Part shown: one piece after another, positions 1-54,709 of the stretch
Numbering within the stretch: position 1 is the stretch's first letter
Layout: each line of letters opens with the position of its first letter
Assembly (NCBI GenBank): GCA_028823415.1
Contig: JAPKBL010000026.1
Coordinates: 1-54,709 of the forward strand
Source: Mariniblastus sp.
Lineage (GTDB): Bacteria; Planctomycetota; Planctomycetia; Pirellulales; Pirellulaceae
Direction of reading: 5' to 3'
DNA: 54,709 nt
Translations under genes and position numbers: made by a program
Notes under the pieces: model-generated
Databases searched by the model: none
What the model was told of the DNA's origin: nothing
What the model saw: the letters and a program-made list of their open reading frames with translations, nothing else

Positions 1-39
1 GGTAAAGCGAGTGGTAAAGCGAGTGGTAAAGGTAAGTGA
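1..39 (+). CDS. 3' end of an upstream gene (partial)
   Basis: Frame 1 is open from the window edge to a TGA at 37-39 and reads GKASGKASGKGK. The DNA carries the 12-base unit ggtaaagcgagt twice, followed by a partial third copy, so the encoded protein ends in a short Lys/Gly/Ser/Ala repeat. Low-complexity basic tails of this kind occur on nucleic-acid-binding or ribosome-associated proteins, but the rest of the gene is outside the window and no function can be assigned. A hairpin with a T-tract about 70 bases downstream supports a gene ending here. Confidence 0.55.
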   Translation, partial: GKASGKASGKGK

Positions 40-106
40 CTTTGAAAGTAAGAATTTAGCTTTTTGTCCCACTGCCGAATTTTAGTCGGTACAATAAAAT
101 CCCAAG

Positions 107-142
107 AGGCATCGCTGATCGAGTCGGCGATGTCTTTTTTTT
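107..142 (+). terminator. Rho-independent terminator
   Basis: AGGCATCGC (107-115) pairs with GCGATGTCT (127-135) as a nine-base stem with one G-T wobble and an 11-base loop, running into eight T residues (135-142). It lies between the partial upstream gene and the sulfatase, so it probably ends the upstream transcript. Confidence 0.75.
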
Positions 143-177
143 CGGTTACTCGCTTGTTTTTTCCGTGAGGCGTGAAG

Positions 178-1533
178 ATGTGGATTCTCTATTCAGCACG
201 ATGTGTCCTGCTAGTTTTGGCTGCTTTGTTGACGACCAGCGTTGCCGGAGGAGTTGAGAAGCGACCCAATATCATCTACATCTTGGCGGATGATTTAGGT
301 TACGGAGATTTGGGATGCTACGGCCAGAAATTAATCAAGACGCCTAATATTGACCGGCTTGCACGAACCGGGATGCGGTTCACCGACCACTATACCGGAG
401 CTCCAGTTTGTGCGCCTGCCCGCTGCGTTTTATTGACTGGGCTGCACACCGGCCATTGTCCGATTCGTGGCAATCGGCCGCTGAAATTTGAGGGAAACGT
501 ACCCATTCCCAAATCGTATGTAACGTTAGGTGAGGTGATGAAAGAAGCCGGTTACGCCACGGGGGCATTTGGAAAATGGGGTCAAGGGTATCCAGGTTCC
601 GTCGGCGACCCGATTCTTCGGGGGTTTGACCAATTCTATGGCTACAATTGTCAGCGGGAAGCGCATAACTATTACCCCGGTCACCTCTGGAAGAATGACA
701 AGAAAGTTTTCTTGACCGGAAATGAAAAGGGTAAGAATCAGCAATACTCACATGATTTGATCACGGAGGAGGCGTTAAATTTTATAGCGACTCCGCGAGA
801 CGAGCCATTTTTTGTCTACGTTCCCTACACGATCCCTCACACAAATTTTCAAGTGCCTGATTTGGAGTCCTACGCAGCAAAGGATTGGTCGGTTAATCAG
901 AAAACACAGGCTGCCATGATTTCGCGGATGGATCGAGATGTTGGGCGAATTATCGAACAGGTGCAATCGATGGGCGAGCTTGAAAACACGCTGATTATTT
1001 TTTCATCTGACAACGGGCCGCACGGAGCAGGCAAAACACTAACGCACTTTAATGCTGCCGGTCCGCTTCGCGGTAAAAAAGGAGCGACCTACGAAGGGGG
1101 TATTCGGGTGCCGTTGGTCGCGAGTTGGCCTGGGAAAATTAAACCGGGATCGGAGAGCGATCACATTTCTGGTTTTCAGGATTTACTTCCGACTTTTGCC
1201 GAGTTGGCTGGTGGGCAAGTTCCTGCAAACATTGATGGCATCAGTTTTGTTTCCGAATTGTTGGGGCGACCCAGCCAGAAAGAACACGAGTATCTTTATT
1301 GGGAATTAGGGACTCGTCAGGGATTGAGGAAAGGGGATTGGAAGGTCGTGCGCAACAGTTCGAAAAAGAAACTTGGCGACGTCGAAATTTATAACCTTTC
1401 TGAAGACATTGGTGAGGCGAATGATCTTGCGACTCAACGCCCCGAGCTCGCGGTGGATTTTCTAAATTTACTACAATCAGCTCGCACGCCATCCGAACTA
1501 TTTCCAATACCGGTTTTGGATAACGAAAAATGA
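178..1533 (+). CDS. Secreted sulfatase (formylglycine type)
   Basis: This is a type I sulfatase, which hydrolyses sulfate esters, in this phylum mostly on sulfated polysaccharides. An N-terminal signal peptide of about 24 residues is followed by the metal-binding DD pair (residues 38-39 in ILADDLGYGD) and the signature CAPAR with Cys78, the residue converted to formylglycine. Further downstream are the family motifs GKWG, PHTNF and SSDNGPHG. The length, about 451 residues, is normal. I chose ATG 178 because GAGG at 167-170 sits seven bases upstream; a GTG at 172 in the same frame would leave only one base of spacing. The stop overlaps the next start (ATGA), so the two genes are translationally coupled. 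The sugar substrate cannot be read from the sequence. Confidence 0.93.
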   Translation: MWILYSARCVLLVLAALLTTSVAGGVEKRPNIIYILADDLGYGDLGCYGQKLIKTPNIDRLARTGMRFTDHYTGAPVCAPARCVLLTGLHTGHCPIRGNRPLKFEGNVPIPKSYVTLGEVMKEAGYATGAFGKWGQGYPGSVGDPILRGFDQFYGYNCQREAHNYYPGHLWKNDKKVFLTGNEKGKNQQYSHDLITEEALNFIATPRDEPFFVYVPYTIPHTNFQVPDLESYAAKDWSVNQKTQAAMISRMDRDVGRIIEQVQSMGELENTLIIFSSDNGPHGAGKTLTHFNAAGPLRGKKGATYEGGIRVPLVASWPGKIKPGSESDHISGFQDLLPTFAELAGGQVPANIDGISFVSELLGRPSQKEHEYLYWELGTRQGLRKGDWKVVRNSSKKKLGDVEIYNLSEDIGEANDLATQRPELAVDFLNLLQSARTPSELFPIPVLDNEK

Positions 1534-2285
1534 AGTTGAATCATAGATTCATGTTCTGGTTTGTCAGTTTTATGATGCTGGTTCAGTCACTTGCAGCGCA
1601 GTCCATCGACTCTCAGGACCCAAAGTCGGATCAAGAGTTGGCAAGACATGGAGAGACTGTCCGGCCATTGATCGCACCCGTCTTGATGAAGCCGGGGAAA
1701 TTGATTTTCGCGGATAACTTTGACGAGGTATCGATTCGGTCCCAATGGACTCCGCTGCATCAAACCAGATGGAATGTCATTGATGGCGCGCTTCATGGCA
1801 TTCCTGCAACGGAGGACTTTCAGAAAAGTCGTACTAAGCACAACGGAGGAACTCCAAGTTCGAAATTGGTGGTGCCCATCAAAGACGGCATTCTCCAAAT
1901 GTCTTTTAAATTGACTGGCAAGATGGCCGGTGTGCATTTCGGGTTTAACGATGGAACTTTTCAGGACGGAACGGGTCACGTGTGTCGGATTGCGTTTCAC
2001 AAACGTGACGGTATCTCGCTAATCAAAGACAAAAACACCAAGCTTGCAAACGATCAGGTTGAGGTGCTCAAGTCAAACCCTTTTAAGATCCAGTCCGACC
2101 AATGGTATACGTTTGTGATGGAAGTCACAGGCGATCAAATGGTGGTTCAGTTAAAAGACGGACCAACTTTGAAGGCGCGGCACAAGAGGTTCGGCGCGCC
2201 TAAATCTTGGATAAATCTGCCGACCCGTGGCGGTGGTGAAATATACTACGACGATGTTCGTATTTGGGCACCTTTGAAGGATTAG
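1530..2285 (+). CDS. Secreted hypothetical protein, LamG/DUF1080-like fold possible
   Basis: The protein has a signal peptide ending near SLAAQS and about 230 mature residues. Its second half alternates short hydrophobic strands and glycines (LIFADNFDE, GALHGIP, AGVHFGFNDG, WYTFVMEVTGD, EIYYDDVRIW). This resembles concanavalin-type carbohydrate-binding or DUF1080 (3-keto-disaccharide hydrolase) domains common next to planctomycete sulfatases, but I see no catalytic signature, so the fold is inferred. The start codon overlaps the sulfatase stop by four bases, so both are probably made together and act on the same extracellular substrate. Its stop codon overlaps by four bases with the stop of the convergent downstream gene. 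Confidence 0.75.
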   Translation: MKLNHRFMFWFVSFMMLVQSLAAQSIDSQDPKSDQELARHGETVRPLIAPVLMKPGKLIFADNFDEVSIRSQWTPLHQTRWNVIDGALHGIPATEDFQKSRTKHNGGTPSSKLVVPIKDGILQMSFKLTGKMAGVHFGFNDGTFQDGTGHVCRIAFHKRDGISLIKDKNTKLANDQVEVLKSNPFKIQSDQWYTFVMEVTGDQMVVQLKDGPTLKARHKRFGAPKSWINLPTRGGGEIYYDDVRIWAPLKD

Positions 2286-3745
2286 TTGCTTTTGGTTATT
2301 TCGAAAGATCCACTTTCTAGCTGTTGGATTGTGACCAGTTGATCGGGATCCACTGATGAAAACGTTTGAGATTTCTGATTAGGCCCCAGTATTTCAATCG
2401 AGACGGGTGTGTTGACGTTGCCCAGTCCGAAGTGAAGCGTCATTTCGTTTTGGTTACCCTGTCCAGTCCCGGCTTCGACAGCTCTGGTAAAAACATGTTT
2501 TCCGACAATGACTTTCACAACTGTACCGATCGCGGATCGATTTAAATCGGTTCCATTCCCGTGGAGTTGAATTTTTAACCAATGCCCATTGTTCAACTGA
2601 TTTTGATAGAGTTTATTTGCGGTGATTAAATCAAGATCACCATCGCGATCATAATCGGCCCAGGCTGCCTGATAGGTGGGCGGTAGATTTTCTAATTGGT
2701 TGACAGAGGTGACATCCGAAAATTGAAAGTTGGTGTTGTTTTTGTAGAGCACAGCGTTGTTCTTTTTCCCAAACGAGGCGGTGCCATAGACGGTCGTAAA
2801 GAACAGGTCAAGATTTCCGTCATTGTCAAAATCGCCAGCCGCCGGACTGGCGTAAGATTCTTGATAGAAAACCCCGGAAGTGCCGCGATCCTCAAATAAA
2901 TACCCTTGATCGGCCCCCAGGTTTTTCAGGAATCGGGATTGGGGCTGATTACCACGACTATCTCGATGGGCAAAATTACCGGCAAATAAATCAATCAACC
3001 CATCATTATCAAAGTCGCCCCAGGCCGCCCCAATCGAATGCCCGCCGCCGAATTCATCGGAGGTTGCAACCGCATTGAAGGCTGATGATTTGTCTTCAAA
3101 ATTTCCCGACCCATCATTGACCCATAACAGATTTGGCTGGAGTCGGTAATTGGAAACGTAAATATCCGGATCGCCATCGAGGTCGTAATCACAGGCCGTC
3201 ACCCCTCTTGCGCGATATTGGGTATCTGTTCGCGCAAGCCGAAAGGCAGTTCCTTTTTCGTTCATTAGAAATAGGTCCGGGTAGGTAATTCCGTTGCCCC
3301 AATCTTCGTAACCGCCTACGTAAAGATCGACGTATCCGTCGCAATTGAAGTCCCCCCAGCAAGCCCCGAGGGAGATGCTGGCTGGAAGTTCGGGCATCTC
3401 AAAGGGGATAAATTCCTTGCCCTCAATATTTTTATAGAGTTTGAAACTGGACCACGAGAACAGATCGACAAAACCGTCGTTGTCAAAATCTGCCGCTATC
3501 AACTCGCCCAGCCCGGTTGCCAGACGAGTGAATTTCTTGCCCTGTTCATTTTTCCAGACCGTGCCGCCGCAACATAAGTCTGACCATCCATCGTTGTTTA
3601 GATCGGCCCAGCATGCGGCGGAGCCACCTAGTTCAAGGCCGAGGGTTGCAGTTTGGTCGGTGAAACCGGGCGTTGCAGAATCCTGTGCGGAGAGGCTGCC
3701 CGTTGCGGTCAATAACAAGACGGAAAAAAGAAGATAATGTCGCAT
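2282..3745 (-). CDS. Secreted FG-GAP/VCBS beta-propeller protein with C-terminal UnbV/ASPIC domain
   Basis: A signal peptide (cleavage near SLSAQD) precedes repeated FG-GAP units recognisable by their calcium-binding loops (DLNNDGW, DFDNDGF, DFNCDGY, DYDLDGD, DFDNDGL, DFDNDGN, DYDRDGD), which build a seven-bladed propeller. The last 90 or so residues (from GHWLKIQLHGNG, with AIGTVVKV and LHFGLGN) match the ASPIC/UnbV domain that often ends such proteins. The family is extracellular or outer-membrane associated; binding roles are usual and no enzyme activity is evident. The gene is convergent with the preceding pair, sharing the four bases TTAG between both stop codons, which leaves no room for a separate terminator. 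Confidence 0.88.
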   Translation of the reverse strand: MRHYLLFSVLLLTATGSLSAQDSATPGFTDQTATLGLELGGSAACWADLNNDGWSDLCCGGTVWKNEQGKKFTRLATGLGELIAADFDNDGFVDLFSWSSFKLYKNIEGKEFIPFEMPELPASISLGACWGDFNCDGYVDLYVGGYEDWGNGITYPDLFLMNEKGTAFRLARTDTQYRARGVTACDYDLDGDPDIYVSNYRLQPNLLWVNDGSGNFEDKSSAFNAVATSDEFGGGHSIGAAWGDFDNDGLIDLFAGNFAHRDSRGNQPQSRFLKNLGADQGYLFEDRGTSGVFYQESYASPAAGDFDNDGNLDLFFTTVYGTASFGKKNNAVLYKNNTNFQFSDVTSVNQLENLPPTYQAAWADYDRDGDLDLITANKLYQNQLNNGHWLKIQLHGNGTDLNRSAIGTVVKVIVGKHVFTRAVEAGTGQGNQNEMTLHFGLGNVNTPVSIEILGPNQKSQTFSSVDPDQLVTIQQLESGSFEITKSN

Positions 3746-3854
3746 TATGTTCCCAACTTTTTTTACTAGTCGTTGAATTGCCAGAGCCTTCAGTTTTTTG
3801 CAGATCAGCCGCTAAAGTCCCTCAATCGCTCGGTCAGTTCGAGATTGAATGATT

Positions 3855-5339
3855 TTACTCTCGAGGGATTTCATTTAGTGTGTAATATGCGTCGGCGTGC
3901 ACAAGCGTTTCACCCTCATTGGAACGAATTGCTGGGAGTCTAAAATCGTGCACGTGCCCCTGGACTCGATTGTCAACTTTGAGATCGACGGTCATGCGAT
4001 CTTCGGAGACAACCGCCTGAGTTGCGACGGGTGTGGTTTGATCGACTTCGGGGCTGCCGTAGCCTTGACGATAGATATGAGTGAAGGTTGCCAGTTGGTA
4101 GTTTGTAGCTTGACTGGCAATTTTGGGATCGACGGGCTTTGTGAAAGTAATTTTAAAACCGTCCACGGTTGCAGATATCGTTTTGATTTCGAAGGGCGTG
4201 ATACCCGTCCAATCCAGACGCTGAATGGCGTATGGTTTGGGACCGCGGACAGGCCAGCCACGATTTGTGCCCCCGGCAATTAAATTGCCATTGGGCGTAA
4301 ATTGAACCGCTAATAGTCCGGTATCAAATCCTTCTCGGAAAGGGTAGCAGGCACCTTGCCAGACACCATTTACTTTTTCTGTGGTCGCGCGCATCACGAC
4401 ACCGAGGCTGAAGTCACCAATGAAAATCTGATTTTCAAACGGACCAAATTTTCCACCGGTACGATCAACCATGAATCCCGAGATGGACCTTCCCATGCGC
4501 TTGTAAGGAAAAACGACGGCATAAGGGACGAGTTCTTTGACCCGCTTGCGTTCGACTTCTAATCGGGAGGGGGTATTAGGTACCGTCGATGGCTGATCCA
4601 TTTCTGGCACCAAATCGTAAGAATTGAAACTGACTGGATGACCCATGAAGCCACCGGGCTGGAGGACTTTTAAAGAGCACGATCCGTTCCAGGGTCCCTG
4701 GCTTTCCGCATAAAACATCACACCGTGTTCGTTGGGGCCGATTCCGCAGGGACTCCGAATGCCGCTGCAAACGGGAATGGACTGTCCATCGGGGGTTATT
4801 TTTAAACACCAGCCGCGGAACGGAGCCTTGGAGTGATAGGATTCTGAGAGGCAGAGGGCGACCCAGATATTGCCTTCCGCATCGGGTTTGGAACCGAATG
4901 AGAATTCATGATAGTGTCGAAATCCCCATCGATCGCTGAGTGTGTCAAATTGATCGGCTCGCCCATCGTGATTGGTATCCGTGATGCGCGTGACTTCTGT
5001 TTGCTGGGTAATATGAAAAGCGTCATTTCGGTAAGCCATTCCAAATATTTCGTCCAGGCCGCTGGCGTATTTTTTGAACACCGGTTCTGGATGTTTTTGA
5101 AAGATGCCGTCAACGAGGAAGATGTCGCCCCGCCGCGTTGCGATGGCGAGTTGTTTTTTATCTGGCATAACCTCGAAACTGCCTGCTTCAACGGCAAGTT
5201 CGGGAGGGAGTGGAACCTCGACCATCTTGTAGTATTTTGCTTCCTCTTCGGCGGTTCCCCAATATTCACCAAGGGGCTCTTGTTGAGGCAAGCAAATGAA
5301 CAGTAACGTTATCAGCGATTCAATGAGTGTCGTGAACAT
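3855..5339 (-). CDS. Secreted beta-propeller protein (PQQ/NHL-like dehydrogenase fold)
   Basis: After a signal peptide (LITLLFICLPQQ) the protein shows propeller blades of the soluble glucose/sorbosone dehydrogenase type: EVMPDKKQLAIATRRGDIFLV, GLDEIFGMAYRND, DTNHDGRADQF, GIRSPCGIGPNEHGVMFYAES, GFDTGLLAVQFTPNGNLIAGG. The last 110 residues look like an SbsA-type Ig-like domain (GFKITFTKPVDP). This arrangement is common in planctomycetes beside cytochrome c proteins, where it is thought to take part in periplasmic carbohydrate oxidation, but PQQ-binding residues cannot be confirmed by eye. I chose ATG 5339: the frame stays open to 5405, but the upstream extension is hydrophilic and would overlap the preceding gene by ten bases. 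It follows the multihaem gene by 56 bases, so they are likely one operon. Confidence 0.82.
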   Translation of the reverse strand: MFTTLIESLITLLFICLPQQEPLGEYWGTAEEEAKYYKMVEVPLPPELAVEAGSFEVMPDKKQLAIATRRGDIFLVDGIFQKHPEPVFKKYASGLDEIFGMAYRNDAFHITQQTEVTRITDTNHDGRADQFDTLSDRWGFRHYHEFSFGSKPDAEGNIWVALCLSESYHSKAPFRGWCLKITPDGQSIPVCSGIRSPCGIGPNEHGVMFYAESQGPWNGSCSLKVLQPGGFMGHPVSFNSYDLVPEMDQPSTVPNTPSRLEVERKRVKELVPYAVVFPYKRMGRSISGFMVDRTGGKFGPFENQIFIGDFSLGVVMRATTEKVNGVWQGACYPFREGFDTGLLAVQFTPNGNLIAGGTNRGWPVRGPKPYAIQRLDWTGITPFEIKTISATVDGFKITFTKPVDPKIASQATNYQLATFTHIYRQGYGSPEVDQTTPVATQAVVSEDRMTVDLKVDNRVQGHVHDFRLPAIRSNEGETLVHADAYYTLNEIPRE

Positions 5340-5395
5340 GTTTGATTTTTGGATGTGGGTATGGGGTTGTCGTTCGTTCGTGGAACTTGGTGAAT

Positions 5396-8176
5396 TTACT
5401 TCCACTCAAATTCTAAAACAATGTTTTGCGGTCGTCCGCCAATCAATTCAATTTTGATTTTTAGTTGTTTCTCTTCACCCATCTCAACGATTTCCCCTTG
5501 ATCCCCGGAAAGAATAGTGACGACCACTTGGTTATCGATTAGGTACTTTCCCAATCCAAGATCCTTGATTTGTTTTCCGGTGGCGGCTTTCAAGGAAAGG
5601 TTGTCTTGATCAGTCGGTGAGGTGAACAACGTGTCGCGTCTCAAAATGGTGGAATCACCTCGATTGGCGAAACTTTCAAAGAAGTCTTCAACTTTGATAT
5701 TTCCAAAGCGGTATAAGAAAGTTGGCGATTGAGTTTCATCCAATTTGTAACCGAGGAATTGATGGTTGGGTGGACGGGAGTCGTCCACTTTCCATGGCAA
5801 CGAATGACTGTCAAAGTCGGGGCCCTTGCCAAAATTAATGGCTCGTTCCATCGGCCTTGCCGTTCCATGTCCTTGCCCGGTCCAAACGCCTCCCGGATCT
5901 AGGAATTTTCCTTTCCAGATCATCGCAAGTCGCATTTGTTCGGCGTCAAAGGCGAGGTTAACCCCGCCAGGATAGCCAACACCGATACCTCGTTTACCGA
6001 TGCCTTGGTAGCTTCGACGTAACATTTTTGCTTCGTCAGTGACAACGATTTCAAGGCGTTCTCTGACGACACCGCGAGGCATTCGTGCTTGGCGGCCATC
6101 GATTAAATATTGCCAAAGGGATTCGATTTGAGATTTTGAATCACCTTTGATATCCGCGCGAATGGCCCTTCCACCTGGCCAAAAAGAGGGCATGACGGTA
6201 TTAGGACTAAAGGATTGAGGAGCAAGCATGTACTGAAAAAACCATTCTTTTTTCAAACGATCTGTCATTTCGGTTAAATCTACTGCAGGCATGGTGTCGG
6301 ATTGTTTGTATTGATAGGTATGGCAGGCGACGCAATTAAGACCTTGATTGCCCGCCATTCGGTGCCCCAGTTCCCGCATTTCCTTTTGGTTGTTAATTTT
6401 TGCAAATTCCATGCTTGGTAATTTGTCTTCGGATTCAAATAAATCAATCAGATGGCCAATGTTAGATTCGCCGTATTGGGGCATTCTGGTTTTCATGTAC
6501 GGTCGTATCGATCGAGCATTGACCAGCACATCCCGCATCCAGTTCCGATTCAGTTTTGCGCCGACTCCCGAGAGAGTGGGAGGGATCCGGCCTTGATCCC
6601 CGAGATTTAAATTGGTCGTTTGAAAATGTGGATTGCGAGCTTGGGTTACTCCTCCGAGTTCGCTACGTCGATGGCAGGCAATGCAATTGAACGATTTGAG
6701 CGACACAGAAATCTGCTGTTCTCGACTAAGTTCCTTGACTGGATCGGTGATCGTGGAGGCCATCGCCAAGCGATCTGAGTCGCTAAGATCGTAGTTCGGC
6801 CATGGCCCGGTAACATTTGAAAGGCACCCCTTTTTTACATTGACATCCGCTAACGATGGAAGTTTGGGGGGGGCCGTACTGGGCAAAACACCTTGATGGC
6901 ACGCTCCGCAGTTGGCGTCGATAAATAGCTGTTTCCCGTTCCCTGCAAGGTCGGGGTCCGTTTTCCAAAGGTTCACTGACTCTGGAGCCTTTTGCAATAA
7001 GAAAGCTGCAACGTCCTGCAACTCGCGATTGGTCAGAGACATGTTGGGCATCCGGCCAGAGGGTCGGACAGCGTGAGGATTTTCCAAGAACTCGACCAAA
7101 CCGGTGCGCGAATATTTTACCCCGAGTTCACCGAGAGGTATGGATTGACCGAGCGTTGTTTCCTGCGAGGTAGGATCCCGGGGCGCGTGACATGCAACGC
7201 ACCCGAGTGAATGGAATAATTCGTCGCCGCGCGTGATGGAAGCGGCGTCAGTTTTAGCAGGGGTAAATTCGTTATTGGTTCGGGATGTTAAAAAATGGGT
7301 GATTGCGATTGCATCGTTTATTCGTTCGCTTTTGTTTTTACCCTGAAACAGATTCGGCATCGTCGTGCCTGGTTTTATAGCGTGTGGGTCAGCAATGAAA
7401 CTAGCGAGGAACTCAGGGTTCAAATGTTGAGCCGACCAATTTAAATCGGGCGCCTTTTTGGGACTTGTTAACGAGAGTGCCGTATCAGTACGGTGGCAAG
7501 CTGCGCAATTCAGTTCATTGATCAAGACAATACCCGTTAGTTCGGAGCTCAGTTCGTGTGTCGTTTCGGTCACCGTCGCAACTAATTCATCATTGGAGCC
7601 ACGCTCTTTTAAGTCGATCACATAGCGAAGTAGGTCGAGGAATTGCTGACGATCTTTAAGCTCTTTCACCAGGTCATCCGGCATGCTTGATTTTTTGGCC
7701 GTTCGTATCTCATCGAGATCCTTACGATTGATTGTCATGACTCGATCTGCTTCTGCCGGATCGCGCAGGATAATTTGATCCTGGTTCTGCGTCTGGACGA
7801 TACCTGTGAAAATTTGCCCATCCAACGTCGAAATGATGACAGACTCGTAGTCTTTCTTAATTGTCTTAGATGGTTCTAGAATTGCTTCGACTAGATCAAT
7901 ATCGGTAACATCGGCTTCAAGTTTACCCAGATTGGGTCCGATTCTTACGCCGTCAGATTGGGCGCGATGGCATTTCGCGCAATTGATATTCCCTTGATGA
8001 AATAAAATGGCTCCGCGAACAATGTCGCCACCTTCTCTTGCGGCGGCGGCGAGTGCTGCTGGATCTTCATTGAGTAGTTTTTCATTAAGCGTCTTTTCAT
8101 TAAGCGTCTGCGCTGACGTCGCTTGTGAGAAAATTACCAGCAAGAGCAAAAATGAAATGGGGAATATGATTCGCAT
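5396..8176 (-). CDS. Six-haem cytochrome c protein with TIGR02603-type haem-binding region
   Basis: Six CxxCH haem-attachment motifs are visible: CAKCH (Cys66), CAACH (224), CVACH (326), CGACH (423), CIACH (498) and CVACH (615), numbered from ATG 8176. The first 190 residues match the Pirellula/Verrucomicrobium putative haem-binding domain (GPNLGKLEADVTD, EAILEPSKTIKKDYE). The remainder strings cytochrome c domains together and ends in about 250 residues without haem motifs. I chose the start at 8176 because it opens directly into a signal peptide (MRIIFPISFLLLL); the frame is open to 8272, but that extension would bury the leader. Just after the cleavage site the mature protein begins with a LNEK-type tandem repeat. 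It probably passes electrons from the downstream propeller protein to the periplasmic electron-transport chain. Confidence 0.9.
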   Translation of the reverse strand: MRIIFPISFLLLLVIFSQATSAQTLNEKTLNEKLLNEDPAALAAAAREGGDIVRGAILFHQGNINCAKCHRAQSDGVRIGPNLGKLEADVTDIDLVEAILEPSKTIKKDYESVIISTLDGQIFTGIVQTQNQDQIILRDPAEADRVMTINRKDLDEIRTAKKSSMPDDLVKELKDRQQFLDLLRYVIDLKERGSNDELVATVTETTHELSSELTGIVLINELNCAACHRTDTALSLTSPKKAPDLNWSAQHLNPEFLASFIADPHAIKPGTTMPNLFQGKNKSERINDAIAITHFLTSRTNNEFTPAKTDAASITRGDELFHSLGCVACHAPRDPTSQETTLGQSIPLGELGVKYSRTGLVEFLENPHAVRPSGRMPNMSLTNRELQDVAAFLLQKAPESVNLWKTDPDLAGNGKQLFIDANCGACHQGVLPSTAPPKLPSLADVNVKKGCLSNVTGPWPNYDLSDSDRLAMASTITDPVKELSREQQISVSLKSFNCIACHRRSELGGVTQARNPHFQTTNLNLGDQGRIPPTLSGVGAKLNRNWMRDVLVNARSIRPYMKTRMPQYGESNIGHLIDLFESEDKLPSMEFAKINNQKEMRELGHRMAGNQGLNCVACHTYQYKQSDTMPAVDLTEMTDRLKKEWFFQYMLAPQSFSPNTVMPSFWPGGRAIRADIKGDSKSQIESLWQYLIDGRQARMPRGVVRERLEIVVTDEAKMLRRSYQGIGKRGIGVGYPGGVNLAFDAEQMRLAMIWKGKFLDPGGVWTGQGHGTARPMERAINFGKGPDFDSHSLPWKVDDSRPPNHQFLGYKLDETQSPTFLYRFGNIKVEDFFESFANRGDSTILRRDTLFTSPTDQDNLSLKAATGKQIKDLGLGKYLIDNQVVVTILSGDQGEIVEMGEEKQLKIKIELIGGRPQNIVLEFEWK
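8066..8108. repeat. 15-bp tandem repeat in a mature N-terminus
   Basis: The unit ttttcattaagcgtc occurs at 8079-8093 and 8094-8108, preceded by a degenerate third copy. It encodes the LNEK/LNEK/LNED series just after the signal peptidase site of the six-haem protein. Confidence 0.85.
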
Positions 8177-8378
8177 GGATGTTTCGTCGATGAACTTAAA
8201 ATTTATACGTTGAGGTGTGCTGCCAAAATTGGTCCGGAGGACCAATTGGGACCAAATTAAGAAGCCGGACACGCGATTTTATGAGCTTTCAATATAACCT
8301 ATTCAATGGCTGTCATTTATGTAGGATACATCTTCTAGCGTATTTCTTGCGACGGTGTTTTTTAGAAAGAGTGATGTC

Positions 8379-8609
8379 GTGGCCGATAAAGAAGATCGAG
8401 ATATTGAAAAAGGCTATGCGAACTCTGAATTTGTCGACAAACTTAGGCGTTTGGCTGATGCGATTGAGAATGAAGATAAGTTTGAAATTCAAATTGCGGG
8501 CGAGCGAATTTATGTGCCAGTTCGCGCAGTTTTTAATATTGAACATGAGCGAGAAGATGGATTTGAAGAAGTCGAATTTCAAATCAAGTGGTCGTTAAGT
8601 GACGATTAG
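8379..8609 (+). CDS. Small amphi-Trp domain protein
   Basis: A 76-residue acidic protein. The pattern FVDKLRRLADAIENEDKF, then a short strand with a basic residue (GERIYVPV), an acidic stretch and a terminal FQIKW matches the amphi-Trp domain, a small domain found singly or in tandem in bacteria and archaea and ending in a Lys-Trp or Arg-Trp pair. Its function is not established. I chose GTG 8379 because AGAAAGAG lies about eight bases upstream; the frame is open to GTG 8355, which would add MFFRKSDV without a ribosome site. It stands alone between the cytochrome gene (divergent) and the aminopeptidase gene. Confidence 0.7.
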   Translation: MADKEDRDIEKGYANSEFVDKLRRLADAIENEDKFEIQIAGERIYVPVRAVFNIEHEREDGFEEVEFQIKWSLSDD

Positions 8610-8849
8610 TGGTGGCTGGGGATTCTTGGAAGCGAAATGGGAGTGACAGAATCATATTGGTTGGCCGACTCACGAGTCGTTACCATGAATGTTGGGAGTT
8701 TCGTATAATTGAGATCCTCCAAGGTGCTAGAGTGTTGAGTAATCGACAAATGATGTCTTGGCGGGCCACATTGCTGATTGGGCGAATGGCTGCCAACGCG
8801 AATTCAGAAAAATGTAAATGATCTTCATCGTTAATATGAAAAAGTGAAA

Positions 8850-8864
8850 TTAAGATGATCTTAA
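8850..8864. promoter_or_regulatory. Palindrome covering the aminopeptidase start codon
   Basis: TTAAGAT-G-ATCTTAA is a perfect 7+1+7 inverted repeat, and the ATG at 8855-8857 lies inside it. It could be a protein-binding site that blocks initiation. The arms are AT-rich and the loop is one base, so a stable RNA hairpin is unlikely. Confidence 0.3.
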
Positions 8865-10708
8865 ACAAGTGGGCTAAGTTGCGCGTAGTGGTGGGTGCCG
8901 TGTTGGTGCTGTGGATGATGGTTAGTGTCGAGGCACAAGAGCTACCACACTCCTGCGCCCGTCCGGATCAAATTGCGATTGAACATCTTCATCTCGACTT
9001 AAAAGTTGATTTTGAGAGTCAAAAGCTTTCTGGATCGGCAACGATGAAGTTAGATCGCCGCAAAGCGGCTGATATGCTCTATCTTGACACCAATGGCCTC
9101 AAAATATTTAAGATTCAATCGCAGCTCAATGGCAAAGAACTAAAGTGGAGTCTTGGCGAATACAAGTCGAATCTTGGCAGTTGCTTAAGTGTTGAGCTTG
9201 CCGATGGTGTTGACGAAATTACCGTCTATTATGAGAGTCAACCGGGCGCCGAAGCGGTGCAGTGGCTGACCCCGGAACAAACGACCGATAAGAAGCATCC
9301 GTTTTTGTTCACACAGTCGCAAGCAATTCTTGCGAGAACATGGGTCCCTTGCCAAGACACTCCCGCCGTTCGCATGACTTATTCGGCAAAGATTCAGGTA
9401 CCACCCGAATTACTGGCGGTCATGAGTGCATCGAATCCTCAGAAGAAAAATAAAACGGGTGTTTACGAGTTTGAGATGAAGCAACCGATTCCAGCTTACT
9501 TGCTGGCGTTGGCTGTTGGTGATTTGAAATTCTTAAAATTGGGGCCACGAAGCGGTGTCTACGCCGAACCCTCAGTGCTGAAAAAAGCGGTTTGGGAATT
9601 GGCGGACACAGAGAAGATGATTTCTGCGGCGGAATCACTCTATGGAGCGTATCGATGGGATCGGTACGACGTAATTTTTCTTCCGTCGAGTTTCCCGTTT
9701 GGCGGAATGGAGAATCCGAGGTTAACGTTTGCGACGCCGACTATTTTAGCGGGCGATCGGTCGCTGGTAGCTTTGATCGCTCATGAGTTAGCTCATTCCT
9801 GGTCCGGCAATTTGGTGACCAATGCAACGTGGGATGATTTCTGGCTGAACGAAGGCTTTACTGTTTATTTTGAACAGCGAATCATGGAGTCAATTTATGG
9901 TCGGGAGTATTCTGAAATGTTGGCAAGATTGTCGCTCGATGGTCTACTGGCAGAGATAAAAGAGCTCGAGGCGCGCGATACCTGGTTGAAGCTGGATTTG
10001 CGGGGAAGAAACCCCGATGACGGCATGACGTCGATTGCCTACGACAAAGGGTATTTCTTTTTGCGGATGCTCGAGGAAAAAGTGGGGCGCAAAAAGTTTG
10101 ATCTGTTTTTGAAATCCTATTTCAAGAAGTTTGCCTTTCAGAGTATGACAACGGAAAGGTTTTTGAGCTACTTGAAAGAAAACCTCGACAACAAGATAGA
10201 TTTCAACGCATGGGTCTACTCCCCCGGCTTACCTGCCGATGCACCGGTCGTCGAGACCAAAGCGCTCGATCGTGTTGGGCAAGCGGCTCAACTGTTTTTG
10301 GAAGGTGCAGCACCCTCGGTCTTGGCTGCTGACTTCAAGACAGACCAATGGACGACTCATCATTGGAACCATTTTTTGCGTTCGTTTAAAAATGATCTCA
10401 GCCCTGCACAAATGAAACGGTTGGATGGCCAATTCAAATTGACTCAATCGGGCAATTCAGAAATTACTCATGATTGGATGATTCTCGTAATTGGCTCAGG
10501 CTACCAAGCGGGCATGCCACGGCTTGAAGAGTTTTTAACGGAGCAGGGGCGTCGGAAATTCCTGCAGCCATTATATGAAAAAATGGCGACGACCCCCGAG
10601 GGCTTAGAGCGAGCAAATCGGATCTACGCCAAAGCCCGCCCCGGCTATCATGCGGTTTCGCGGCAAACGATTGACCAGATTTTGAATTACCAGCCAACAA
10701 AAAATTAG
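8855..10708 (+). CDS. Secreted M1-family zinc aminopeptidase
   Basis: The catalytic core is complete: the substrate-binding GGMEN motif at residues 283-287, zinc ligands His310 and His314 in HELAHSW with general base Glu311, and the third ligand Glu333 in NEGFTVYFE. These place it in the gluzincin M1 family near leukotriene-A4-hydrolase-type enzymes, which remove N-terminal residues from peptides. A signal peptide (about residues 1-28, ending VEAQ) exports it. The N-terminal all-beta domain spans roughly 35-225, the thermolysin-like domain 230-440 and the helical C-terminal domain 450-617. The length is typical of the short M1 enzymes. It may supply peptides or amino acids for uptake. The start is fixed because the next in-frame Met (residue 21) would destroy the signal peptide. 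Confidence 0.93.
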   Translation: MILNKWAKLRVVVGAVLVLWMMVSVEAQELPHSCARPDQIAIEHLHLDLKVDFESQKLSGSATMKLDRRKAADMLYLDTNGLKIFKIQSQLNGKELKWSLGEYKSNLGSCLSVELADGVDEITVYYESQPGAEAVQWLTPEQTTDKKHPFLFTQSQAILARTWVPCQDTPAVRMTYSAKIQVPPELLAVMSASNPQKKNKTGVYEFEMKQPIPAYLLALAVGDLKFLKLGPRSGVYAEPSVLKKAVWELADTEKMISAAESLYGAYRWDRYDVIFLPSSFPFGGMENPRLTFATPTILAGDRSLVALIAHELAHSWSGNLVTNATWDDFWLNEGFTVYFEQRIMESIYGREYSEMLARLSLDGLLAEIKELEARDTWLKLDLRGRNPDDGMTSIAYDKGYFFLRMLEEKVGRKKFDLFLKSYFKKFAFQSMTTERFLSYLKENLDNKIDFNAWVYSPGLPADAPVVETKALDRVGQAAQLFLEGAAPSVLAADFKTDQWTTHHWNHFLRSFKNDLSPAQMKRLDGQFKLTQSGNSEITHDWMILVIGSGYQAGMPRLEEFLTEQGRRKFLQPLYEKMATTPEGLERANRIYAKARPGYHAVSRQTIDQILNYQPTKN

Positions 10709-10729
10709 ATTTCTTTCTTTGGGTTTCTG

Positions 10730-10750
10730 TTTTGATTTGTTGAATCAAAA
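10730..10750. terminator. Possible AT-rich terminator or palindrome
   Basis: TTTTGATT (10730-10737) and AATCAAAA (10743-10750) form a perfect eight-base inverted repeat with a five-base loop, 22 bases after the aminopeptidase stop. The stem has only one G-C pair and no long T-tract, so it could equally be an operator for the carbonic anhydrase gene. Confidence 0.35.
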
Positions 10751-10849
10751 TTACTGCCCGTGAAATGTTTTTGGTATACTTCGCCGAGTTCTTGGTTAAG
10801 TTTGCTAGGCTTTAGTTTTGAGAAACCTCTTTTAAAATATGGAAGCAAC

Positions 10850-11632
10850 ATGATGAATCCACTTGGGATACAAGTTCGAGCTTATGGATTTCTTGCGGCA
10901 ATTTTTTCTGTCGCGTTGGCAATCACGGGCTGCGCCCAATCAGATCCAGTTCAGCAAGTTTCGGAGGTAGTTGTTACTGAAACCGTAGATGGTGTCGAGC
11001 CGTTGGTGAATCGGGTATTAACTCTGGAAGAGCAAAACGCACTAGAACCAGGGACAGTTTTGACATTGCTTCAAGAAGGAAATCAACGGTTCATGGCGGG
11101 GAATCTCACCGCTCGCGATCACACGGAGCAAGTGCGTGATGCAGCGATGGGACAATTCCCCAAGGCTGTGATTCTGTCTTGCCTCGATTCTCGAATTCCC
11201 GTGGAAGATGTTTTCGATCGCGGGATTGGAGATATCTTTGTGGCGCGCGTGGCTGGTAATTTTGCGAACACAGATATTCTTGGCAGTATGGAGTTTGGCT
11301 GTAAGTTGTCTGGTGCAAAGTTAGTGTTAGTCCTGGGGCACGAAGGTTGTGGTGCCATTGCCGGGGCGATCGACGGTGTTGAACTTGGTAACATCACCCC
11401 CATGCTCGCAAACATTAAACCTGCGATGGCTTATTTTGGAGATTATTCAGGCGAAAAGACAAGTGCCAACACAGCGTATGTGAATATGGTCACCGAGCAG
11501 AATGTGCGATGCACGATTGAGTACATTCGAAAAAATAGCCCAATCCTTGAGACGATGGAAGCGGATGGGGAAATTGCGATTGTCGGTGGTATTTATGATA
11601 TGCATACCGGCGAAGTGACATTCCTAAAATAG
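10850..11632 (+). CDS. Lipoprotein beta-carbonic anhydrase
   Basis: The enzyme interconverts CO2 and bicarbonate. Numbered from ATG 10850, the beta-class zinc site is complete: Cys111 and the Asp113/Arg115 dyad in CLDSR, then His164 and Cys167 in GHEGC. The core runs from about residue 70 to 260. The N-terminus is a lipoprotein leader (AIFSVALAITGC) with the lipidated Cys28, followed by a 40-residue linker, so the enzyme should sit on a membrane facing the periplasm, whereas most beta-class enzymes are cytoplasmic. I chose ATG 10850 because GGAAG lies just upstream and the lipobox then falls at the usual distance; the frame is open 30 codons further up. It could feed bicarbonate uptake or buffer the periplasm. 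Confidence 0.92.
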   Translation: MMNPLGIQVRAYGFLAAIFSVALAITGCAQSDPVQQVSEVVVTETVDGVEPLVNRVLTLEEQNALEPGTVLTLLQEGNQRFMAGNLTARDHTEQVRDAAMGQFPKAVILSCLDSRIPVEDVFDRGIGDIFVARVAGNFANTDILGSMEFGCKLSGAKLVLVLGHEGCGAIAGAIDGVELGNITPMLANIKPAMAYFGDYSGEKTSANTAYVNMVTEQNVRCTIEYIRKNSPILETMEADGEIAIVGGIYDMHTGEVTFLK

Positions 11633-11843
11633 AACAGACGTGAGGTCGCGGAAGGTTTGACTCTCTGACGAGCGTTAGTTTGTTTGAGAGACGGAATCTC
11701 TGCCGTAGCCAGCGGGTTCGGTCTACAAGATGCGGTTGGCCTAAGCTACTTCCGGGGTGGTATTTCCAAAAATTCTTTCGTGGTCGAGTTCGGGAGGTGA
11801 GGGCAGTAATTGCGCAGAATCACGGACTATCGAGGGATCATGG

Positions 11844-12719
11844 TCAGTCAGGGAGAGTCGGAACTGCTCCCCAATGTGAGCATGTCGTCGCTGCGACCGC
11901 ACAAGCTCGGTGCAAGATTTGGTCGTCTGGTTCGCCTTGGAGCCAGCCCATTAGAAATGCAGCGGCAAATGAATCTCCCGCACCGACGGTGTCTTTTACT
12001 TCAGTCGGAAAACCGGGTTGATTTGTAATTCCATGGGCGTTAACGAGCATCGCTCCCTGTGCACCGCAGGTCATTACGATTCCCTCGAGGCCAGTGATTG
12101 CCTTAATCCGCTGTAAGCATGTTTCGGGAGAGTTCTGTGGAGCAATATGAAAGGCTTTGCAGACATGAGGAAGTTCCTCGTCACTTAACTTTAGCAGGTT
12201 AGCGCGCATGATTGATTGCGCGATGGTGTCGTTATCAAAAAAGGGAGCCCGCAAGTTGATATCGACAATCCGGGGTACATTGGATTTTGCGGCTGCATCG
12301 ATGGCTTCGTGGATGGCGGATCGGGCGGGTTCCTGCCGTTGACCGAGTGTTCCAAAATAAACGGCATCGGCCTTTGGAATTCGTTCGGCTAAACCCGAAT
12401 TCCAGACGACGTTGTCCCAAGCGGAGTTCGAATGAATGGTGAAAGCGGGTTTACCGAAAGCGTCTAATTCAATTTTGACGGTGCCGGTTGGGGCGTCGGA
12501 TAAGATTTGGATTAACTCGGTGTCAATTCCGTAGTCTTTTAAGATATCGATGGCGAGTTGCCCGCGGCGGTCATTTCCAAGGGCGGTTACCATCGACACC
12601 TTTGCTCCTAGAATCGCCGCGTGACAGGCAAAATTGGCTGGGGCACCGCCAAATTTTTCGCCGTTAGGAAAGATATCCCAGAGGACTTCGCCGAAAGAAA
12701 TAATCCGAGGTGAGGTCAT
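11844..12719 (-). CDS. PfkB-family sugar kinase (fructokinase-like)
   Basis: Both PfkB/ribokinase signatures are present: an N-terminal GGAPANFACHAAILG region and the C-terminal DTVGAGDSFAAAFLMG, whose Asp in GAGD is the catalytic base and whose glycines form the anion hole. The opening SFGEVLWDIFPNG is typical of the fructokinase branch, which phosphorylates fructose with ATP in the cytoplasm; the exact sugar is inferred only. It has no signal peptide. I chose ATG 12719 (MTSPRI) because the strand-1 motif follows at once; an upstream Met in frame at 12761 would add 14 residues with no family match. It is transcribed alone, with 125 bases between it and the DUF1501 gene. Confidence 0.88.
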   Translation of the reverse strand: MTSPRIISFGEVLWDIFPNGEKFGGAPANFACHAAILGAKVSMVTALGNDRRGQLAIDILKDYGIDTELIQILSDAPTGTVKIELDAFGKPAFTIHSNSAWDNVVWNSGLAERIPKADAVYFGTLGQRQEPARSAIHEAIDAAAKSNVPRIVDINLRAPFFDNDTIAQSIMRANLLKLSDEELPHVCKAFHIAPQNSPETCLQRIKAITGLEGIVMTCGAQGAMLVNAHGITNQPGFPTEVKDTVGAGDSFAAAFLMGWLQGEPDDQILHRACAVAATTCSHWGAVPTLPD

Positions 12720-12844
12720 TAATTCTACCCATGGGCTGCAATGTATTTGGTTCCGCTGCAATTCAATATGATCTAATCACGACAATGTTTAAGAGAATTG
12801 AGGAGCGATTGCAGCGGCAGGTTTTAATAGAGTGATAGGCAGGG

Positions 12845-14281
12845 TCAAGCGATGATGTCCGAGATGACGGTTCCACTGACATCTGTCAGGCGGTAATCAC
12901 GACCACTGTATCGGTAGGTCAATCGTTCATGGTCCAGGCCCATCAAGTGCAGGATGGTGGCATGGAGGTCGTGCACATGCACGCGATCTTCGACCGCTGT
13001 TAAGCCAAATTCGTCGGTTGCTCCATAACTGATGCCCCCTTTGACGCCCCCTCCAGCCATCCAGGTTGTAAATCCATAATGGTCATGGTCGCGTCCTTTT
13101 TGTCCCTCGGACGTCGGAGCCCGACCGAATTCACCTCCCCAAATAATGAGTGTTTCATCGAATAGGCCGCGTTGTTTGAGGTCTTGGATCAAGGCCGCAA
13201 TTCCTTGATCGCAGGCGGCGGCGAGTTTTCGGTGGCCGTCGACGATATTGCCATGGCCGGTGTCCCACGCGATATCGTAGCCGTCGATCGAGAGTGAAAG
13301 TTGGACGGTCCGAACGCCTCGCTCAATCAGGCGGCGGGCTAACAGACAGCCTTTTGCATATTCGCTGTTGCCGTACATTTCCAATGTGGATTTGGTTTCG
13401 CGAGATGTGTCGAATGCATCGGGCACCGCAAATTGCATTCTGAATGCCATCTCCATCGCCTGAATGCTGGCCTCTAATTGTTGATCCCCCTGTTGTCGGT
13501 GGAGGTCCAATTGGTTGAGTCGGGCTAACAGGTCCGCTTGTTTCCGTTGGTCGACCTTGGGAAGCCATTTGTTTTTGAGGTCATCGAGAATGCGTTCGGG
13601 TTTCATGTCGTGGATGTTGACGTAGGTCCCGGTGTATGCACCAGGCAGAAATGCGTTGCTCCAGTTGGCGAGTTTATTGCGGGGTTGAGCCCGCGGACTC
13701 ATCGCAATGAAGCCGGGTAGATCCTGGTTCTCGGTGCCGAGCCCATATACCATCCATGATCCCATGCTGGGCCGACTTGGCTGCAGATGTCCAGCATTCA
13801 TCATCATCATTGCCCCGGCGTGTTCGGGGATGTCGGTGTGCATCGAGTGAATGAAGCAAATGTCGTCAACGCATTGGGCGGTGTGAGGAAAGATTTCGCT
13901 GACGTGTTTGCCGCATTTTCCGTATTGTTTAAAAGAGTAGGGAGAGGGCATCAGTCCCATTTTTGTATTTCGCAGCGATTTTCGATCAACACAGTCGGGG
14001 CGTTCGCCGGCGTGTTTTGCAATATCAGGCTTGTAGTCGAAAGTGTCGACTTGCGAAGGTCCCCCCGGCATAAAGAGTTGAATCACGTGTTTCGCTTTTG
14101 GAGCAAAATGCGGTGGTTTTGGCGCTAATGGCGAAGTGTTGGGATTGATTTCGGGAAGCGGACTTCCCAAAAGATGCGACTGCGCAAGAACGCCGGCGAG
14201 TCCCATGGTGCCAAAGCCTGCGCCCATTTTTCGTAATGCGTCACGACGCGTCAGAGATGGAATTGGATTGCGATGGAACAT
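12845..14281 (-). CDS. DUF1501 protein with Tat leader
   Basis: The N-terminus LTRRDALRKMGAGFGTMGLAG is a twin-arginine leader, so the protein is folded and then exported. The body matches DUF1501, a planctomycete-rich family related to the alkaline phosphatase/sulfatase superfamily: AKHVIQLFMPGGPSQVDTFD, the metal-site-like WGGEFGRAPTSEGQKGRDHDHYGF, and DLHATILHLMGLDHERLTY. Its reaction is unknown. The gene starts 41 bases after the stop of the PSD1 cytochrome gene, the usual order for this pair, and the two are almost certainly co-transcribed. Confidence 0.92.
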   Translation of the reverse strand: MFHRNPIPSLTRRDALRKMGAGFGTMGLAGVLAQSHLLGSPLPEINPNTSPLAPKPPHFAPKAKHVIQLFMPGGPSQVDTFDYKPDIAKHAGERPDCVDRKSLRNTKMGLMPSPYSFKQYGKCGKHVSEIFPHTAQCVDDICFIHSMHTDIPEHAGAMMMMNAGHLQPSRPSMGSWMVYGLGTENQDLPGFIAMSPRAQPRNKLANWSNAFLPGAYTGTYVNIHDMKPERILDDLKNKWLPKVDQRKQADLLARLNQLDLHRQQGDQQLEASIQAMEMAFRMQFAVPDAFDTSRETKSTLEMYGNSEYAKGCLLARRLIERGVRTVQLSLSIDGYDIAWDTGHGNIVDGHRKLAAACDQGIAALIQDLKQRGLFDETLIIWGGEFGRAPTSEGQKGRDHDHYGFTTWMAGGGVKGGISYGATDEFGLTAVEDRVHVHDLHATILHLMGLDHERLTYRYSGRDYRLTDVSGTVISDIIA

Positions 14282-14322
14282 TAAACGGACCTTGTTAAAG
14301 ATGGCTTGCTAGATAGATATTT

Positions 14323-16701
14323 TTATCGGACGTACATAAACTCATTGGCACTCAAGAGTACTTGAGCGTACCGATCCCAATTCGATAAGAGATCTGTGTT
14401 TTGAGAGTTATTAACGAATTGCAATCCAATTTCGATTTCTTCGGGGTTGGGTTCTCGGCTGTAGAGCCAGCGATAAACTTGGTGAATTTTTTCTGCATCT
14501 GATTTGCCTGTCGAATCGAGTCGTTGTGCCAGCGACTTAGCGCGAGCCATCATGAAATCGCTATTCAAGAGAAAAAGAAACTGTTGAGGAACAATGCTAT
14601 TGGGCCGCTGGGCGACGGTTGCCCGCATCAGCGGGAAATCAAATCGCCTAAGAAAACGATCTGAGTCAAACACATCGCCGTTGCGACTGACTTTGGCGTA
14701 TAGGGTCCGGCGGTTATTGCGTGTGGTATCCGGGAGAGACGGCCCGCCAGATTGATTATCCAGTTCACCGGTAACGGCCAAAAGTGAATCACGAAATGAC
14801 TCGACGTCCATCCGCCGCGGCGCCATCCGCCACAGCCAGCGATTATCGCCGTCGCGATGAAACGCCTCTGGATTATTCGCGCTGCTTAATTGGTAAGTCT
14901 GCGAGTTCATTATTTTGCGATGAAGCGATTTTAGGGACCAACCATCGGCGACGAATTCACTCGCCAGCCAATCCAGCAGCAGCGGATGCGATGGCTTCTC
15001 ACCCATCGTTCCAAAGTTGCTAGGCGTTCTGACCAGCCCAGCTCCAAAATGATGCATCCAGATTCGATTCACAAACACTCTTGTTGTCAGCGGATTGTCC
15101 GCGTGAACGATCGCATCGGCGAGTTCGATTCGTCCGCTTCCGTTTTGATACGTCCCCGTATTCCCTGTGGATATCAGACGCGGGAATCGCCGAGGCGCGA
15201 CGTCACCGGTTTTTCGCAAGTTACCGCGAATCGCAATTTTCATATCGGCGGTTCCAGTATCACGCAGGGCATGGGTGGTTTCGTAACCTGGAGGTTGATC
15301 TGCAAGTAATGCCTCTAAATTTGCAATCCACTGATCGAGACTTTCCTGCTCGTCGAGCGTCGCCTCTCGTTTTTCCTGCCGCAGCTTATTTTTTAGTGGG
15401 TTGATTTTTTGATTAAGTGAGTCGACTTGTTGTTTGTGTTGATTAAATCGAATGACTATTTGTGCAGATGCTAAAGGGTGGTCATGGACGGTAGTGTTGT
15501 TGAAGATGCCGGCAAGCGAGTAATAGTCTATTTGCGGAATGGGATCAAATTTATGATCATGACAGCGAGCGCACGATCCCGTGATCCCCATGAGCCCACG
15601 GGTTAGCGTATCGACCCGATCATCTAAGGTTTCGCCTCTCGCCTGAGCGACACTGTCGGGATCGCCGCCATCGGATTGGTAGGTAGGCCCCAAAGCAAAA
15701 AAGCCAGTCGCGATGGCGTGGTCGTTTTCTTTGGAAAGATCTCCCGTAATTTGCAGTCGCATGAATTCGTTAATGGGTAGATCTTGGTTAAAAGAATCAA
15801 CCACCCAATCGCGATAACGCCACGCCTGATCCAGTGGTTTGTTATCCATGAATCCGCCACGACCATCACTAAATCGAGCGACATCCAACCAGTGCCTCGC
15901 CCATCGTTGTCCGTACTGAGGTGTCGCCAATAAATCATCTACCAAGATTGCTACGGCGCGAGGGTAATCCGCCGCCGCTGATAAAACGAAAGCATCCACT
16001 TGAGCGGGAGTGGGTGAGATGCCGACCAGATCGTTGTAGATGCGGCGGGCCAGAATCGCGGGACTTGCCGGGGAGTTCGATGGCAAGCTTGCGGCGGTTC
16101 GTCTGGCAGTGACAAATTGGTCTATTGGGCTGAGACTGGGATCAAGGACTGGGCTGGGCAGCGACGGGCGCTTCACCGGTTTCCAGGCCCAGTGACTTTG
16201 CCGTGCCGATTCCCAGTCAAAACTAGTCCAGTCAGTTTTTTCAGACGTTGACTGGGCTCCGGGAGCTGACGTTACTCTTGGCCAGGGGGCTCCTATTTCA
16301 ACCCAATGGGTGAGGGCAGCGATTTGTTCCGGATCGAGTTTGCCATTGGGGGGCATTTCCATCGACCTGTAGTTAATGGAATCGATCAATAAACTATCAT
16401 CGGGTTGGCCCGGAGAGATTGCAGCCCCCGAATCGCCGCCGGTGATTAATCCAAGTCGGCTATCGGCGTACAGTCCACCTCGCAGTTCTGGCGCGTCGGT
16501 GCTGTGACAGTGGTAGCATTTTTCAACGAGAAGTGGGCGGATTTTGGTTTCGAAAAATTCAATCTGCTCGGCCGGAAAATTCTCTTTTTCCTCTACCACT
16601 TCTTGCCCACGCGTCTGGTGTGCTAAAGTGCCAATCATCAGAAGAGAGGCCAGCATGGCCCTCTGGCTCACAAATGATGATAAAAAAAAGCGATGTCTCA
16701 T
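14323..16701 (-). CDS. Planctomycete cytochrome c protein (PSCyt1-PSCyt2-PSD1)
   Basis: After a signal peptide comes the PSCyt1 domain with haem motif CYHCH (Cys62-His66) and the conserved LRGGLYADSRLGLITGGDSG. It is followed by the DUF1549 (PSCyt2) domain, which contains the second motif CARCHDHKFDPIP, and then the DUF1553 (PSD1) domain (TRVFVNRIWMHHFGAGLV, PSHPLLLDWLASEF). The 792-residue length is typical. These proteins are secreted, bind c-type haem, and occur in large paralogous sets beside DUF1501 partners; a role in oxidative breakdown of complex carbon is proposed in the literature but not proven. It heads a two-gene unit with the downstream DUF1501 gene. Confidence 0.93.
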   Translation of the reverse strand: MRHRFFLSSFVSQRAMLASLLMIGTLAHQTRGQEVVEEKENFPAEQIEFFETKIRPLLVEKCYHCHSTDAPELRGGLYADSRLGLITGGDSGAAISPGQPDDSLLIDSINYRSMEMPPNGKLDPEQIAALTHWVEIGAPWPRVTSAPGAQSTSEKTDWTSFDWESARQSHWAWKPVKRPSLPSPVLDPSLSPIDQFVTARRTAASLPSNSPASPAILARRIYNDLVGISPTPAQVDAFVLSAAADYPRAVAILVDDLLATPQYGQRWARHWLDVARFSDGRGGFMDNKPLDQAWRYRDWVVDSFNQDLPINEFMRLQITGDLSKENDHAIATGFFALGPTYQSDGGDPDSVAQARGETLDDRVDTLTRGLMGITGSCARCHDHKFDPIPQIDYYSLAGIFNNTTVHDHPLASAQIVIRFNQHKQQVDSLNQKINPLKNKLRQEKREATLDEQESLDQWIANLEALLADQPPGYETTHALRDTGTADMKIAIRGNLRKTGDVAPRRFPRLISTGNTGTYQNGSGRIELADAIVHADNPLTTRVFVNRIWMHHFGAGLVRTPSNFGTMGEKPSHPLLLDWLASEFVADGWSLKSLHRKIMNSQTYQLSSANNPEAFHRDGDNRWLWRMAPRRMDVESFRDSLLAVTGELDNQSGGPSLPDTTRNNRRTLYAKVSRNGDVFDSDRFLRRFDFPLMRATVAQRPNSIVPQQFLFLLNSDFMMARAKSLAQRLDSTGKSDAEKIHQVYRWLYSREPNPEEIEIGLQFVNNSQNTDLLSNWDRYAQVLLSANEFMYVR

Positions 16702-16897
16702 AGTGCCCTAAGTTGCAAGGTTGAGAAACAAGTGGGAAGGCATCGTAGCCTTACCAGTGACTTACTCTATGGTTTGGTTATAGTCTAAGGGAATTAATTG
16801 TCGAGAAAATGGATTTGTGAGTGATAGTTTGCGAATTTGTCATTGCCTTTTTGCATGCCGAAAGGGTTTGGCGTTTTAATAGAGTTTGGTTGACGGG

Positions 16898-19018
16898 ATG
16901 AATGTAACGGAATTTGCTGAACGAATCGTATTTGGGACGACGCTCGAGGAAAAATTGGCCGCCCCGGGAAACCTCGATTTTTCAGAGGTGACCGAAATGT
17001 CGACGGTCGTTCGCTCCATCTCCGCACCGGGTCGACCGGCAGAGTTGGCGATGCAATCCAGCTCTGGAAAAAATGTTAAACCGCCGCGAGATGAGAATCT
17101 GGGAAATGATCTTGCGCGAGGACAGTTGCTTCATTTTCTCGCCAATCACGAGTTGCTTGCAACTGAATTAATGGCACTTGTTCTATTGAAGTTCCCAAAC
17201 GCTCCCTATGCGTTTCGGCGAGGAGTCTTAGTGACACTTCAAGAGGAGCAGGAGCATACCCGAATGTACCTACGCCGAATGAAGGAATGTGGCGTCGAGT
17301 TTGGAAGTTATCCATTAAGCGGACAGTTTTGGCGGGTGGTTGAGCCGATGCAATCCCCCGTCGACTTTGTAGCGAGGTTGAGCCTGACGTTTGAGCAGGC
17401 GAATCTCGATTATAGTCAGCACTTTGCAAAGTTGTTTCACCGTCTTGGTGATCAGGTGACTTCTGATTTGTTATGGAAGATTTACGAGGATGAAATTGGA
17501 CATGTAAAACATGGACTGCAGTGGTTTCGGGAATGGAAAAACCAGAAACAGACGGATTGGCAGGCATATCAGCATGTTTTGGAATTTCCGATGTCACCCC
17601 TTCGGGGGCGTGGGACCTATGGGGCGTTCAATCGCGATGGACGACAACGTGCCGGATTGAACGAAGAGTTTATTGACTCGATAGAGGTTTTTAGCAAATC
17701 AAGAGGGCGATCGACGACGGTACGCTGGTTCGACCCAGGTGCCGAATCAGAGCTTGCAGGTGAAACCCACGCGAAGGCGAAAGCCCTGATGCTGCAATTG
17801 GAACAGGACCTGGCGATGGTATTGGTTGCAGTTTCCAAGCCGGATGATGTGATTTTATCCAGCCGTGTTCCCTCATATCAACTTCGTAAACACTGGATTG
17901 ACCGGGGAGTTGAGCTGCCCGAATTTCTTGCCATCGATCAGCGGGAACAGTTGATGGAAAGGAAACTACGAGACTGCAATCCTTGGGCTTGGACGCCGAA
18001 GAACCACGCAATTGCCAATTCCTTCGAATCTTCGCTGCGACATTTCCCGACTCCATGGCATCGAAATCAAGCCATGCTGTATCGCAAGTCGTGGAGCATT
18101 TCGAAAATGAAAACTTGGCTGGAGGAAGAATCGGAGCCAAGTGAACTCCCTGATTGGTTTGCCAATCAGAAAGTGCTTGGTAGCCCAGTGAACAGCTTGC
18201 TCGACGTTGAATCTGCCTTGCGAGATTTCGAAGCTCGAGGATACGCCAACGCCATTTACAAGACAGACCTCGGTGCGGCCGGGAGAGGGCAGCGACGAGT
18301 AGCGTGCCGTTTACCACTGGCTGCTAATGATATGCGTTGGCTAGAGAGTGAGTTCGCCCGATCAAGGAAGAGCGGTTCATTACCTCGGGGAATCGTCGAA
18401 CCGGAATTGCAACGGCGCGTCGACATTTCATTTTTGTGGAATTTTGACAGTCAGCAACCGTCACTAGATTTCCTGGGTTGGACGCAGCCGGTGGTAAGCA
18501 ACGGTCGCCGGTTTGCGGGAACGAGGCTGGGAGCCCCATTTTCGAAGTGTGATTCGAAAATGAAACGTTTTTTGCTCGAAGATCGGTGTGCCCGACTGCA
18601 ATGGACAGCGGAGTGGCTAGCTGAACATCTGAAACCGGAGTTATCTGCGGTTGAATTTAATGGATACCTCGGAGTCGATGCCTTTGTTTTTGAAGATGCA
18701 ACGGGAGCCTTGAACTTAAAGCCGCTTGTGGAGTTGAATCCACGGATGACCATGGGTCACATCGCATTAAGTTTGGAGAAACGTCTAGCGCCCGGCGTCG
18801 TGGCGGAGTTTCGAATATTTACAGTCGAAGAATGGGAAGCCGTTAAGGAGCGTCTTCTGGGGGTCCAGTATCAGGCGTCAACGATCGCCGTTAAGCGACA
18901 GGTGATGTGGCAATCCGGCGTCATTCGCTGGGGAGAGCCCTGTTCAAGCACTAAACACGTTCCGGCTTTGCTGGTGGGAGAGGCGGCAATGGACTGCTGC
19001 CGAGAATGCCTTCAATAA
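16898..19018 (+). CDS. Ferritin-like diiron (DUF455-type) domain fused to an ATP-grasp domain
   Basis: The first 220 residues form a four-helix diiron domain: LANHELLATELMA (Glu85), QEEQEHTRMY (Glu117/His120), LTFEQANLDY (Glu166) and YEDEIGHVKHG (Glu199/His202), an E..ExxH..E..ExxH set as in DUF455/MiaE-like proteins. Residues about 270-706 look like an ATP-grasp ligase: IYKTDLGAAGRGQRR with Lys455 and a glycine-rich loop, GIVEPELQRRVDIS (Glu501), GYLGVDAFVF (Asp594) and LVELNPRMTMGH (Glu612/Asn614 as metal ligands). There is no signal peptide, so it is cytoplasmic. The pairing suggests an enzyme that both oxidises and ligates, perhaps on a peptide or amino-acid product, but the substrate is unknown. 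It ends in a Cys-rich tail (CCREC). I chose ATG 16898 over TTG 16886. Confidence 0.8.
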   Translation: MNVTEFAERIVFGTTLEEKLAAPGNLDFSEVTEMSTVVRSISAPGRPAELAMQSSSGKNVKPPRDENLGNDLARGQLLHFLANHELLATELMALVLLKFPNAPYAFRRGVLVTLQEEQEHTRMYLRRMKECGVEFGSYPLSGQFWRVVEPMQSPVDFVARLSLTFEQANLDYSQHFAKLFHRLGDQVTSDLLWKIYEDEIGHVKHGLQWFREWKNQKQTDWQAYQHVLEFPMSPLRGRGTYGAFNRDGRQRAGLNEEFIDSIEVFSKSRGRSTTVRWFDPGAESELAGETHAKAKALMLQLEQDLAMVLVAVSKPDDVILSSRVPSYQLRKHWIDRGVELPEFLAIDQREQLMERKLRDCNPWAWTPKNHAIANSFESSLRHFPTPWHRNQAMLYRKSWSISKMKTWLEEESEPSELPDWFANQKVLGSPVNSLLDVESALRDFEARGYANAIYKTDLGAAGRGQRRVACRLPLAANDMRWLESEFARSRKSGSLPRGIVEPELQRRVDISFLWNFDSQQPSLDFLGWTQPVVSNGRRFAGTRLGAPFSKCDSKMKRFLLEDRCARLQWTAEWLAEHLKPELSAVEFNGYLGVDAFVFEDATGALNLKPLVELNPRMTMGHIALSLEKRLAPGVVAEFRIFTVEEWEAVKERLLGVQYQASTIAVKRQVMWQSGVIRWGEPCSSTKHVPALLVGEAAMDCCRECLQ

Positions 19019-19040
19019 GTCGCAAATGACAAAGAGGGAA

Positions 19041-20576
19041 TCAACTTTCGATTTCTATCGCCTTCAGACGCTCTAAGATTTCTGAGCAATTCGACATGCG
19101 TTTTTCACGGTCTTTTTGCATCATCATCTCCAATAGCTTAAGCAAATCGGCAGGGATGTACGTCTCTTTAGAAGCGAACTCCGGTGAGAACTTTTTGACG
19201 GCTTCAATCGTGTCGATGGTGCTGAACCTGCGGAATACCTGGCTCCCAAAGAGCATTTCATAACCAACAGTCCCGACTGAAAAAATGTCGCTTCGGTAGT
19301 CTGCCGGCAAACCCGTTAGGCATTCAGGTGACATGTACTCAAGTGTGCCGGAGATTGAGTTTGCTTTTTCTTTGTTTTTGAACTTCTCGTGCGAGAGTCC
19401 GAAGTCAAGGATTCGGCAGTTTAATTCGTCTTGAAAAAGCATGATATTGTCAGGCTTAATGTCGCGGTGGACTAAACCGCCGACGTGGATGGCGTCGAGC
19501 CCTTTTGTGATTTGAGTAAGTAAACGTATGACCGTAGAGACATCGAACGCGCCGTCTTTGATTTTTGCCCGGAGCGTCCGGCCGGTTAAATATTCCATGA
19601 CGATGAAAGGACGTCCATCTGTTTCACCGACATCAAAAATTTGCACAACGTAAGGACTTGAAATTCTAGCCATCGCACGGGCTTCTTCAAGGAAATGTTT
19701 GACCTGATCCTCTTTTAGCATTTCAGCTTTTAACGTCTTCAGCGCAACGGTTCTGCGAAGATAAATGTCCCGAGCTTTTAAAACGGATCCCATTCCACCA
19801 GTGCCGAGGAGCGAGAGAATCTCATAGCGTCCGAAGCTCTTGGGTAAATTAGCATCTTGAATGCTGTCGGAAACTTCGAAATCGAGTTCATTTCGATTGC
19901 TGTTGTCGATGATGGTCGCGGATTTGATGGCGTCAAGATCGGCAACGACTGTCTCGCTATTGAAATGCGCAGCGAAATTGCCAGATGGTGACTCAGGTAG
20001 TTGAGCTAGAAAAAAGTCCGCGCTGGATTCGACTGACGCGACTCTTTTTACACGGAAAGAGCAAAAGGCATTATGAGTTTCGGTGCAGGTGATTTGCTCG
20101 ACGACCACGTCTTCATCGTAGTAATCTGCTAAACCTTCAATGATGCCATGAGCCAGAGCACAGAGACCCCGGCGAGACGTGTAAATGACTTCAATTTCGT
20201 TTTCGCTAATTCGGAATGACTGGATGCTTGCTGGTTGAGCTTTAGAGTTTTCAAACTTGATGGTCGTGTGAATCAGAGATTCAACATTCGCTAAGACTTC
20301 AAATGTTTTCCAAGATGGATGAAGTAAGCGGTTGGCGAAGTTAATAAGCTCGCCGGCTGCGAATTTGCCTAGCTCGCGTAAGAGCGCGGCGGGTTCCATC
20401 TCCAAGGCTTTGCAGGCAACCTCAACGATAGCCCCAATGTACTCATCTGGGTACATCTGCACGGGTGAAAAGCTCGTGACGGGGCAACCTGCTTGTTCCA
20501 CCAGATCTAACCAAGTTTGATTCCCATAGTTTGATATTACAAACTTCTGGGTGATGCAGTAAATCGTTCCGTGCAT
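19041..20576 (-). CDS. H-NOX haem gas-sensor domain fused to a Ser/Thr protein kinase
   Basis: Residues 1-178 match the H-NOX (haem-NO-binding) fold: MHGTIYCITQKFV, a YPDE motif at 42-45, proximal-ligand candidate His103 in VESLIH, and the haem-propionate motif Y132-x-S134-x-R136. These sit one residue from His102, Tyr131, Ser133 and Arg135 of the Thermoanaerobacter tengcongensis protein. The position of its distal Tyr140 is Leu141 here, which favours NO over O2. After an acidic linker (180-245) comes a complete Hanks kinase (about 251-508): glycine loop LGTGGMGS, Lys280, HRDIKPDN (370-377), DFG (391-393), and an SPE motif after the activation loop. No transmembrane segment is visible. The inferred role is to relay NO or redox state to Ser/Thr phosphorylation. 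It is convergent with the ATP-grasp fusion, 22 bases apart. Confidence 0.88.
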   Translation of the reverse strand: MHGTIYCITQKFVISNYGNQTWLDLVEQAGCPVTSFSPVQMYPDEYIGAIVEVACKALEMEPAALLRELGKFAAGELINFANRLLHPSWKTFEVLANVESLIHTTIKFENSKAQPASIQSFRISENEIEVIYTSRRGLCALAHGIIEGLADYYDEDVVVEQITCTETHNAFCSFRVKRVASVESSADFFLAQLPESPSGNFAAHFNSETVVADLDAIKSATIIDNSNRNELDFEVSDSIQDANLPKSFGRYEILSLLGTGGMGSVLKARDIYLRRTVALKTLKAEMLKEDQVKHFLEEARAMARISSPYVVQIFDVGETDGRPFIVMEYLTGRTLRAKIKDGAFDVSTVIRLLTQITKGLDAIHVGGLVHRDIKPDNIMLFQDELNCRILDFGLSHEKFKNKEKANSISGTLEYMSPECLTGLPADYRSDIFSVGTVGYEMLFGSQVFRRFSTIDTIEAVKKFSPEFASKETYIPADLLKLLEMMMQKDREKRMSNCSEILERLKAIEIES

Positions 20577-21149
20577 TGCTCGACGTTGTTAAAATAGTGG
20601 AGAGGGCGAGGCAAATGCCTTGGTCGGGGAATTGGGCGAAGAACAAATCTCGACTGCAGCAAACCCAATTAGTGAATTATCTCTTAGACGCGTGATCGCT
20701 ACTAATTATTTATCAAGATCGACCTTGTTTGCAAAAAAGTTAAATCAAGTTCACTAGAGTGATATTATGAGTCATGCTATGACAGAAATCAAATTTCCTG
20801 TTCTTTCGATTATCACGCGACTTGGCGGCCGGGAGTTCTCGCAACTTTCGTGTTGTGATCTATGATTTACGCGTTTTAACTCGGAAATTACCAATTTTGA
20901 AGAGCAGGCATGACAATTCGATACACTTAATCTGCCTTTGTACACGGGCAGCGGGGAAAGGTAATTTCAGCAGATGGCAGTTGATTATATCGAATAAACG
21001 ACATGTTTGGTTTTGATGTTGGGCAGGTTGGTGGCAATCGCGGGGGTAGGGCAGCGGTTGGTTTTTTAAGCCACTGCAAAATACATCGAGAGATTTTCCG
21101 GAATGGAACTTATTTTGGTGAATAATCTAACCGAATTTGGGAGTTGATC
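20577..21149. other. Intergenic stretch without a recognisable gene
   Basis: This lies upstream of the H-NOX kinase gene (transcribed leftward) and of the leader ORF and barrel gene (rightward), so promoters for both should be here. I find no convincing -35/-10 pair, RNA fold or conserved ORF. A 32-codon ORF at 20767 resembles nothing. Confidence 0.5.
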
Positions 21150-21251
21150 ATGAGCCTTAAGAGTGCTGGCATCCGCGAAAGGCTGTTAATCTTGGAGGTA
21201 AAGATCGGTAAATTCCACGGTCTTCTTTTAAATATCTGGGTGCTAATTTGA
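21150..21251 (+). CDS. Possible 33-codon leader peptide
   Basis: ATG at 21150 follows GGGAG by six bases, a good ribosome site. The frame runs 33 codons (MSLKSAGIRERLLILEVKIG...) to a TGA at 21249-21251 whose last base is the first base of the next ATG. The downstream barrel gene has only a weak ribosome site of its own, so translation of this ORF could deliver ribosomes to it. The peptide matches no family known to me, and the ORF may be chance. Confidence 0.3.
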   Translation: MSLKSAGIRERLLILEVKIGKFHGLLLNIWVLI

Positions 21252-22234
21252 TGATACGTGGCTCATTGCTTGGTTTAGTTTGTCTTCCGTTGGTTTTCGC
21301 CTCGGTCTGTTGGGGGTTTCAATTCGAGACCGGGTCTCGCGTCGTTGGGCAGCAAGGTGCGGGCGAATATTTTGTTCCACCTGTCCGAGATGCAAGCGAA
21401 CCAAGTTTGGATTCCGCATACGCCGACGGACTAGCTGGACCATCACAAAGTTATTCAAAAAGGCCACCAGTCGGAATGAAAGTAGAGTGGATTGCCGATT
21501 CTGAGACTGCAATGGCTAATGCGAATTTAAATTTCTCATTGCCGCTGCTATTTATTGGAACACCGCCACCGATCGTCAAATTCGGAGTCGATTACACGTC
21601 CTTGCAGACGCCAGAGTCTTTTGGAATTCCGGAAGACCTGTTTGAGTATTCTGTGGGAATCGCTTCGTTTCGTAAATTGAACGAGCGGTGGAGCGTACGT
21701 TCTATTCTGGGTGTCGGGTTGGCGACGGATAACGAAAACCGGTCGAGCGACTCATGGAGGTTTCGTGGAGGAATCTTTGCGACTTATTCCTGGAATGATA
21801 ACGTAAAATGGACCTTCGGCGGTTTGGCGATGGGGCGGCAGGACTTGCCTGTCATCCCTGTCATTGGTGCCGTGTGGCAACCCAACCCAGCGGTGAGGGT
21901 TGACCTTGTGTATCCACAGCCGCGGATCAATCGGTTGCTATTCGACGATGGTGCGCGTCAGCAGTGGGTTTACTTCGGCGGCGGAACGAGTGGTTCCACG
22001 TGGGGCTACCAGCAATTTGAAGCGATCGATGACCAATTAACATATAGTGATTTGCGAATCGTGTTTGGGTGGGAATCTCGCCCGGCTGGTTCGTCGGGGA
22101 TGCCGTTTGTGCGGGGCAAGACAACGCAATTCGAATTGGGTTACGTTTTTTCCCGCCAGCTCGAGTTTGAACAAGATACCCGACAGGAATTTCTGGGAGA
22201 TGCATTGATGCTCAGTTTGTCGACGAAGTTCTGA
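21251..22234 (+). CDS. Outer-membrane beta-barrel-like protein (DUF6268-type)
   Basis: A signal peptide (MIRGSLLGLVCLPLVFASVCWG) is followed by about 300 residues rich in alternating hydrophobic and polar strands with aromatic girdle residues (LTYSDLRIVFGWESR, TTQFELGYVFSRQLEF), ending in LMLSLSTKF. A terminal Phe after a strand is the usual recognition signal for outer-membrane barrel assembly. The pattern agrees with planctomycete DUF6268 proteins, a function-unknown barrel family. It probably acts in the outer membrane as a channel or structural protein. I chose ATG 21251 (MIRG after the in-frame TTG at 21248), which overlaps the stop of the possible leader ORF. Confidence 0.75.
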   Translation: MIRGSLLGLVCLPLVFASVCWGFQFETGSRVVGQQGAGEYFVPPVRDASEPSLDSAYADGLAGPSQSYSKRPPVGMKVEWIADSETAMANANLNFSLPLLFIGTPPPIVKFGVDYTSLQTPESFGIPEDLFEYSVGIASFRKLNERWSVRSILGVGLATDNENRSSDSWRFRGGIFATYSWNDNVKWTFGGLAMGRQDLPVIPVIGAVWQPNPAVRVDLVYPQPRINRLLFDDGARQQWVYFGGGTSGSTWGYQQFEAIDDQLTYSDLRIVFGWESRPAGSSGMPFVRGKTTQFELGYVFSRQLEFEQDTRQEFLGDALMLSLSTKF

Positions 22235-22335
22235 ATGCTTGTCGGTGCGAAAGTTCTAAAAATAATACGACGGGCTTGGCAGAAGTAGATTGTTTCTAAG
22301 GCGTTCTACGCTGCAATTGCATAGTCGTAAATCCC

Positions 22336-23541
22336 TCAAAGGCCATTGGTATCGATGCCGATCGACTGTGTCAGATAGAGCATTTGTTCATCGGTGATGG
22401 GAATGACCTTAACGATCTCGAAATGTTTCGAAATCAACTCATACCACTCGTCAAAGCTTTTTCGGTTGACGTGAAGTTCTTGCCCAGTGCCGGTGGACTC
22501 GCCATTATGAATCGAAAATGCCTGCCGCTTTACTTTTTTGAAATTCTCGAATAGCCCCGCGACCTGATCGTCATACAGATGTTCGATGCAGTCGACGCAG
22601 ACCACACTGGTGAACTCTGCGAGGTTTTGAATGGGCTGTGTAATGTCTCCAACTTGCATTTCGGGATTGCTCTCAATTTGGTCAATTCCATTGGCTTGCA
22701 GGCCAAGTTGGCGGATGGCGGTGACGGCTTGTCCCCGGCCGCATCCCAAGTCCATGACTGGCTCTAACAGCCAATCTTGATATTGAGGAAGCAATCTGAC
22801 GCCAGGGCATCGTCCCTGATCCGCATCGCCGTACCACGGATTTTCGTCATATATATTTTGATAAAGTGCTGCTGAACTTGGGGTAGCGAGCTGGGCTTTT
22901 GCGGGCTTGGCCGCAGTGTTGGTTTTCGCGGGAGCAGGTTGTGCAGTTAAGGGAATATGCTTCCAAAGTGTTAACTGCTTTCGATACCCGTCGTATTGTG
23001 CATTGTCAGGTTCAAACTTATTAATCCACCAGTCGGGTGACATGACCGTCCGATGTAAATTATCTCCATGTACGTCATCGACCCCCGATTTCCGACAGGA
23101 AACGGAACCAAAGAAGACGCCCCCCGGACGAAGCACACGCAGGATTTCGCTGAGGGTGGTGTCGATGTCCTGTTCGTCGAGGTGTTCGAGGACATCAAAG
23201 CAGGTAATCAGCGAAAAAAATTGATCTTCGAAAGGCAGCTTCTGAGTTTCAAGCACGCAAATTTGTTTTGGACTACCCGGGACGTGTTGTAGACGGGCTT
23301 GTGCTTTCCGAATGGCGACATCGCTAATGTCCACGCCAAACACATTGAGATCGAAATTTGGCCCTGCGAGGTAATTGAGAACGAAACCGACGCCGCATCC
23401 GATATCCAAAGACCGCCCAGAGAGTATCTCCAATTGACCGGTAGCTTGCACGACGGCGCGAAAGCCCGGAGAGTTTTCAGCCAGATTATACCGCCCGTCG
23501 GTCGATACAACGTGATTGTAAATTTCGCGATAGTCAGGCAT
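22336..23541 (-). CDS. Protein with two class I SAM-dependent methyltransferase domains
   Basis: Domain 1 (about 35-195) has SAM-binding motif I SLDIGCGVGF (44-53), the acidic end of strand 2 (GVDIS, 69-73), FDVLEHL (115-121) and RVLRPGGVFF. A linker of Ala, Pro and Lys (199-224) joins it to domain 2 (about 228-400) with VMDLGCGRGQ (262-271), GIDQIES and CVDCIEHLYDD. Both are Rossmann methyltransferase folds of the UbiE/sugar-methyltransferase type, so SAM-dependent methylation in the cytoplasm is well supported, but the target is unknown; domains of this kind are frequent in O-antigen and glycan modification. Both motif I sites are intact, so both may bind SAM. The gene is convergent with the barrel gene. 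Confidence 0.85.
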   Translation of the reverse strand: MPDYREIYNHVVSTDGRYNLAENSPGFRAVVQATGQLEILSGRSLDIGCGVGFVLNYLAGPNFDLNVFGVDISDVAIRKAQARLQHVPGSPKQICVLETQKLPFEDQFFSLITCFDVLEHLDEQDIDTTLSEILRVLRPGGVFFGSVSCRKSGVDDVHGDNLHRTVMSPDWWINKFEPDNAQYDGYRKQLTLWKHIPLTAQPAPAKTNTAAKPAKAQLATPSSAALYQNIYDENPWYGDADQGRCPGVRLLPQYQDWLLEPVMDLGCGRGQAVTAIRQLGLQANGIDQIESNPEMQVGDITQPIQNLAEFTSVVCVDCIEHLYDDQVAGLFENFKKVKRQAFSIHNGESTGTGQELHVNRKSFDEWYELISKHFEIVKVIPITDEQMLYLTQSIGIDTNGL

Positions 23542-24475
23542 TGGACGTAGTCGGCAGAGTGAGAATTTAAAACACCTTTATAAAGAAAATGAATCCTAGG
23601 GGCAACGTTGTGGATCAGTTTAATACGGACAGGTTTATTGGATTGTGCGTAGCGGTACGAGCGGTAAATAGAAGAGGTGAGCGTAGATTAAGGTTGGTCG
23701 TTGGTTCTGATAAACTTGGAGGCTGGCACGATTCAGGTCGATGGGATTTGTGGGCTTCGGGGATTCAGAGCCAACCGGATTTGATCGTCAGTGGGCGGCA
23801 AACGAAGCTTGGTGAAAAACAAAATTTAGGCGTCTACTAAGACTGTTGCGACAGCTCAGCATATCGCAAGCGTTTGTTAAAAAACAAAAAAACTTCTAAT
23901 TTCTCACCCCGCAAGGATGGCGGACAGGTCGAATCTGACGACCCATTGCCACCCTGCTTTTCAGGAACGTCGCAACTATCATGGCGAGGGTTGCCAGAAT
24001 GGGTTACCTTAATTTTGAGCGAGTCGGATTTTCACTCAGTCGAGCGTTTGAGTCCTCTCGATTGTGATCACTGCCGCCTTGCTGTGCGATTAGAATTCGA
24101 GCCAATCTGACCGCACTGCGATTGCTTGACCCTATCTCGTTTTCGCATTTTGGCGGAACCATTTTTTTCGGGTCTCCTCTGGTTTTCCAGCAACGCATTG
24201 GTTCATGGCTATCCTGTGTGTTGGAACCTTGCGGGGGCGGGAAGAGATCAAGATAGAGCTTGTCCTTTTGCGAAAGTCTGAGTCTGGAATATTGGGGTCG
24301 GATCGAGCATCGGTTGTCATAACGAGCATAATCTGCGAAAGAACTTGGAATGTGTTGAGCGAATCTGGAAAAATGTTGAAAGTCGCTAATCCAGCGAATA
24401 GATTGATGGAGATTCCGATACAGCAATTTAAACGAATTTAGCGGTCTATCTTTAGATGACGGGAATGCAAAACGA
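23542..24475. other. 934-bp intergenic stretch, no supported gene
   Basis: Several short frames are open, the longest a 140-codon leftward one at 24004-24426 and an 83-codon rightward one at 23589-23840 (MNPRGNVVDQF...). Neither shows a family motif, a convincing ribosome site or normal residue use. It may hold a decayed gene, an RNA or long regulatory sequence for the downstream cytochrome gene. I see no inverted terminal repeats. Confidence 0.45.
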
Positions 24476-26698
24476 ATGCAGTTGTTGAAGCCACTAAGTG
24501 TTATTGATAAACCTCAATCTGCGTCGCCAAGGGGGATTCCCCGTGCGAGTTCTCGTCGGAGCGTTCAGGCGTATTTGATTTTATTTGTTTGCGCAATCGC
24601 GATGTCCACTACGCCAACGTTGGCGGTGGCTCAGGATGAATTGGCGGTGGCTCAGGATGAATTGGCGGTGGCTCAGGATGAATTGGCGGTGGCTCAGGAT
24701 GAATTAATACGGAGTAGCGGGGAGATTTACGAATCGGTCCTCCGCCCGGCCTTCCAATCACATTGCGCGAGATGCCATGGAATCGATGGCGTTGAAGAGG
24801 GCGATGTTAATTTAATGGAGTTCGATGGAGACCAATTTGGTGGTGACGTTGAAATGCTCAGTAGTCTCATTAAGGTGCTTGATTTAGGAGAGATGCCACC
24901 GGAAGGGGAGCCCGACCTGGCGCCAGGTGAGCGGCAGCGGTTGGTGGTTGAGCTGAAGAAGATTCTAAAATTCGAAGTGCAAAAAACATCGACTTACGAG
25001 CAGGCGCCTATTCGGCGAATGAATCGATTTCAATATAATAACGCCGTCATCGATTTGCTCGACCTGCAGTGCATTGTGTTTACGTTGCCCGAACGAATGA
25101 TGCGAGAGCATAAGCAATATTTCAAGCCGGCGTCCGGTAAAATGCCGAATGTAGTCACGGTGGGTAATCGACCGCTTGGCAAGTCACAGATGATCGAGCG
25201 ACGCCTCGCTGGGGTTGCTGCTTTCCCTCAGGATCTCAGAGCAGAACATGGCTTTGACAACCGTGGTGATCATTTGTCGATGTCTCCTTTGTTAATGGAA
25301 TCATTTTTAAAGCTCGGCCAGTCAATCACTCAGAGTCCGGATTTTGTTCAGCGCAACATTGGTGTTTGGCAAACATTTTTTGAACCACCCCAAGACCGAG
25401 GCCAATGGAAGGCATCGGTTCGCGCGCGGTTGAGTCCGTTTTTAACTCGCGCGTTCCGTGCGCCTGTGGCATCTGATGTTTTAGAACGCTACACCAAGTT
25501 TGCGGACGCTCAGTTTGATCAAGGCGTTGAGTTTACCAACGTCATGAAGGCGCTTACGGCAGCGGTTGTTTCGTCGCCACGGTTCTTTTACTTGTTTGAT
25601 AAAGCGAGTCAAAAGGAAACGTCGAGCGTTGTGGATGAATTTGAGCTGGCGTCGAGAATGTCGTTTTTCCTGTGGGGGAGCATTCCAGATCAGACGTTGT
25701 TAGATCTAGCGAGAAAAGGAGAGTTGAGTTCTCCCGAAATACTCGCCGGGCAGTATGAACGAATGATCAAGGACAAAAAGATCAAGCGATTTTGCGATAG
25801 CTTTCCGTCGCAGTGGTTGCAGTTAGAGAGAATTATTTCCTCCATTCCCAACGAGGATTTATTTGCTCAGTTTTACTTTTCGAAGTACCGCGACAGCATG
25901 CACATGTTGTTGGAGCCATTGCTGTTGTTCGAAACCGTACTCATCGAAAATTTACCCATCACGCAATTGATCGACTCTGATTTTACCTATCGTTCGAACC
26001 GGCTGCAGAACTCATATAGCGAGTTTGGCGAAGATCCCCTGAAGGGCAAAAAGGCTGGGGGAGCGGTCGGTGTGCTCACTTTCAACCGGATCCCGGTGAC
26101 GGATCGTCGGACTGGGGGCGTAATTACTAACGCGGCGGTCATGACGATGACTTCGGGTCCGGATCGTACCCAGCCGATTACACGAGGGGCTTGGGTGGCC
26201 GGAGTGATTTTCAATAACCCACCCGAACCGCCACCCGCCGACGTACCTCCATTGGCGGAAAAGCCCATTGGCGAAGAATCGCAACTCACCCTGCGTGAGC
26301 GACTGGGGTTGCATCGAGAGCAGTCGAATTGCAAGGGCTGCCATGAGCAAATTGATCCGCTTGGTTTTGCGTTGGAAAATTATAATCCGATCGGTGCTTG
26401 GCGGGAGGAATATGCCAATGGGCGCGAAATTGATACCGCGGGTGTTTTATTTCGCAAGCACCGGTTTAACGATGTGGTTGAATTTAAAGATGCGATTCTG
26501 GAAGAAAAAGATCGCTTTGCCCGAGGTTTTGCCGAGCATTTAATGTCCTTTGCACTCGCTCGAGAAACCGGCGTGGCCGATCAGTTTGCTTTGGACCAGA
26601 TTGTGGAGGCAACCGCCAAGGATGATTATAAAATTCAGACGTTAATCAAACATGTGATTATGAGCGAACCTTTTCAGAATAAAACGACTCCCAAATAG
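24476..26698 (+). CDS. Planctomycete cytochrome c protein of the DUF1587-1592-1588-1585 type
   Basis: The 740-residue protein follows the standard order: a long leader with signal peptide (AYLILFVCAIAMSTTPTLA), haem motif CARCHG at Cys97, the PSD3/DUF1587 start RRMNRFQYNNAVIDLL, DUF1595, DUF1592 (ELASRMSFFLWGSIPDQTLL), DUF1588 with a second motif CKGCHEQIDPLGFALENY, and DUF1585 at the end (FARGFAEHLMSFALARETG). The family is exported and binds c-type haem, and its physiological role is unknown. The mature N-terminus carries LAVAQDE four times in perfect tandem. It is followed 57 bases later by the DUF1552 gene, the usual partner. Confidence 0.93.
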   Translation: MQLLKPLSVIDKPQSASPRGIPRASSRRSVQAYLILFVCAIAMSTTPTLAVAQDELAVAQDELAVAQDELAVAQDELIRSSGEIYESVLRPAFQSHCARCHGIDGVEEGDVNLMEFDGDQFGGDVEMLSSLIKVLDLGEMPPEGEPDLAPGERQRLVVELKKILKFEVQKTSTYEQAPIRRMNRFQYNNAVIDLLDLQCIVFTLPERMMREHKQYFKPASGKMPNVVTVGNRPLGKSQMIERRLAGVAAFPQDLRAEHGFDNRGDHLSMSPLLMESFLKLGQSITQSPDFVQRNIGVWQTFFEPPQDRGQWKASVRARLSPFLTRAFRAPVASDVLERYTKFADAQFDQGVEFTNVMKALTAAVVSSPRFFYLFDKASQKETSSVVDEFELASRMSFFLWGSIPDQTLLDLARKGELSSPEILAGQYERMIKDKKIKRFCDSFPSQWLQLERIISSIPNEDLFAQFYFSKYRDSMHMLLEPLLLFETVLIENLPITQLIDSDFTYRSNRLQNSYSEFGEDPLKGKKAGGAVGVLTFNRIPVTDRRTGGVITNAAVMTMTSGPDRTQPITRGAWVAGVIFNNPPEPPPADVPPLAEKPIGEESQLTLRERLGLHREQSNCKGCHEQIDPLGFALENYNPIGAWREEYANGREIDTAGVLFRKHRFNDVVEFKDAILEEKDRFARGFAEHLMSFALARETGVADQFALDQIVEATAKDDYKIQTLIKHVIMSEPFQNKTTPK
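24620..24703 (+). repeat. 21-bp minisatellite, four perfect copies
   Basis: The unit ttggcggtggctcaggatgaa repeats exactly at 24620, 24641, 24662 and 24683. It encodes LAVAQDE and includes the predicted signal peptidase cleavage site, so each copy repeats an A-x-A-like site. Identical copies suggest recent slippage. Confidence 0.97.
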
Positions 26699-26755
26699 CT
26701 GGTTAAGAAGTTGAATCAATCCAATCAATCGACGGTGTGACGAAGGATAATAAAT

Positions 26756-28099
26756 ATGACCAATCGAAGAAACTTCTTGCGAGGCATCGGCGGTGCATTC
26801 CTTTCTTTACCTTGGTTGGAAAGTATCGCCGTTGCCCAACGGTCGATTCAATCAACGCCTTTCCGGATGGCGCATTTTTATGTTCCGATTGGTGTCGTTC
26901 GGCGCGGTTTTTTTCCAGGGGAAGCAGGGCATGTGATTCCCAAAGGAAATCTTGGTAATGTCATGAAATCTCTTGGGAAACAAAATCCCAAATTGAGCGT
27001 CTCCCAGCTTGGCCAGTTGACCCCAACCATGCAGCCGCTGGAAGAAATTAAGCACAAGTTAAACTTGATTACCGGGATGGATCGGACTTTCCAGCAAGGG
27101 ACGGATGTTCATGCTCAGTGTGCTTCTTGCTATCTCAGCAGCGCCCGGCCTTACACTATCGAGGGTACTGCGTGGCCGCTGGATCGCACCCTCGACCATC
27201 TTGTGGCTGACCATCTCGGTTCCAAGACTCCGTTTTCGACGCTTGAATTTAGCTGCAACAGCCATCGGGATAACAAAGAGTCCATTTACTTTGATAATAT
27301 TTCGTGGTTCGGAACCGGCCATCTGGCGCCGTCGATTCGCGACCCACGAAAAATGTACCAGCGCCTGTTTTCGACACAAGAAAATGATCGCTATCGTGAC
27401 ATCACCGATCTGGTACTGGAGGATGCGAATTCAATTAAGCGAGAATTAGGGCATGCTGATCGGCAAAAATTTGCCGAATACTTCGATTCAATTCGTTCCA
27501 TTGAGAGGCAGATGAATCGGCTCGAAGCGATGAGGAGCGAGCTTGCAAAAGTCAAATTTGAAGAACCGTCGGAGGCTTACCTCCCGCGTGGTGACTATAT
27601 TCGTTTGATGGGCGACCTCATGGTGGTTGCGCTACAGTCCGGACTGACGAACGTAGCGACATTCATGGTGGGGCCGGAACGGTGGGACACTCCTTATCAA
27701 TTCGATGGTCTCTTTGATAAGCCCCGCAGTCACCATCAGATGTCACACAATCAGACCAAGATGATAGATGACCTTTTAAAAGTGGATCATTTTCATATGG
27801 AGCAATATGCATATCTGCTTCGGAAAATGGATCAAATCGAGGAAGCCAATGGAACGACCCTGTTGGATAACACAATCTTTACGTACGGTTCTGGTTTGGG
27901 GGATGGATCGACGCATCAATATAATGATCTGCCGATCATCATGGCTGGCGGCGGTTCCCGTTTAAAAACGGGTCAGCATCTCAACATGCCAGACGGGACC
28001 CCGTTAGCAAATCTTTGGCTAACACAAGCCAACTTGCTAGGCGTCGGGTTGAAGAGTTTTGCTGACAGTAATGGCACCATCTCTCAATTGATATCCTAA
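26756..28099 (+). CDS. DUF1552 (HXXSHH) protein with Tat-like leader
   Basis: The leader TNRRNFLRGIGGAFLSLPWLESIAVAQ is a twin-arginine type signal. The body is DUF1552: RMAHFYVPIGV, a GMDR element, a YLSSARP segment, LEDANSIKRELG and TYGSGLGDGSTH. The motif for which the family is named reads H327-Q-M-S330-H331-N332 here, so the last His is replaced by Asn. Function is unknown; the protein is exported and pairs with the preceding DUF1592 cytochrome gene in one operon, 57 bases apart. The family is distantly similar to DUF1501. Confidence 0.9.
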   Translation: MTNRRNFLRGIGGAFLSLPWLESIAVAQRSIQSTPFRMAHFYVPIGVVRRGFFPGEAGHVIPKGNLGNVMKSLGKQNPKLSVSQLGQLTPTMQPLEEIKHKLNLITGMDRTFQQGTDVHAQCASCYLSSARPYTIEGTAWPLDRTLDHLVADHLGSKTPFSTLEFSCNSHRDNKESIYFDNISWFGTGHLAPSIRDPRKMYQRLFSTQENDRYRDITDLVLEDANSIKRELGHADRQKFAEYFDSIRSIERQMNRLEAMRSELAKVKFEEPSEAYLPRGDYIRLMGDLMVVALQSGLTNVATFMVGPERWDTPYQFDGLFDKPRSHHQMSHNQTKMIDDLLKVDHFHMEQYAYLLRKMDQIEEANGTTLLDNTIFTYGSGLGDGSTHQYNDLPIIMAGGGSRLKTGQHLNMPDGTPLANLWLTQANLLGVGLKSFADSNGTISQLIS

Positions 28100-28145
28100 G
28101 CTCGCCTTGCCGCTACGAAACCTGTGAAAGAGAAGGACATTTCCG

Positions 28146-29291
28146 ATGGATACTGAGAGAGAAGTACTTACCAGTCGCCACGAGCGTCTTGTGAGCCTCG
28201 ATGTCCTTCGTGGTTTTGATATGTTTTGGATCATTGGCGGAAAACAGATCATTGTGGCGATTTCGTTACTAACATCGGCGCAATGGGTTGATTGGGCGCT
28301 GCCGAGAATGAAGCATCCTGAATGGAACGGGTTTGAGCCGTGGGATTTGATTTTCCCCTTGTTTCTATTTATCGCTGGCGTTGCCACTCCGCTTGCGATC
28401 AATCACCGCCGCCGTCGCGGCGACAATGACCGTAAGATATATTGCCACATTTTGTTGCGCGGAGCGTTGTTGGTGGTTTTAGGGATTATTTATAACGGTC
28501 TTCCCACGGACTGGACTGACTCGACTGGTTGGCAAAATCATCGGTATCCCAGCGTTCTCGGTCGCATCGGATTAGCTTATATGTTTGCGGCGATCATCGT
28601 GATGAGAACCGAGCTACTGGGTCGATTGCTGTGGGTTGTTGGTTTGTTGCTTGGCTATTGGGCCGCCCTTCGTTTTATTCCGGTTCCGGAATTTGGTGCC
28701 GGAGATTGGTCTCCAGGGCACACTTTGACGGACTATCTTGATCGACTAATGGTGCCGGGGACTCTCTACCAAGGCGATCGAGATCCGGAGGGGCTTGGTG
28801 GTGTGATTCCAGCGATCGCCACGGCGCTTTTAGGTGCAATCACCGGGCAGATGCTGATGCGGTCCGATCGAAGTGGAATAGCGAAAACGTTGAGAATGAT
28901 TTTAGGCGGTGCGATTTGTCTAGGACTTGGCTGGGCTTGGGATCAGGAATCCGTTCTTCAATTTCCGATCAACAAGAACCTCTGGTCCAGCTCGTTTGTG
29001 CTTTACTGTGCGGGTTGGAGTTTGTGGTTGTTGGCGTTGTTTTACTTGGTGATTGATGTTTGGAAATGGCGCTGGGGCACCACGTTTTTTATGGTCATTG
29101 GAGCCAATTCCATCTTTATTTATATGGCACCCAAATTCATCAATTTCAATTTTACTGCGGATCAAATTTTTGCTGGACCGCAGTCGCTCGCCCCGCGCGT
29201 GAGCGGGTTGATTTTGGTGTTGGGCGTTTTCGCAATTAAGTGGTTGTTGTTGTATTTGATGTACCGGAAAAAAATCTTTTTGAAGATTTGA
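28146..29291 (+). CDS. HGSNAT/NagX-like transmembrane acyltransferase
   Basis: The N-terminal RLVSLDVLRGFDMFWIIGG is the hallmark of the heparan-alpha-glucosaminide N-acetyltransferase/DUF5009 family. About ten hydrophobic helices follow, with HPEWNGFEPWDLIFPLFLFIAGVATPLA and RYPSVLGRIGLAYMFAA as the other conserved blocks. The human relative moves acetyl groups across the lysosomal membrane onto glucosamine; bacterial homologues are presumed to acetylate sugars outside the cytoplasm. It lies 46 bases after the DUF1552 gene and may share its transcript. A role in tailoring or salvaging amino sugars fits the nearby SGNH esterases and sialidase-like gene, by inference only. Confidence 0.88.
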   Translation: MDTEREVLTSRHERLVSLDVLRGFDMFWIIGGKQIIVAISLLTSAQWVDWALPRMKHPEWNGFEPWDLIFPLFLFIAGVATPLAINHRRRRGDNDRKIYCHILLRGALLVVLGIIYNGLPTDWTDSTGWQNHRYPSVLGRIGLAYMFAAIIVMRTELLGRLLWVVGLLLGYWAALRFIPVPEFGAGDWSPGHTLTDYLDRLMVPGTLYQGDRDPEGLGGVIPAIATALLGAITGQMLMRSDRSGIAKTLRMILGGAICLGLGWAWDQESVLQFPINKNLWSSSFVLYCAGWSLWLLALFYLVIDVWKWRWGTTFFMVIGANSIFIYMAPKFINFNFTADQIFAGPQSLAPRVSGLILVLGVFAIKWLLLYLMYRKKIFLKI

Positions 29292-29330
29292 TCGGCTTAG
29301 CATCAGCCGCTGAATCGCGCTGGCCCAAGT

Positions 29331-29350
29331 CGTTAGGTCATGGCCTAACG
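29331..29350. terminator. Inverted repeat between convergent genes
   Basis: CGTTAGG (29331-29337) and CCTAACG (29344-29350) are a perfect seven-base inverted repeat with a six-base loop, overlapping the stop of the WD40 gene and 40 bases after the acyltransferase stop. There is no T-tract on either side, so it is only a candidate bidirectional terminator. Confidence 0.35.
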
Positions 29351-31087
29351 AGATCGTTGTTGTCTCAGCGCGATGCGATCGAGGGCTGACTGGGCGTCAT
29401 TGGCTACATCAATGTTTTCATGGCCTAAGGCAAGCGTTTGCAAGGCAAATATCGCACGTTTCACAACGTCGCTCGCCGTCTGTCCCGAGGTATTTATTGC
29501 ATCTCCGTTGGCCATCATCTCGAGTGCCATGATGCTACGATGAAGCCGGCATAGCTCTTGCGGGTCGATCGGCGGTCGCACGATTGGCTGGCGCAACAAT
29601 CTCTGAATTCGATAGCGGATTTCGGCGGTCGTTGCTTGCTTGAGTGCTTGATTGGCCAGTGAGATGGCGTGGGCACCATGCTTTTTAAGTGCGAGACTGG
29701 CTTGTTCGCGTTCAGAGTACTGCTCGCTATTTAACATGCCAATCAATTTGATAATTTCTTTTTCATCGACACTGGTGGTGGAGACACCAATTTTTGTTTC
29801 GAGAAAACTGAGTAAATCTCCGCCCCCAAGCGCGAGTTGGCGCATGGCAATCAGAGCATGTTGTGGCGGGCGACCACTCATGCGAATCCAAAGGTGTTTA
29901 AATGCGTCTGCATTGGCGGGCTTGGGTGGTTGGAAATCCTTGATCGGGAATAAGAGTGAATTCAGATCCCAAATGATTCCGCGATTGTCGGTCGTGCCCG
30001 AGGAGCCTGTCACGAGTTTAGCGTCGAGTGGCGAAAATGCGACAGAGTTGACGTTGTCGCGGTGTGCTTTGAGTTCGGTAATTTTCTGTTGCGTCAGCAA
30101 ATCCCAAATAATTGCTGAATTATCCAAGCCGGTCGAAGAGAGAAAGCGACTGTCGCGGGAAAAAGCGATGGCGGTTGTTCTCTCGGAATGCCCCGCCAAA
30201 GCGAACTGCATTTTTGTCCTTAAATCCCATAGATAGACATTTTCGTCGCGATTAAAAATGGCTGCCAGATACAAATTGTTGTCGGAGAACGTTGCGTACT
30301 TGGGCAGTGTTGCGTTGCCAGGCAGGACGGTCGTTGATTTGGAGATTAAGTTGTAGATGGAGAGGTTATAAACTCTGCCCGCAACCGGACTTCTGTAAAA
30401 TGCGACATGATTCCCATCTCGTGACATGGTTAGCGGTCGTTCATTGGATTGCTTCCAGACTTTTTTCACCAACGGTTTGCCATCGGAGAGCCGAATGGTG
30501 TTAACGGCTTTGTCATCCATAATGAGAATGTTCTCACCCTCTGGTGAGAAGAAAGCGGCAAACGCTTGAATATCAAGATCCAGTTTTAATTCGCCGGTTC
30601 GAACGTTCCAAATTTTCGTGTGTTCGGTTTTTCGATCGTCGCGCTGGCCATGAGCTCCAGTCAGAATGTATTTTCCATCTCTGGAAAAATCGACGCATTG
30701 GATCGGTTGGTCGTGCCCCGTAAATATCTGGATAGGTTGCCGCGTTTTTGTGTCGTAAACGGTGACAATATTATCGCTGTTTCTCGCTGCTAGAAATTGG
30801 CCATTGGTAGAATAGACCAGTTTATAAAAACCTTTAAAAATCGATTCGCTCTCACCAAATTGCCAGATTGCGTTATCCGGAAGTTGATCGTTGGCCGGCA
30901 GCGAGTTTGGGTTGGCTTGCCCCCAGGCCAGGCTTGGAAGAAAGAGTAGCAATAATAAAACGGATACCAAGACCGGCCATGGCCTGCACCATCTCTCGGT
31001 CCCGCCGCCATTCTTGTCGGTGGTCGTTGCGGATCGGCCGAGCGCGTGTGCGAGAAAGTTTTTTAAGTTTGCATTGCTGGTGAGCAT
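29345..31087 (-). CDS. Membrane-anchored WD40 beta-propeller protein
   Basis: One transmembrane segment (LVSVLLLLLFLPSLAW) is followed by WD40 repeats with the usual GH...WD spacing: IFTGHDQPIQCVDFSRDGKYILTGA, KIWNVRTGEL, LAGHSERTTAIAFSRDSRFLSST, AIIWDLLTQQKITELKAH and VAFSPLDAKLVTG. The last 170 residues are helical (LIGMLNSEQYSEREQASLALKKHG), resembling HEAT-like tails on similar planctomycete proteins. It is probably a scaffold for protein contacts outside or at the membrane; no enzyme motif is seen. I prefer ATG 31087 with AGG nine bases upstream; the frame is open to a GTG at 31144, which would add 19 residues. Confidence 0.85.
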   Translation of the reverse strand: MLTSNANLKNFLAHALGRSATTTDKNGGGTERWCRPWPVLVSVLLLLLFLPSLAWGQANPNSLPANDQLPDNAIWQFGESESIFKGFYKLVYSTNGQFLAARNSDNIVTVYDTKTRQPIQIFTGHDQPIQCVDFSRDGKYILTGAHGQRDDRKTEHTKIWNVRTGELKLDLDIQAFAAFFSPEGENILIMDDKAVNTIRLSDGKPLVKKVWKQSNERPLTMSRDGNHVAFYRSPVAGRVYNLSIYNLISKSTTVLPGNATLPKYATFSDNNLYLAAIFNRDENVYLWDLRTKMQFALAGHSERTTAIAFSRDSRFLSSTGLDNSAIIWDLLTQQKITELKAHRDNVNSVAFSPLDAKLVTGSSGTTDNRGIIWDLNSLLFPIKDFQPPKPANADAFKHLWIRMSGRPPQHALIAMRQLALGGGDLLSFLETKIGVSTTSVDEKEIIKLIGMLNSEQYSEREQASLALKKHGAHAISLANQALKQATTAEIRYRIQRLLRQPIVRPPIDPQELCRLHRSIMALEMMANGDAINTSGQTASDVVKRAIFALQTLALGHENIDVANDAQSALDRIALRQQRSR

Positions 31088-31144
31088 GTAATACCTAAAT
31101 CGTGAACTAGCTTCCAATCTGAGTGCTTCCAATGGAGTTTTCAC

Positions 31145-31499
31145 AAAGCCAGGAGTAAGTGGTTTTTCATTGAGGCGATCGGATGAGAAATCACGCGATC
31201 GCTTTATTTTACGGTTTTGTCGAAAATTGACAAATCGAATTTGCTAACCATCCGCTAAATTGCGTCCTTTGGTCGTTGCGCCTGCTCTAGTCTAGTACAT
31301 GATGGAATGACTCGCCGGTGTTTTTCTCTGCGTGAATGAGGTTTCATCGACAAATGAGAAGCAGCAGCGCAGTAAATCGCTTGGCGGTTTACCTGAAAAT
31401 TGGATGACCCAGCCTCTTGAAAGGCTTAAAATACAGCGGCTGTGCGTTGCTTGGGTTCGCCATTGAATTGAATGGCCACGGAGCCAAGATCGACTTTTA
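31145..31499. other. Divergent intergenic region
   Basis: It separates the leftward WD40 gene from the rightward SGNH gene, so it should hold both promoters. GCGATCG (31175-31181) and CGATCGC (31196-31202) are inverted repeats followed by tttatttt, but no gene ends here on the plus strand, so I do not call it a terminator. No ORF is supported. Confidence 0.4.
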
Positions 31500-31520
31500 A
31501 TGATTGCCTGTGGAGTTGAA

Positions 31521-33461
31521 ATGAATATGTTGAGTTGGTTGAATGCTGCGAAAATTTTGTTGGCTTTAGTTTTGGCGGTAACGGTCGTGGACGAAGCTCC
31601 CGGTCAGGCGGGTGACGAGTTGCCGCCTGGGCTTGTGGAGGCGATCAAAAATCCGGACATTCCTGCCATTATTGACGCAACAATTTTGAGTTTCGATGAA
31701 TCGGGCGGTGGAAAAATACGCTTGAACACTGTCTACAAATTGCCGCCAGGCGAGAACGCAAAAAGCTATCAGCCAAAATTAATTCGAGGATATGCGTTGG
31801 GTGGTAGCGAGAAGGTCGCTCCCTTGAAATTGATTGTAAACGGGCGAACCGGCAGGCACCTTTTTTTCGTCGACGGCGACAAATTATACTCGACCTACAA
31901 CCATTGTTTTCAGATACGCGAGCAACCCAAAGGCGAGCTCGAAGTGGCCGTCGGGTTTAACGGCGGGGGAGGCCCCTGGCGTCCACTGCAGCAGCTAACC
32001 CAGACCATTGCTAAGCGTCCCCCTCAAGCTCAGGACGGGGATGTCATTAAGGCGTCGAAGAAAACGCTGCCAGAACAATTACCTGCTCCCGACCAGAGCG
32101 AGCCCAATCGGTCGAAGCCAGTGAAGATTTATATTTTGTCGGGTCAATCGAACATGGTTGGGATCGGGCAAGTTGATGGAGGTAGTACGCGCTGGTCAGG
32201 GGTCACCGATGCGAGCGTCTCTGTTTACGCCGGGGCTTATTCTCCGAATGTGGATTATGAAAAACAAACCCCTCTCAAGGTCCAACCGCTGGAGGTGTAT
32301 GGCGGAGTAAAGCCGACGCAGTTTCCCGGAGGTGGCATTCAGATTTCTCGCGGAAATATAGAGTTGGGGGAAAACGGGACGTACGTTTTTAATCCCGGAT
32401 ACGGCGATTCTACTTTTTGCATTATGGAACTGGATGGTGTCGAAGTTTATCGCCGAGAGGTTGGTTCCCTTCCGGTTCAAAATCCAGTCAAAATCGAGGC
32501 CGGGAAAAAACATCGATTTCGAATTACATTTTTGACTGACGCAGCCAATGGCTTGGGTTGGTACACGCGAACGGACATTCCAGGAACACTTACTACGCTC
32601 GTCAAAACGAATGGTAAGTTTCCACACTTAGTGGACGAAAATGGAAATTGGACCGAGAGGAAGGACGTTTGGTACAAAGGTCTTGTTACGGCGACGGCTA
32701 ACCGATGGCTGTCGATCGGATGCGGAGCGACGAGCAATCAGATCGGTCCAGAATTACAATTCGGTCACATCATGGGGCACTACCACGATGAGCCAGTGAT
32801 TGTTTTAAAGAGCTCTCAGGGAAACCGCAGTCTCGGTTGGGATTTCCTTCCACCGGGAAGCCAGTCGTTTACCCACGAAGGTCGCACCTATGCCGGTTAC
32901 GGCGATTCCATTCCATCGTGGACGGACAAGGATCCAGGCAAACAAGTAGACTGGTATGGCGGCTTGCAATACGACCAGTGTTTCAAGGCGGTTCACGAGG
33001 TGCTGGACAACTTCGGAAATCAGTTTCCACAGTACAAAGATCAAGGCTATGAGATAGCTGGTTTTGTCTGGTGGCAGGGCCATAAGGATGGCAATGCTGC
33101 TCATGCGAGCCGTTATGAACAGAACCTTGTCTCGCTGATCAAGCATTTGCGATCCGAATTCAAAGCCCCCAAAGTGCCGTTCGTGATCAGCACCATTGGA
33201 TTTGGCGGTTGGGAGATGGCGGGGCCGCATCTCGCGGTCGCAAATGCGCAGCTTGCAGTCAGCGGTGAGCAAAAAAAGTATCCCGAATTTATTGGAAATG
33301 TTCTGACGGTCGAATCGCGAGACTTCTGGAAGGATGCAGCGATTTCACCGCGCGACCAAGGTTTTCATTACAACGGAAATGCGGAAACGTACATGATGGT
33401 CGGTGATGCGCTGGGGCGTGGAATGGTAGGTTTGTTAGAACAGCAGCCCAACCCAAAATAA
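31521..33461 (+). CDS. Secreted SGNH/SASA-type acetylesterase with inserted domain
   Basis: A signal peptide and an N-terminal beta-rich domain (about 35-165) precede an SGNH hydrolase of the sialate O-acetylesterase type: block I IYILSGQSNMVG with nucleophile Ser210, LGWDFLPPGS, WWQGHKDGN, and block V-like DQGFHYNGNAETYMMVGDALG with the catalytic His. Between GQVDGG and GTLTTLV the protein carries about 130 extra residues (roughly 221-355) that its neighbour lacks; they are beta-rich (NIELGENGTYVFNPG) and look like a jelly-roll or PA14-type sugar-binding module. It probably deacetylates extracellular polysaccharide. I chose ATG 31521 because GGAG lies just upstream; the frame is open to 31500. 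Confidence 0.85.
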   Translation: MNMLSWLNAAKILLALVLAVTVVDEAPGQAGDELPPGLVEAIKNPDIPAIIDATILSFDESGGGKIRLNTVYKLPPGENAKSYQPKLIRGYALGGSEKVAPLKLIVNGRTGRHLFFVDGDKLYSTYNHCFQIREQPKGELEVAVGFNGGGGPWRPLQQLTQTIAKRPPQAQDGDVIKASKKTLPEQLPAPDQSEPNRSKPVKIYILSGQSNMVGIGQVDGGSTRWSGVTDASVSVYAGAYSPNVDYEKQTPLKVQPLEVYGGVKPTQFPGGGIQISRGNIELGENGTYVFNPGYGDSTFCIMELDGVEVYRREVGSLPVQNPVKIEAGKKHRFRITFLTDAANGLGWYTRTDIPGTLTTLVKTNGKFPHLVDENGNWTERKDVWYKGLVTATANRWLSIGCGATSNQIGPELQFGHIMGHYHDEPVIVLKSSQGNRSLGWDFLPPGSQSFTHEGRTYAGYGDSIPSWTDKDPGKQVDWYGGLQYDQCFKAVHEVLDNFGNQFPQYKDQGYEIAGFVWWQGHKDGNAAHASRYEQNLVSLIKHLRSEFKAPKVPFVISTIGFGGWEMAGPHLAVANAQLAVSGEQKKYPEFIGNVLTVESRDFWKDAAISPRDQGFHYNGNAETYMMVGDALGRGMVGLLEQQPNPK

Positions 33462-33643
33462 CTTATGTTTTCATAGCCAAAGAGAAAGCAAACTCGCAAG
33501 GAGAGTTTCAGTGAATCCCCTTCACGGCGGGGCGGGTAAAAAACGATCTAAGAGACTGGGGCGACCATTGTCATCCGATGGGTAGCTATTTAAATGTTTG
33601 CGTCGCCAATTAATTTAATTTGAATGAAATGGAAGTTTAGTTT

Positions 33644-34954
33644 ATGCCGCGTTTCACGATCCAAGTGCCGGTTTTGTTGATGTTGATTTTTGCGGGATAC
33701 ATGCTTGGCAATGTCGGGACGCCCTTGCTGTCTCAAGAGCCTTCGCGAGATGCGCCAACCATTGCAGAGCCCGATGGGAAGCCTGCCGATAAAAGTAAGC
33801 CCGTTCAGGTTTATATTCTTTTAGGTCAGTCAAATATGCTGGGTTTCGGGCGCGTCAGCCCGGCGGATAAATCTGGAACACTTGAATACATGATCAAGAA
33901 AAAGGGAAAGTACCCCTATTTGGTCGATGAAGATGGTCAATGGACTGAGCGTAAAGATGTTCGATACACACATGTCATGGATAAACGGGGAGCCGGGCTC
34001 ACGGATTTTGATGTTTTTTCAGACATGAAAAATCAGTGGTTAACGGTCAAGGGTAACTTTGGCCCAGAGCTTGGGTTTGGTCATATCATGGGACAAATTC
34101 ATGACGAGCCAGTGCTGGTGCTTAAAGCCTGTATAGGAAATCGAAGCCTCGGCTGGGATTTACTGCCTCCCGGAAGTGAGCGTTATGAATTCGATGGAAA
34201 AATTCATGCTGGCTACCAAGACAACCCGTCTTCTTGGGTAGAGGGCGAGCCCAAAAAGGAAGTGAACTGGTATGCAGGTCGGCAGTACGACGCCGACACT
34301 AATCATGCAAAAAATGTCCTCAAGAATCTTGATAAATACTACCCCGGATTAAATCGTGCGAAAGATCCTGTTCAAGATAAGAAAGCCCAAGCCGCAATCG
34401 AGGGTCTGAAAACGGAGATTGCAGCCAAAGAAGATTTTGCCCGGCGAGCGAGATTCACCAAGGAAGGATTTCTAAAATTTCAAAACGAACTGAATGGCAT
34501 GCGGCAAAAATTATCAGGCATCGAAGCGCAATCGCGAGGTTATCAAATTGCCGGTTTTGTTTTTTGGCAGGGTCATAAAGATCAAAACCCAGCACATGCA
34601 AGTCGTTACGAGCAGAATTTAGTTCATCTGATTAAAACACTAAGGGAAGATTTCGATGCCCCGGACGCAAAATTTGTGCTTGCTACCATCGCGTTCGGAG
34701 GAGAATTGACAGGGCAAGCCCTGGAGATCTGCAATGCACAACTGGGCGTAGACGGCGATTCCGGCCGGTATCCTGAATTCAAAGGGAATGTAAACGCAAT
34801 CGACGCTCGACCTTTCTGGCGAGAGAAAGAAATATCCCCTAGTGGCCAGGGTTACCACTACAACCACAACGCAGAAACCTATATGGAGGTTGGCGAAGCA
34901 CTCGGGTGGGCAATGGCAGACCTTTGGGAGCGACCGACAAAGAGCTCAAAGTAA
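33644..34954 (+). CDS. Secreted SGNH/SASA-type acetylesterase, paralogue
   Basis: The protein is closely similar to its upstream neighbour over the hydrolase domain: VYILLGQSNMLGFG with nucleophile Ser63, KYPYLVDEDGQWTERKDV, GNRSLGWDLLPPGS, FWQGHKDQNPAHASRYEQNL, and QGYHYNHNAETYMEVGEALG with the catalytic His. It lacks the N-terminal domain and the inserted beta module of that neighbour, but carries an 80-residue helical segment (KKAQAAIEGLKTEIAAKE and following) before the WQGHKD block. A signal anchor or signal peptide covers residues 1-24. The genes lie 182 bases apart in one direction and look like a duplication followed by domain exchange. Confidence 0.87.
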   Translation: MPRFTIQVPVLLMLIFAGYMLGNVGTPLLSQEPSRDAPTIAEPDGKPADKSKPVQVYILLGQSNMLGFGRVSPADKSGTLEYMIKKKGKYPYLVDEDGQWTERKDVRYTHVMDKRGAGLTDFDVFSDMKNQWLTVKGNFGPELGFGHIMGQIHDEPVLVLKACIGNRSLGWDLLPPGSERYEFDGKIHAGYQDNPSSWVEGEPKKEVNWYAGRQYDADTNHAKNVLKNLDKYYPGLNRAKDPVQDKKAQAAIEGLKTEIAAKEDFARRARFTKEGFLKFQNELNGMRQKLSGIEAQSRGYQIAGFVFWQGHKDQNPAHASRYEQNLVHLIKTLREDFDAPDAKFVLATIAFGGELTGQALEICNAQLGVDGDSGRYPEFKGNVNAIDARPFWREKEISPSGQGYHYNHNAETYMEVGEALGWAMADLWERPTKSSK

Positions 34955-35316
34955 AAAAATCGCTTATTAACGCCAACAAAACGTCGTATCCAGCGAACAA
35001 AGTTTCGTTGAACGGGGCAAGCTCTCAAGTGATTGACGCGGGTATCGCCCGAGAGGGTCAGCGAAGGCGTTTTTCTGCAAGTTGGGCTAGAATGAGGATA
35101 AATTCTCTTCAACCGAAGGCTCGAAACCCAAGCTAGGTCTTGTCCACTCCGAATTTTGTTTGTCGGTTGGGAAACTGGCTCTCGGGTAGCCCGCCATCCA
35201 GATTGACGGTGCGAGTTTTTCTCGCAACATCGAGGCTTTTGAAATTGCCATTGGGCTGGGATTTTATTGTCTTTCTTTATCGAGTGCGTTGTTTTTAAAT
35301 TTTCACGGAGAAATGG
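34955..35316. other. Intergenic stretch without a recognisable gene
   Basis: This runs from the second SGNH esterase to the AsmA-like gene. I see no ORF with family motifs, no repeat and no clear terminator. A promoter for the AsmA-like gene is expected but not identifiable by eye. Confidence 0.4.
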
Positions 35317-37164
35317 ATGTCAGGCATGCATGATGATAAAGCGGCAGCGGAGTTAATTCCTGAGGCTTATTTTAGTGAAAAAAAAGAGAGCTCGAAGGGT
35401 TGTCTGTTTGGATGCTTGGGCTGTTTCGGAGTGCTTGTTCTAGGAGTGCTCGTTGTTATCGGAGTTGGCTATTACGCGACCTTTCATTCTTCGGCACCAC
35501 TTAAACTCGTAGAGGCCATAATTGAAGGGAATGAAGGCGTGGAGATTCAGGGGCTTTCAGGAACGATTTCCAACGGATTTCATGTCGAAGAAATTACCTA
35601 TCAGAGTGAATCTGTTGAGCAACTATCGAAGATTGAAAACGTCGAATTTCGGTTTAACGGAATCAGTAATTTGTTCAGGGAAGACCGGCGGTTGATCATT
35701 GAAGAATTTTCAGTGGAGAGCGGTACGTTTTACTTTCGTTCGGATGCCGAACCAAAATTGGATATGCAAGGATTCGAACGAGAATCGAATGCTGCTTCGG
35801 CTAATGTAACGCAGCCGGCGAACGCCAGTAATTCGGGAGAGATTTTCAAAGAGGTCCGGATTGACTTAATCGAATTTTCAGATCTGAAAATTATCGACGT
35901 GGAAACGGGGAAGGCATCCGAACTCAAAGAGGTCTCGATGTCAGATTTCCATTATCTTGATGGAACCGTTCGGAATGTTGGCGAATACTCGATCGATGGT
36001 TTGACGACTTATCTTGCGAATTTTGAGTTGGAGAATTTTTCCGGGAACCCCGCAGAGGGTTTTTCCATCGATCGGTTGCGAGTGAAGAACAGCGAGGGTC
36101 AGTGGTCGGATGTGAAAAACATCCAATTTGAGTTCAACGGATTGACTGACATTATTAAAAATAAGCAATTGATTGTCGATCGTTTAGGCGTTGAGTCAGG
36201 CGTTTTTTATATTGCGCCTTTAGCGGAAACGAGTGGGGACGAAGTGGCAGTGGAAGAGATTGTGGAAGAGATTGCGGAAGAGACTGCAGGTGCTCCTTTA
36301 GCGCTTGAAAAGGTCTTGATTAAAGAAATTAGCTTTCCAAATCTTACGTTTATTAATCCGGCCACCGATCTAGAGTTTCATGTAAAGGAGTTGTCTTTTC
36401 GCGACTTTGAATACAACGAGGATTCGATCGTTAGCCTTGGCGATATAAAGCTTGAAGCCGATCACATCCAGATAGAGACAGGCCCAAGTGATCGTTTTGA
36501 TGATCAGCCTTCTGGCGTTTTGAAACAGAAAATATCAGGAACGCTGGGGGTTGATTTGCATTCCGATTTAAAGCGAGCGGTGGACTTTCGGATAGACATG
36601 TGTTTTGTCGACAAGTGGCAGCCTTTAATTCAATTAGAAATGTGTGAAGGGCAAATAAATTACGCCGTCGAGAAAGATACCGGCACAACGACTTGGCGAG
36701 ATTTCAAAGCTACCGATTGGTTGGTAATCCCCGGTGTGTTAGTTCCTGAAAAGATGGATGGAACATTAGTTGTAGAACAACAGCCAGAGGCTGGTGGAAA
36801 CTTGTTCCAAATGACCGGAACGATCCAGTTTGGGAATCTTGATTTTGAGATTTTAGGTGCGGAGTTAATCGAGAAAGAGGGCGGTCAGTATCTGGGGCCG
36901 ATTCCGATGAAGGCATTGTCGTCGGAGTCGGATTTAAAAGGTGAGCTTTATCTGCTCGAAGAGAAGCCATTCCTGGTTTTGAAATTATCTAAGAATGGTG
37001 TGCGGATCGATAATGATGCTTTTGCCCGGGCATTGTGGGGGACCGGGTACGCCGGCCTCGATGCGGACCAGGTCCTCCAAACCAATACTAACTCAATCGC
37101 ATTGGAGAAAGTCGAAGCGATAGAAACTGGCAATCTACATGGTGAAGATCCTGGCAACGAATAG
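35317..37164 (+). CDS. AsmA-like membrane-anchored repeat protein
   Basis: A short cytoplasmic N-terminus leads into a Cys/Gly-rich membrane segment (GCLFGCLGCFGVLVLGVLVVIGVGYY, about 28-53). The exterior part is built from internal duplications: VEFRFNGISNLFREDRRLIIEEFSVESGTFYF recurs as IQFEFNGLTDIIKNKQLIVDRLGVESGVFYI, and the preceding blocks (LSGTISNGFHVEEI...) recur as well. The beta-rich repeats with few charged loops resemble AsmA/DUF748-type proteins, which bridge the envelope and are linked to lipid transport, but the match is by pattern only. An acidic linker (VEEIVEEIAEETA) splits the halves. I chose ATG 35317 with GGAG seven bases upstream; a second in-frame ATG follows at 35326. 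Confidence 0.65.
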   Translation: MSGMHDDKAAAELIPEAYFSEKKESSKGCLFGCLGCFGVLVLGVLVVIGVGYYATFHSSAPLKLVEAIIEGNEGVEIQGLSGTISNGFHVEEITYQSESVEQLSKIENVEFRFNGISNLFREDRRLIIEEFSVESGTFYFRSDAEPKLDMQGFERESNAASANVTQPANASNSGEIFKEVRIDLIEFSDLKIIDVETGKASELKEVSMSDFHYLDGTVRNVGEYSIDGLTTYLANFELENFSGNPAEGFSIDRLRVKNSEGQWSDVKNIQFEFNGLTDIIKNKQLIVDRLGVESGVFYIAPLAETSGDEVAVEEIVEEIAEETAGAPLALEKVLIKEISFPNLTFINPATDLEFHVKELSFRDFEYNEDSIVSLGDIKLEADHIQIETGPSDRFDDQPSGVLKQKISGTLGVDLHSDLKRAVDFRIDMCFVDKWQPLIQLEMCEGQINYAVEKDTGTTTWRDFKATDWLVIPGVLVPEKMDGTLVVEQQPEAGGNLFQMTGTIQFGNLDFEILGAELIEKEGGQYLGPIPMKALSSESDLKGELYLLEEKPFLVLKLSKNGVRIDNDAFARALWGTGYAGLDADQVLQTNTNSIALEKVEAIETGNLHGEDPGNE

Positions 37165-37285
37165 GATGGCTTTTTCAGTTCGTATTGTCGTTTTGGTTGC
37201 CGTAGAATGAACCCTATAAATTGGGATTCAGTCAACGATTGAATTCGCGATTATTGATCTGGTTGCGTATACATGGGTGAAAATA

Positions 37286-40200
37286 ATGGTTGGAACAGGG
37301 TTCTTCTATCGCGTTGCGGTGATTGGTATTTTGCTACAGGGGGTCGCTGCCACCGGCAGTTCCCAGACCACTGGCTCTGAACCGCTGGTTAGCGCGGAGT
37401 TGATTTCGGTGACCAAGATTTGGGATCGAGCGCCTCACAATGCGTTTACGGATCTGGTTCACTGGAAAGGGAAATTCTATTGCGCTTTTCGTGAGGGAAA
37501 AGGGCATGCGGGTGATCGGGGAAGATTACGAGTACTTGCCTCGGTGGAGGGAGAGGACTGGGAGTCGGTTGGTGTTATCGAAGATGCCAATTTTGATCTC
37601 CGAGATGCCGCATTAACTGAAATGCCCGATGGGAAATTGATGGTTTTGGGTGGGGCTCAAATCCCCGGGAAAAGCACCGGAACGTTTGTCAGTTTTAGCG
37701 ACGACGGGATTAATTTTTCCGCGCCGGAGATCGTGATTGCTCCGGGTCGTTGGTTATGGCGGACTACCCGCCACGGCGAAGATTCTTTTGGCGTTGCCTA
37801 CGGCGCTCCTGACCGCGCCAACGCGAGTTCATTGCTGAAGACCCGTGATGGCAAGACCTATGAGACGGTCGTTGCGGAATTATTGGAAGACGGTGAAAGG
37901 CCAACCGAAGCGCGGATACGATTTGATCAGGAGGCAACGGCCTATTGCCTTCACCGCCGTGATGGAAAGACGAAAAATACAGCGATGTTGGGGATTGCCA
38001 AACCTCCCTATCGGGAGTGGCAATGGAAAGATTTGGGGCAACGACTGGGTGGCCCGAATTTCCTTGAAACTCCAAGCGGTCATTGGCTTGCGGTAGGGCG
38101 ACTCTACGATGCGCCCGTTCGTACTGAGTTGATGCAATTGGATATCGAGCAGGGTTCGATGCGGTCGATTCTTAAACTCCCGTCGGGCGGGGATACGAGC
38201 TATCCCGGAATGGTTTGGCATGACGATTTCCTGTGGATCAGCTATTACGCGTCTCACGAAGGCAGGGCGAGTATTTATTTGGCGAAAGTCAAAATTTCAG
38301 ATGGCGGCTTAAAAGAGAAATCAGAAAAGAAAACGCCTGTTGATTTGGGGACTCGCCGCGAGTTGTTTGTCGATGATTATTTGATTGAAAACAAAAGCAA
38401 CGTTCGTTTTGAGTTGCACCACCCGCAAGCCGCCGAATCCGTGTTGGTCTTCGATCGTCCCTGGGAGGGGCCATTTTGTGGATATGTAACGGTTCTCAAA
38501 GACGATCAAAAATATCGCATGTACTATCGCGGTTTGCCCGAGGCAGGAGGAGATTGCAGTGATTTAGAAGTCACCTGTTATGCTGAAAGTGATAACGGAA
38601 TTGACTGGACCAAACCCAATTTAGGCTTGTTCGAGCATTCAGGGAGTAATAAGAATAATATTGTGCTCCGGGGAGAAACGCCGGGGTCTCATAACTTCAG
38701 TCCATTTTTTGACCAGAACCCTGACGTTGAGTCCGGACAGCGGTACAAGGCACTCGGCGGGAGTGCGGACGGGTTGCTCGCATTCGTATCACCAGACGGA
38801 ATCCGTTGGCGTCGAGTAAGTAAAGATCCGGTTTTTACCGAAGGGGTGTTTGATTCTCAGAACGTCTCATTTTGGTCGGAAACCGAAAAGCAATATGTTT
38901 GTTATTTTCGAACCTGGACGAAGACGGACTACGGAGGATTTCGCACGATTAGTCGCACGACTTCCGATGATTTTATGAATTGGTCAACGCCACAGGAGAT
39001 GGAGTTTGGCGATACGCCGATGGAGCATCTTTATACGAACCAAACGCATCCTTATTTTCGAGCGCCGCATCATTACATTGGTGTCGCTGCGAGATTCATG
39101 CCGGGGAGACAAGTCCTCACTCCTGCCGAGGCGAGGCGGGTAGGGGTGGATGCCCGATATTTTGGTGATATTTCAGATACGGTTTTATTGACCTCGCGAG
39201 GCGGCAATCAATACCAGCGCACTTTTTTGGAATCGTTGGTAAGGCCTGGGGTGGGACTGGAAAACTGGGTGTCGCGAACCAATTATTCTGCCCTTGGTAT
39301 CGTCCCGACCGGTGACAGCGAAATCTCAATTTTTATTCAAAAAAATTACGGTCAGCCGACCGCGTATCTTCAGCGATACAAATTGCGGACAGACGGATTT
39401 GCTTCATTGGTCTCGGGCTATCGTGGGGGCGAATTTACGACCCGTCCGGTGACGTTTCCAAAACTGACGGAAAAAGAGTTACAGGATCGAAATAATGAAT
39501 TAGCGGAATCATCGCGGCCGGTTACCAAGACAACCGGTCAGAAATTAATGTTGGGAAAACAGGCAATCCAATTCCGCATGCCGGCATCAATTAAATTACC
39601 GGGCACGAAATCATTGGGGAACGCGGTGACACTTTCGGTCCACCTTAAAAATATCCCGACAGGTCATCGCCGCTTGTTTTCGTCTTATAACGGCGGAATT
39701 CCTCAAAACAATGAACTGATTTTGGATGTCAATTCCGGTGGTGACACCGACGAACAGGGGGCGATACGGTTTTTTTACGGTGGCATTCGCTGCGGTGCTT
39801 CCATTGCGGAAACCGGTATTTGGAGCGCCGAGTCGGGGGACCGAGCGAGACACCATGTCGCCGTTACGTGGCTTGATGGGATAGTGAAAATATACTTCGA
39901 CGGGAGATTAGTTGGGCGGGCCGGGGCAGCGGGTCAAGGGGCGATTGATCTGGCACTGGGGGATCTGTTATTCGGTGAGGATTATCCTCCGACGAGCCGT
40001 GAAAACGAACCGTTTTTGGGGTTGGCAGACGATATTCTGGTGGTTCGACGTGCGCTCGACGCACGGGAAATCGCCTGCATTGCCAAATGCGGCGTCGCGA
40101 CCGTGCTTGGGAATCACTTGCAGCCCGACGATGTCTTGCTGACGATGGAATCGGTGCGCGAAAAGCAATTGATGAACCAGACCAACGGCGATTTGATCGA

Positions 40201-40471
40201 CTTACCGGAACCGGATTCCGATGGAAATCGCGAATTAACGTTGAATATGTCAACCAGTGCCGCCGGGGCCGTACGGGTAGAAGTTCAGGATGAAATGGGA
40301 ACCCCGATCCCCGGTTTTACATTGGCCGACTCCGATATCCTGATCGGCGACAGCCTCGAAGAAATTGCCTCCTGGAAAGGAAAGACAGACTTAAATCAGT
40401 TGGCCGGGCGAGCCGTCCGATTCCGGTTTGTGATGAAAGACGCGAATCTTTTTTCCATTAAGATCCGCTGA
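37286..40471 (+). CDS. Secreted three-part protein: sialidase-like, GH32/43-like and LamG domains
   Basis: The signal peptide (MVGTGFFYRVAVIGILLQGVAATG) is followed by a BNR/sialidase-like propeller (about 30-340: KIWDRAPHNAFTDLVHWKGKFYCAFREG, RLRVLASVEGEDWE, FVSFSDDGINFSAPEI). A second propeller region (345-740: ELFVDDYLIENKSNVRFELHHP, WEGPFCGYVTVLKDDQKYRMYYRG) resembles GH32/GH43-type five-bladed folds. A LamG/concanavalin domain lies at about 770-930 (AVTLSVHLKN, RHHVAVTWLDGIVKIYFDGRLVG), then a 110-residue tail. It probably binds or cleaves extracellular glycans; I did not identify catalytic residues. I chose ATG 37286 over GTG 37277 because GGGTGA lies five bases upstream of it. Confidence 0.8.
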   Translation: MVGTGFFYRVAVIGILLQGVAATGSSQTTGSEPLVSAELISVTKIWDRAPHNAFTDLVHWKGKFYCAFREGKGHAGDRGRLRVLASVEGEDWESVGVIEDANFDLRDAALTEMPDGKLMVLGGAQIPGKSTGTFVSFSDDGINFSAPEIVIAPGRWLWRTTRHGEDSFGVAYGAPDRANASSLLKTRDGKTYETVVAELLEDGERPTEARIRFDQEATAYCLHRRDGKTKNTAMLGIAKPPYREWQWKDLGQRLGGPNFLETPSGHWLAVGRLYDAPVRTELMQLDIEQGSMRSILKLPSGGDTSYPGMVWHDDFLWISYYASHEGRASIYLAKVKISDGGLKEKSEKKTPVDLGTRRELFVDDYLIENKSNVRFELHHPQAAESVLVFDRPWEGPFCGYVTVLKDDQKYRMYYRGLPEAGGDCSDLEVTCYAESDNGIDWTKPNLGLFEHSGSNKNNIVLRGETPGSHNFSPFFDQNPDVESGQRYKALGGSADGLLAFVSPDGIRWRRVSKDPVFTEGVFDSQNVSFWSETEKQYVCYFRTWTKTDYGGFRTISRTTSDDFMNWSTPQEMEFGDTPMEHLYTNQTHPYFRAPHHYIGVAARFMPGRQVLTPAEARRVGVDARYFGDISDTVLLTSRGGNQYQRTFLESLVRPGVGLENWVSRTNYSALGIVPTGDSEISIFIQKNYGQPTAYLQRYKLRTDGFASLVSGYRGGEFTTRPVTFPKLTEKELQDRNNELAESSRPVTKTTGQKLMLGKQAIQFRMPASIKLPGTKSLGNAVTLSVHLKNIPTGHRRLFSSYNGGIPQNNELILDVNSGGDTDEQGAIRFFYGGIRCGASIAETGIWSAESGDRARHHVAVTWLDGIVKIYFDGRLVGRAGAAGQGAIDLALGDLLFGEDYPPTSRENEPFLGLADDILVVRRALDAREIACIAKCGVATVLGNHLQPDDVLLTMESVREKQLMNQTNGDLIDLPEPDSDGNRELTLNMSTSAAGAVRVEVQDEMGTPIPGFTLADSDILIGDSLEEIASWKGKTDLNQLAGRAVRFRFVMKDANLFSIKIR

Positions 40472-40542
40472 TCTGTGTCTTTTAGCGTGATTCGTTGAGC
40501 TGATTTTTCGAATGATTTCTCAAACAAAAACGCAACGGTTGG

Positions 40543-41598
40543 TCATGTCGCCGCCGCGATCGGTTTTGTCTTTTTCTTCGACCTCCAAATATATCCATCT
40601 ACCATGAAGTGGTGAATATTAATGGTTGCGACTGTCATCAAGATTGAGTATTCCATACTGAAACCACATGCGAAATAAACCCAGGGCCATCCAATAAATA
40701 GAAACATGCCAAGCATCATGCTCAATGCATAAAACCACATGACGTGAAATAATTTTCCTTTTGTATTGTTAGGCTGTTTCATCATGTCGTTGGTATGGAC
40801 GATTACGACGATCACGATGTACTGAAGTGAATGAAAAATCGAAGCCCAAAACCAGGCATCATCGTATGACAGGGTGACCCACCAAAGACCGTTCATTGCT
40901 AAGAGAAGCCAGCAAATCAGAGGAAGTGTTTTACCTTTGTCTCGGAATCGAAAAAAACAAATGATGGGAAGTGTGAAAATTAAGACAGCCAAAACGATCC
41001 CAGCGATTTCAATATAATCACCGACGACGGGGTATTGGTTTAGGTCGACGAACCAATTGATGCCCCCTTCTCTAATGCCTCCTTCTCTGGCAACTAAAAT
41101 GGCGCGAATGAATGGGAGCATGCAGATCATCCAGAACATTCGTTTTTCTGACCGATCTAAAAATACACCTGAACGGTAGCAATACATCAGTGCAAGGCCA
41201 TAGGCCTGAGCGGCGTAGTGGTAGGGTGACCAGGTGATGTACAGCGCCCAAAGGTGGTCTCCAAGAACCTTCGGGTACGCGATGCAGACGGTTGTGATGA
41301 GGATGGCAATCAGCGGCAACCAAATCGTCGCCCAGGTGCGAGATGGGATTTCTCCAGGTTTGGTGTATAGCCGAACCGTGGACGCGGCAAAATGCGCATA
41401 ATTAAAAAATAGAAATACGATGACTTTTGTTCTAAACGTTTGGGGAGTGATTGATGGATCAAGAAGGACCCAAATCACAAATGGAATACTGATCGCAGCG
41501 CCGATCAGCGAGTAATCCAAGATGGGGTTCATGTAGCAGCGGCCAATCAGAGCCGACCAATCCCGGGGCGCGCTTGTCGGAGTGATTTGAGTTGCCAT
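40543..41598 (-). CDS. Polytopic membrane protein with conserved-looking histidines
   Basis: About eight hydrophobic helices are visible (for example 25-45, 58-76, 90-112, 118-140, 196-217, 225-243, 255-268, 285-312) and there is no signal peptide. Histidines fall at or near helix ends: His69 (NYAHFAAS), His127 (WSPYHYAAQAYG), His256 (FHSLQY), His268 (VHTND), His285 and His329/330 (NIHHFMVDGYIWR). This is the kind of pattern seen in metal- or haem-containing membrane enzymes, but I do not recognise the family. A short repeat, REGGIREGGI, lies in one loop. It is a single gene, transcribed leftward and convergent with the sialidase-like gene. Confidence 0.65.
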   Translation of the reverse strand: MATQITPTSAPRDWSALIGRCYMNPILDYSLIGAAISIPFVIWVLLDPSITPQTFRTKVIVFLFFNYAHFAASTVRLYTKPGEIPSRTWATIWLPLIAILITTVCIAYPKVLGDHLWALYITWSPYHYAAQAYGLALMYCYRSGVFLDRSEKRMFWMICMLPFIRAILVAREGGIREGGINWFVDLNQYPVVGDYIEIAGIVLAVLIFTLPIICFFRFRDKGKTLPLICWLLLAMNGLWWVTLSYDDAWFWASIFHSLQYIVIVVIVHTNDMMKQPNNTKGKLFHVMWFYALSMMLGMFLFIGWPWVYFACGFSMEYSILMTVATINIHHFMVDGYIWRSKKKTKPIAAAT

Positions 41599-41971
41599 CG
41601 GGTCTGCCTTAATTTCTTGATGACTCAGGTGGGGAAAAATCGCGTGGGAAATTTAAGTTAAATTTGCGGGGGGATGTTAGAGAATTCCATTTCATCCGTA
41701 AACTCGGTTTCTACTCGATATAGCAACAGTTTTTGTTGTGTTCTGGCGGAGTTGGCTGTCCTTTGGTCGATTTGAACCTGACGATGGATCGATAAATTTC
41801 TCATTTGGCCCCAGTTTTCAAGGCGTCGTTGAATTGTCGGCGAGTGGGGCGAGGTATCTCGCTAACGAATAATTCACTGTGTTGGCTGGTGACGTTAGAC
41901 TAAGTGACGATGTAATCTGCTTGGATCGACCCAAGTGCAATCAGTAAGACGGTAAAAATTTAAGGTAATCA
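41599..41971. other. Divergent intergenic region
   Basis: It separates the leftward membrane-protein gene from the rightward FG-GAP gene and must contain both promoters. I find no ORF, repeat or RNA structure that I can support. Confidence 0.4.
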
Positions 41972-43177
41972 ATGAACGTAGCCAAAATATTATTCGCCGG
42001 TTTAATTATTGGTTTTGGTTTATTTGAGTCGTCGGCTGAAGGCCAGATCAAGTCGCCGATTTTATTTCAGTCAGAGACAATCGACTCTCAGGTAATCATT
42101 GGTTATGGAACGGCGATTGGTGACGTCGATGGAGATAATCGGCCCGACATATTGCTGGCAGATAAAAAGCAGTTTGTGTGGTATCGAAACCCAGATTGGA
42201 AGCGATTTGTGATCGCAGAGAATCTGACGCAAAGGGATAACGTTTGTATTGCGGCGCGAGATATTGACGGTGATGGAAAAGTCGAGATTGCGGTTGGCGG
42301 GCAATGGAATCCAGGAGACACAGAGAACTCGGGCGCGGTTTTTTATCTTGCTCCGGGACCTGACCGCAAGGAGCGCTGGACGCCGATCGAGCTTCCTCAT
42401 GAACCGGTTGTCCATCGGATGCGATGGTTAAAGATGTCCGATAAAAAATTTGGCTTGGTCGTTGCGCCTCTGCATGGGCGAGGAAATAAAAACGGCGAAG
42501 GTGTAGGATCGCGGTTATTGGTTTATCAGATGGCAGAGGGGCCAGAGCAACCGTGGAAAGTAGATTTGATCGACGATGAATACCATGTGACCCATAATTT
42601 TGATGTCGCAGCGACGGGTCACGATGCCGACGGTGAAGATCTGTTTTATCTTGGGAGAGAGGGCGCGAAGCGGATTAGGTTGCGTGATGGCCAATGGCAG
42701 CGAGAGCGGTTGTTGGGAATCAAAGGGGGCGGGGAGATTCGTTTTGGTCGAAATGCCGCGGGTGTTTCTTTTCTGTCAACCATCGAGCCGTTTCACGGAA
42801 CAGACTTAGTCCTCTACGAGACGAAAATGTCCCCTGAAAATAAACCACTTCCTTTCGCTCAGCGCACTGTGCTCGATTCGAAATTGAATCAGGGGCACGC
42901 GATCGCCGTGGGTGACTTTTTTGGCAACGGCGAAGCGCAGATTGTGGCTGGCTGGAGGAAGCCTAATGAGGATGGTAAATTCGGTATCAAGATTTATTTT
43001 GCCGAGCCGAGCGATGGACCTGAGCGGGAGTGGAATTCATTTTTCGTTGATGAAAACACAATGGCTTGTGAAGATCTTCGAGCTGCCGATTTGAATGGAG
43101 ACGGTCGACTGGATATCGTGGCGTCGGGTCGATCGACTCATAATCTAAAAATTTACTGGAATCTTCCTTCGAATTAG
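41972..43177 (+). CDS. Secreted FG-GAP/VCBS repeat protein
   Basis: A signal peptide (KILFAGLIIGFGLFESSAEG) precedes propeller units with calcium-loop motifs: AIGDVDGDNRPDILLAD, ARDIDGDGKVEIAVGG, AVGDFFGNGEAQIVAGW and AADLNGDGRLDIVASG. These are FG-GAP repeats like those in integrin alpha chains. Unlike the protein at 2282-3745 it has no UnbV domain at its end. It is probably an extracellular binding protein. It stands alone and converges on the DnaJ-like gene. Confidence 0.85.
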   Translation: MNVAKILFAGLIIGFGLFESSAEGQIKSPILFQSETIDSQVIIGYGTAIGDVDGDNRPDILLADKKQFVWYRNPDWKRFVIAENLTQRDNVCIAARDIDGDGKVEIAVGGQWNPGDTENSGAVFYLAPGPDRKERWTPIELPHEPVVHRMRWLKMSDKKFGLVVAPLHGRGNKNGEGVGSRLLVYQMAEGPEQPWKVDLIDDEYHVTHNFDVAATGHDADGEDLFYLGREGAKRIRLRDGQWQRERLLGIKGGGEIRFGRNAAGVSFLSTIEPFHGTDLVLYETKMSPENKPLPFAQRTVLDSKLNQGHAIAVGDFFGNGEAQIVAGWRKPNEDGKFGIKIYFAEPSDGPEREWNSFFVDENTMACEDLRAADLNGDGRLDIVASGRSTHNLKIYWNLPSN

Positions 43178-43293
43178 CTTGAGTTGAGAAACACTGCCGT
43201 CGTCGATATCGAATTTTTTGTGGCGGTAGTATTGTTTTGCGATTTGCAACGGTCTCCATGTAACGGGCAGCTTCGAATCGCCCGCAATCATAA

Positions 43294-43312
43294 AAAATCG
43301 TTAGCCGATTTT
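43294..43312. terminator. Possible bidirectional terminator
   Basis: AAAATCG-TTAGC-CGATTTT is a perfect seven-base stem with a five-base loop between two convergent genes. The A/T ends of the stem could act as T-tracts for both strands. The stem is weak. Confidence 0.4.
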
Positions 43313-43375
43313 ACCCGTGGTGCGGCCAGCGAAAAACTACTGAGGCGGCACTTTAACGAAACATTGCTGCACAGA

Positions 43376-44050
43376 TCAGGCAAAGAAGCCAATCAGCGAT
43401 TGATCTAGCTTAAACTCGATCATGCCCAGCAAGACCAGCAATGCCAGCAATAGTATTATCAGGATTGTGCCGACGAAAATACCGATCCAAAGCCCGTGTT
43501 GAAAGCCAAGCTCAGGTTTTGGGGTATGTTTAAATGTCTTGGCAGGGCGAGACCATCGGTAGGCTGGTGATTTCTTGGCAGGCCGCTTCCGCGCTCGCTT
43601 TTTTTTCCATTTAGGAGCTTCAGGCTGTTGGCGTTTCTTCCCAGATGAATGCCTCGTCGAACTTTTAGCGCTGCGCTGTTTAAAACCCGGGCGTGGCCCC
43701 GGTTGGCGATTGGTTCGGTTACGGGAGCTTGGTTTTTGTTTTGGTTTCGTGTTAGTTTTACCCTCTGTCGAGCGGGTGTTCTGTCGAGAATTTCGTTGTT
43801 TGGATTTCTCTTTTGCCTTTTTTTCCCGTTTTTCAATTCTTTCAAGTTTTGCATCGTAGCGGGCACGTTCGGTAGGGTTGGTTAAGACCCCCAGCGCTGC
43901 GTTGAGTTGACGGGATCGTTTCGCGGCTTTCCGCTGGTTTGGATTGAGATCTGGGTGGTACTTCCGCAGCACGTTCCGATAGGCACGTCGAATTTCTGGC
44001 GCTTCAGCATCGGCGCTGATGTCTAATATTTCGTAATATGACTTAGCCAT
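43376..44050 (-). CDS. J-domain protein with C-terminal membrane anchor
   Basis: Residues 4-70 are a J domain with the invariant HPD (RKYHPDLNPNQ) between helices II and III, so it should stimulate an Hsp70 ATPase. The middle (about 75-170) is extremely rich in Lys, Arg, Ser, Gln and Pro. A single transmembrane helix follows near the end (LWIGIFVGTILIILLLALLVLLGM), with a short tail. There is no Gly/Phe region or zinc finger, so it is a type III (DnaJ-like) protein that probably recruits DnaK to the inner membrane. Its 269-base upstream gap suggests its own promoter rather than cotranscription with the sigma-54 activator gene. Confidence 0.85.
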   Translation of the reverse strand: MAKSYYEILDISADAEAPEIRRAYRNVLRKYHPDLNPNQRKAAKRSRQLNAALGVLTNPTERARYDAKLERIEKREKKAKEKSKQRNSRQNTRSTEGKTNTKPKQKPSSRNRTNRQPGPRPGFKQRSAKSSTRHSSGKKRQQPEAPKWKKKRARKRPAKKSPAYRWSRPAKTFKHTPKPELGFQHGLWIGIFVGTILIILLLALLVLLGMIEFKLDQSLIGFFA

Positions 44051-44319
44051 GTTGCCACTGAAAGTTCAATGAACTGGATGAGATTTTTAGTTTTATGACT
44101 GAAGGTAACTCATGGCTGGTGTGCCAGTTCCGAGCGAACAGGATGGTGTTCGTCAATCAATAAATCAAACGCCTATTGAGAATTTGAAAACGCCAGTTTA
44201 ACTAGGCTTAGAACTCAGGGGTAACGGTATCGCCGAATTAACTTCTAAAAAATGTAATTTAGATGCTCGACCCTTGACCGCTGGCGTCTTTTGGAAGGCA
44301 GAATTTCTGCGGATTTTAT

Positions 44320-45825
44320 TTAAGTCACTTTACTCCTGTTGGCTTTGGCACGCACCGTTCGACGGTCGAGCCCAAGGACTTCGGCGGCTTTTTCATAGCT
44401 GCCGTATTTTCGATAGGCTTTCGCGCAATATTCGGCCAGCAGTTCCTCAGACGTCAGCGTCACCTCTTCGATGGCCTTTGAAATTTTCGATGGAGCCCCC
44501 GGCATTGTTTTTGAGGGTGGAGCGTAATGGTTGTGGATCATGATATTGCGAACGCATTGCTCGAGTTCTCGCATATTTCCAGGCCACCGGTAGTCCGCTA
44601 ATTCTGAAGATTCAAACCATTTTTCGACTGAGTCCCGCAACTGTTCATGGTCGCCAGGAGCAATGCGTCGACAAATGAAATCGACCAAAAACCCGAACTC
44701 CGAGGGGCGGTCGAGAAGTTGTTCAATCAAGGTTGGAGTGGAAATGATGTCGGAGCAGAGGCGGTAATAAAAATCTTCTCGAAAGGTTCCCTTTTGAATT
44801 TCATCGGCGAGGTTTCGATTGGTCGCACCGATAAATTTTCCCTTAAACGGAAGTGTTTTGTTTTCACCTATCGGTTGAAATTGACGCTGTTGAAGAACAC
44901 GCAATAGTTTTACTTGAATGCTCACATCGAGTTCACCGATTTCGTCTAAAAATACGGTTCCATGTCTGCCTGCCGATTCAAGCCAGCCGACCCGCTTGGC
45001 GACTGCGCCGGTGAAGGAACCTTTTTTATGACCAAATAATTCTGACTCGATGAGAGTGGGAGAAAACGCAGAAAGGTTGAGTGGAAAAAAACGTTCTGAT
45101 TTAACGTCCGTAAACTGTTTTTTGTTTTTATCGAATGGGACGTATTGCGAGAGCCCAACAGCTCGGGCGACGAGTTCTTTGCCGGTTCCCGTGTTGCCGA
45201 CCACTAGAGTTGTGACCTCATTCATGGAGCTATATAGAATTCGTCGACTGCGACGCATATCGTGAGTAAAGATCGATTCCCAGATGTTTGCCCGCAACTT
45301 GCAAATGGGCCACGACCGTCCGATGACGCAGTGAAAAATATTCAAAAATGCGCGTTTGACTTGATAAAGACAGGCGTATATATGCTCCGGTTCATCGTGG
45401 GTTGGGATGGTTCGGTCGCTGAATTTCATCCAGTAATCAACGGAGACGATAAACTGATCCCAAGCTGAAGTTTCATCGGCGGTCTGTTGAGTTTGGTTAA
45501 TGGGTTTTGAGAAATGCTCATAGTACAAGACATACCAAACTAGGTCAGAATAGAGCCGCAGTTCATCGTCAGACGCTTGCGTTGCCGTCAGTAATTTAGT
45601 TCTGATTTGTTCAGTCAAGGAGATCACCGCGGTGGTGAGCTTGACGACGTTGGGGCGATCTAATTCATCGTTCAACGACCAAGACCAAAAAGGCCGGGTG
45701 CTGGGGTCGAACTGATTGCCCAGAGCCGCCTTTTCCAGCTCCACTCGCTTGGGCAAAAACGGATTGGCGAAAGAGATATCCGCAATCGTCTGGGCGAGTG
45801 TTCTCTCGGCATCGGTGAAAATCAT
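44320..45825 (-). CDS. Sigma-54-dependent transcription activator (AAA+ bEBP)
   Basis: The central AAA+ domain is complete: Walker A GNTGTGKE, the loop that contacts sigma-54 reading GSFTGA instead of the usual GAFTGA, Walker B TVFLDEIG, and GATNRNLADEIQKGTFREDFYYRL followed by YRWPGNMRELE. The C-terminus has a Fis-type helix-turn-helix (KAAEVLGLDRRTVRAK). The N-terminal 200 residues (from MIFTDAERTLAQTIADIS) are helical and match no REC, GAF or PAS domain that I can recognise, so the signal is unknown. I chose ATG 45825: the frame is open to 45921, but the extra stretch overlaps the GGTGTACA-type repeats, which read better as a binding site. The gene is divergent from the VIT/vWA gene. Confidence 0.88.
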   Translation of the reverse strand: MIFTDAERTLAQTIADISFANPFLPKRVELEKAALGNQFDPSTRPFWSWSLNDELDRPNVVKLTTAVISLTEQIRTKLLTATQASDDELRLYSDLVWYVLYYEHFSKPINQTQQTADETSAWDQFIVSVDYWMKFSDRTIPTHDEPEHIYACLYQVKRAFLNIFHCVIGRSWPICKLRANIWESIFTHDMRRSRRILYSSMNEVTTLVVGNTGTGKELVARAVGLSQYVPFDKNKKQFTDVKSERFFPLNLSAFSPTLIESELFGHKKGSFTGAVAKRVGWLESAGRHGTVFLDEIGELDVSIQVKLLRVLQQRQFQPIGENKTLPFKGKFIGATNRNLADEIQKGTFREDFYYRLCSDIISTPTLIEQLLDRPSEFGFLVDFICRRIAPGDHEQLRDSVEKWFESSELADYRWPGNMRELEQCVRNIMIHNHYAPPSKTMPGAPSKISKAIEEVTLTSEELLAEYCAKAYRKYGSYEKAAEVLGLDRRTVRAKANRSKVT

Positions 45826-45847
45826 TTTGAACTCGAAATGGTCATTT

Positions 45848-45880
45848 GGTGTACATTCGGGTGTGCATAAATTGTACACC
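45848..45880. promoter_or_regulatory. Candidate activator binding site (three half-sites)
   Basis: GGTGTACA (45848-45855) and GGTGTGCA (45860-45867) repeat directly at 12-base spacing, and TGTACACC (45873-45880) is the exact inverse of the first. They end about 84 bases upstream of the -24 element of the VIT/vWA promoter, a normal distance for a sigma-54 enhancer. The protein bound is inferred to be the adjacent activator. Confidence 0.6.
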
Positions 45881-45962
45881 ACTATCATTGGCTTCAGGTC
45901 TTTGTTTCTTCGATTGTTCATAAGTTGTTTTATTTCAATGGCTTACGTTTTTCTTAATTGGT

Positions 45963-45979
45963 TGGCATGCGGGTTGCAT
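45963..45979 (+). promoter_or_regulatory. Sigma-54 (-24/-12) promoter of the VIT/vWA gene
   Basis: TTGGCATGCGGGTTGCAT has the -24 GG (45964-45965) and the -12 GC (45976-45977) exactly 12 bases apart, close to the consensus TGGCAC-N5-TTGCW. Transcription would start near 45989, giving a 47-base leader to ATG 46036. Confidence 0.8.
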
Positions 45980-46035
45980 AAGTGATTTTCAGCTAATCAA
46001 AGCTCATTTTGAGCGTCACTTTACTGGAGAGTCCA

Positions 46036-48309
46036 ATGCAAGTTTCAAAACAAGAATGGTTGACCGATGAAGAAGGGCAGGGCAACCGAAGGCGGTCTCG
46101 AACCAAATGGATATCGGCCATGCTGCTAACGCTTGTCCTGGGTGTAGTGCCTTCGGGGCTGGCTAATGCGTCGGGCCTGTTGGTAGCGAAGGGGGGTTTC
46201 GGAGGGAGACTGCTGATCAAGGAGCAGATTGTTAATGTCACCATTAACAACGGAATTGCTGTCACTGAGGTAAATCAAATTTTCCTCAATACGGAAAGCA
46301 GAATTGTTGAAGCGCTTTACACGTTTCCTGTTCCTGTCAATGCGAGCGTGAGCAACTTTAGCATGATCATTAATGGCAAGGAAATGATTGGCGAGGTCGT
46401 AGAGAAGAAGCGAGCTCGGCAAATTTATCAAAGTTATAAGAGAACAAAAAAGGATCCGGGGCTGCTCGAGCAGGTGGATTACAAAACGTTTGAGATGAGA
46501 GTTTTCCCGATTCAACCACACGCTGAACAGCATATCAAAGTGGTTTACTATCAACCGTTGGACGTTGATCACGATTGGTCTACTTACGTTTTCCCACTTG
46601 CGACTTCGACGAAGGCTGAAAACGAAAAAACGTCAGGCAAGTTTGCGTTGACTCTTGATATCAAGAGCGAAATTCCGGTGAAGAAGATCACCAGTCACTC
46701 GCATCCTAATGAGTTTGTCGTTGTCAATCATTCAAGTGATTACGCACGAGCAAGCATGGAAGTTAACGAGGGTGATTTAAGTCGGGACATCGTAATTGCT
46801 TTCCAGTCAAAGCGAGCCAAGACTGGAATTGATCTAATTACCTCGAAGCATGCTGGCGAGGATGGCTACTTTCTCATGTCGCTAACCGCTGGCGAGGAGT
46901 TAGAAAATACAGCCGGTGGTATGGATTATGTGTTTGTCGTCGACATCTCGGGCAGTATGAGAAACGACGGAAAGTTAATGCTTTCTCAGGGGGCGGTGGA
47001 AGCATTCGTTAATTCCCTTGGTGAAGAAGACAGATTTGATGTCATGGTTTTCAATAATGCCCCCAAGATGCTGTTTAGCAAATTGGCAGAGGTCAATGTA
47101 GAAGCGAAGAAAAAGTTGACGGAATTTCTTGGTGAGCAATATGCCAAGGGCGGCACGGATCTTCGCCCAGCGATGAACGCTGCCTACCGTTATAAGCAAC
47201 CGGATCGTGAGCTTAACGTTGTCGTATTGTCTGATGGAATGACCGAGGCAGGCGGCCAAAAAGAGTTACTTGGTTTGATCGCAGACGCTCCTTCCAGTTC
47301 GAAAGTATTTTGCGTTGGGATTGGAAACGAAGTAAACCGGCCGTTACTGAAGCAGTTAGCCGAGGATGCCGGTGGTTTAGCGACTTTCATTTCCCATGAA
47401 GATGATTTCATTCGGCAAGCTGATGCTTTTCGGCGAAAGTTGGTCCATCCGGTGGCAACAGATCTCGTGTTGTCCATTGACGGTGTGCCGGTTTATGACA
47501 CACTTCCTGGAGCACTTCCCAACCTGTACCACGGTAAGCCCATTCGAATGATTGGGCGATACAAAGACTTTGGTCAAGGCGATATCACGCTCAAAGGAAC
47601 TGTGATGGGCCGTCCGTTTGAGCAGAGTGTCAGTTTCGATTTTCCCAAGCTCGACGCGGACAACCCGCAAATTGATCGAATGTGGGCTTGGTATCGAGTC
47701 CAGGGATTGATGGACGAGATGCGAAAAAATGGAGATTCTCCAGACCTCGTAAATGAGATTGTCAATTTGTGCGAAGGCTATTCTATCGTGAGCGAGTACG
47801 CTTCTTTTATCGTTCTCGAAAATGACAAAGAGTACAAGCGATGGAAAATTGACCGACGCAATGCGACGAGAATCCAGCGAGATCGAGCCGCTCGAAACAA
47901 GCTTGACGAATCGCTGAAGCAGTTGCGTGAAAATTCGATGGCCAACCTAGGCCCGATTGAAAGCGATTCAAAAAGCAAGGAAGTCGCGAAAACGGCAACG
48001 AAGCCGACGGCACCCAAAAAGCGGGTTGCGAACAATGCTCCCCAGCGAGGACAGGATTTGAACTTTGGAACTCAGCCTGTTTCAACGCGCCCCAATCCAC
48101 CAAAACGATCAAGCTCGAGCTCTAAGACGCCGGCGAAATCTAACAGTTCGCCTTGGCGCTCGACGAGCAATCGTAGCAGTGGCGGTGGCGGTGGAGGAGG
48201 AGGAGCAATTGATCCGATTACTGGGCTGATTGCTGCTGGAATGGCAGGCGTGGCAGCCGCGCGACGAAAGCGAAAAGGAGTTGCAAAAAAGGATGCCGAG
48301 GCTTCGTAA
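46036..48309 (+). CDS. Secreted VIT/von Willebrand A protein with Gly-rich C-terminal sorting-like signal
   Basis: An N-terminal basic stretch and a membrane segment (WISAMLLTLVLGVVPSGLA) export the protein. Residues about 50-180 are a VIT domain (NVTINNGIAVTEVNQIFLN, VEALYTFPVPVNASV, VEKKRARQIY). The von Willebrand A domain follows (about 297-480) with a complete metal-ion site: D303-x-S305-x-S307 in DISGS, T374 in GGTDL and D400 in SDG. After a low-complexity Lys/Ser/Pro linker it ends with eight glycines (716-723), a hydrophobic stretch DPITGLIAAGMAGVAAA and RRKRK. This three-part tail resembles GlyGly-CTERM signals cut by rhombosortase. I chose ATG 46036 because GGAGAG lies six bases upstream. 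It is probably a surface adhesin or ligand-binding protein under sigma-54 control. Confidence 0.88.
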   Translation: MQVSKQEWLTDEEGQGNRRRSRTKWISAMLLTLVLGVVPSGLANASGLLVAKGGFGGRLLIKEQIVNVTINNGIAVTEVNQIFLNTESRIVEALYTFPVPVNASVSNFSMIINGKEMIGEVVEKKRARQIYQSYKRTKKDPGLLEQVDYKTFEMRVFPIQPHAEQHIKVVYYQPLDVDHDWSTYVFPLATSTKAENEKTSGKFALTLDIKSEIPVKKITSHSHPNEFVVVNHSSDYARASMEVNEGDLSRDIVIAFQSKRAKTGIDLITSKHAGEDGYFLMSLTAGEELENTAGGMDYVFVVDISGSMRNDGKLMLSQGAVEAFVNSLGEEDRFDVMVFNNAPKMLFSKLAEVNVEAKKKLTEFLGEQYAKGGTDLRPAMNAAYRYKQPDRELNVVVLSDGMTEAGGQKELLGLIADAPSSSKVFCVGIGNEVNRPLLKQLAEDAGGLATFISHEDDFIRQADAFRRKLVHPVATDLVLSIDGVPVYDTLPGALPNLYHGKPIRMIGRYKDFGQGDITLKGTVMGRPFEQSVSFDFPKLDADNPQIDRMWAWYRVQGLMDEMRKNGDSPDLVNEIVNLCEGYSIVSEYASFIVLENDKEYKRWKIDRRNATRIQRDRAARNKLDESLKQLRENSMANLGPIESDSKSKEVAKTATKPTAPKKRVANNAPQRGQDLNFGTQPVSTRPNPPKRSSSSSKTPAKSNSSPWRSTSNRSSGGGGGGGGAIDPITGLIAAGMAGVAAARRKRKGVAKKDAEAS

Positions 48310-48340
48310 GACGAGTGTGTTGATGAGAGGAATCCAGGTC

Positions 48341-48372
48341 GCCGCTCTTTCGCTCTGGGGTGAGAGAGCGGC
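48341..48372 (+). promoter_or_regulatory. Intergenic hairpin between the VIT/vWA and rhomboid genes
   Basis: GCCGCTCT (48341-48348) pairs perfectly with AGAGCGGC (48365-48372), and two weaker hairpins follow (AGTGA/TCACT near 48373-48391, and AGAC/GTCT near 48402-48414). There is no T-tract, so RNA processing or stability control between the two genes is more likely than termination. Confidence 0.4.
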
Positions 48373-48468
48373 AGTGACCTTCAGGATCACTTTGCTTCGA
48401 GACCGAGAGTCTCTGCGATTCCGTGTTTACGTTGATAACTTGCGTGCAAATTTAGAATCGAGAAAACC

Positions 48469-49104
48469 ATGTACCAGTTAATGAAAGAAATTCCGATTAC
48501 TTTGACCGTCGCGGTCGCCACGGTGGTCGTATTTTTGATTCCCGGTCTTGAGAGTTTGCTCGATTTTCAAACCAATTTACCAGTTTTTCATCAACTGATT
48601 CAGCTTTTCGGTTGTCACATGGCCCACTGGTCGTTTGATCATTTAGTTTGGGATCTGGTGATGTTTGTCACGATGGGGGTCATTTGCGAGCGAAGAAATT
48701 CAATTCAATACGCCATCGCATTGGCGTTGTCAGCGATTACCATTCCCTTGCTTGTGTCTTATTTCGCGTTCGATGTAAGTTCTTATCGGGGGCTCAGCGG
48801 ACTGGACACGGCTCTGTTTGGATTGGCGGTCTTGTACTTGGTTGACAGTTCAATTCGAGAGAAAAATTGGGCAGGCGTTGGGATGTATGCCTTTCTGTTT
48901 GCCGGAATGATGGGAAAAATAGCTTACGAATGCTTTGTAGGTGGCACGCTGTTCGTCAACAGCGAGGGATTTACTGCGGTTCCGATTGCCCATCTTGTGG
49001 GTGCGGTCATCGGCACGGCGATAGGGCTGTTTGAGATCGCACGCAGGCCTCCGGCGCAGCTCATGTGGCGACGTGTTTTTTACCAAACACGAGTGGCTGC
49101 CTAA
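48469..49104 (+). CDS. Rhomboid-family intramembrane serine protease, rhombosortase-like
   Basis: The 211-residue protein has about six hydrophobic helices. The rhomboid catalytic pair is visible: Ser110 in the GLSG motif and His175 in IAHLVGAVIG. An earlier helix carries HWSFDHLVWDLVMF, like the HxxxHLxxN element of the family. The small size and the HLxGA context resemble rhombosortase, which cleaves GlyGly-CTERM proteins for surface attachment. It lies 159 bases after the VIT/vWA gene, whose C-terminus fits such a substrate, so a dedicated pair is inferred. The start ATG 48469 has GAGAAAA just upstream; ATG 48481 is possible. Confidence 0.78.
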   Translation: MYQLMKEIPITLTVAVATVVVFLIPGLESLLDFQTNLPVFHQLIQLFGCHMAHWSFDHLVWDLVMFVTMGVICERRNSIQYAIALALSAITIPLLVSYFAFDVSSYRGLSGLDTALFGLAVLYLVDSSIREKNWAGVGMYAFLFAGMMGKIAYECFVGGTLFVNSEGFTAVPIAHLVGAVIGTAIGLFEIARRPPAQLMWRRVFYQTRVAA

Positions 49105-49106
49105 TA

Positions 49107-49170
49107 GAGCATTCATGTTGGAGAGCATTCATGTTGGAGAGCATTCATGTTGGAGAGCATTCATGTTGGG
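49107..49170. repeat. 16-bp tandem repeat, four copies
   Basis: The unit gagcattcatgttgga repeats at 49107, 49123, 49139 and 49155, the last with one change in its final base. It begins two bases after the rhomboid stop codon. Sixteen bases is not a codon multiple, so it is not protein coding. Confidence 0.97.
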
Positions 49171-49228
49171 AACCGGGGTGGCGGCGCCGCGACCGACTTT
49201 CCAACAAAAGGAGTGCGGCTGGTACTTA

Positions 49229-51013
49229 TTATTGACGCGAGAGGATGACCTGATGGGGGCCTTGTTTTTTTCCATCAAAATCCGCGGTGACTGTTAGGCT
49301 GGTTTTGCCTTGCGGGATGTCGATGAGATGGACATGGCCTCTTTTTTGACCGGCGGGAATTTCGATTGTTTGCGTGATGTCTCCAACTTTAATCACCGCT
49401 TTACCCTTTGCCGGTGAGTGATTAAAGATGATTTCAATTTCGTAGGACATCGGTTTCTCGGCTTCCAGCAACCAGGAACCATTTGAATCACCAGCCCACG
49501 GTTTGCCTTGCGTGTGTCGCCAGTCCTGCCGGGTCAGTACCGTTTGCGGTTCGAAATCAGTGCCGATAATAATTCGCGGGGGAGCATAGTTGTCGGGGCG
49601 GGTTGAGCCAACATCTTCGAACCATGATTCGTAGTTTGCCTTCAGCCGAGCAAAGACTTCTGGTTTGTCGGCTGCAAGGTTGTTTTTTTGTTGAGGGTCT
49701 TGCTTAAGGTTGTAGAGTTCCAATTTGACTTCGCCGTCGATTTTTTCTTTTCCGAATCCACTCGGATGTACCAGCTTCCAAGGACCATTGTGAAGCGCGA
49801 AATGATGATAAAGCTGTGGCTTATCTCCACGGTGGGTTTGGAACACCAGTGAGCGGTTGGGCCAATCGACTGGGTCGTTCATAAGCAGTGGAAGAAAGCT
49901 CCGGCCATCGACCGGGTGAGTATTCGAACTCTCTACAGAGCAGGCATCCAGCAGGGTTGGAAGCACATCGATGTGTGCACACATCAGGTTTGATCGATGT
50001 CCTGATTTTACTTTGGCGGGCCAGTGAAAGAGCAATGGCGAGCGGATACCGCCGTCGTCGACATGGGATTTCACGCCCCGCATGTTGCCGACGAATCTCT
50101 TCGAGTTAGGCCCGTTATCGTTGAGGTAAATTACAATCGTGTTGTCCAGTACTCCCAGTGACTCAAGACGTTCAAACAGCCGTCCCACGTTAGCGTCAAT
50201 GTTAGTGATCATCGCAGCGATTCTGGCCAGTTTATCGTTCTCTTTTTCCAATCGAGTTTTATTGAGTTTGTTAATCAGAATTGGTGAAAAATCGATCTTT
50301 CGATATTTTTCATAGAGATCGATCGGAACGTCGTGAAACGGGCCATGGGGAGCGTTGGTTGCGATGTAAGTAAAGAAATTTTTCTTGGCGTTTACGCTCT
50401 GGTCGATAAATTGCATGGCCGCATCGAAATAAATGTCGGTGCAGTATCCCTCCATCGGCGTTTCGATTCCATTTTTGATCAGTGTCGGGTCGGTGTATTT
50501 TCCCTCGGCACCGATCGGGTCAGAAGGCTGGCCAATTCCTCCGCCCCGGTGAACGAGGCTATCTTGAAATCCTTGATCGTTCGCGCGCAGCGGGTAGTTG
50601 TCACCCAGATGCCACTTGCCATAGATGCCGGTTCGATATCCCGCGTCGCGTAAGTATTCCGCAAGTGTTTTTTCATCGGCGTCCATCATGGCACGACCGA
50701 TGTAGGTGTCGATGCACCGCGTTCGATAGTTGTACCGACCAGTCATCAGACTCGCTCGCGTCGGAGCGCACACGGGACTGACATAAAAATTCGTCAGGCA
50801 TCCACCGTTGTTGAACATGGTGTCCAGCGAGGGAGTTTCAATAAGCGGATTCCCTTGAAACCCGTAATCTCCTCCGCCTTGGTCATCGCTCATGATAACA
50901 ATGACATTAGGGCGTTGGTTTCCAGCCATCACGGCGACGGGAATCGCGAAGCTAGTCAACGCACAAAAGAACAAAAATCGCAGACCAAGAGGATTAACTA
51001 TCGAAGCGTTCAT
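49229..51013 (-). CDS. Secreted sulfatase (formylglycine type)
   Basis: The signal peptide ends near VAVMAGNQ. Metal ligands fall in VIMSDDQGGGDYG (Asp43-Asp44), and the signature CAPTR has Cys82, the residue converted to formylglycine, followed by ASLMTGR. GIYGKWHLGD, APHGPF and LNDNGPNSKRFVG are the other family motifs. Past the catalytic domain (to about residue 460) there are about 130 further residues with a beta-rich module (GKAVIKVGDITQTIEIPAGQKRGHVHL), likely a carbohydrate-binding or stabilising domain. The substrate is unknown. It differs from the sulfatase at 178-1533, which lacks this module. Confidence 0.93.
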   Translation of the reverse strand: MNASIVNPLGLRFLFFCALTSFAIPVAVMAGNQRPNVIVIMSDDQGGGDYGFQGNPLIETPSLDTMFNNGGCLTNFYVSPVCAPTRASLMTGRYNYRTRCIDTYIGRAMMDADEKTLAEYLRDAGYRTGIYGKWHLGDNYPLRANDQGFQDSLVHRGGGIGQPSDPIGAEGKYTDPTLIKNGIETPMEGYCTDIYFDAAMQFIDQSVNAKKNFFTYIATNAPHGPFHDVPIDLYEKYRKIDFSPILINKLNKTRLEKENDKLARIAAMITNIDANVGRLFERLESLGVLDNTIVIYLNDNGPNSKRFVGNMRGVKSHVDDGGIRSPLLFHWPAKVKSGHRSNLMCAHIDVLPTLLDACSVESSNTHPVDGRSFLPLLMNDPVDWPNRSLVFQTHRGDKPQLYHHFALHNGPWKLVHPSGFGKEKIDGEVKLELYNLKQDPQQKNNLAADKPEVFARLKANYESWFEDVGSTRPDNYAPPRIIIGTDFEPQTVLTRQDWRHTQGKPWAGDSNGSWLLEAEKPMSYEIEIIFNHSPAKGKAVIKVGDITQTIEIPAGQKRGHVHLIDIPQGKTSLTVTADFDGKKQGPHQVILSRQ

Positions 51014-51195
51014 AAATCAGTATCATCCTGTTTAGGAATTTTAAAACGGTTATTTTCAGCCCCAAGCGGTTGGGGATCGTGCCGATTCATCCTAAACCAT
51101 GTTACGCCCATTCCAAAATAGTTTATTTTGGAGAAGTGTAGCGGGCTGCGTGTGCGGTTTTCAGGCTGGAGGTCATGGATTTCCGTCAGTGGGAA

Positions 51196-52461
51196 TTAAC
51201 CTTTTGAGCCGACACACATGGGGATCGATTCCAGCCCATGAAAATGATAATTGTTCGAATAAACCGGTGGTTTTTCGAGTTGGATTTTGGGCAGTCGCTG
51301 TAGGAAAACCGGGATGGCAATTTGAATTTCCAGTCTCGCCAATGGCGCACCAAGGCAATAGTGGATGCCGCCCCCAAAGCTCACGTGTGCGTTGGGGTGT
51401 CTGTTCAATCGAAGTTCATGGGGGGAGGAAAAGACGTTCGGGTCGCGATTGGCAGCGCCGAGAATTAAGGCAATCTCCTGTCCCACGTCAAATGCATGCC
51501 CACCGATCTCGAGGGGCTCTAGAACCCAGCGATTGAACTGGTGCAGTGGCGTGTCAAATCTCAATAGTTCCTCAACCGCGGCCTTGCTGAAGGGTGTGTC
51601 GCTGGGGCCATGGTCGCGCCACTGCGCTAATTGCAATGGACTCTTTAGGAGCGCGACCATGCCGTTGCCGAGCACATTGACGGTTGCCTCATGGCCGGCA
51701 TTCAGCAGTAGAATACAGTTTGCGATCAGCTCATCTTCGCTCAATCGATCGCCGGCCGATTCGACTTCGATTAATTTACTAATCAGGTCTTGGTGAGGCT
51801 GACGGCGCCTATCTTGCACCAATGATCTGAGATAACGAACGAACTCCCGTGAAGATTCTACGGCGGCGGCCTCCATTTCGGGCGTTCGTTGCATCTCATA
51901 CATCTTGATCATATTGTGTGACCATCGCAGTAGTTCGGGCGCCATTGCTTCGGGGACACCAAGCATCTCTGCGATCACAATTACCGGGATGGGTGTGGCG
52001 TAGCGTTCTTTGAAATCAAAGGTATAGGTTCCGGAGTTCTCTTCGATTTCATCAATCAGACGGTGGCATAAAGACTCAATGCGTCCTCGCAAACGCTCGA
52101 TTTGCCGGGCCATGAATGCCTTTTGAACGAGACTTCGCAATCGGGTGTGGGATGGTGGTTCGAGTCCCAGCAGGGAACAGCGATCGATATCGAAAAATGG
52201 CTGAAGCTTTGCTGGAATTGCCGGAAGTCCTAGTTCTTTCCGGGATTTTAGATGCTCAATTTGGCGGCCAAACCGTCGGTCCCGCAGAATAGACGTGACA
52301 CTCTGATGATCGACAAATGTCCAGAGTCCATGTTCCAGCCAGTAGAACATAGGGCATTCCTGCTGCAATGTTTCGTAATAAGGATAAGGGTTGTTATAAA
52401 AATCCTTATCACGAATGTTCAAGCTGACGGCTTGCTTTTTAGGGTCGATCCGCATGTGCAA
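51196..52461 (-). CDS. Soluble bacterial cytochrome P450
   Basis: All P450 signatures are present: the I-helix oxygen-activation motif AGHEAT (255-260), the ExxR of helix K (Glu298, Arg301), and the haem-binding loop FGGGIHYCLG with the axial Cys369. There is no membrane anchor, as is usual for bacterial class I enzymes of about 400 residues, which need a ferredoxin and reductase supplied elsewhere; neither is in the window. It oxidises an unknown substrate. No biosynthetic neighbours help; the flanking genes are a sulfatase and a secreted hypothetical protein, so it is probably transcribed alone. Confidence 0.95.
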   Translation of the reverse strand: MHMRIDPKKQAVSLNIRDKDFYNNPYPYYETLQQECPMFYWLEHGLWTFVDHQSVTSILRDRRFGRQIEHLKSRKELGLPAIPAKLQPFFDIDRCSLLGLEPPSHTRLRSLVQKAFMARQIERLRGRIESLCHRLIDEIEENSGTYTFDFKERYATPIPVIVIAEMLGVPEAMAPELLRWSHNMIKMYEMQRTPEMEAAAVESSREFVRYLRSLVQDRRRQPHQDLISKLIEVESAGDRLSEDELIANCILLLNAGHEATVNVLGNGMVALLKSPLQLAQWRDHGPSDTPFSKAAVEELLRFDTPLHQFNRWVLEPLEIGGHAFDVGQEIALILGAANRDPNVFSSPHELRLNRHPNAHVSFGGGIHYCLGAPLARLEIQIAIPVFLQRLPKIQLEKPPVYSNNYHFHGLESIPMCVGSKG

Positions 52462-52564
52462 ATTATTTAGGTCATAGTTCGTTAAAGTGCCTGGAGTTGA
52501 TCATAACCTTTTTGTCGCGGTCGATGTTTATATCAATAGGAGTCGTGAACTATGTTCTAGGCAT

Positions 52565-53821
52565 TCAGTTGAACCAGATTGCAAAACCAAATAGATCACC
52601 GTTAAAGACTTCTTGGAACTGTCTCCATTTTTCTGGACTACTGACATCTCCTCGCTCGACAAACGGCATAGCGCCGGAGCCATGAATAAACAGGATGACA
52701 TCAAAATCGCGAGGCTCAGTGATAAATCGCTTGACGTTAAAACCGCGGTCCTTGGATTCTCCTCGCCAAAAAGGAAGCAGTGTGCGGCCATCCAAGATTT
52801 CGTCGACTTCGTCGAGAATTTCCTGCCATACGGTTAACGTCTGGTTGGTGGATCGAAACTGGGATACCACGGTGGTCTGTCTTGAATTGGGTATCCATTC
52901 CCGGTCATTGTCGGTTTCTTCAGAAAGGGAAGTCCACATTTCTCTACTCAATTCAACGACTTTTTTTAGGTGCCCATGGATCCGTTTTATACGCTCTGGT
53001 TCTTGCAGTTTGAAGTTCAAGTTGTGAATCGAAGCCACGATGTCAAGGATTGAGTTTCCATCAAATCTGAAACCCCCTCCTTCTCGTTTCAACTTGTCAA
53101 ATTCTTCCTTCATGAATTCGTACTTGAATTTGACATTGGGGAAGAGGCGATGGGCCGAAACATCCCAAAGAGGCTTTGCATCGTAGGCTAAGGCAAATTC
53201 GAGCATGCTGCGAAGGACGTGAGTGTAACCGCGTAACCAAATGGCATCGGCATAATCGAAAGCGATAACGGTTACTGGCCTGCAGTGGTTTGGAATTCGC
53301 TTGAGGTCGAATATCTCATCTAAAAAGACATTCAAATCTTCGGCTTTGTCTTTTTTGCCATTTCCATTGATATCAAAATGAATCGCAAATAGATGGAGTG
53401 GAAGCTTTACATTTTTTGATTCTATCTCTGCTAATGTTTTGTCTGCTTTCTCAAGATCTTTTAGCATTTCTTTGAGAACGTTTCGGACAGATTCGTAGTC
53501 GATTGGTTCGGGGTTGGGATTGGCTGGAACCGGCAGTCGAAAAAAGGGTAAAATGGCATTACGGGTGCTACTGTTGATCCCGTATCGGTACCAACTTTTT
53601 GACAAATGATCTAGGGATTGCATGAATTGGAGCGTGCCCAACCCGAATCTTGCCTGGTCGTCTTGGGGGTTCTGCTTGAGATGGGCCTGTAGATCTTTTT
53701 CGCCCTGAGAGAAATTTCCCGAGAGAAGGTACTTTTCGACCAATGGCTGTTGCTGTCCTCGCACGAGACCGCTGGTCATCAAAAGCACGCTGCAGGTCAA
53801 CAGAGTAATTTTTCTAAACAC
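52565..53821 (-). CDS. Secreted hypothetical protein with EF-hand-like loop
   Basis: The signal peptide (LLTCSVLLMTSGLVRG) is followed by a TPR-like helical pair (LSGNFSQGEKDLQAHLKQNPQDDQARFGLGTLQF). At residues 150-161 an EF-hand-type calcium loop reads DINGNGKKDKAE, close to the D-x-N-x-N-x consensus of bacterial dockerin and calmodulin-like loops. The rest is helical without a family I can recognise. It is exported and probably periplasmic. It lies 103 bases upstream of the P450 gene on the same strand, but an operon is not certain. Confidence 0.7.
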   Translation of the reverse strand: MFRKITLLTCSVLLMTSGLVRGQQQPLVEKYLLSGNFSQGEKDLQAHLKQNPQDDQARFGLGTLQFMQSLDHLSKSWYRYGINSSTRNAILPFFRLPVPANPNPEPIDYESVRNVLKEMLKDLEKADKTLAEIESKNVKLPLHLFAIHFDINGNGKKDKAEDLNVFLDEIFDLKRIPNHCRPVTVIAFDYADAIWLRGYTHVLRSMLEFALAYDAKPLWDVSAHRLFPNVKFKYEFMKEEFDKLKREGGGFRFDGNSILDIVASIHNLNFKLQEPERIKRIHGHLKKVVELSREMWTSLSEETDNDREWIPNSRQTTVVSQFRSTNQTLTVWQEILDEVDEILDGRTLLPFWRGESKDRGFNVKRFITEPRDFDVILFIHGSGAMPFVERGDVSSPEKWRQFQEVFNGDLFGFAIWFN

Positions 53822-53961
53822 GAGTGGTCCGCTCCATGCTGAATTATGGGATTGGCTGGCGAGTTACATGCTTTCTACTGGGAATTACCGATCTCTGTTT
53901 CAAAAACTTAGTTTTTCACCATTAAAAAATGGATAGATTCGGCGACCGTGCGTTTCTTATG

Positions 53962-54651
53962 TCAGTTCGCATCTGCGACGGGTGGATAGCAAAGGTCGTC
54001 CCAGTTTTCTGACCAGGCATGATCAATGATGATTCTCACGGTGACAAAAATTATGCTTTCCAAAACAATGCCACATTGCTTTACAATTTCCCGGTTGAGC
54101 TTGCTGTCAAACGTCGCAGCTCCATGAATCAGCTGGCAGCGAACCAAATAAATTCGATTAAAAACTTCGTGTAGGATCTGGCGATAATTTTGATTCACGT
54201 ACATTCGTTGAATTGAAATTTGATCGCGGCGGCGGTTGAATCGTTTTTCCGTGTTGAGCGCCTTCCAGAAAAATTTATTCACAAACGGGTCCGAACAGAT
54301 CTGGGTAACCAACGCTTGTTGCTCGGTCAGGCAGGCCTCGATCAAAGAATCTTTGTCGCACTCTTCGATGACGGTTAAAAAACCGGTAAGTGCGCGCCCG
54401 TCTCTTTCGGGTTCGTGGTCGAATGAATTCCATCGACCAAACAAAGAATTTAATCCGATCCATCGAAAAATTAATTTCTCGTCTAGTTTTTCATTTGGGT
54501 CATCGCCTTCGGCCGAGGCGACCCAACTGAAAGCGCGATGCATGCGCACCGCCAGCGGGTGCTGAGAACTGGCGCGTTGTAATCTTTCTTTGGTCGGCTT
54601 CCAGTACTTTCGTAGATTATGAACGTTGTCCAATGGAAGAGGGTCGGGCAT
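53962..54651 (-). CDS. HEPN-type protein (Apea-like), function unknown
   Basis: The 229-residue protein is helical without signal peptide. Near the C-terminus it has IYLVRCQLIHG, an R-x4-H motif (Arg171, His176) typical of HEPN domains, which act as RNases in toxin-antitoxin and defence systems or as plain nucleotide- or RNA-binding modules. The context (FRWIGLNSLFGRW near the start, RCQLIHGAATFDS) resembles the Apea-like HEPN group, often single and housekeeping-like in planctomycetes. No antitoxin or nucleotidyltransferase gene is adjacent within the window, but the upstream side is cut off by its edge, so a partner cannot be excluded. Confidence 0.7.
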   Translation of the reverse strand: MPDPLPLDNVHNLRKYWKPTKERLQRASSQHPLAVRMHRAFSWVASAEGDDPNEKLDEKLIFRWIGLNSLFGRWNSFDHEPERDGRALTGFLTVIEECDKDSLIEACLTEQQALVTQICSDPFVNKFFWKALNTEKRFNRRRDQISIQRMYVNQNYRQILHEVFNRIYLVRCQLIHGAATFDSKLNREIVKQCGIVLESIIFVTVRIIIDHAWSENWDDLCYPPVADAN

Positions 54652-54661
54652 GAGAATTATC

Positions 54662-54709
54662 GCTTGAGTCTGATTGCTTGAGTCTGATTGCTTGAGTCTG
54701 ATTGCTTGA
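54662..54709. repeat. 14-bp tandem repeat running off the window
   Basis: The unit gcttgagtctgatt occurs at 54662, 54676 and 54690 with no changes, and a partial copy reaches the window end. It lies directly upstream of the HEPN gene start, so it may be part of its promoter region. Confidence 0.95.

Follow-up and report, generated by a model that had tools for sequence, protein, structure and literature searches.

A 54,709-nucleotide stretch of Mariniblastus sp. DNA (contig JAPKBL010000026.1), referred to here as the window, carries side by side a sigma-54 activator, a -24/-12 promoter with an upstream site, a VIT/vWA protein with a Gly-rich tail and a rhomboid enzyme. Does this grouping amount to one system, and has such a system been described before? 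The original prediction had placed these four parts together, taken the grouping to be meaningful and stated that no described system with this combination is known. All four parts were indeed found in the window, with the starts of the activator and the VIT/vWA protein corrected, and, judging from sequence comparison, the activator, VIT/vWA and rhomboid genes form a conserved cassette, shared by many planctomycetes and by some related bacteria. The cassette, the tail pairing and the activator with its sites thus stood, and the claim of an undescribed system fell, since the protein-protease pairing belongs to the rhombosortase/GlyGly-CTERM type, published as early as 2011. What looks new is the attached sigma-54 switch and the unusual active site of the protease; our literature searches found no printed description of a sigma-54 module as a third cassette member, nor of YRGLSGxD[TS] replacing the rhombosortase His. 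We consider it likely that the locus encodes a target and its dedicated rhombosortase-type enzyme under a sigma-54 switch of their own, and that signal-gated co-expression would be followed by tail cleavage and envelope anchoring.

The C-terminal tail and its rhomboid partner

The VIT/vWA reading frame opens at TTG 46009; by inspection, the likelier start is ATG 46036, just 3' of a GGAG, giving a gene at 46036-48309 on the forward strand. Pfam detects a VIT domain (PF08487, 105 bits) and a VWA_3 domain (PF13768, 78.1 bits), a DxSGSM motif of MIDAS type is present, and a putative signal peptide, assigned by inspection only, ends in LANA. The presumed sorting tail (48181-48306, forward) begins with eight Gly codons from 48181, continues with AIDPITGLIAAGMAGVAAARRKRK and closes with the 10 residues GVAKKDAEAS. 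Its order of Gly8, AIDP, hydrophobic stretch, RRKRK and 10 further residues has the tripartite C-terminal form of GlyGly-CTERM, namely a Gly motif, a hydrophobic stretch and basic residues. The tail was absent among the matches listed in a TIGR03501 search of its own genome at E up to 10, and TIGR03867 gave the protein 13.6 bits, below the cut-off of 19.7.

To compare this pair across named genomes we kept 80 of 147 confirmed loci, nine of which end before the VIT/vWA gene; several of the remaining 71 contain only the end of that gene. In all 71 testable loci the rhomboid gene adjoins a VIT/vWA gene with the Gly tail, or at least the end of one; such adjacency to a GlyGly-type target is a mark of rhombosortases that have one target. 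As had been predicted, the tail goes with the rhomboid: a strict pattern finds it in 71/71 named-genome pairs (a 72nd, L255, was dropped because its downstream reading frame is unrelated) and in none of 20 unlinked VIT/vWA paralogues. A many-target system was rejected, since a tail profile gives one strong match per genome in 13/13 carriers, with a second match, at 0.004, in a single genome (G087). The profile includes most carriers' own tails, so that a strong match is expected and the informative part is that no second one appears; by this measure the Gly-tailed VIT/vWA protein is the single strong tail match of each carrier genome. A looser DNA pattern gives several matches per genome, and the only other one in the source genome lies inside another conserved protein.

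The rhomboid gene follows 160 bases downstream, at 48469-49104 on the forward strand. Its product scores 34.1 bits with the Pfam Rhomboid model (PF01694), and its closest family is the NCBIfam rhombosortase model TIGR03902, at 80.2 bits, below the cut-off of 84; four relatives of the window type reach 84, 90.1, 118.7 and 141.4 bits. The AlphaFold model (mean pLDDT 91.5) has E. coli GlpG as its best structural match (E 3.2e-05), and Ser110 (in YRGLSGLDT, codon 48796-48798) and His175 (in HLVGA, codon 48991-48993) are invariant in 34 aligned sequences, so that the rhomboid fold and the catalytic Ser and His of a rhombosortase are all in place. This fold rules out a sortase or exosortase as the partner enzyme, and no sortase was found by Pfam among the six neighbouring window genes scanned. 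One rhombosortase feature is missing. A His at Ser+4 is reported for virtually all rhombosortases, and the window enzyme has Thr114 there; Thr or Ser occupies Ser+4, with Asp at Ser+3, in 44/49 sequences of its clade. The frequency of this active-site motif cannot be read from the named set, because the search pattern already contained it.

The altered active site bears on what the enzyme would do. The rhomboid might cut the tail and free the VIT/vWA protein from the inner membrane into the periplasm or the medium, with nothing attached to the new end; rhomboids other than rhombosortases behave as plain proteases, and the active site here is unlike that of the rhombosortases, for which attachment was inferred. 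Against such shedding, the window enzyme groups in the tree with the His-type rhombosortases, in a clade that excludes 15 ordinary rhomboids, Lys150 and Glu154 are common to it and three His-type sequences, and the tail is tripartite like anchoring signals. We therefore regard shedding as unlikely and favour anchoring by a rhombosortase-type reaction.

The divergent activator and its presumed sites

The activator reading frame occupies 44320-45921 on the reverse strand; because relatives align with this frame only from about Met33 on, the gene is likely 44320-45825 (501 aa). The predicted protein combines a helical N-terminal domain, an AAA+ domain (Sigma54_activat, PF00158, 162.7 bits against a cut-off of 20.2) whose GSFTGA loop is, by inspection, a variant, and a Fis-like C-terminus that stays below the Pfam cut-offs (PF18024, 15.7 bits against 27; PF02954, 13.3 against 22). 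The N-terminal domain (45214-45825, reverse), the presumed sensor, is all-helical, conserved in 30 sequences and modelled by AlphaFold at a mean pLDDT of 85.3. It had no match among PDB structures (best E 1.3), the N-terminal half of the activator had none in Pfam or NCBIfam, and Pfam found no receiver domain. TIGR02915 (PrsR) matches only from residue 232 on, with 176.5 bits against a cut-off of 502.6. The source genome has rpoN.

Two candidate control elements lie between the divergent genes. The -24/-12 promoter TGGCATGCGGGTTGCA at 45963-45978 (forward) is the sole mismatch-free site of its kind in the window; with one mismatch permitted there are 6 such sites against 3.5 expected, so the match alone is not significant and the weight of the promoter rests on its conservation. 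Upstream of it, TGTACA-like half-sites spaced 11-12 bases apart form an array, conserved across loci, that is presumed to bind the activator; the outer arms TGGTGTACA and TGTACACCA span 45847-45881, and the array lies 22 bases from the activator start. Only 11/17 linked intervals reached P <= 0.05 under a strict 11-base triple model, since the half-sites are spaced by 11 or 12, and half-site counts were used instead.

To see how these elements relate to the activator, we set aside five named loci that were too short and 18 without a VIT/vWA start, which left 57. The divergent activator is present in 34 and not adjacent in 23, so the pair does not require the switch. One of the 23 is L298, whose contig opens with an activator-like piece. 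The loci of Rhodopirellula rubra, Neorhodopirellula pilleata and Roseimaritima sediminicola likewise have no activator next to them. Exact TGTACA occurs in 30/34 activator-linked loci, against 1.7 by shuffling and 2/23 loci without the activator; a second, overlapping locus set gave 14/17 with it and 1/34 without. Exact TGTACA is thus absent from 4/34 and 3/17 activator-linked intervals of the two sets. Promoter scores of at least 10/12 were found in 19/34 loci with the activator and 5/23 without, and the best score is only 8/12, a value common in random DNA, in 7/34 activator-linked loci. These counts bear out the predicted association of the activator with an upstream site and a -24/-12 promoter.

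The activator could nonetheless be a mere neighbour that controls itself or other genes, with the VIT/vWA and rhomboid genes transcribed independently of sigma-54. The 23/57 loci in which the pair has no adjacent activator would fit this, as would 16 activator relatives elsewhere in the genomes that adjoin other kinds of genes; 7/16 of these have TGTACA upstream, which could mean that the sites act on the activator gene and nothing else. Yet the -24/-12 element points towards the VIT/vWA gene and scores 11-12/12 both in the window and in the four relatives nearest to it, high promoter scores are commoner where the activator is present, and the array lies 89-117 bases before the element in 24/34 activator-linked loci. 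Taken together, this makes independent transcription of the pair improbable, and we retain the activator as its switch.

Conservation of the gene order

We asked whether the rhomboid is unlinked from VIT/vWA genes in relatives, and whether linked homologues lack the tail. Either outcome would have told against the original prediction, and neither was seen. At E <= 1e-5, TIGR03902 also matches in 14/14 control genomes, none above the cut-off, and the phylum count was therefore confined to loci over it. Besides the 71/71 named loci, all with the tail, the pair is linked in 29/30 family loci, the thirtieth being cut by a contig end, and in 20/24 phylum loci; no Gly-tailed VIT/vWA gene lies beside any of 20 low-scoring control rhomboids. 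The linkage is far beyond chance. Among the four phylum loci without a VIT/vWA neighbour, one has only 178 and another only 816 bases of upstream DNA, and in one (L153) a different Gly-tailed protein adjoins the rhomboid. Starting from the VIT/vWA side, a close orthologue in 20 family genomes has the rhomboid adjacent in 18; in one of the other two the contig stops 20 bases past the gene, and the other, G065, has no rhomboid there, and its Gly/AIDP tail is gone too. That G065 has simply exchanged one tail for another was rejected and is no more than a hint, because its tail resembles PEP-CTERM below the cut-off (15.2 against 16) and no exosortase was found in this 86% complete genome (TIGR02602, none at E <= 0.001; PF09721, best E 0.22). 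That the rhomboid and VIT/vWA protein are functionally unrelated neighbours, by chance or by operon membership, is very hard to credit: it would suit the 4/24 phylum loci, but not the named-genome linkage and its controls, the 18/20 orthologues, the joint loss in G065 or the substitute Gly-tailed protein of L153.

The two locus sets overlap, L235 having a contig as long as that of G100, and their 120 pooled loci correspond to 100 non-redundant ones. These were preselected for VIT/vWA and rhomboid genes, so that only the activator count, 44/100, is informative, and no fourth cassette gene recurred among them save genus-level neighbours and shadow reading frames.

Proposed mechanism and relation to known systems

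In the mechanism that we propose, the activator would attach to the TGTACA array that separates the divergent genes, and it probably controls itself too, because the array is 22 bases from its own start. A signal on the helical N-terminal domain would lead it to drive sigma-54 RNA polymerase at the -24/-12 promoter, and the VIT/vWA gene would be expressed together with the rhomboid gene that follows, despite the 160 bases between them. The VIT/vWA protein would be exported, with its tail keeping it in the inner membrane, and the rhomboid would cleave near the Gly-rich/AIDP junction. If VesB of Vibrio cholerae is a guide, a lipid-derived group would probably be attached to the new C-terminal Gly. 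The envelope-bound protein may then serve as a metal-dependent adhesin or scaffold. Whether such enzymes form a separate class of sorting rhomboids is, to us, an evenly balanced question; the class would be marked by Asp at Ser+3 followed by Thr or Ser at Ser+4, where rhombosortases have His, and would be specialised, in planctomycetes and relatives, on the Gly-AIDP tails that one VIT/vWA partner carries. In much of its range it would come with its own sigma-54 activator, whose sensor domain resembles no PDB structure and whose TGTACA half-sites are spaced by 11-12 bases, and target and enzyme would be made together only on signal.

With its single target, enzyme and switch, a module of this kind would permit study of the rhombosortase reaction free of competing substrates and would ask directly if sorting needs the His at Ser+4. 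It would also extend sigma-54 control of C-terminally sorted proteins, known for PEP-CTERM, to a rhomboid system, suggest a way in which proteins are anchored to the planctomycete envelope, and provide a presumed sensor domain without a PDB match, whose signal could be sought.

Three known systems invite comparison. The marine proteobacterial sortase target (TIGR03788) shares the VIT/vWA make-up, a sorting tail at the C-terminus and an enzyme encoded next door; there, however, the tail is LPXTG and the enzyme a sortase, and with 245.4 bits the VIT/vWA protein of the window stays below the cut-off of 551.65. Sigma-54 control of PEP-CTERM proteins with PrsR (TIGR02915; Haft et al. 2006, PMC1569441) resembles the window in having an activator, an upstream motif and a -24/-12 promoter before genes for C-terminally sorted proteins. 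PrsR, however, works as a response regulator together with the kinase PrsK and serves many targets, and the PEP-CTERM enzyme is an exosortase, whereas no receiver domain was found in the window activator, which is encoded beside a single target and accompanied by a rhomboid. Closest is rhombosortase/GlyGly-CTERM (TIGR03902/TIGR03501), likewise a rhomboid with catalytic Ser and His and a target with a Gly motif, hydrophobic stretch and basic end. Haft and Varghese 2011 (PMC3237569) describe, for genomes with one target, dedicated pairs of neighbouring genes, among them those of Rhodopirellula baltica SH 1 and Opitutus terrae, and VIT/vWA proteins ending in GlyGly-CTERM, PEP-CTERM or LPXTG; for VesB, cleavage and modification are described (PMC6219818). 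In the window, by contrast, enzyme and tail fall below the curated cut-offs, Ser+4 is not His but Thr or Ser preceded by Asp, the Gly motif runs on into AIDP and, unlike the systems in the sections consulted of both papers, the locus type often includes a sigma-54 activator.

The cassette and the pairing of its rhomboid and VIT/vWA genes

The original prediction joined a sigma-54 activator, its promoter and upstream site, a tailed VIT/vWA protein and a rhomboid protease in one self-contained circuit, and the checks proposed with it were apt. Domain scans and inspection of the sequence recovered every one of these features in the window, and the conserved gene linkage, the tail and the activator with its sites indicate that the cassette is real and widely conserved. 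The AAA+ activator (PF00158, 162.7 bits) is encoded on the reverse strand (44320-45825), its start placed by homology near Met33 at 45825. The VIT/vWA gene (VIT 105 bits, vWA 78.1 bits) diverges from it with a likely ATG at 46036, and the roughly 210 bases between the two starts hold TGTACA-like half-sites (45847-45881) and a -24/-12 element (45963-45978). The rhomboid gene is the third (forward strand, 48469-49104; rhomboid domain 34.1 bits). Two bases past its stop codon begins a 16-base tandem repeat, AGAGCATTCATGTTGG, in four perfect copies (49106-49169). The gene directly downstream of the activator (43376-44050), found in the same position at 7 of 100 non-redundant loci, encodes a DnaJ-domain protein whose C-terminus is predicted to be hydrophobic.

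Rhomboids of the window's type occur in 29 of 149 genomes of the same family, at 30 loci, and 29 of these have a same-strand VIT/vWA gene or fragment directly upstream. In the remaining one the contig ends 46 bases from the rhomboid. One of the 29 partners, in genome G123, is a 106-codon C-terminal fragment, and its 3-kb contig carries a shortened activator next to it. Across the phylum, counting only rhomboids over the cut-off of the rhombosortase family TIGR03902, 24 of 294 genomes carry one and VIT/vWA adjoins it in 20; two of the four exceptions have 178 and 816 bases of upstream DNA. At another, locus L153 (10525-12083), the rhomboid has as neighbour a 313-aa non-VIT/vWA ORF ending in a Gly-rich, hydrophobic and basic tail, possibly another target of the rhomboid. 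We kept 80 of 147 confirmed loci from named genomes, nine of which end before the neighbouring gene, and in all 71 testable loci VIT/vWA or its end stands beside the rhomboid. Low-scoring rhomboids, examined as a control, had VIT/vWA nearby at none of 20 loci. The named loci are mostly labelled Planctomycetota, with some Verrucomicrobia, Opitutus or Kiritimatiellota; single MAGs are labelled Proteobacteria, Elusimicrobia, Paceibacterota and Nealsonbacteria, labels that may be wrong. The nearest named relatives, among the 80 kept of the 147 loci, are uncultured Pirellulaceae and Mariniblastus MAGs.

The partner's C-terminus follows one plan, a Gly motif mostly followed by AIDP, then a hydrophobic stretch and basic residues. 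This tail is present in 29/29 family partners (28 by a strict pattern), in 71/71 partners from named genomes and, by a GG test, in 20 of 23 phylum partners (15 by the strict pattern), the three tails without GG reading GAGA[IL]DP. Both tail and rhomboid are absent from all 20 VIT/vWA paralogues, taken as the next-best matches of the orthologue search. All 13 carriers searched with a tail profile gave a single strong match each; the best value of this profile in four genomes without the rhomboid was 0.0145. The DxSGSM-type metal site is kept in all 52 full-length VIT/vWA ORFs examined.

Close VIT/vWA orthologues, scoring at least 734 bits (next best 239), were found in 20 family genomes, and the rhomboid adjoins 18 of them. 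In G128 the contig ends 20 bases past the orthologue. The orthologue in G065 (L122, 6403-8493) has neither rhomboid nor Gly/AIDP motif, and its C-terminus is PEP-CTERM-like, scoring 15.2 bits where the cut-off is 16, possibly a change of sorting signal; profile searches of that genome found no exosortase. The G065 genome also holds 20 GlyGly-CTERM-type matches, mostly sub-threshold. Three of six genomes of the genus (G067, G134, G144) lack rhomboid, VIT/vWA orthologue and tail all together, as if the pair were gained or lost as a unit, and two of the three retain an activator relative.

A rhombosortase-like rhomboid with an altered active site

The window rhomboid scores 80.2 bits with its nearest NCBIfam family, TIGR03902, whose cut-off is 84. 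Scores of 84, 90.1, 118.7 and 141.4 were obtained for four relatives of its type, and 92.6 for a sequence that has the rhombosortase His. Virtually all rhombosortases are reported to have His at the fourth residue after the catalytic Ser (Ser110 in the window), whereas window-type rhomboids have Thr or Ser there, preceded by Asp, within the signature YRGLSG[LIV]D[TS]. Since the window protein falls short on both of these tested marks, family cut-off and His, we term it rhombosortase-like. Its AlphaFold model, built on a 34-sequence alignment, has a mean pLDDT of 91.5 and finds its best structural match in E. coli GlpG (E 3.2e-05). His53, His58, Gly108, Ser110, Gly111, Lys150, Glu154, Phe162, His175, Gly178 and Gly182 are unchanged in all 34 sequences.

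A tree of 71 rhomboids places 44 D[TS] sequences and five variants in one group (support 99/94), nested with seven other sequences in a larger group (99/99, 56 rows) that excludes the 15 ordinary rhomboids. Three of the seven (L143, L146, L151) have His at the position in question. We also aligned 14 sequences: five window-type, these three, L144, L145 and four ordinary rhomboids. Lys150 and Glu154 occur in the window-type and His-type sequences and L145, and never together in the ordinary rhomboids or L144. Position 62 is Asp in the five window-type rhomboids, L143, L151 and L144; L145, L146 and all four ordinary rhomboids have Asn there. At two loci the rhomboid lies within a long ORF (L097, 7703-10174, 823 aa; L155, 944-3661, 905 aa), possibly a fusion or read-on through GC-rich DNA.

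The divergent activator and its predicted site

A divergent activator adjoins VIT/vWA in 17 of the fetched loci of the family and phylum sets, the window included, spanning eight families, and among named genomes in 34 of the 57 loci that could be tested. The 17 linked intervals hold 17 exact TGTACA sites, spread over 14 of them, where shuffling gives 0.55; of the 34 linked intervals from named genomes, 30 have the exact site, against 1.7 by shuffling. Upstream of VIT/vWA genes without the activator it was found in 1/34 and 2/23 regions, respectively. Half-sites recur at a spacing of 11 or 12 bases. In 24 of the 34 named linked loci the final half-site precedes the top-scoring -24 match by 89-117 bases. 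Promoter scores of at least 10 of 12 were reached in 19/34 linked against 5/23 unlinked named regions and in 9/17 against 6/32 in the unnamed set; of 445 random 300-base pieces, 8 reached them too. Interval length varies across these comparisons, and the best score was just 8 in seven of the 34 linked named regions. An rpoN gene was found in the genome.

The N-terminal half of the activator matched no Pfam or NCBIfam family. This domain has an invariant NPF in 30 sequences and is all-helical in its AlphaFold model (mean pLDDT 85.3), which gave no match in the PDB (best E 1.3). Among 16 activator relatives elsewhere (L123-L138), seven have TGTACA upstream and six a promoter score of at least 10. 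Since TGTACA also stands upstream of some relatives away from the cassette, activators of this type probably recognise it in general, and the activator and its relatives form a wider regulator family sharing one predicted site. Of ten divergent neighbours of these relatives scanned for domains, three had no match and two resemble radical SAM proteins (one under the cut-off); the others resemble a CDP-alcohol phosphatidyltransferase, M20 peptidase, fatty-acid desaturase, P450 and alpha/beta hydrolase.

Relation to known sorting systems

The view that nothing like this cassette had been described is wrong: PMC3237569 reports both GlyGly tails on VIT/vWA proteins and dedicated one-target rhombosortase pairs, and its list of pairs includes Rhodopirellula baltica and Opitutus terrae. 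This 2011 paper was the only searchable full text to combine rhombosortase and planctomycetes. Sigma-54 with an upstream motif is likewise published for sorted PEP-CTERM proteins (PMC1569441), and the activator may have been mentioned earlier in the in-silico survey of Pirellula enhancer-binding proteins by Studholme and Dixon (2004), which PMC2754498 cites. The three-gene cassette was not recognised among the papers listed by full-text searches, which cover few subscription papers. As far as literature searches go, three points are new: the frequent presence of the activator and its site array as a third member, the change at the rhomboid active site, and how widely rhomboid and VIT/vWA are paired one to one. 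Judged by its parts, the cassette would make one exported protein on demand together with a dedicated protease that cuts its tail. Its closest tested precedent is VesB of V. cholerae, which is cut by rhombosortase at its GlyGly motif and bears a glycerophosphoethanolamine-containing group on the last Gly (PMC6219818).
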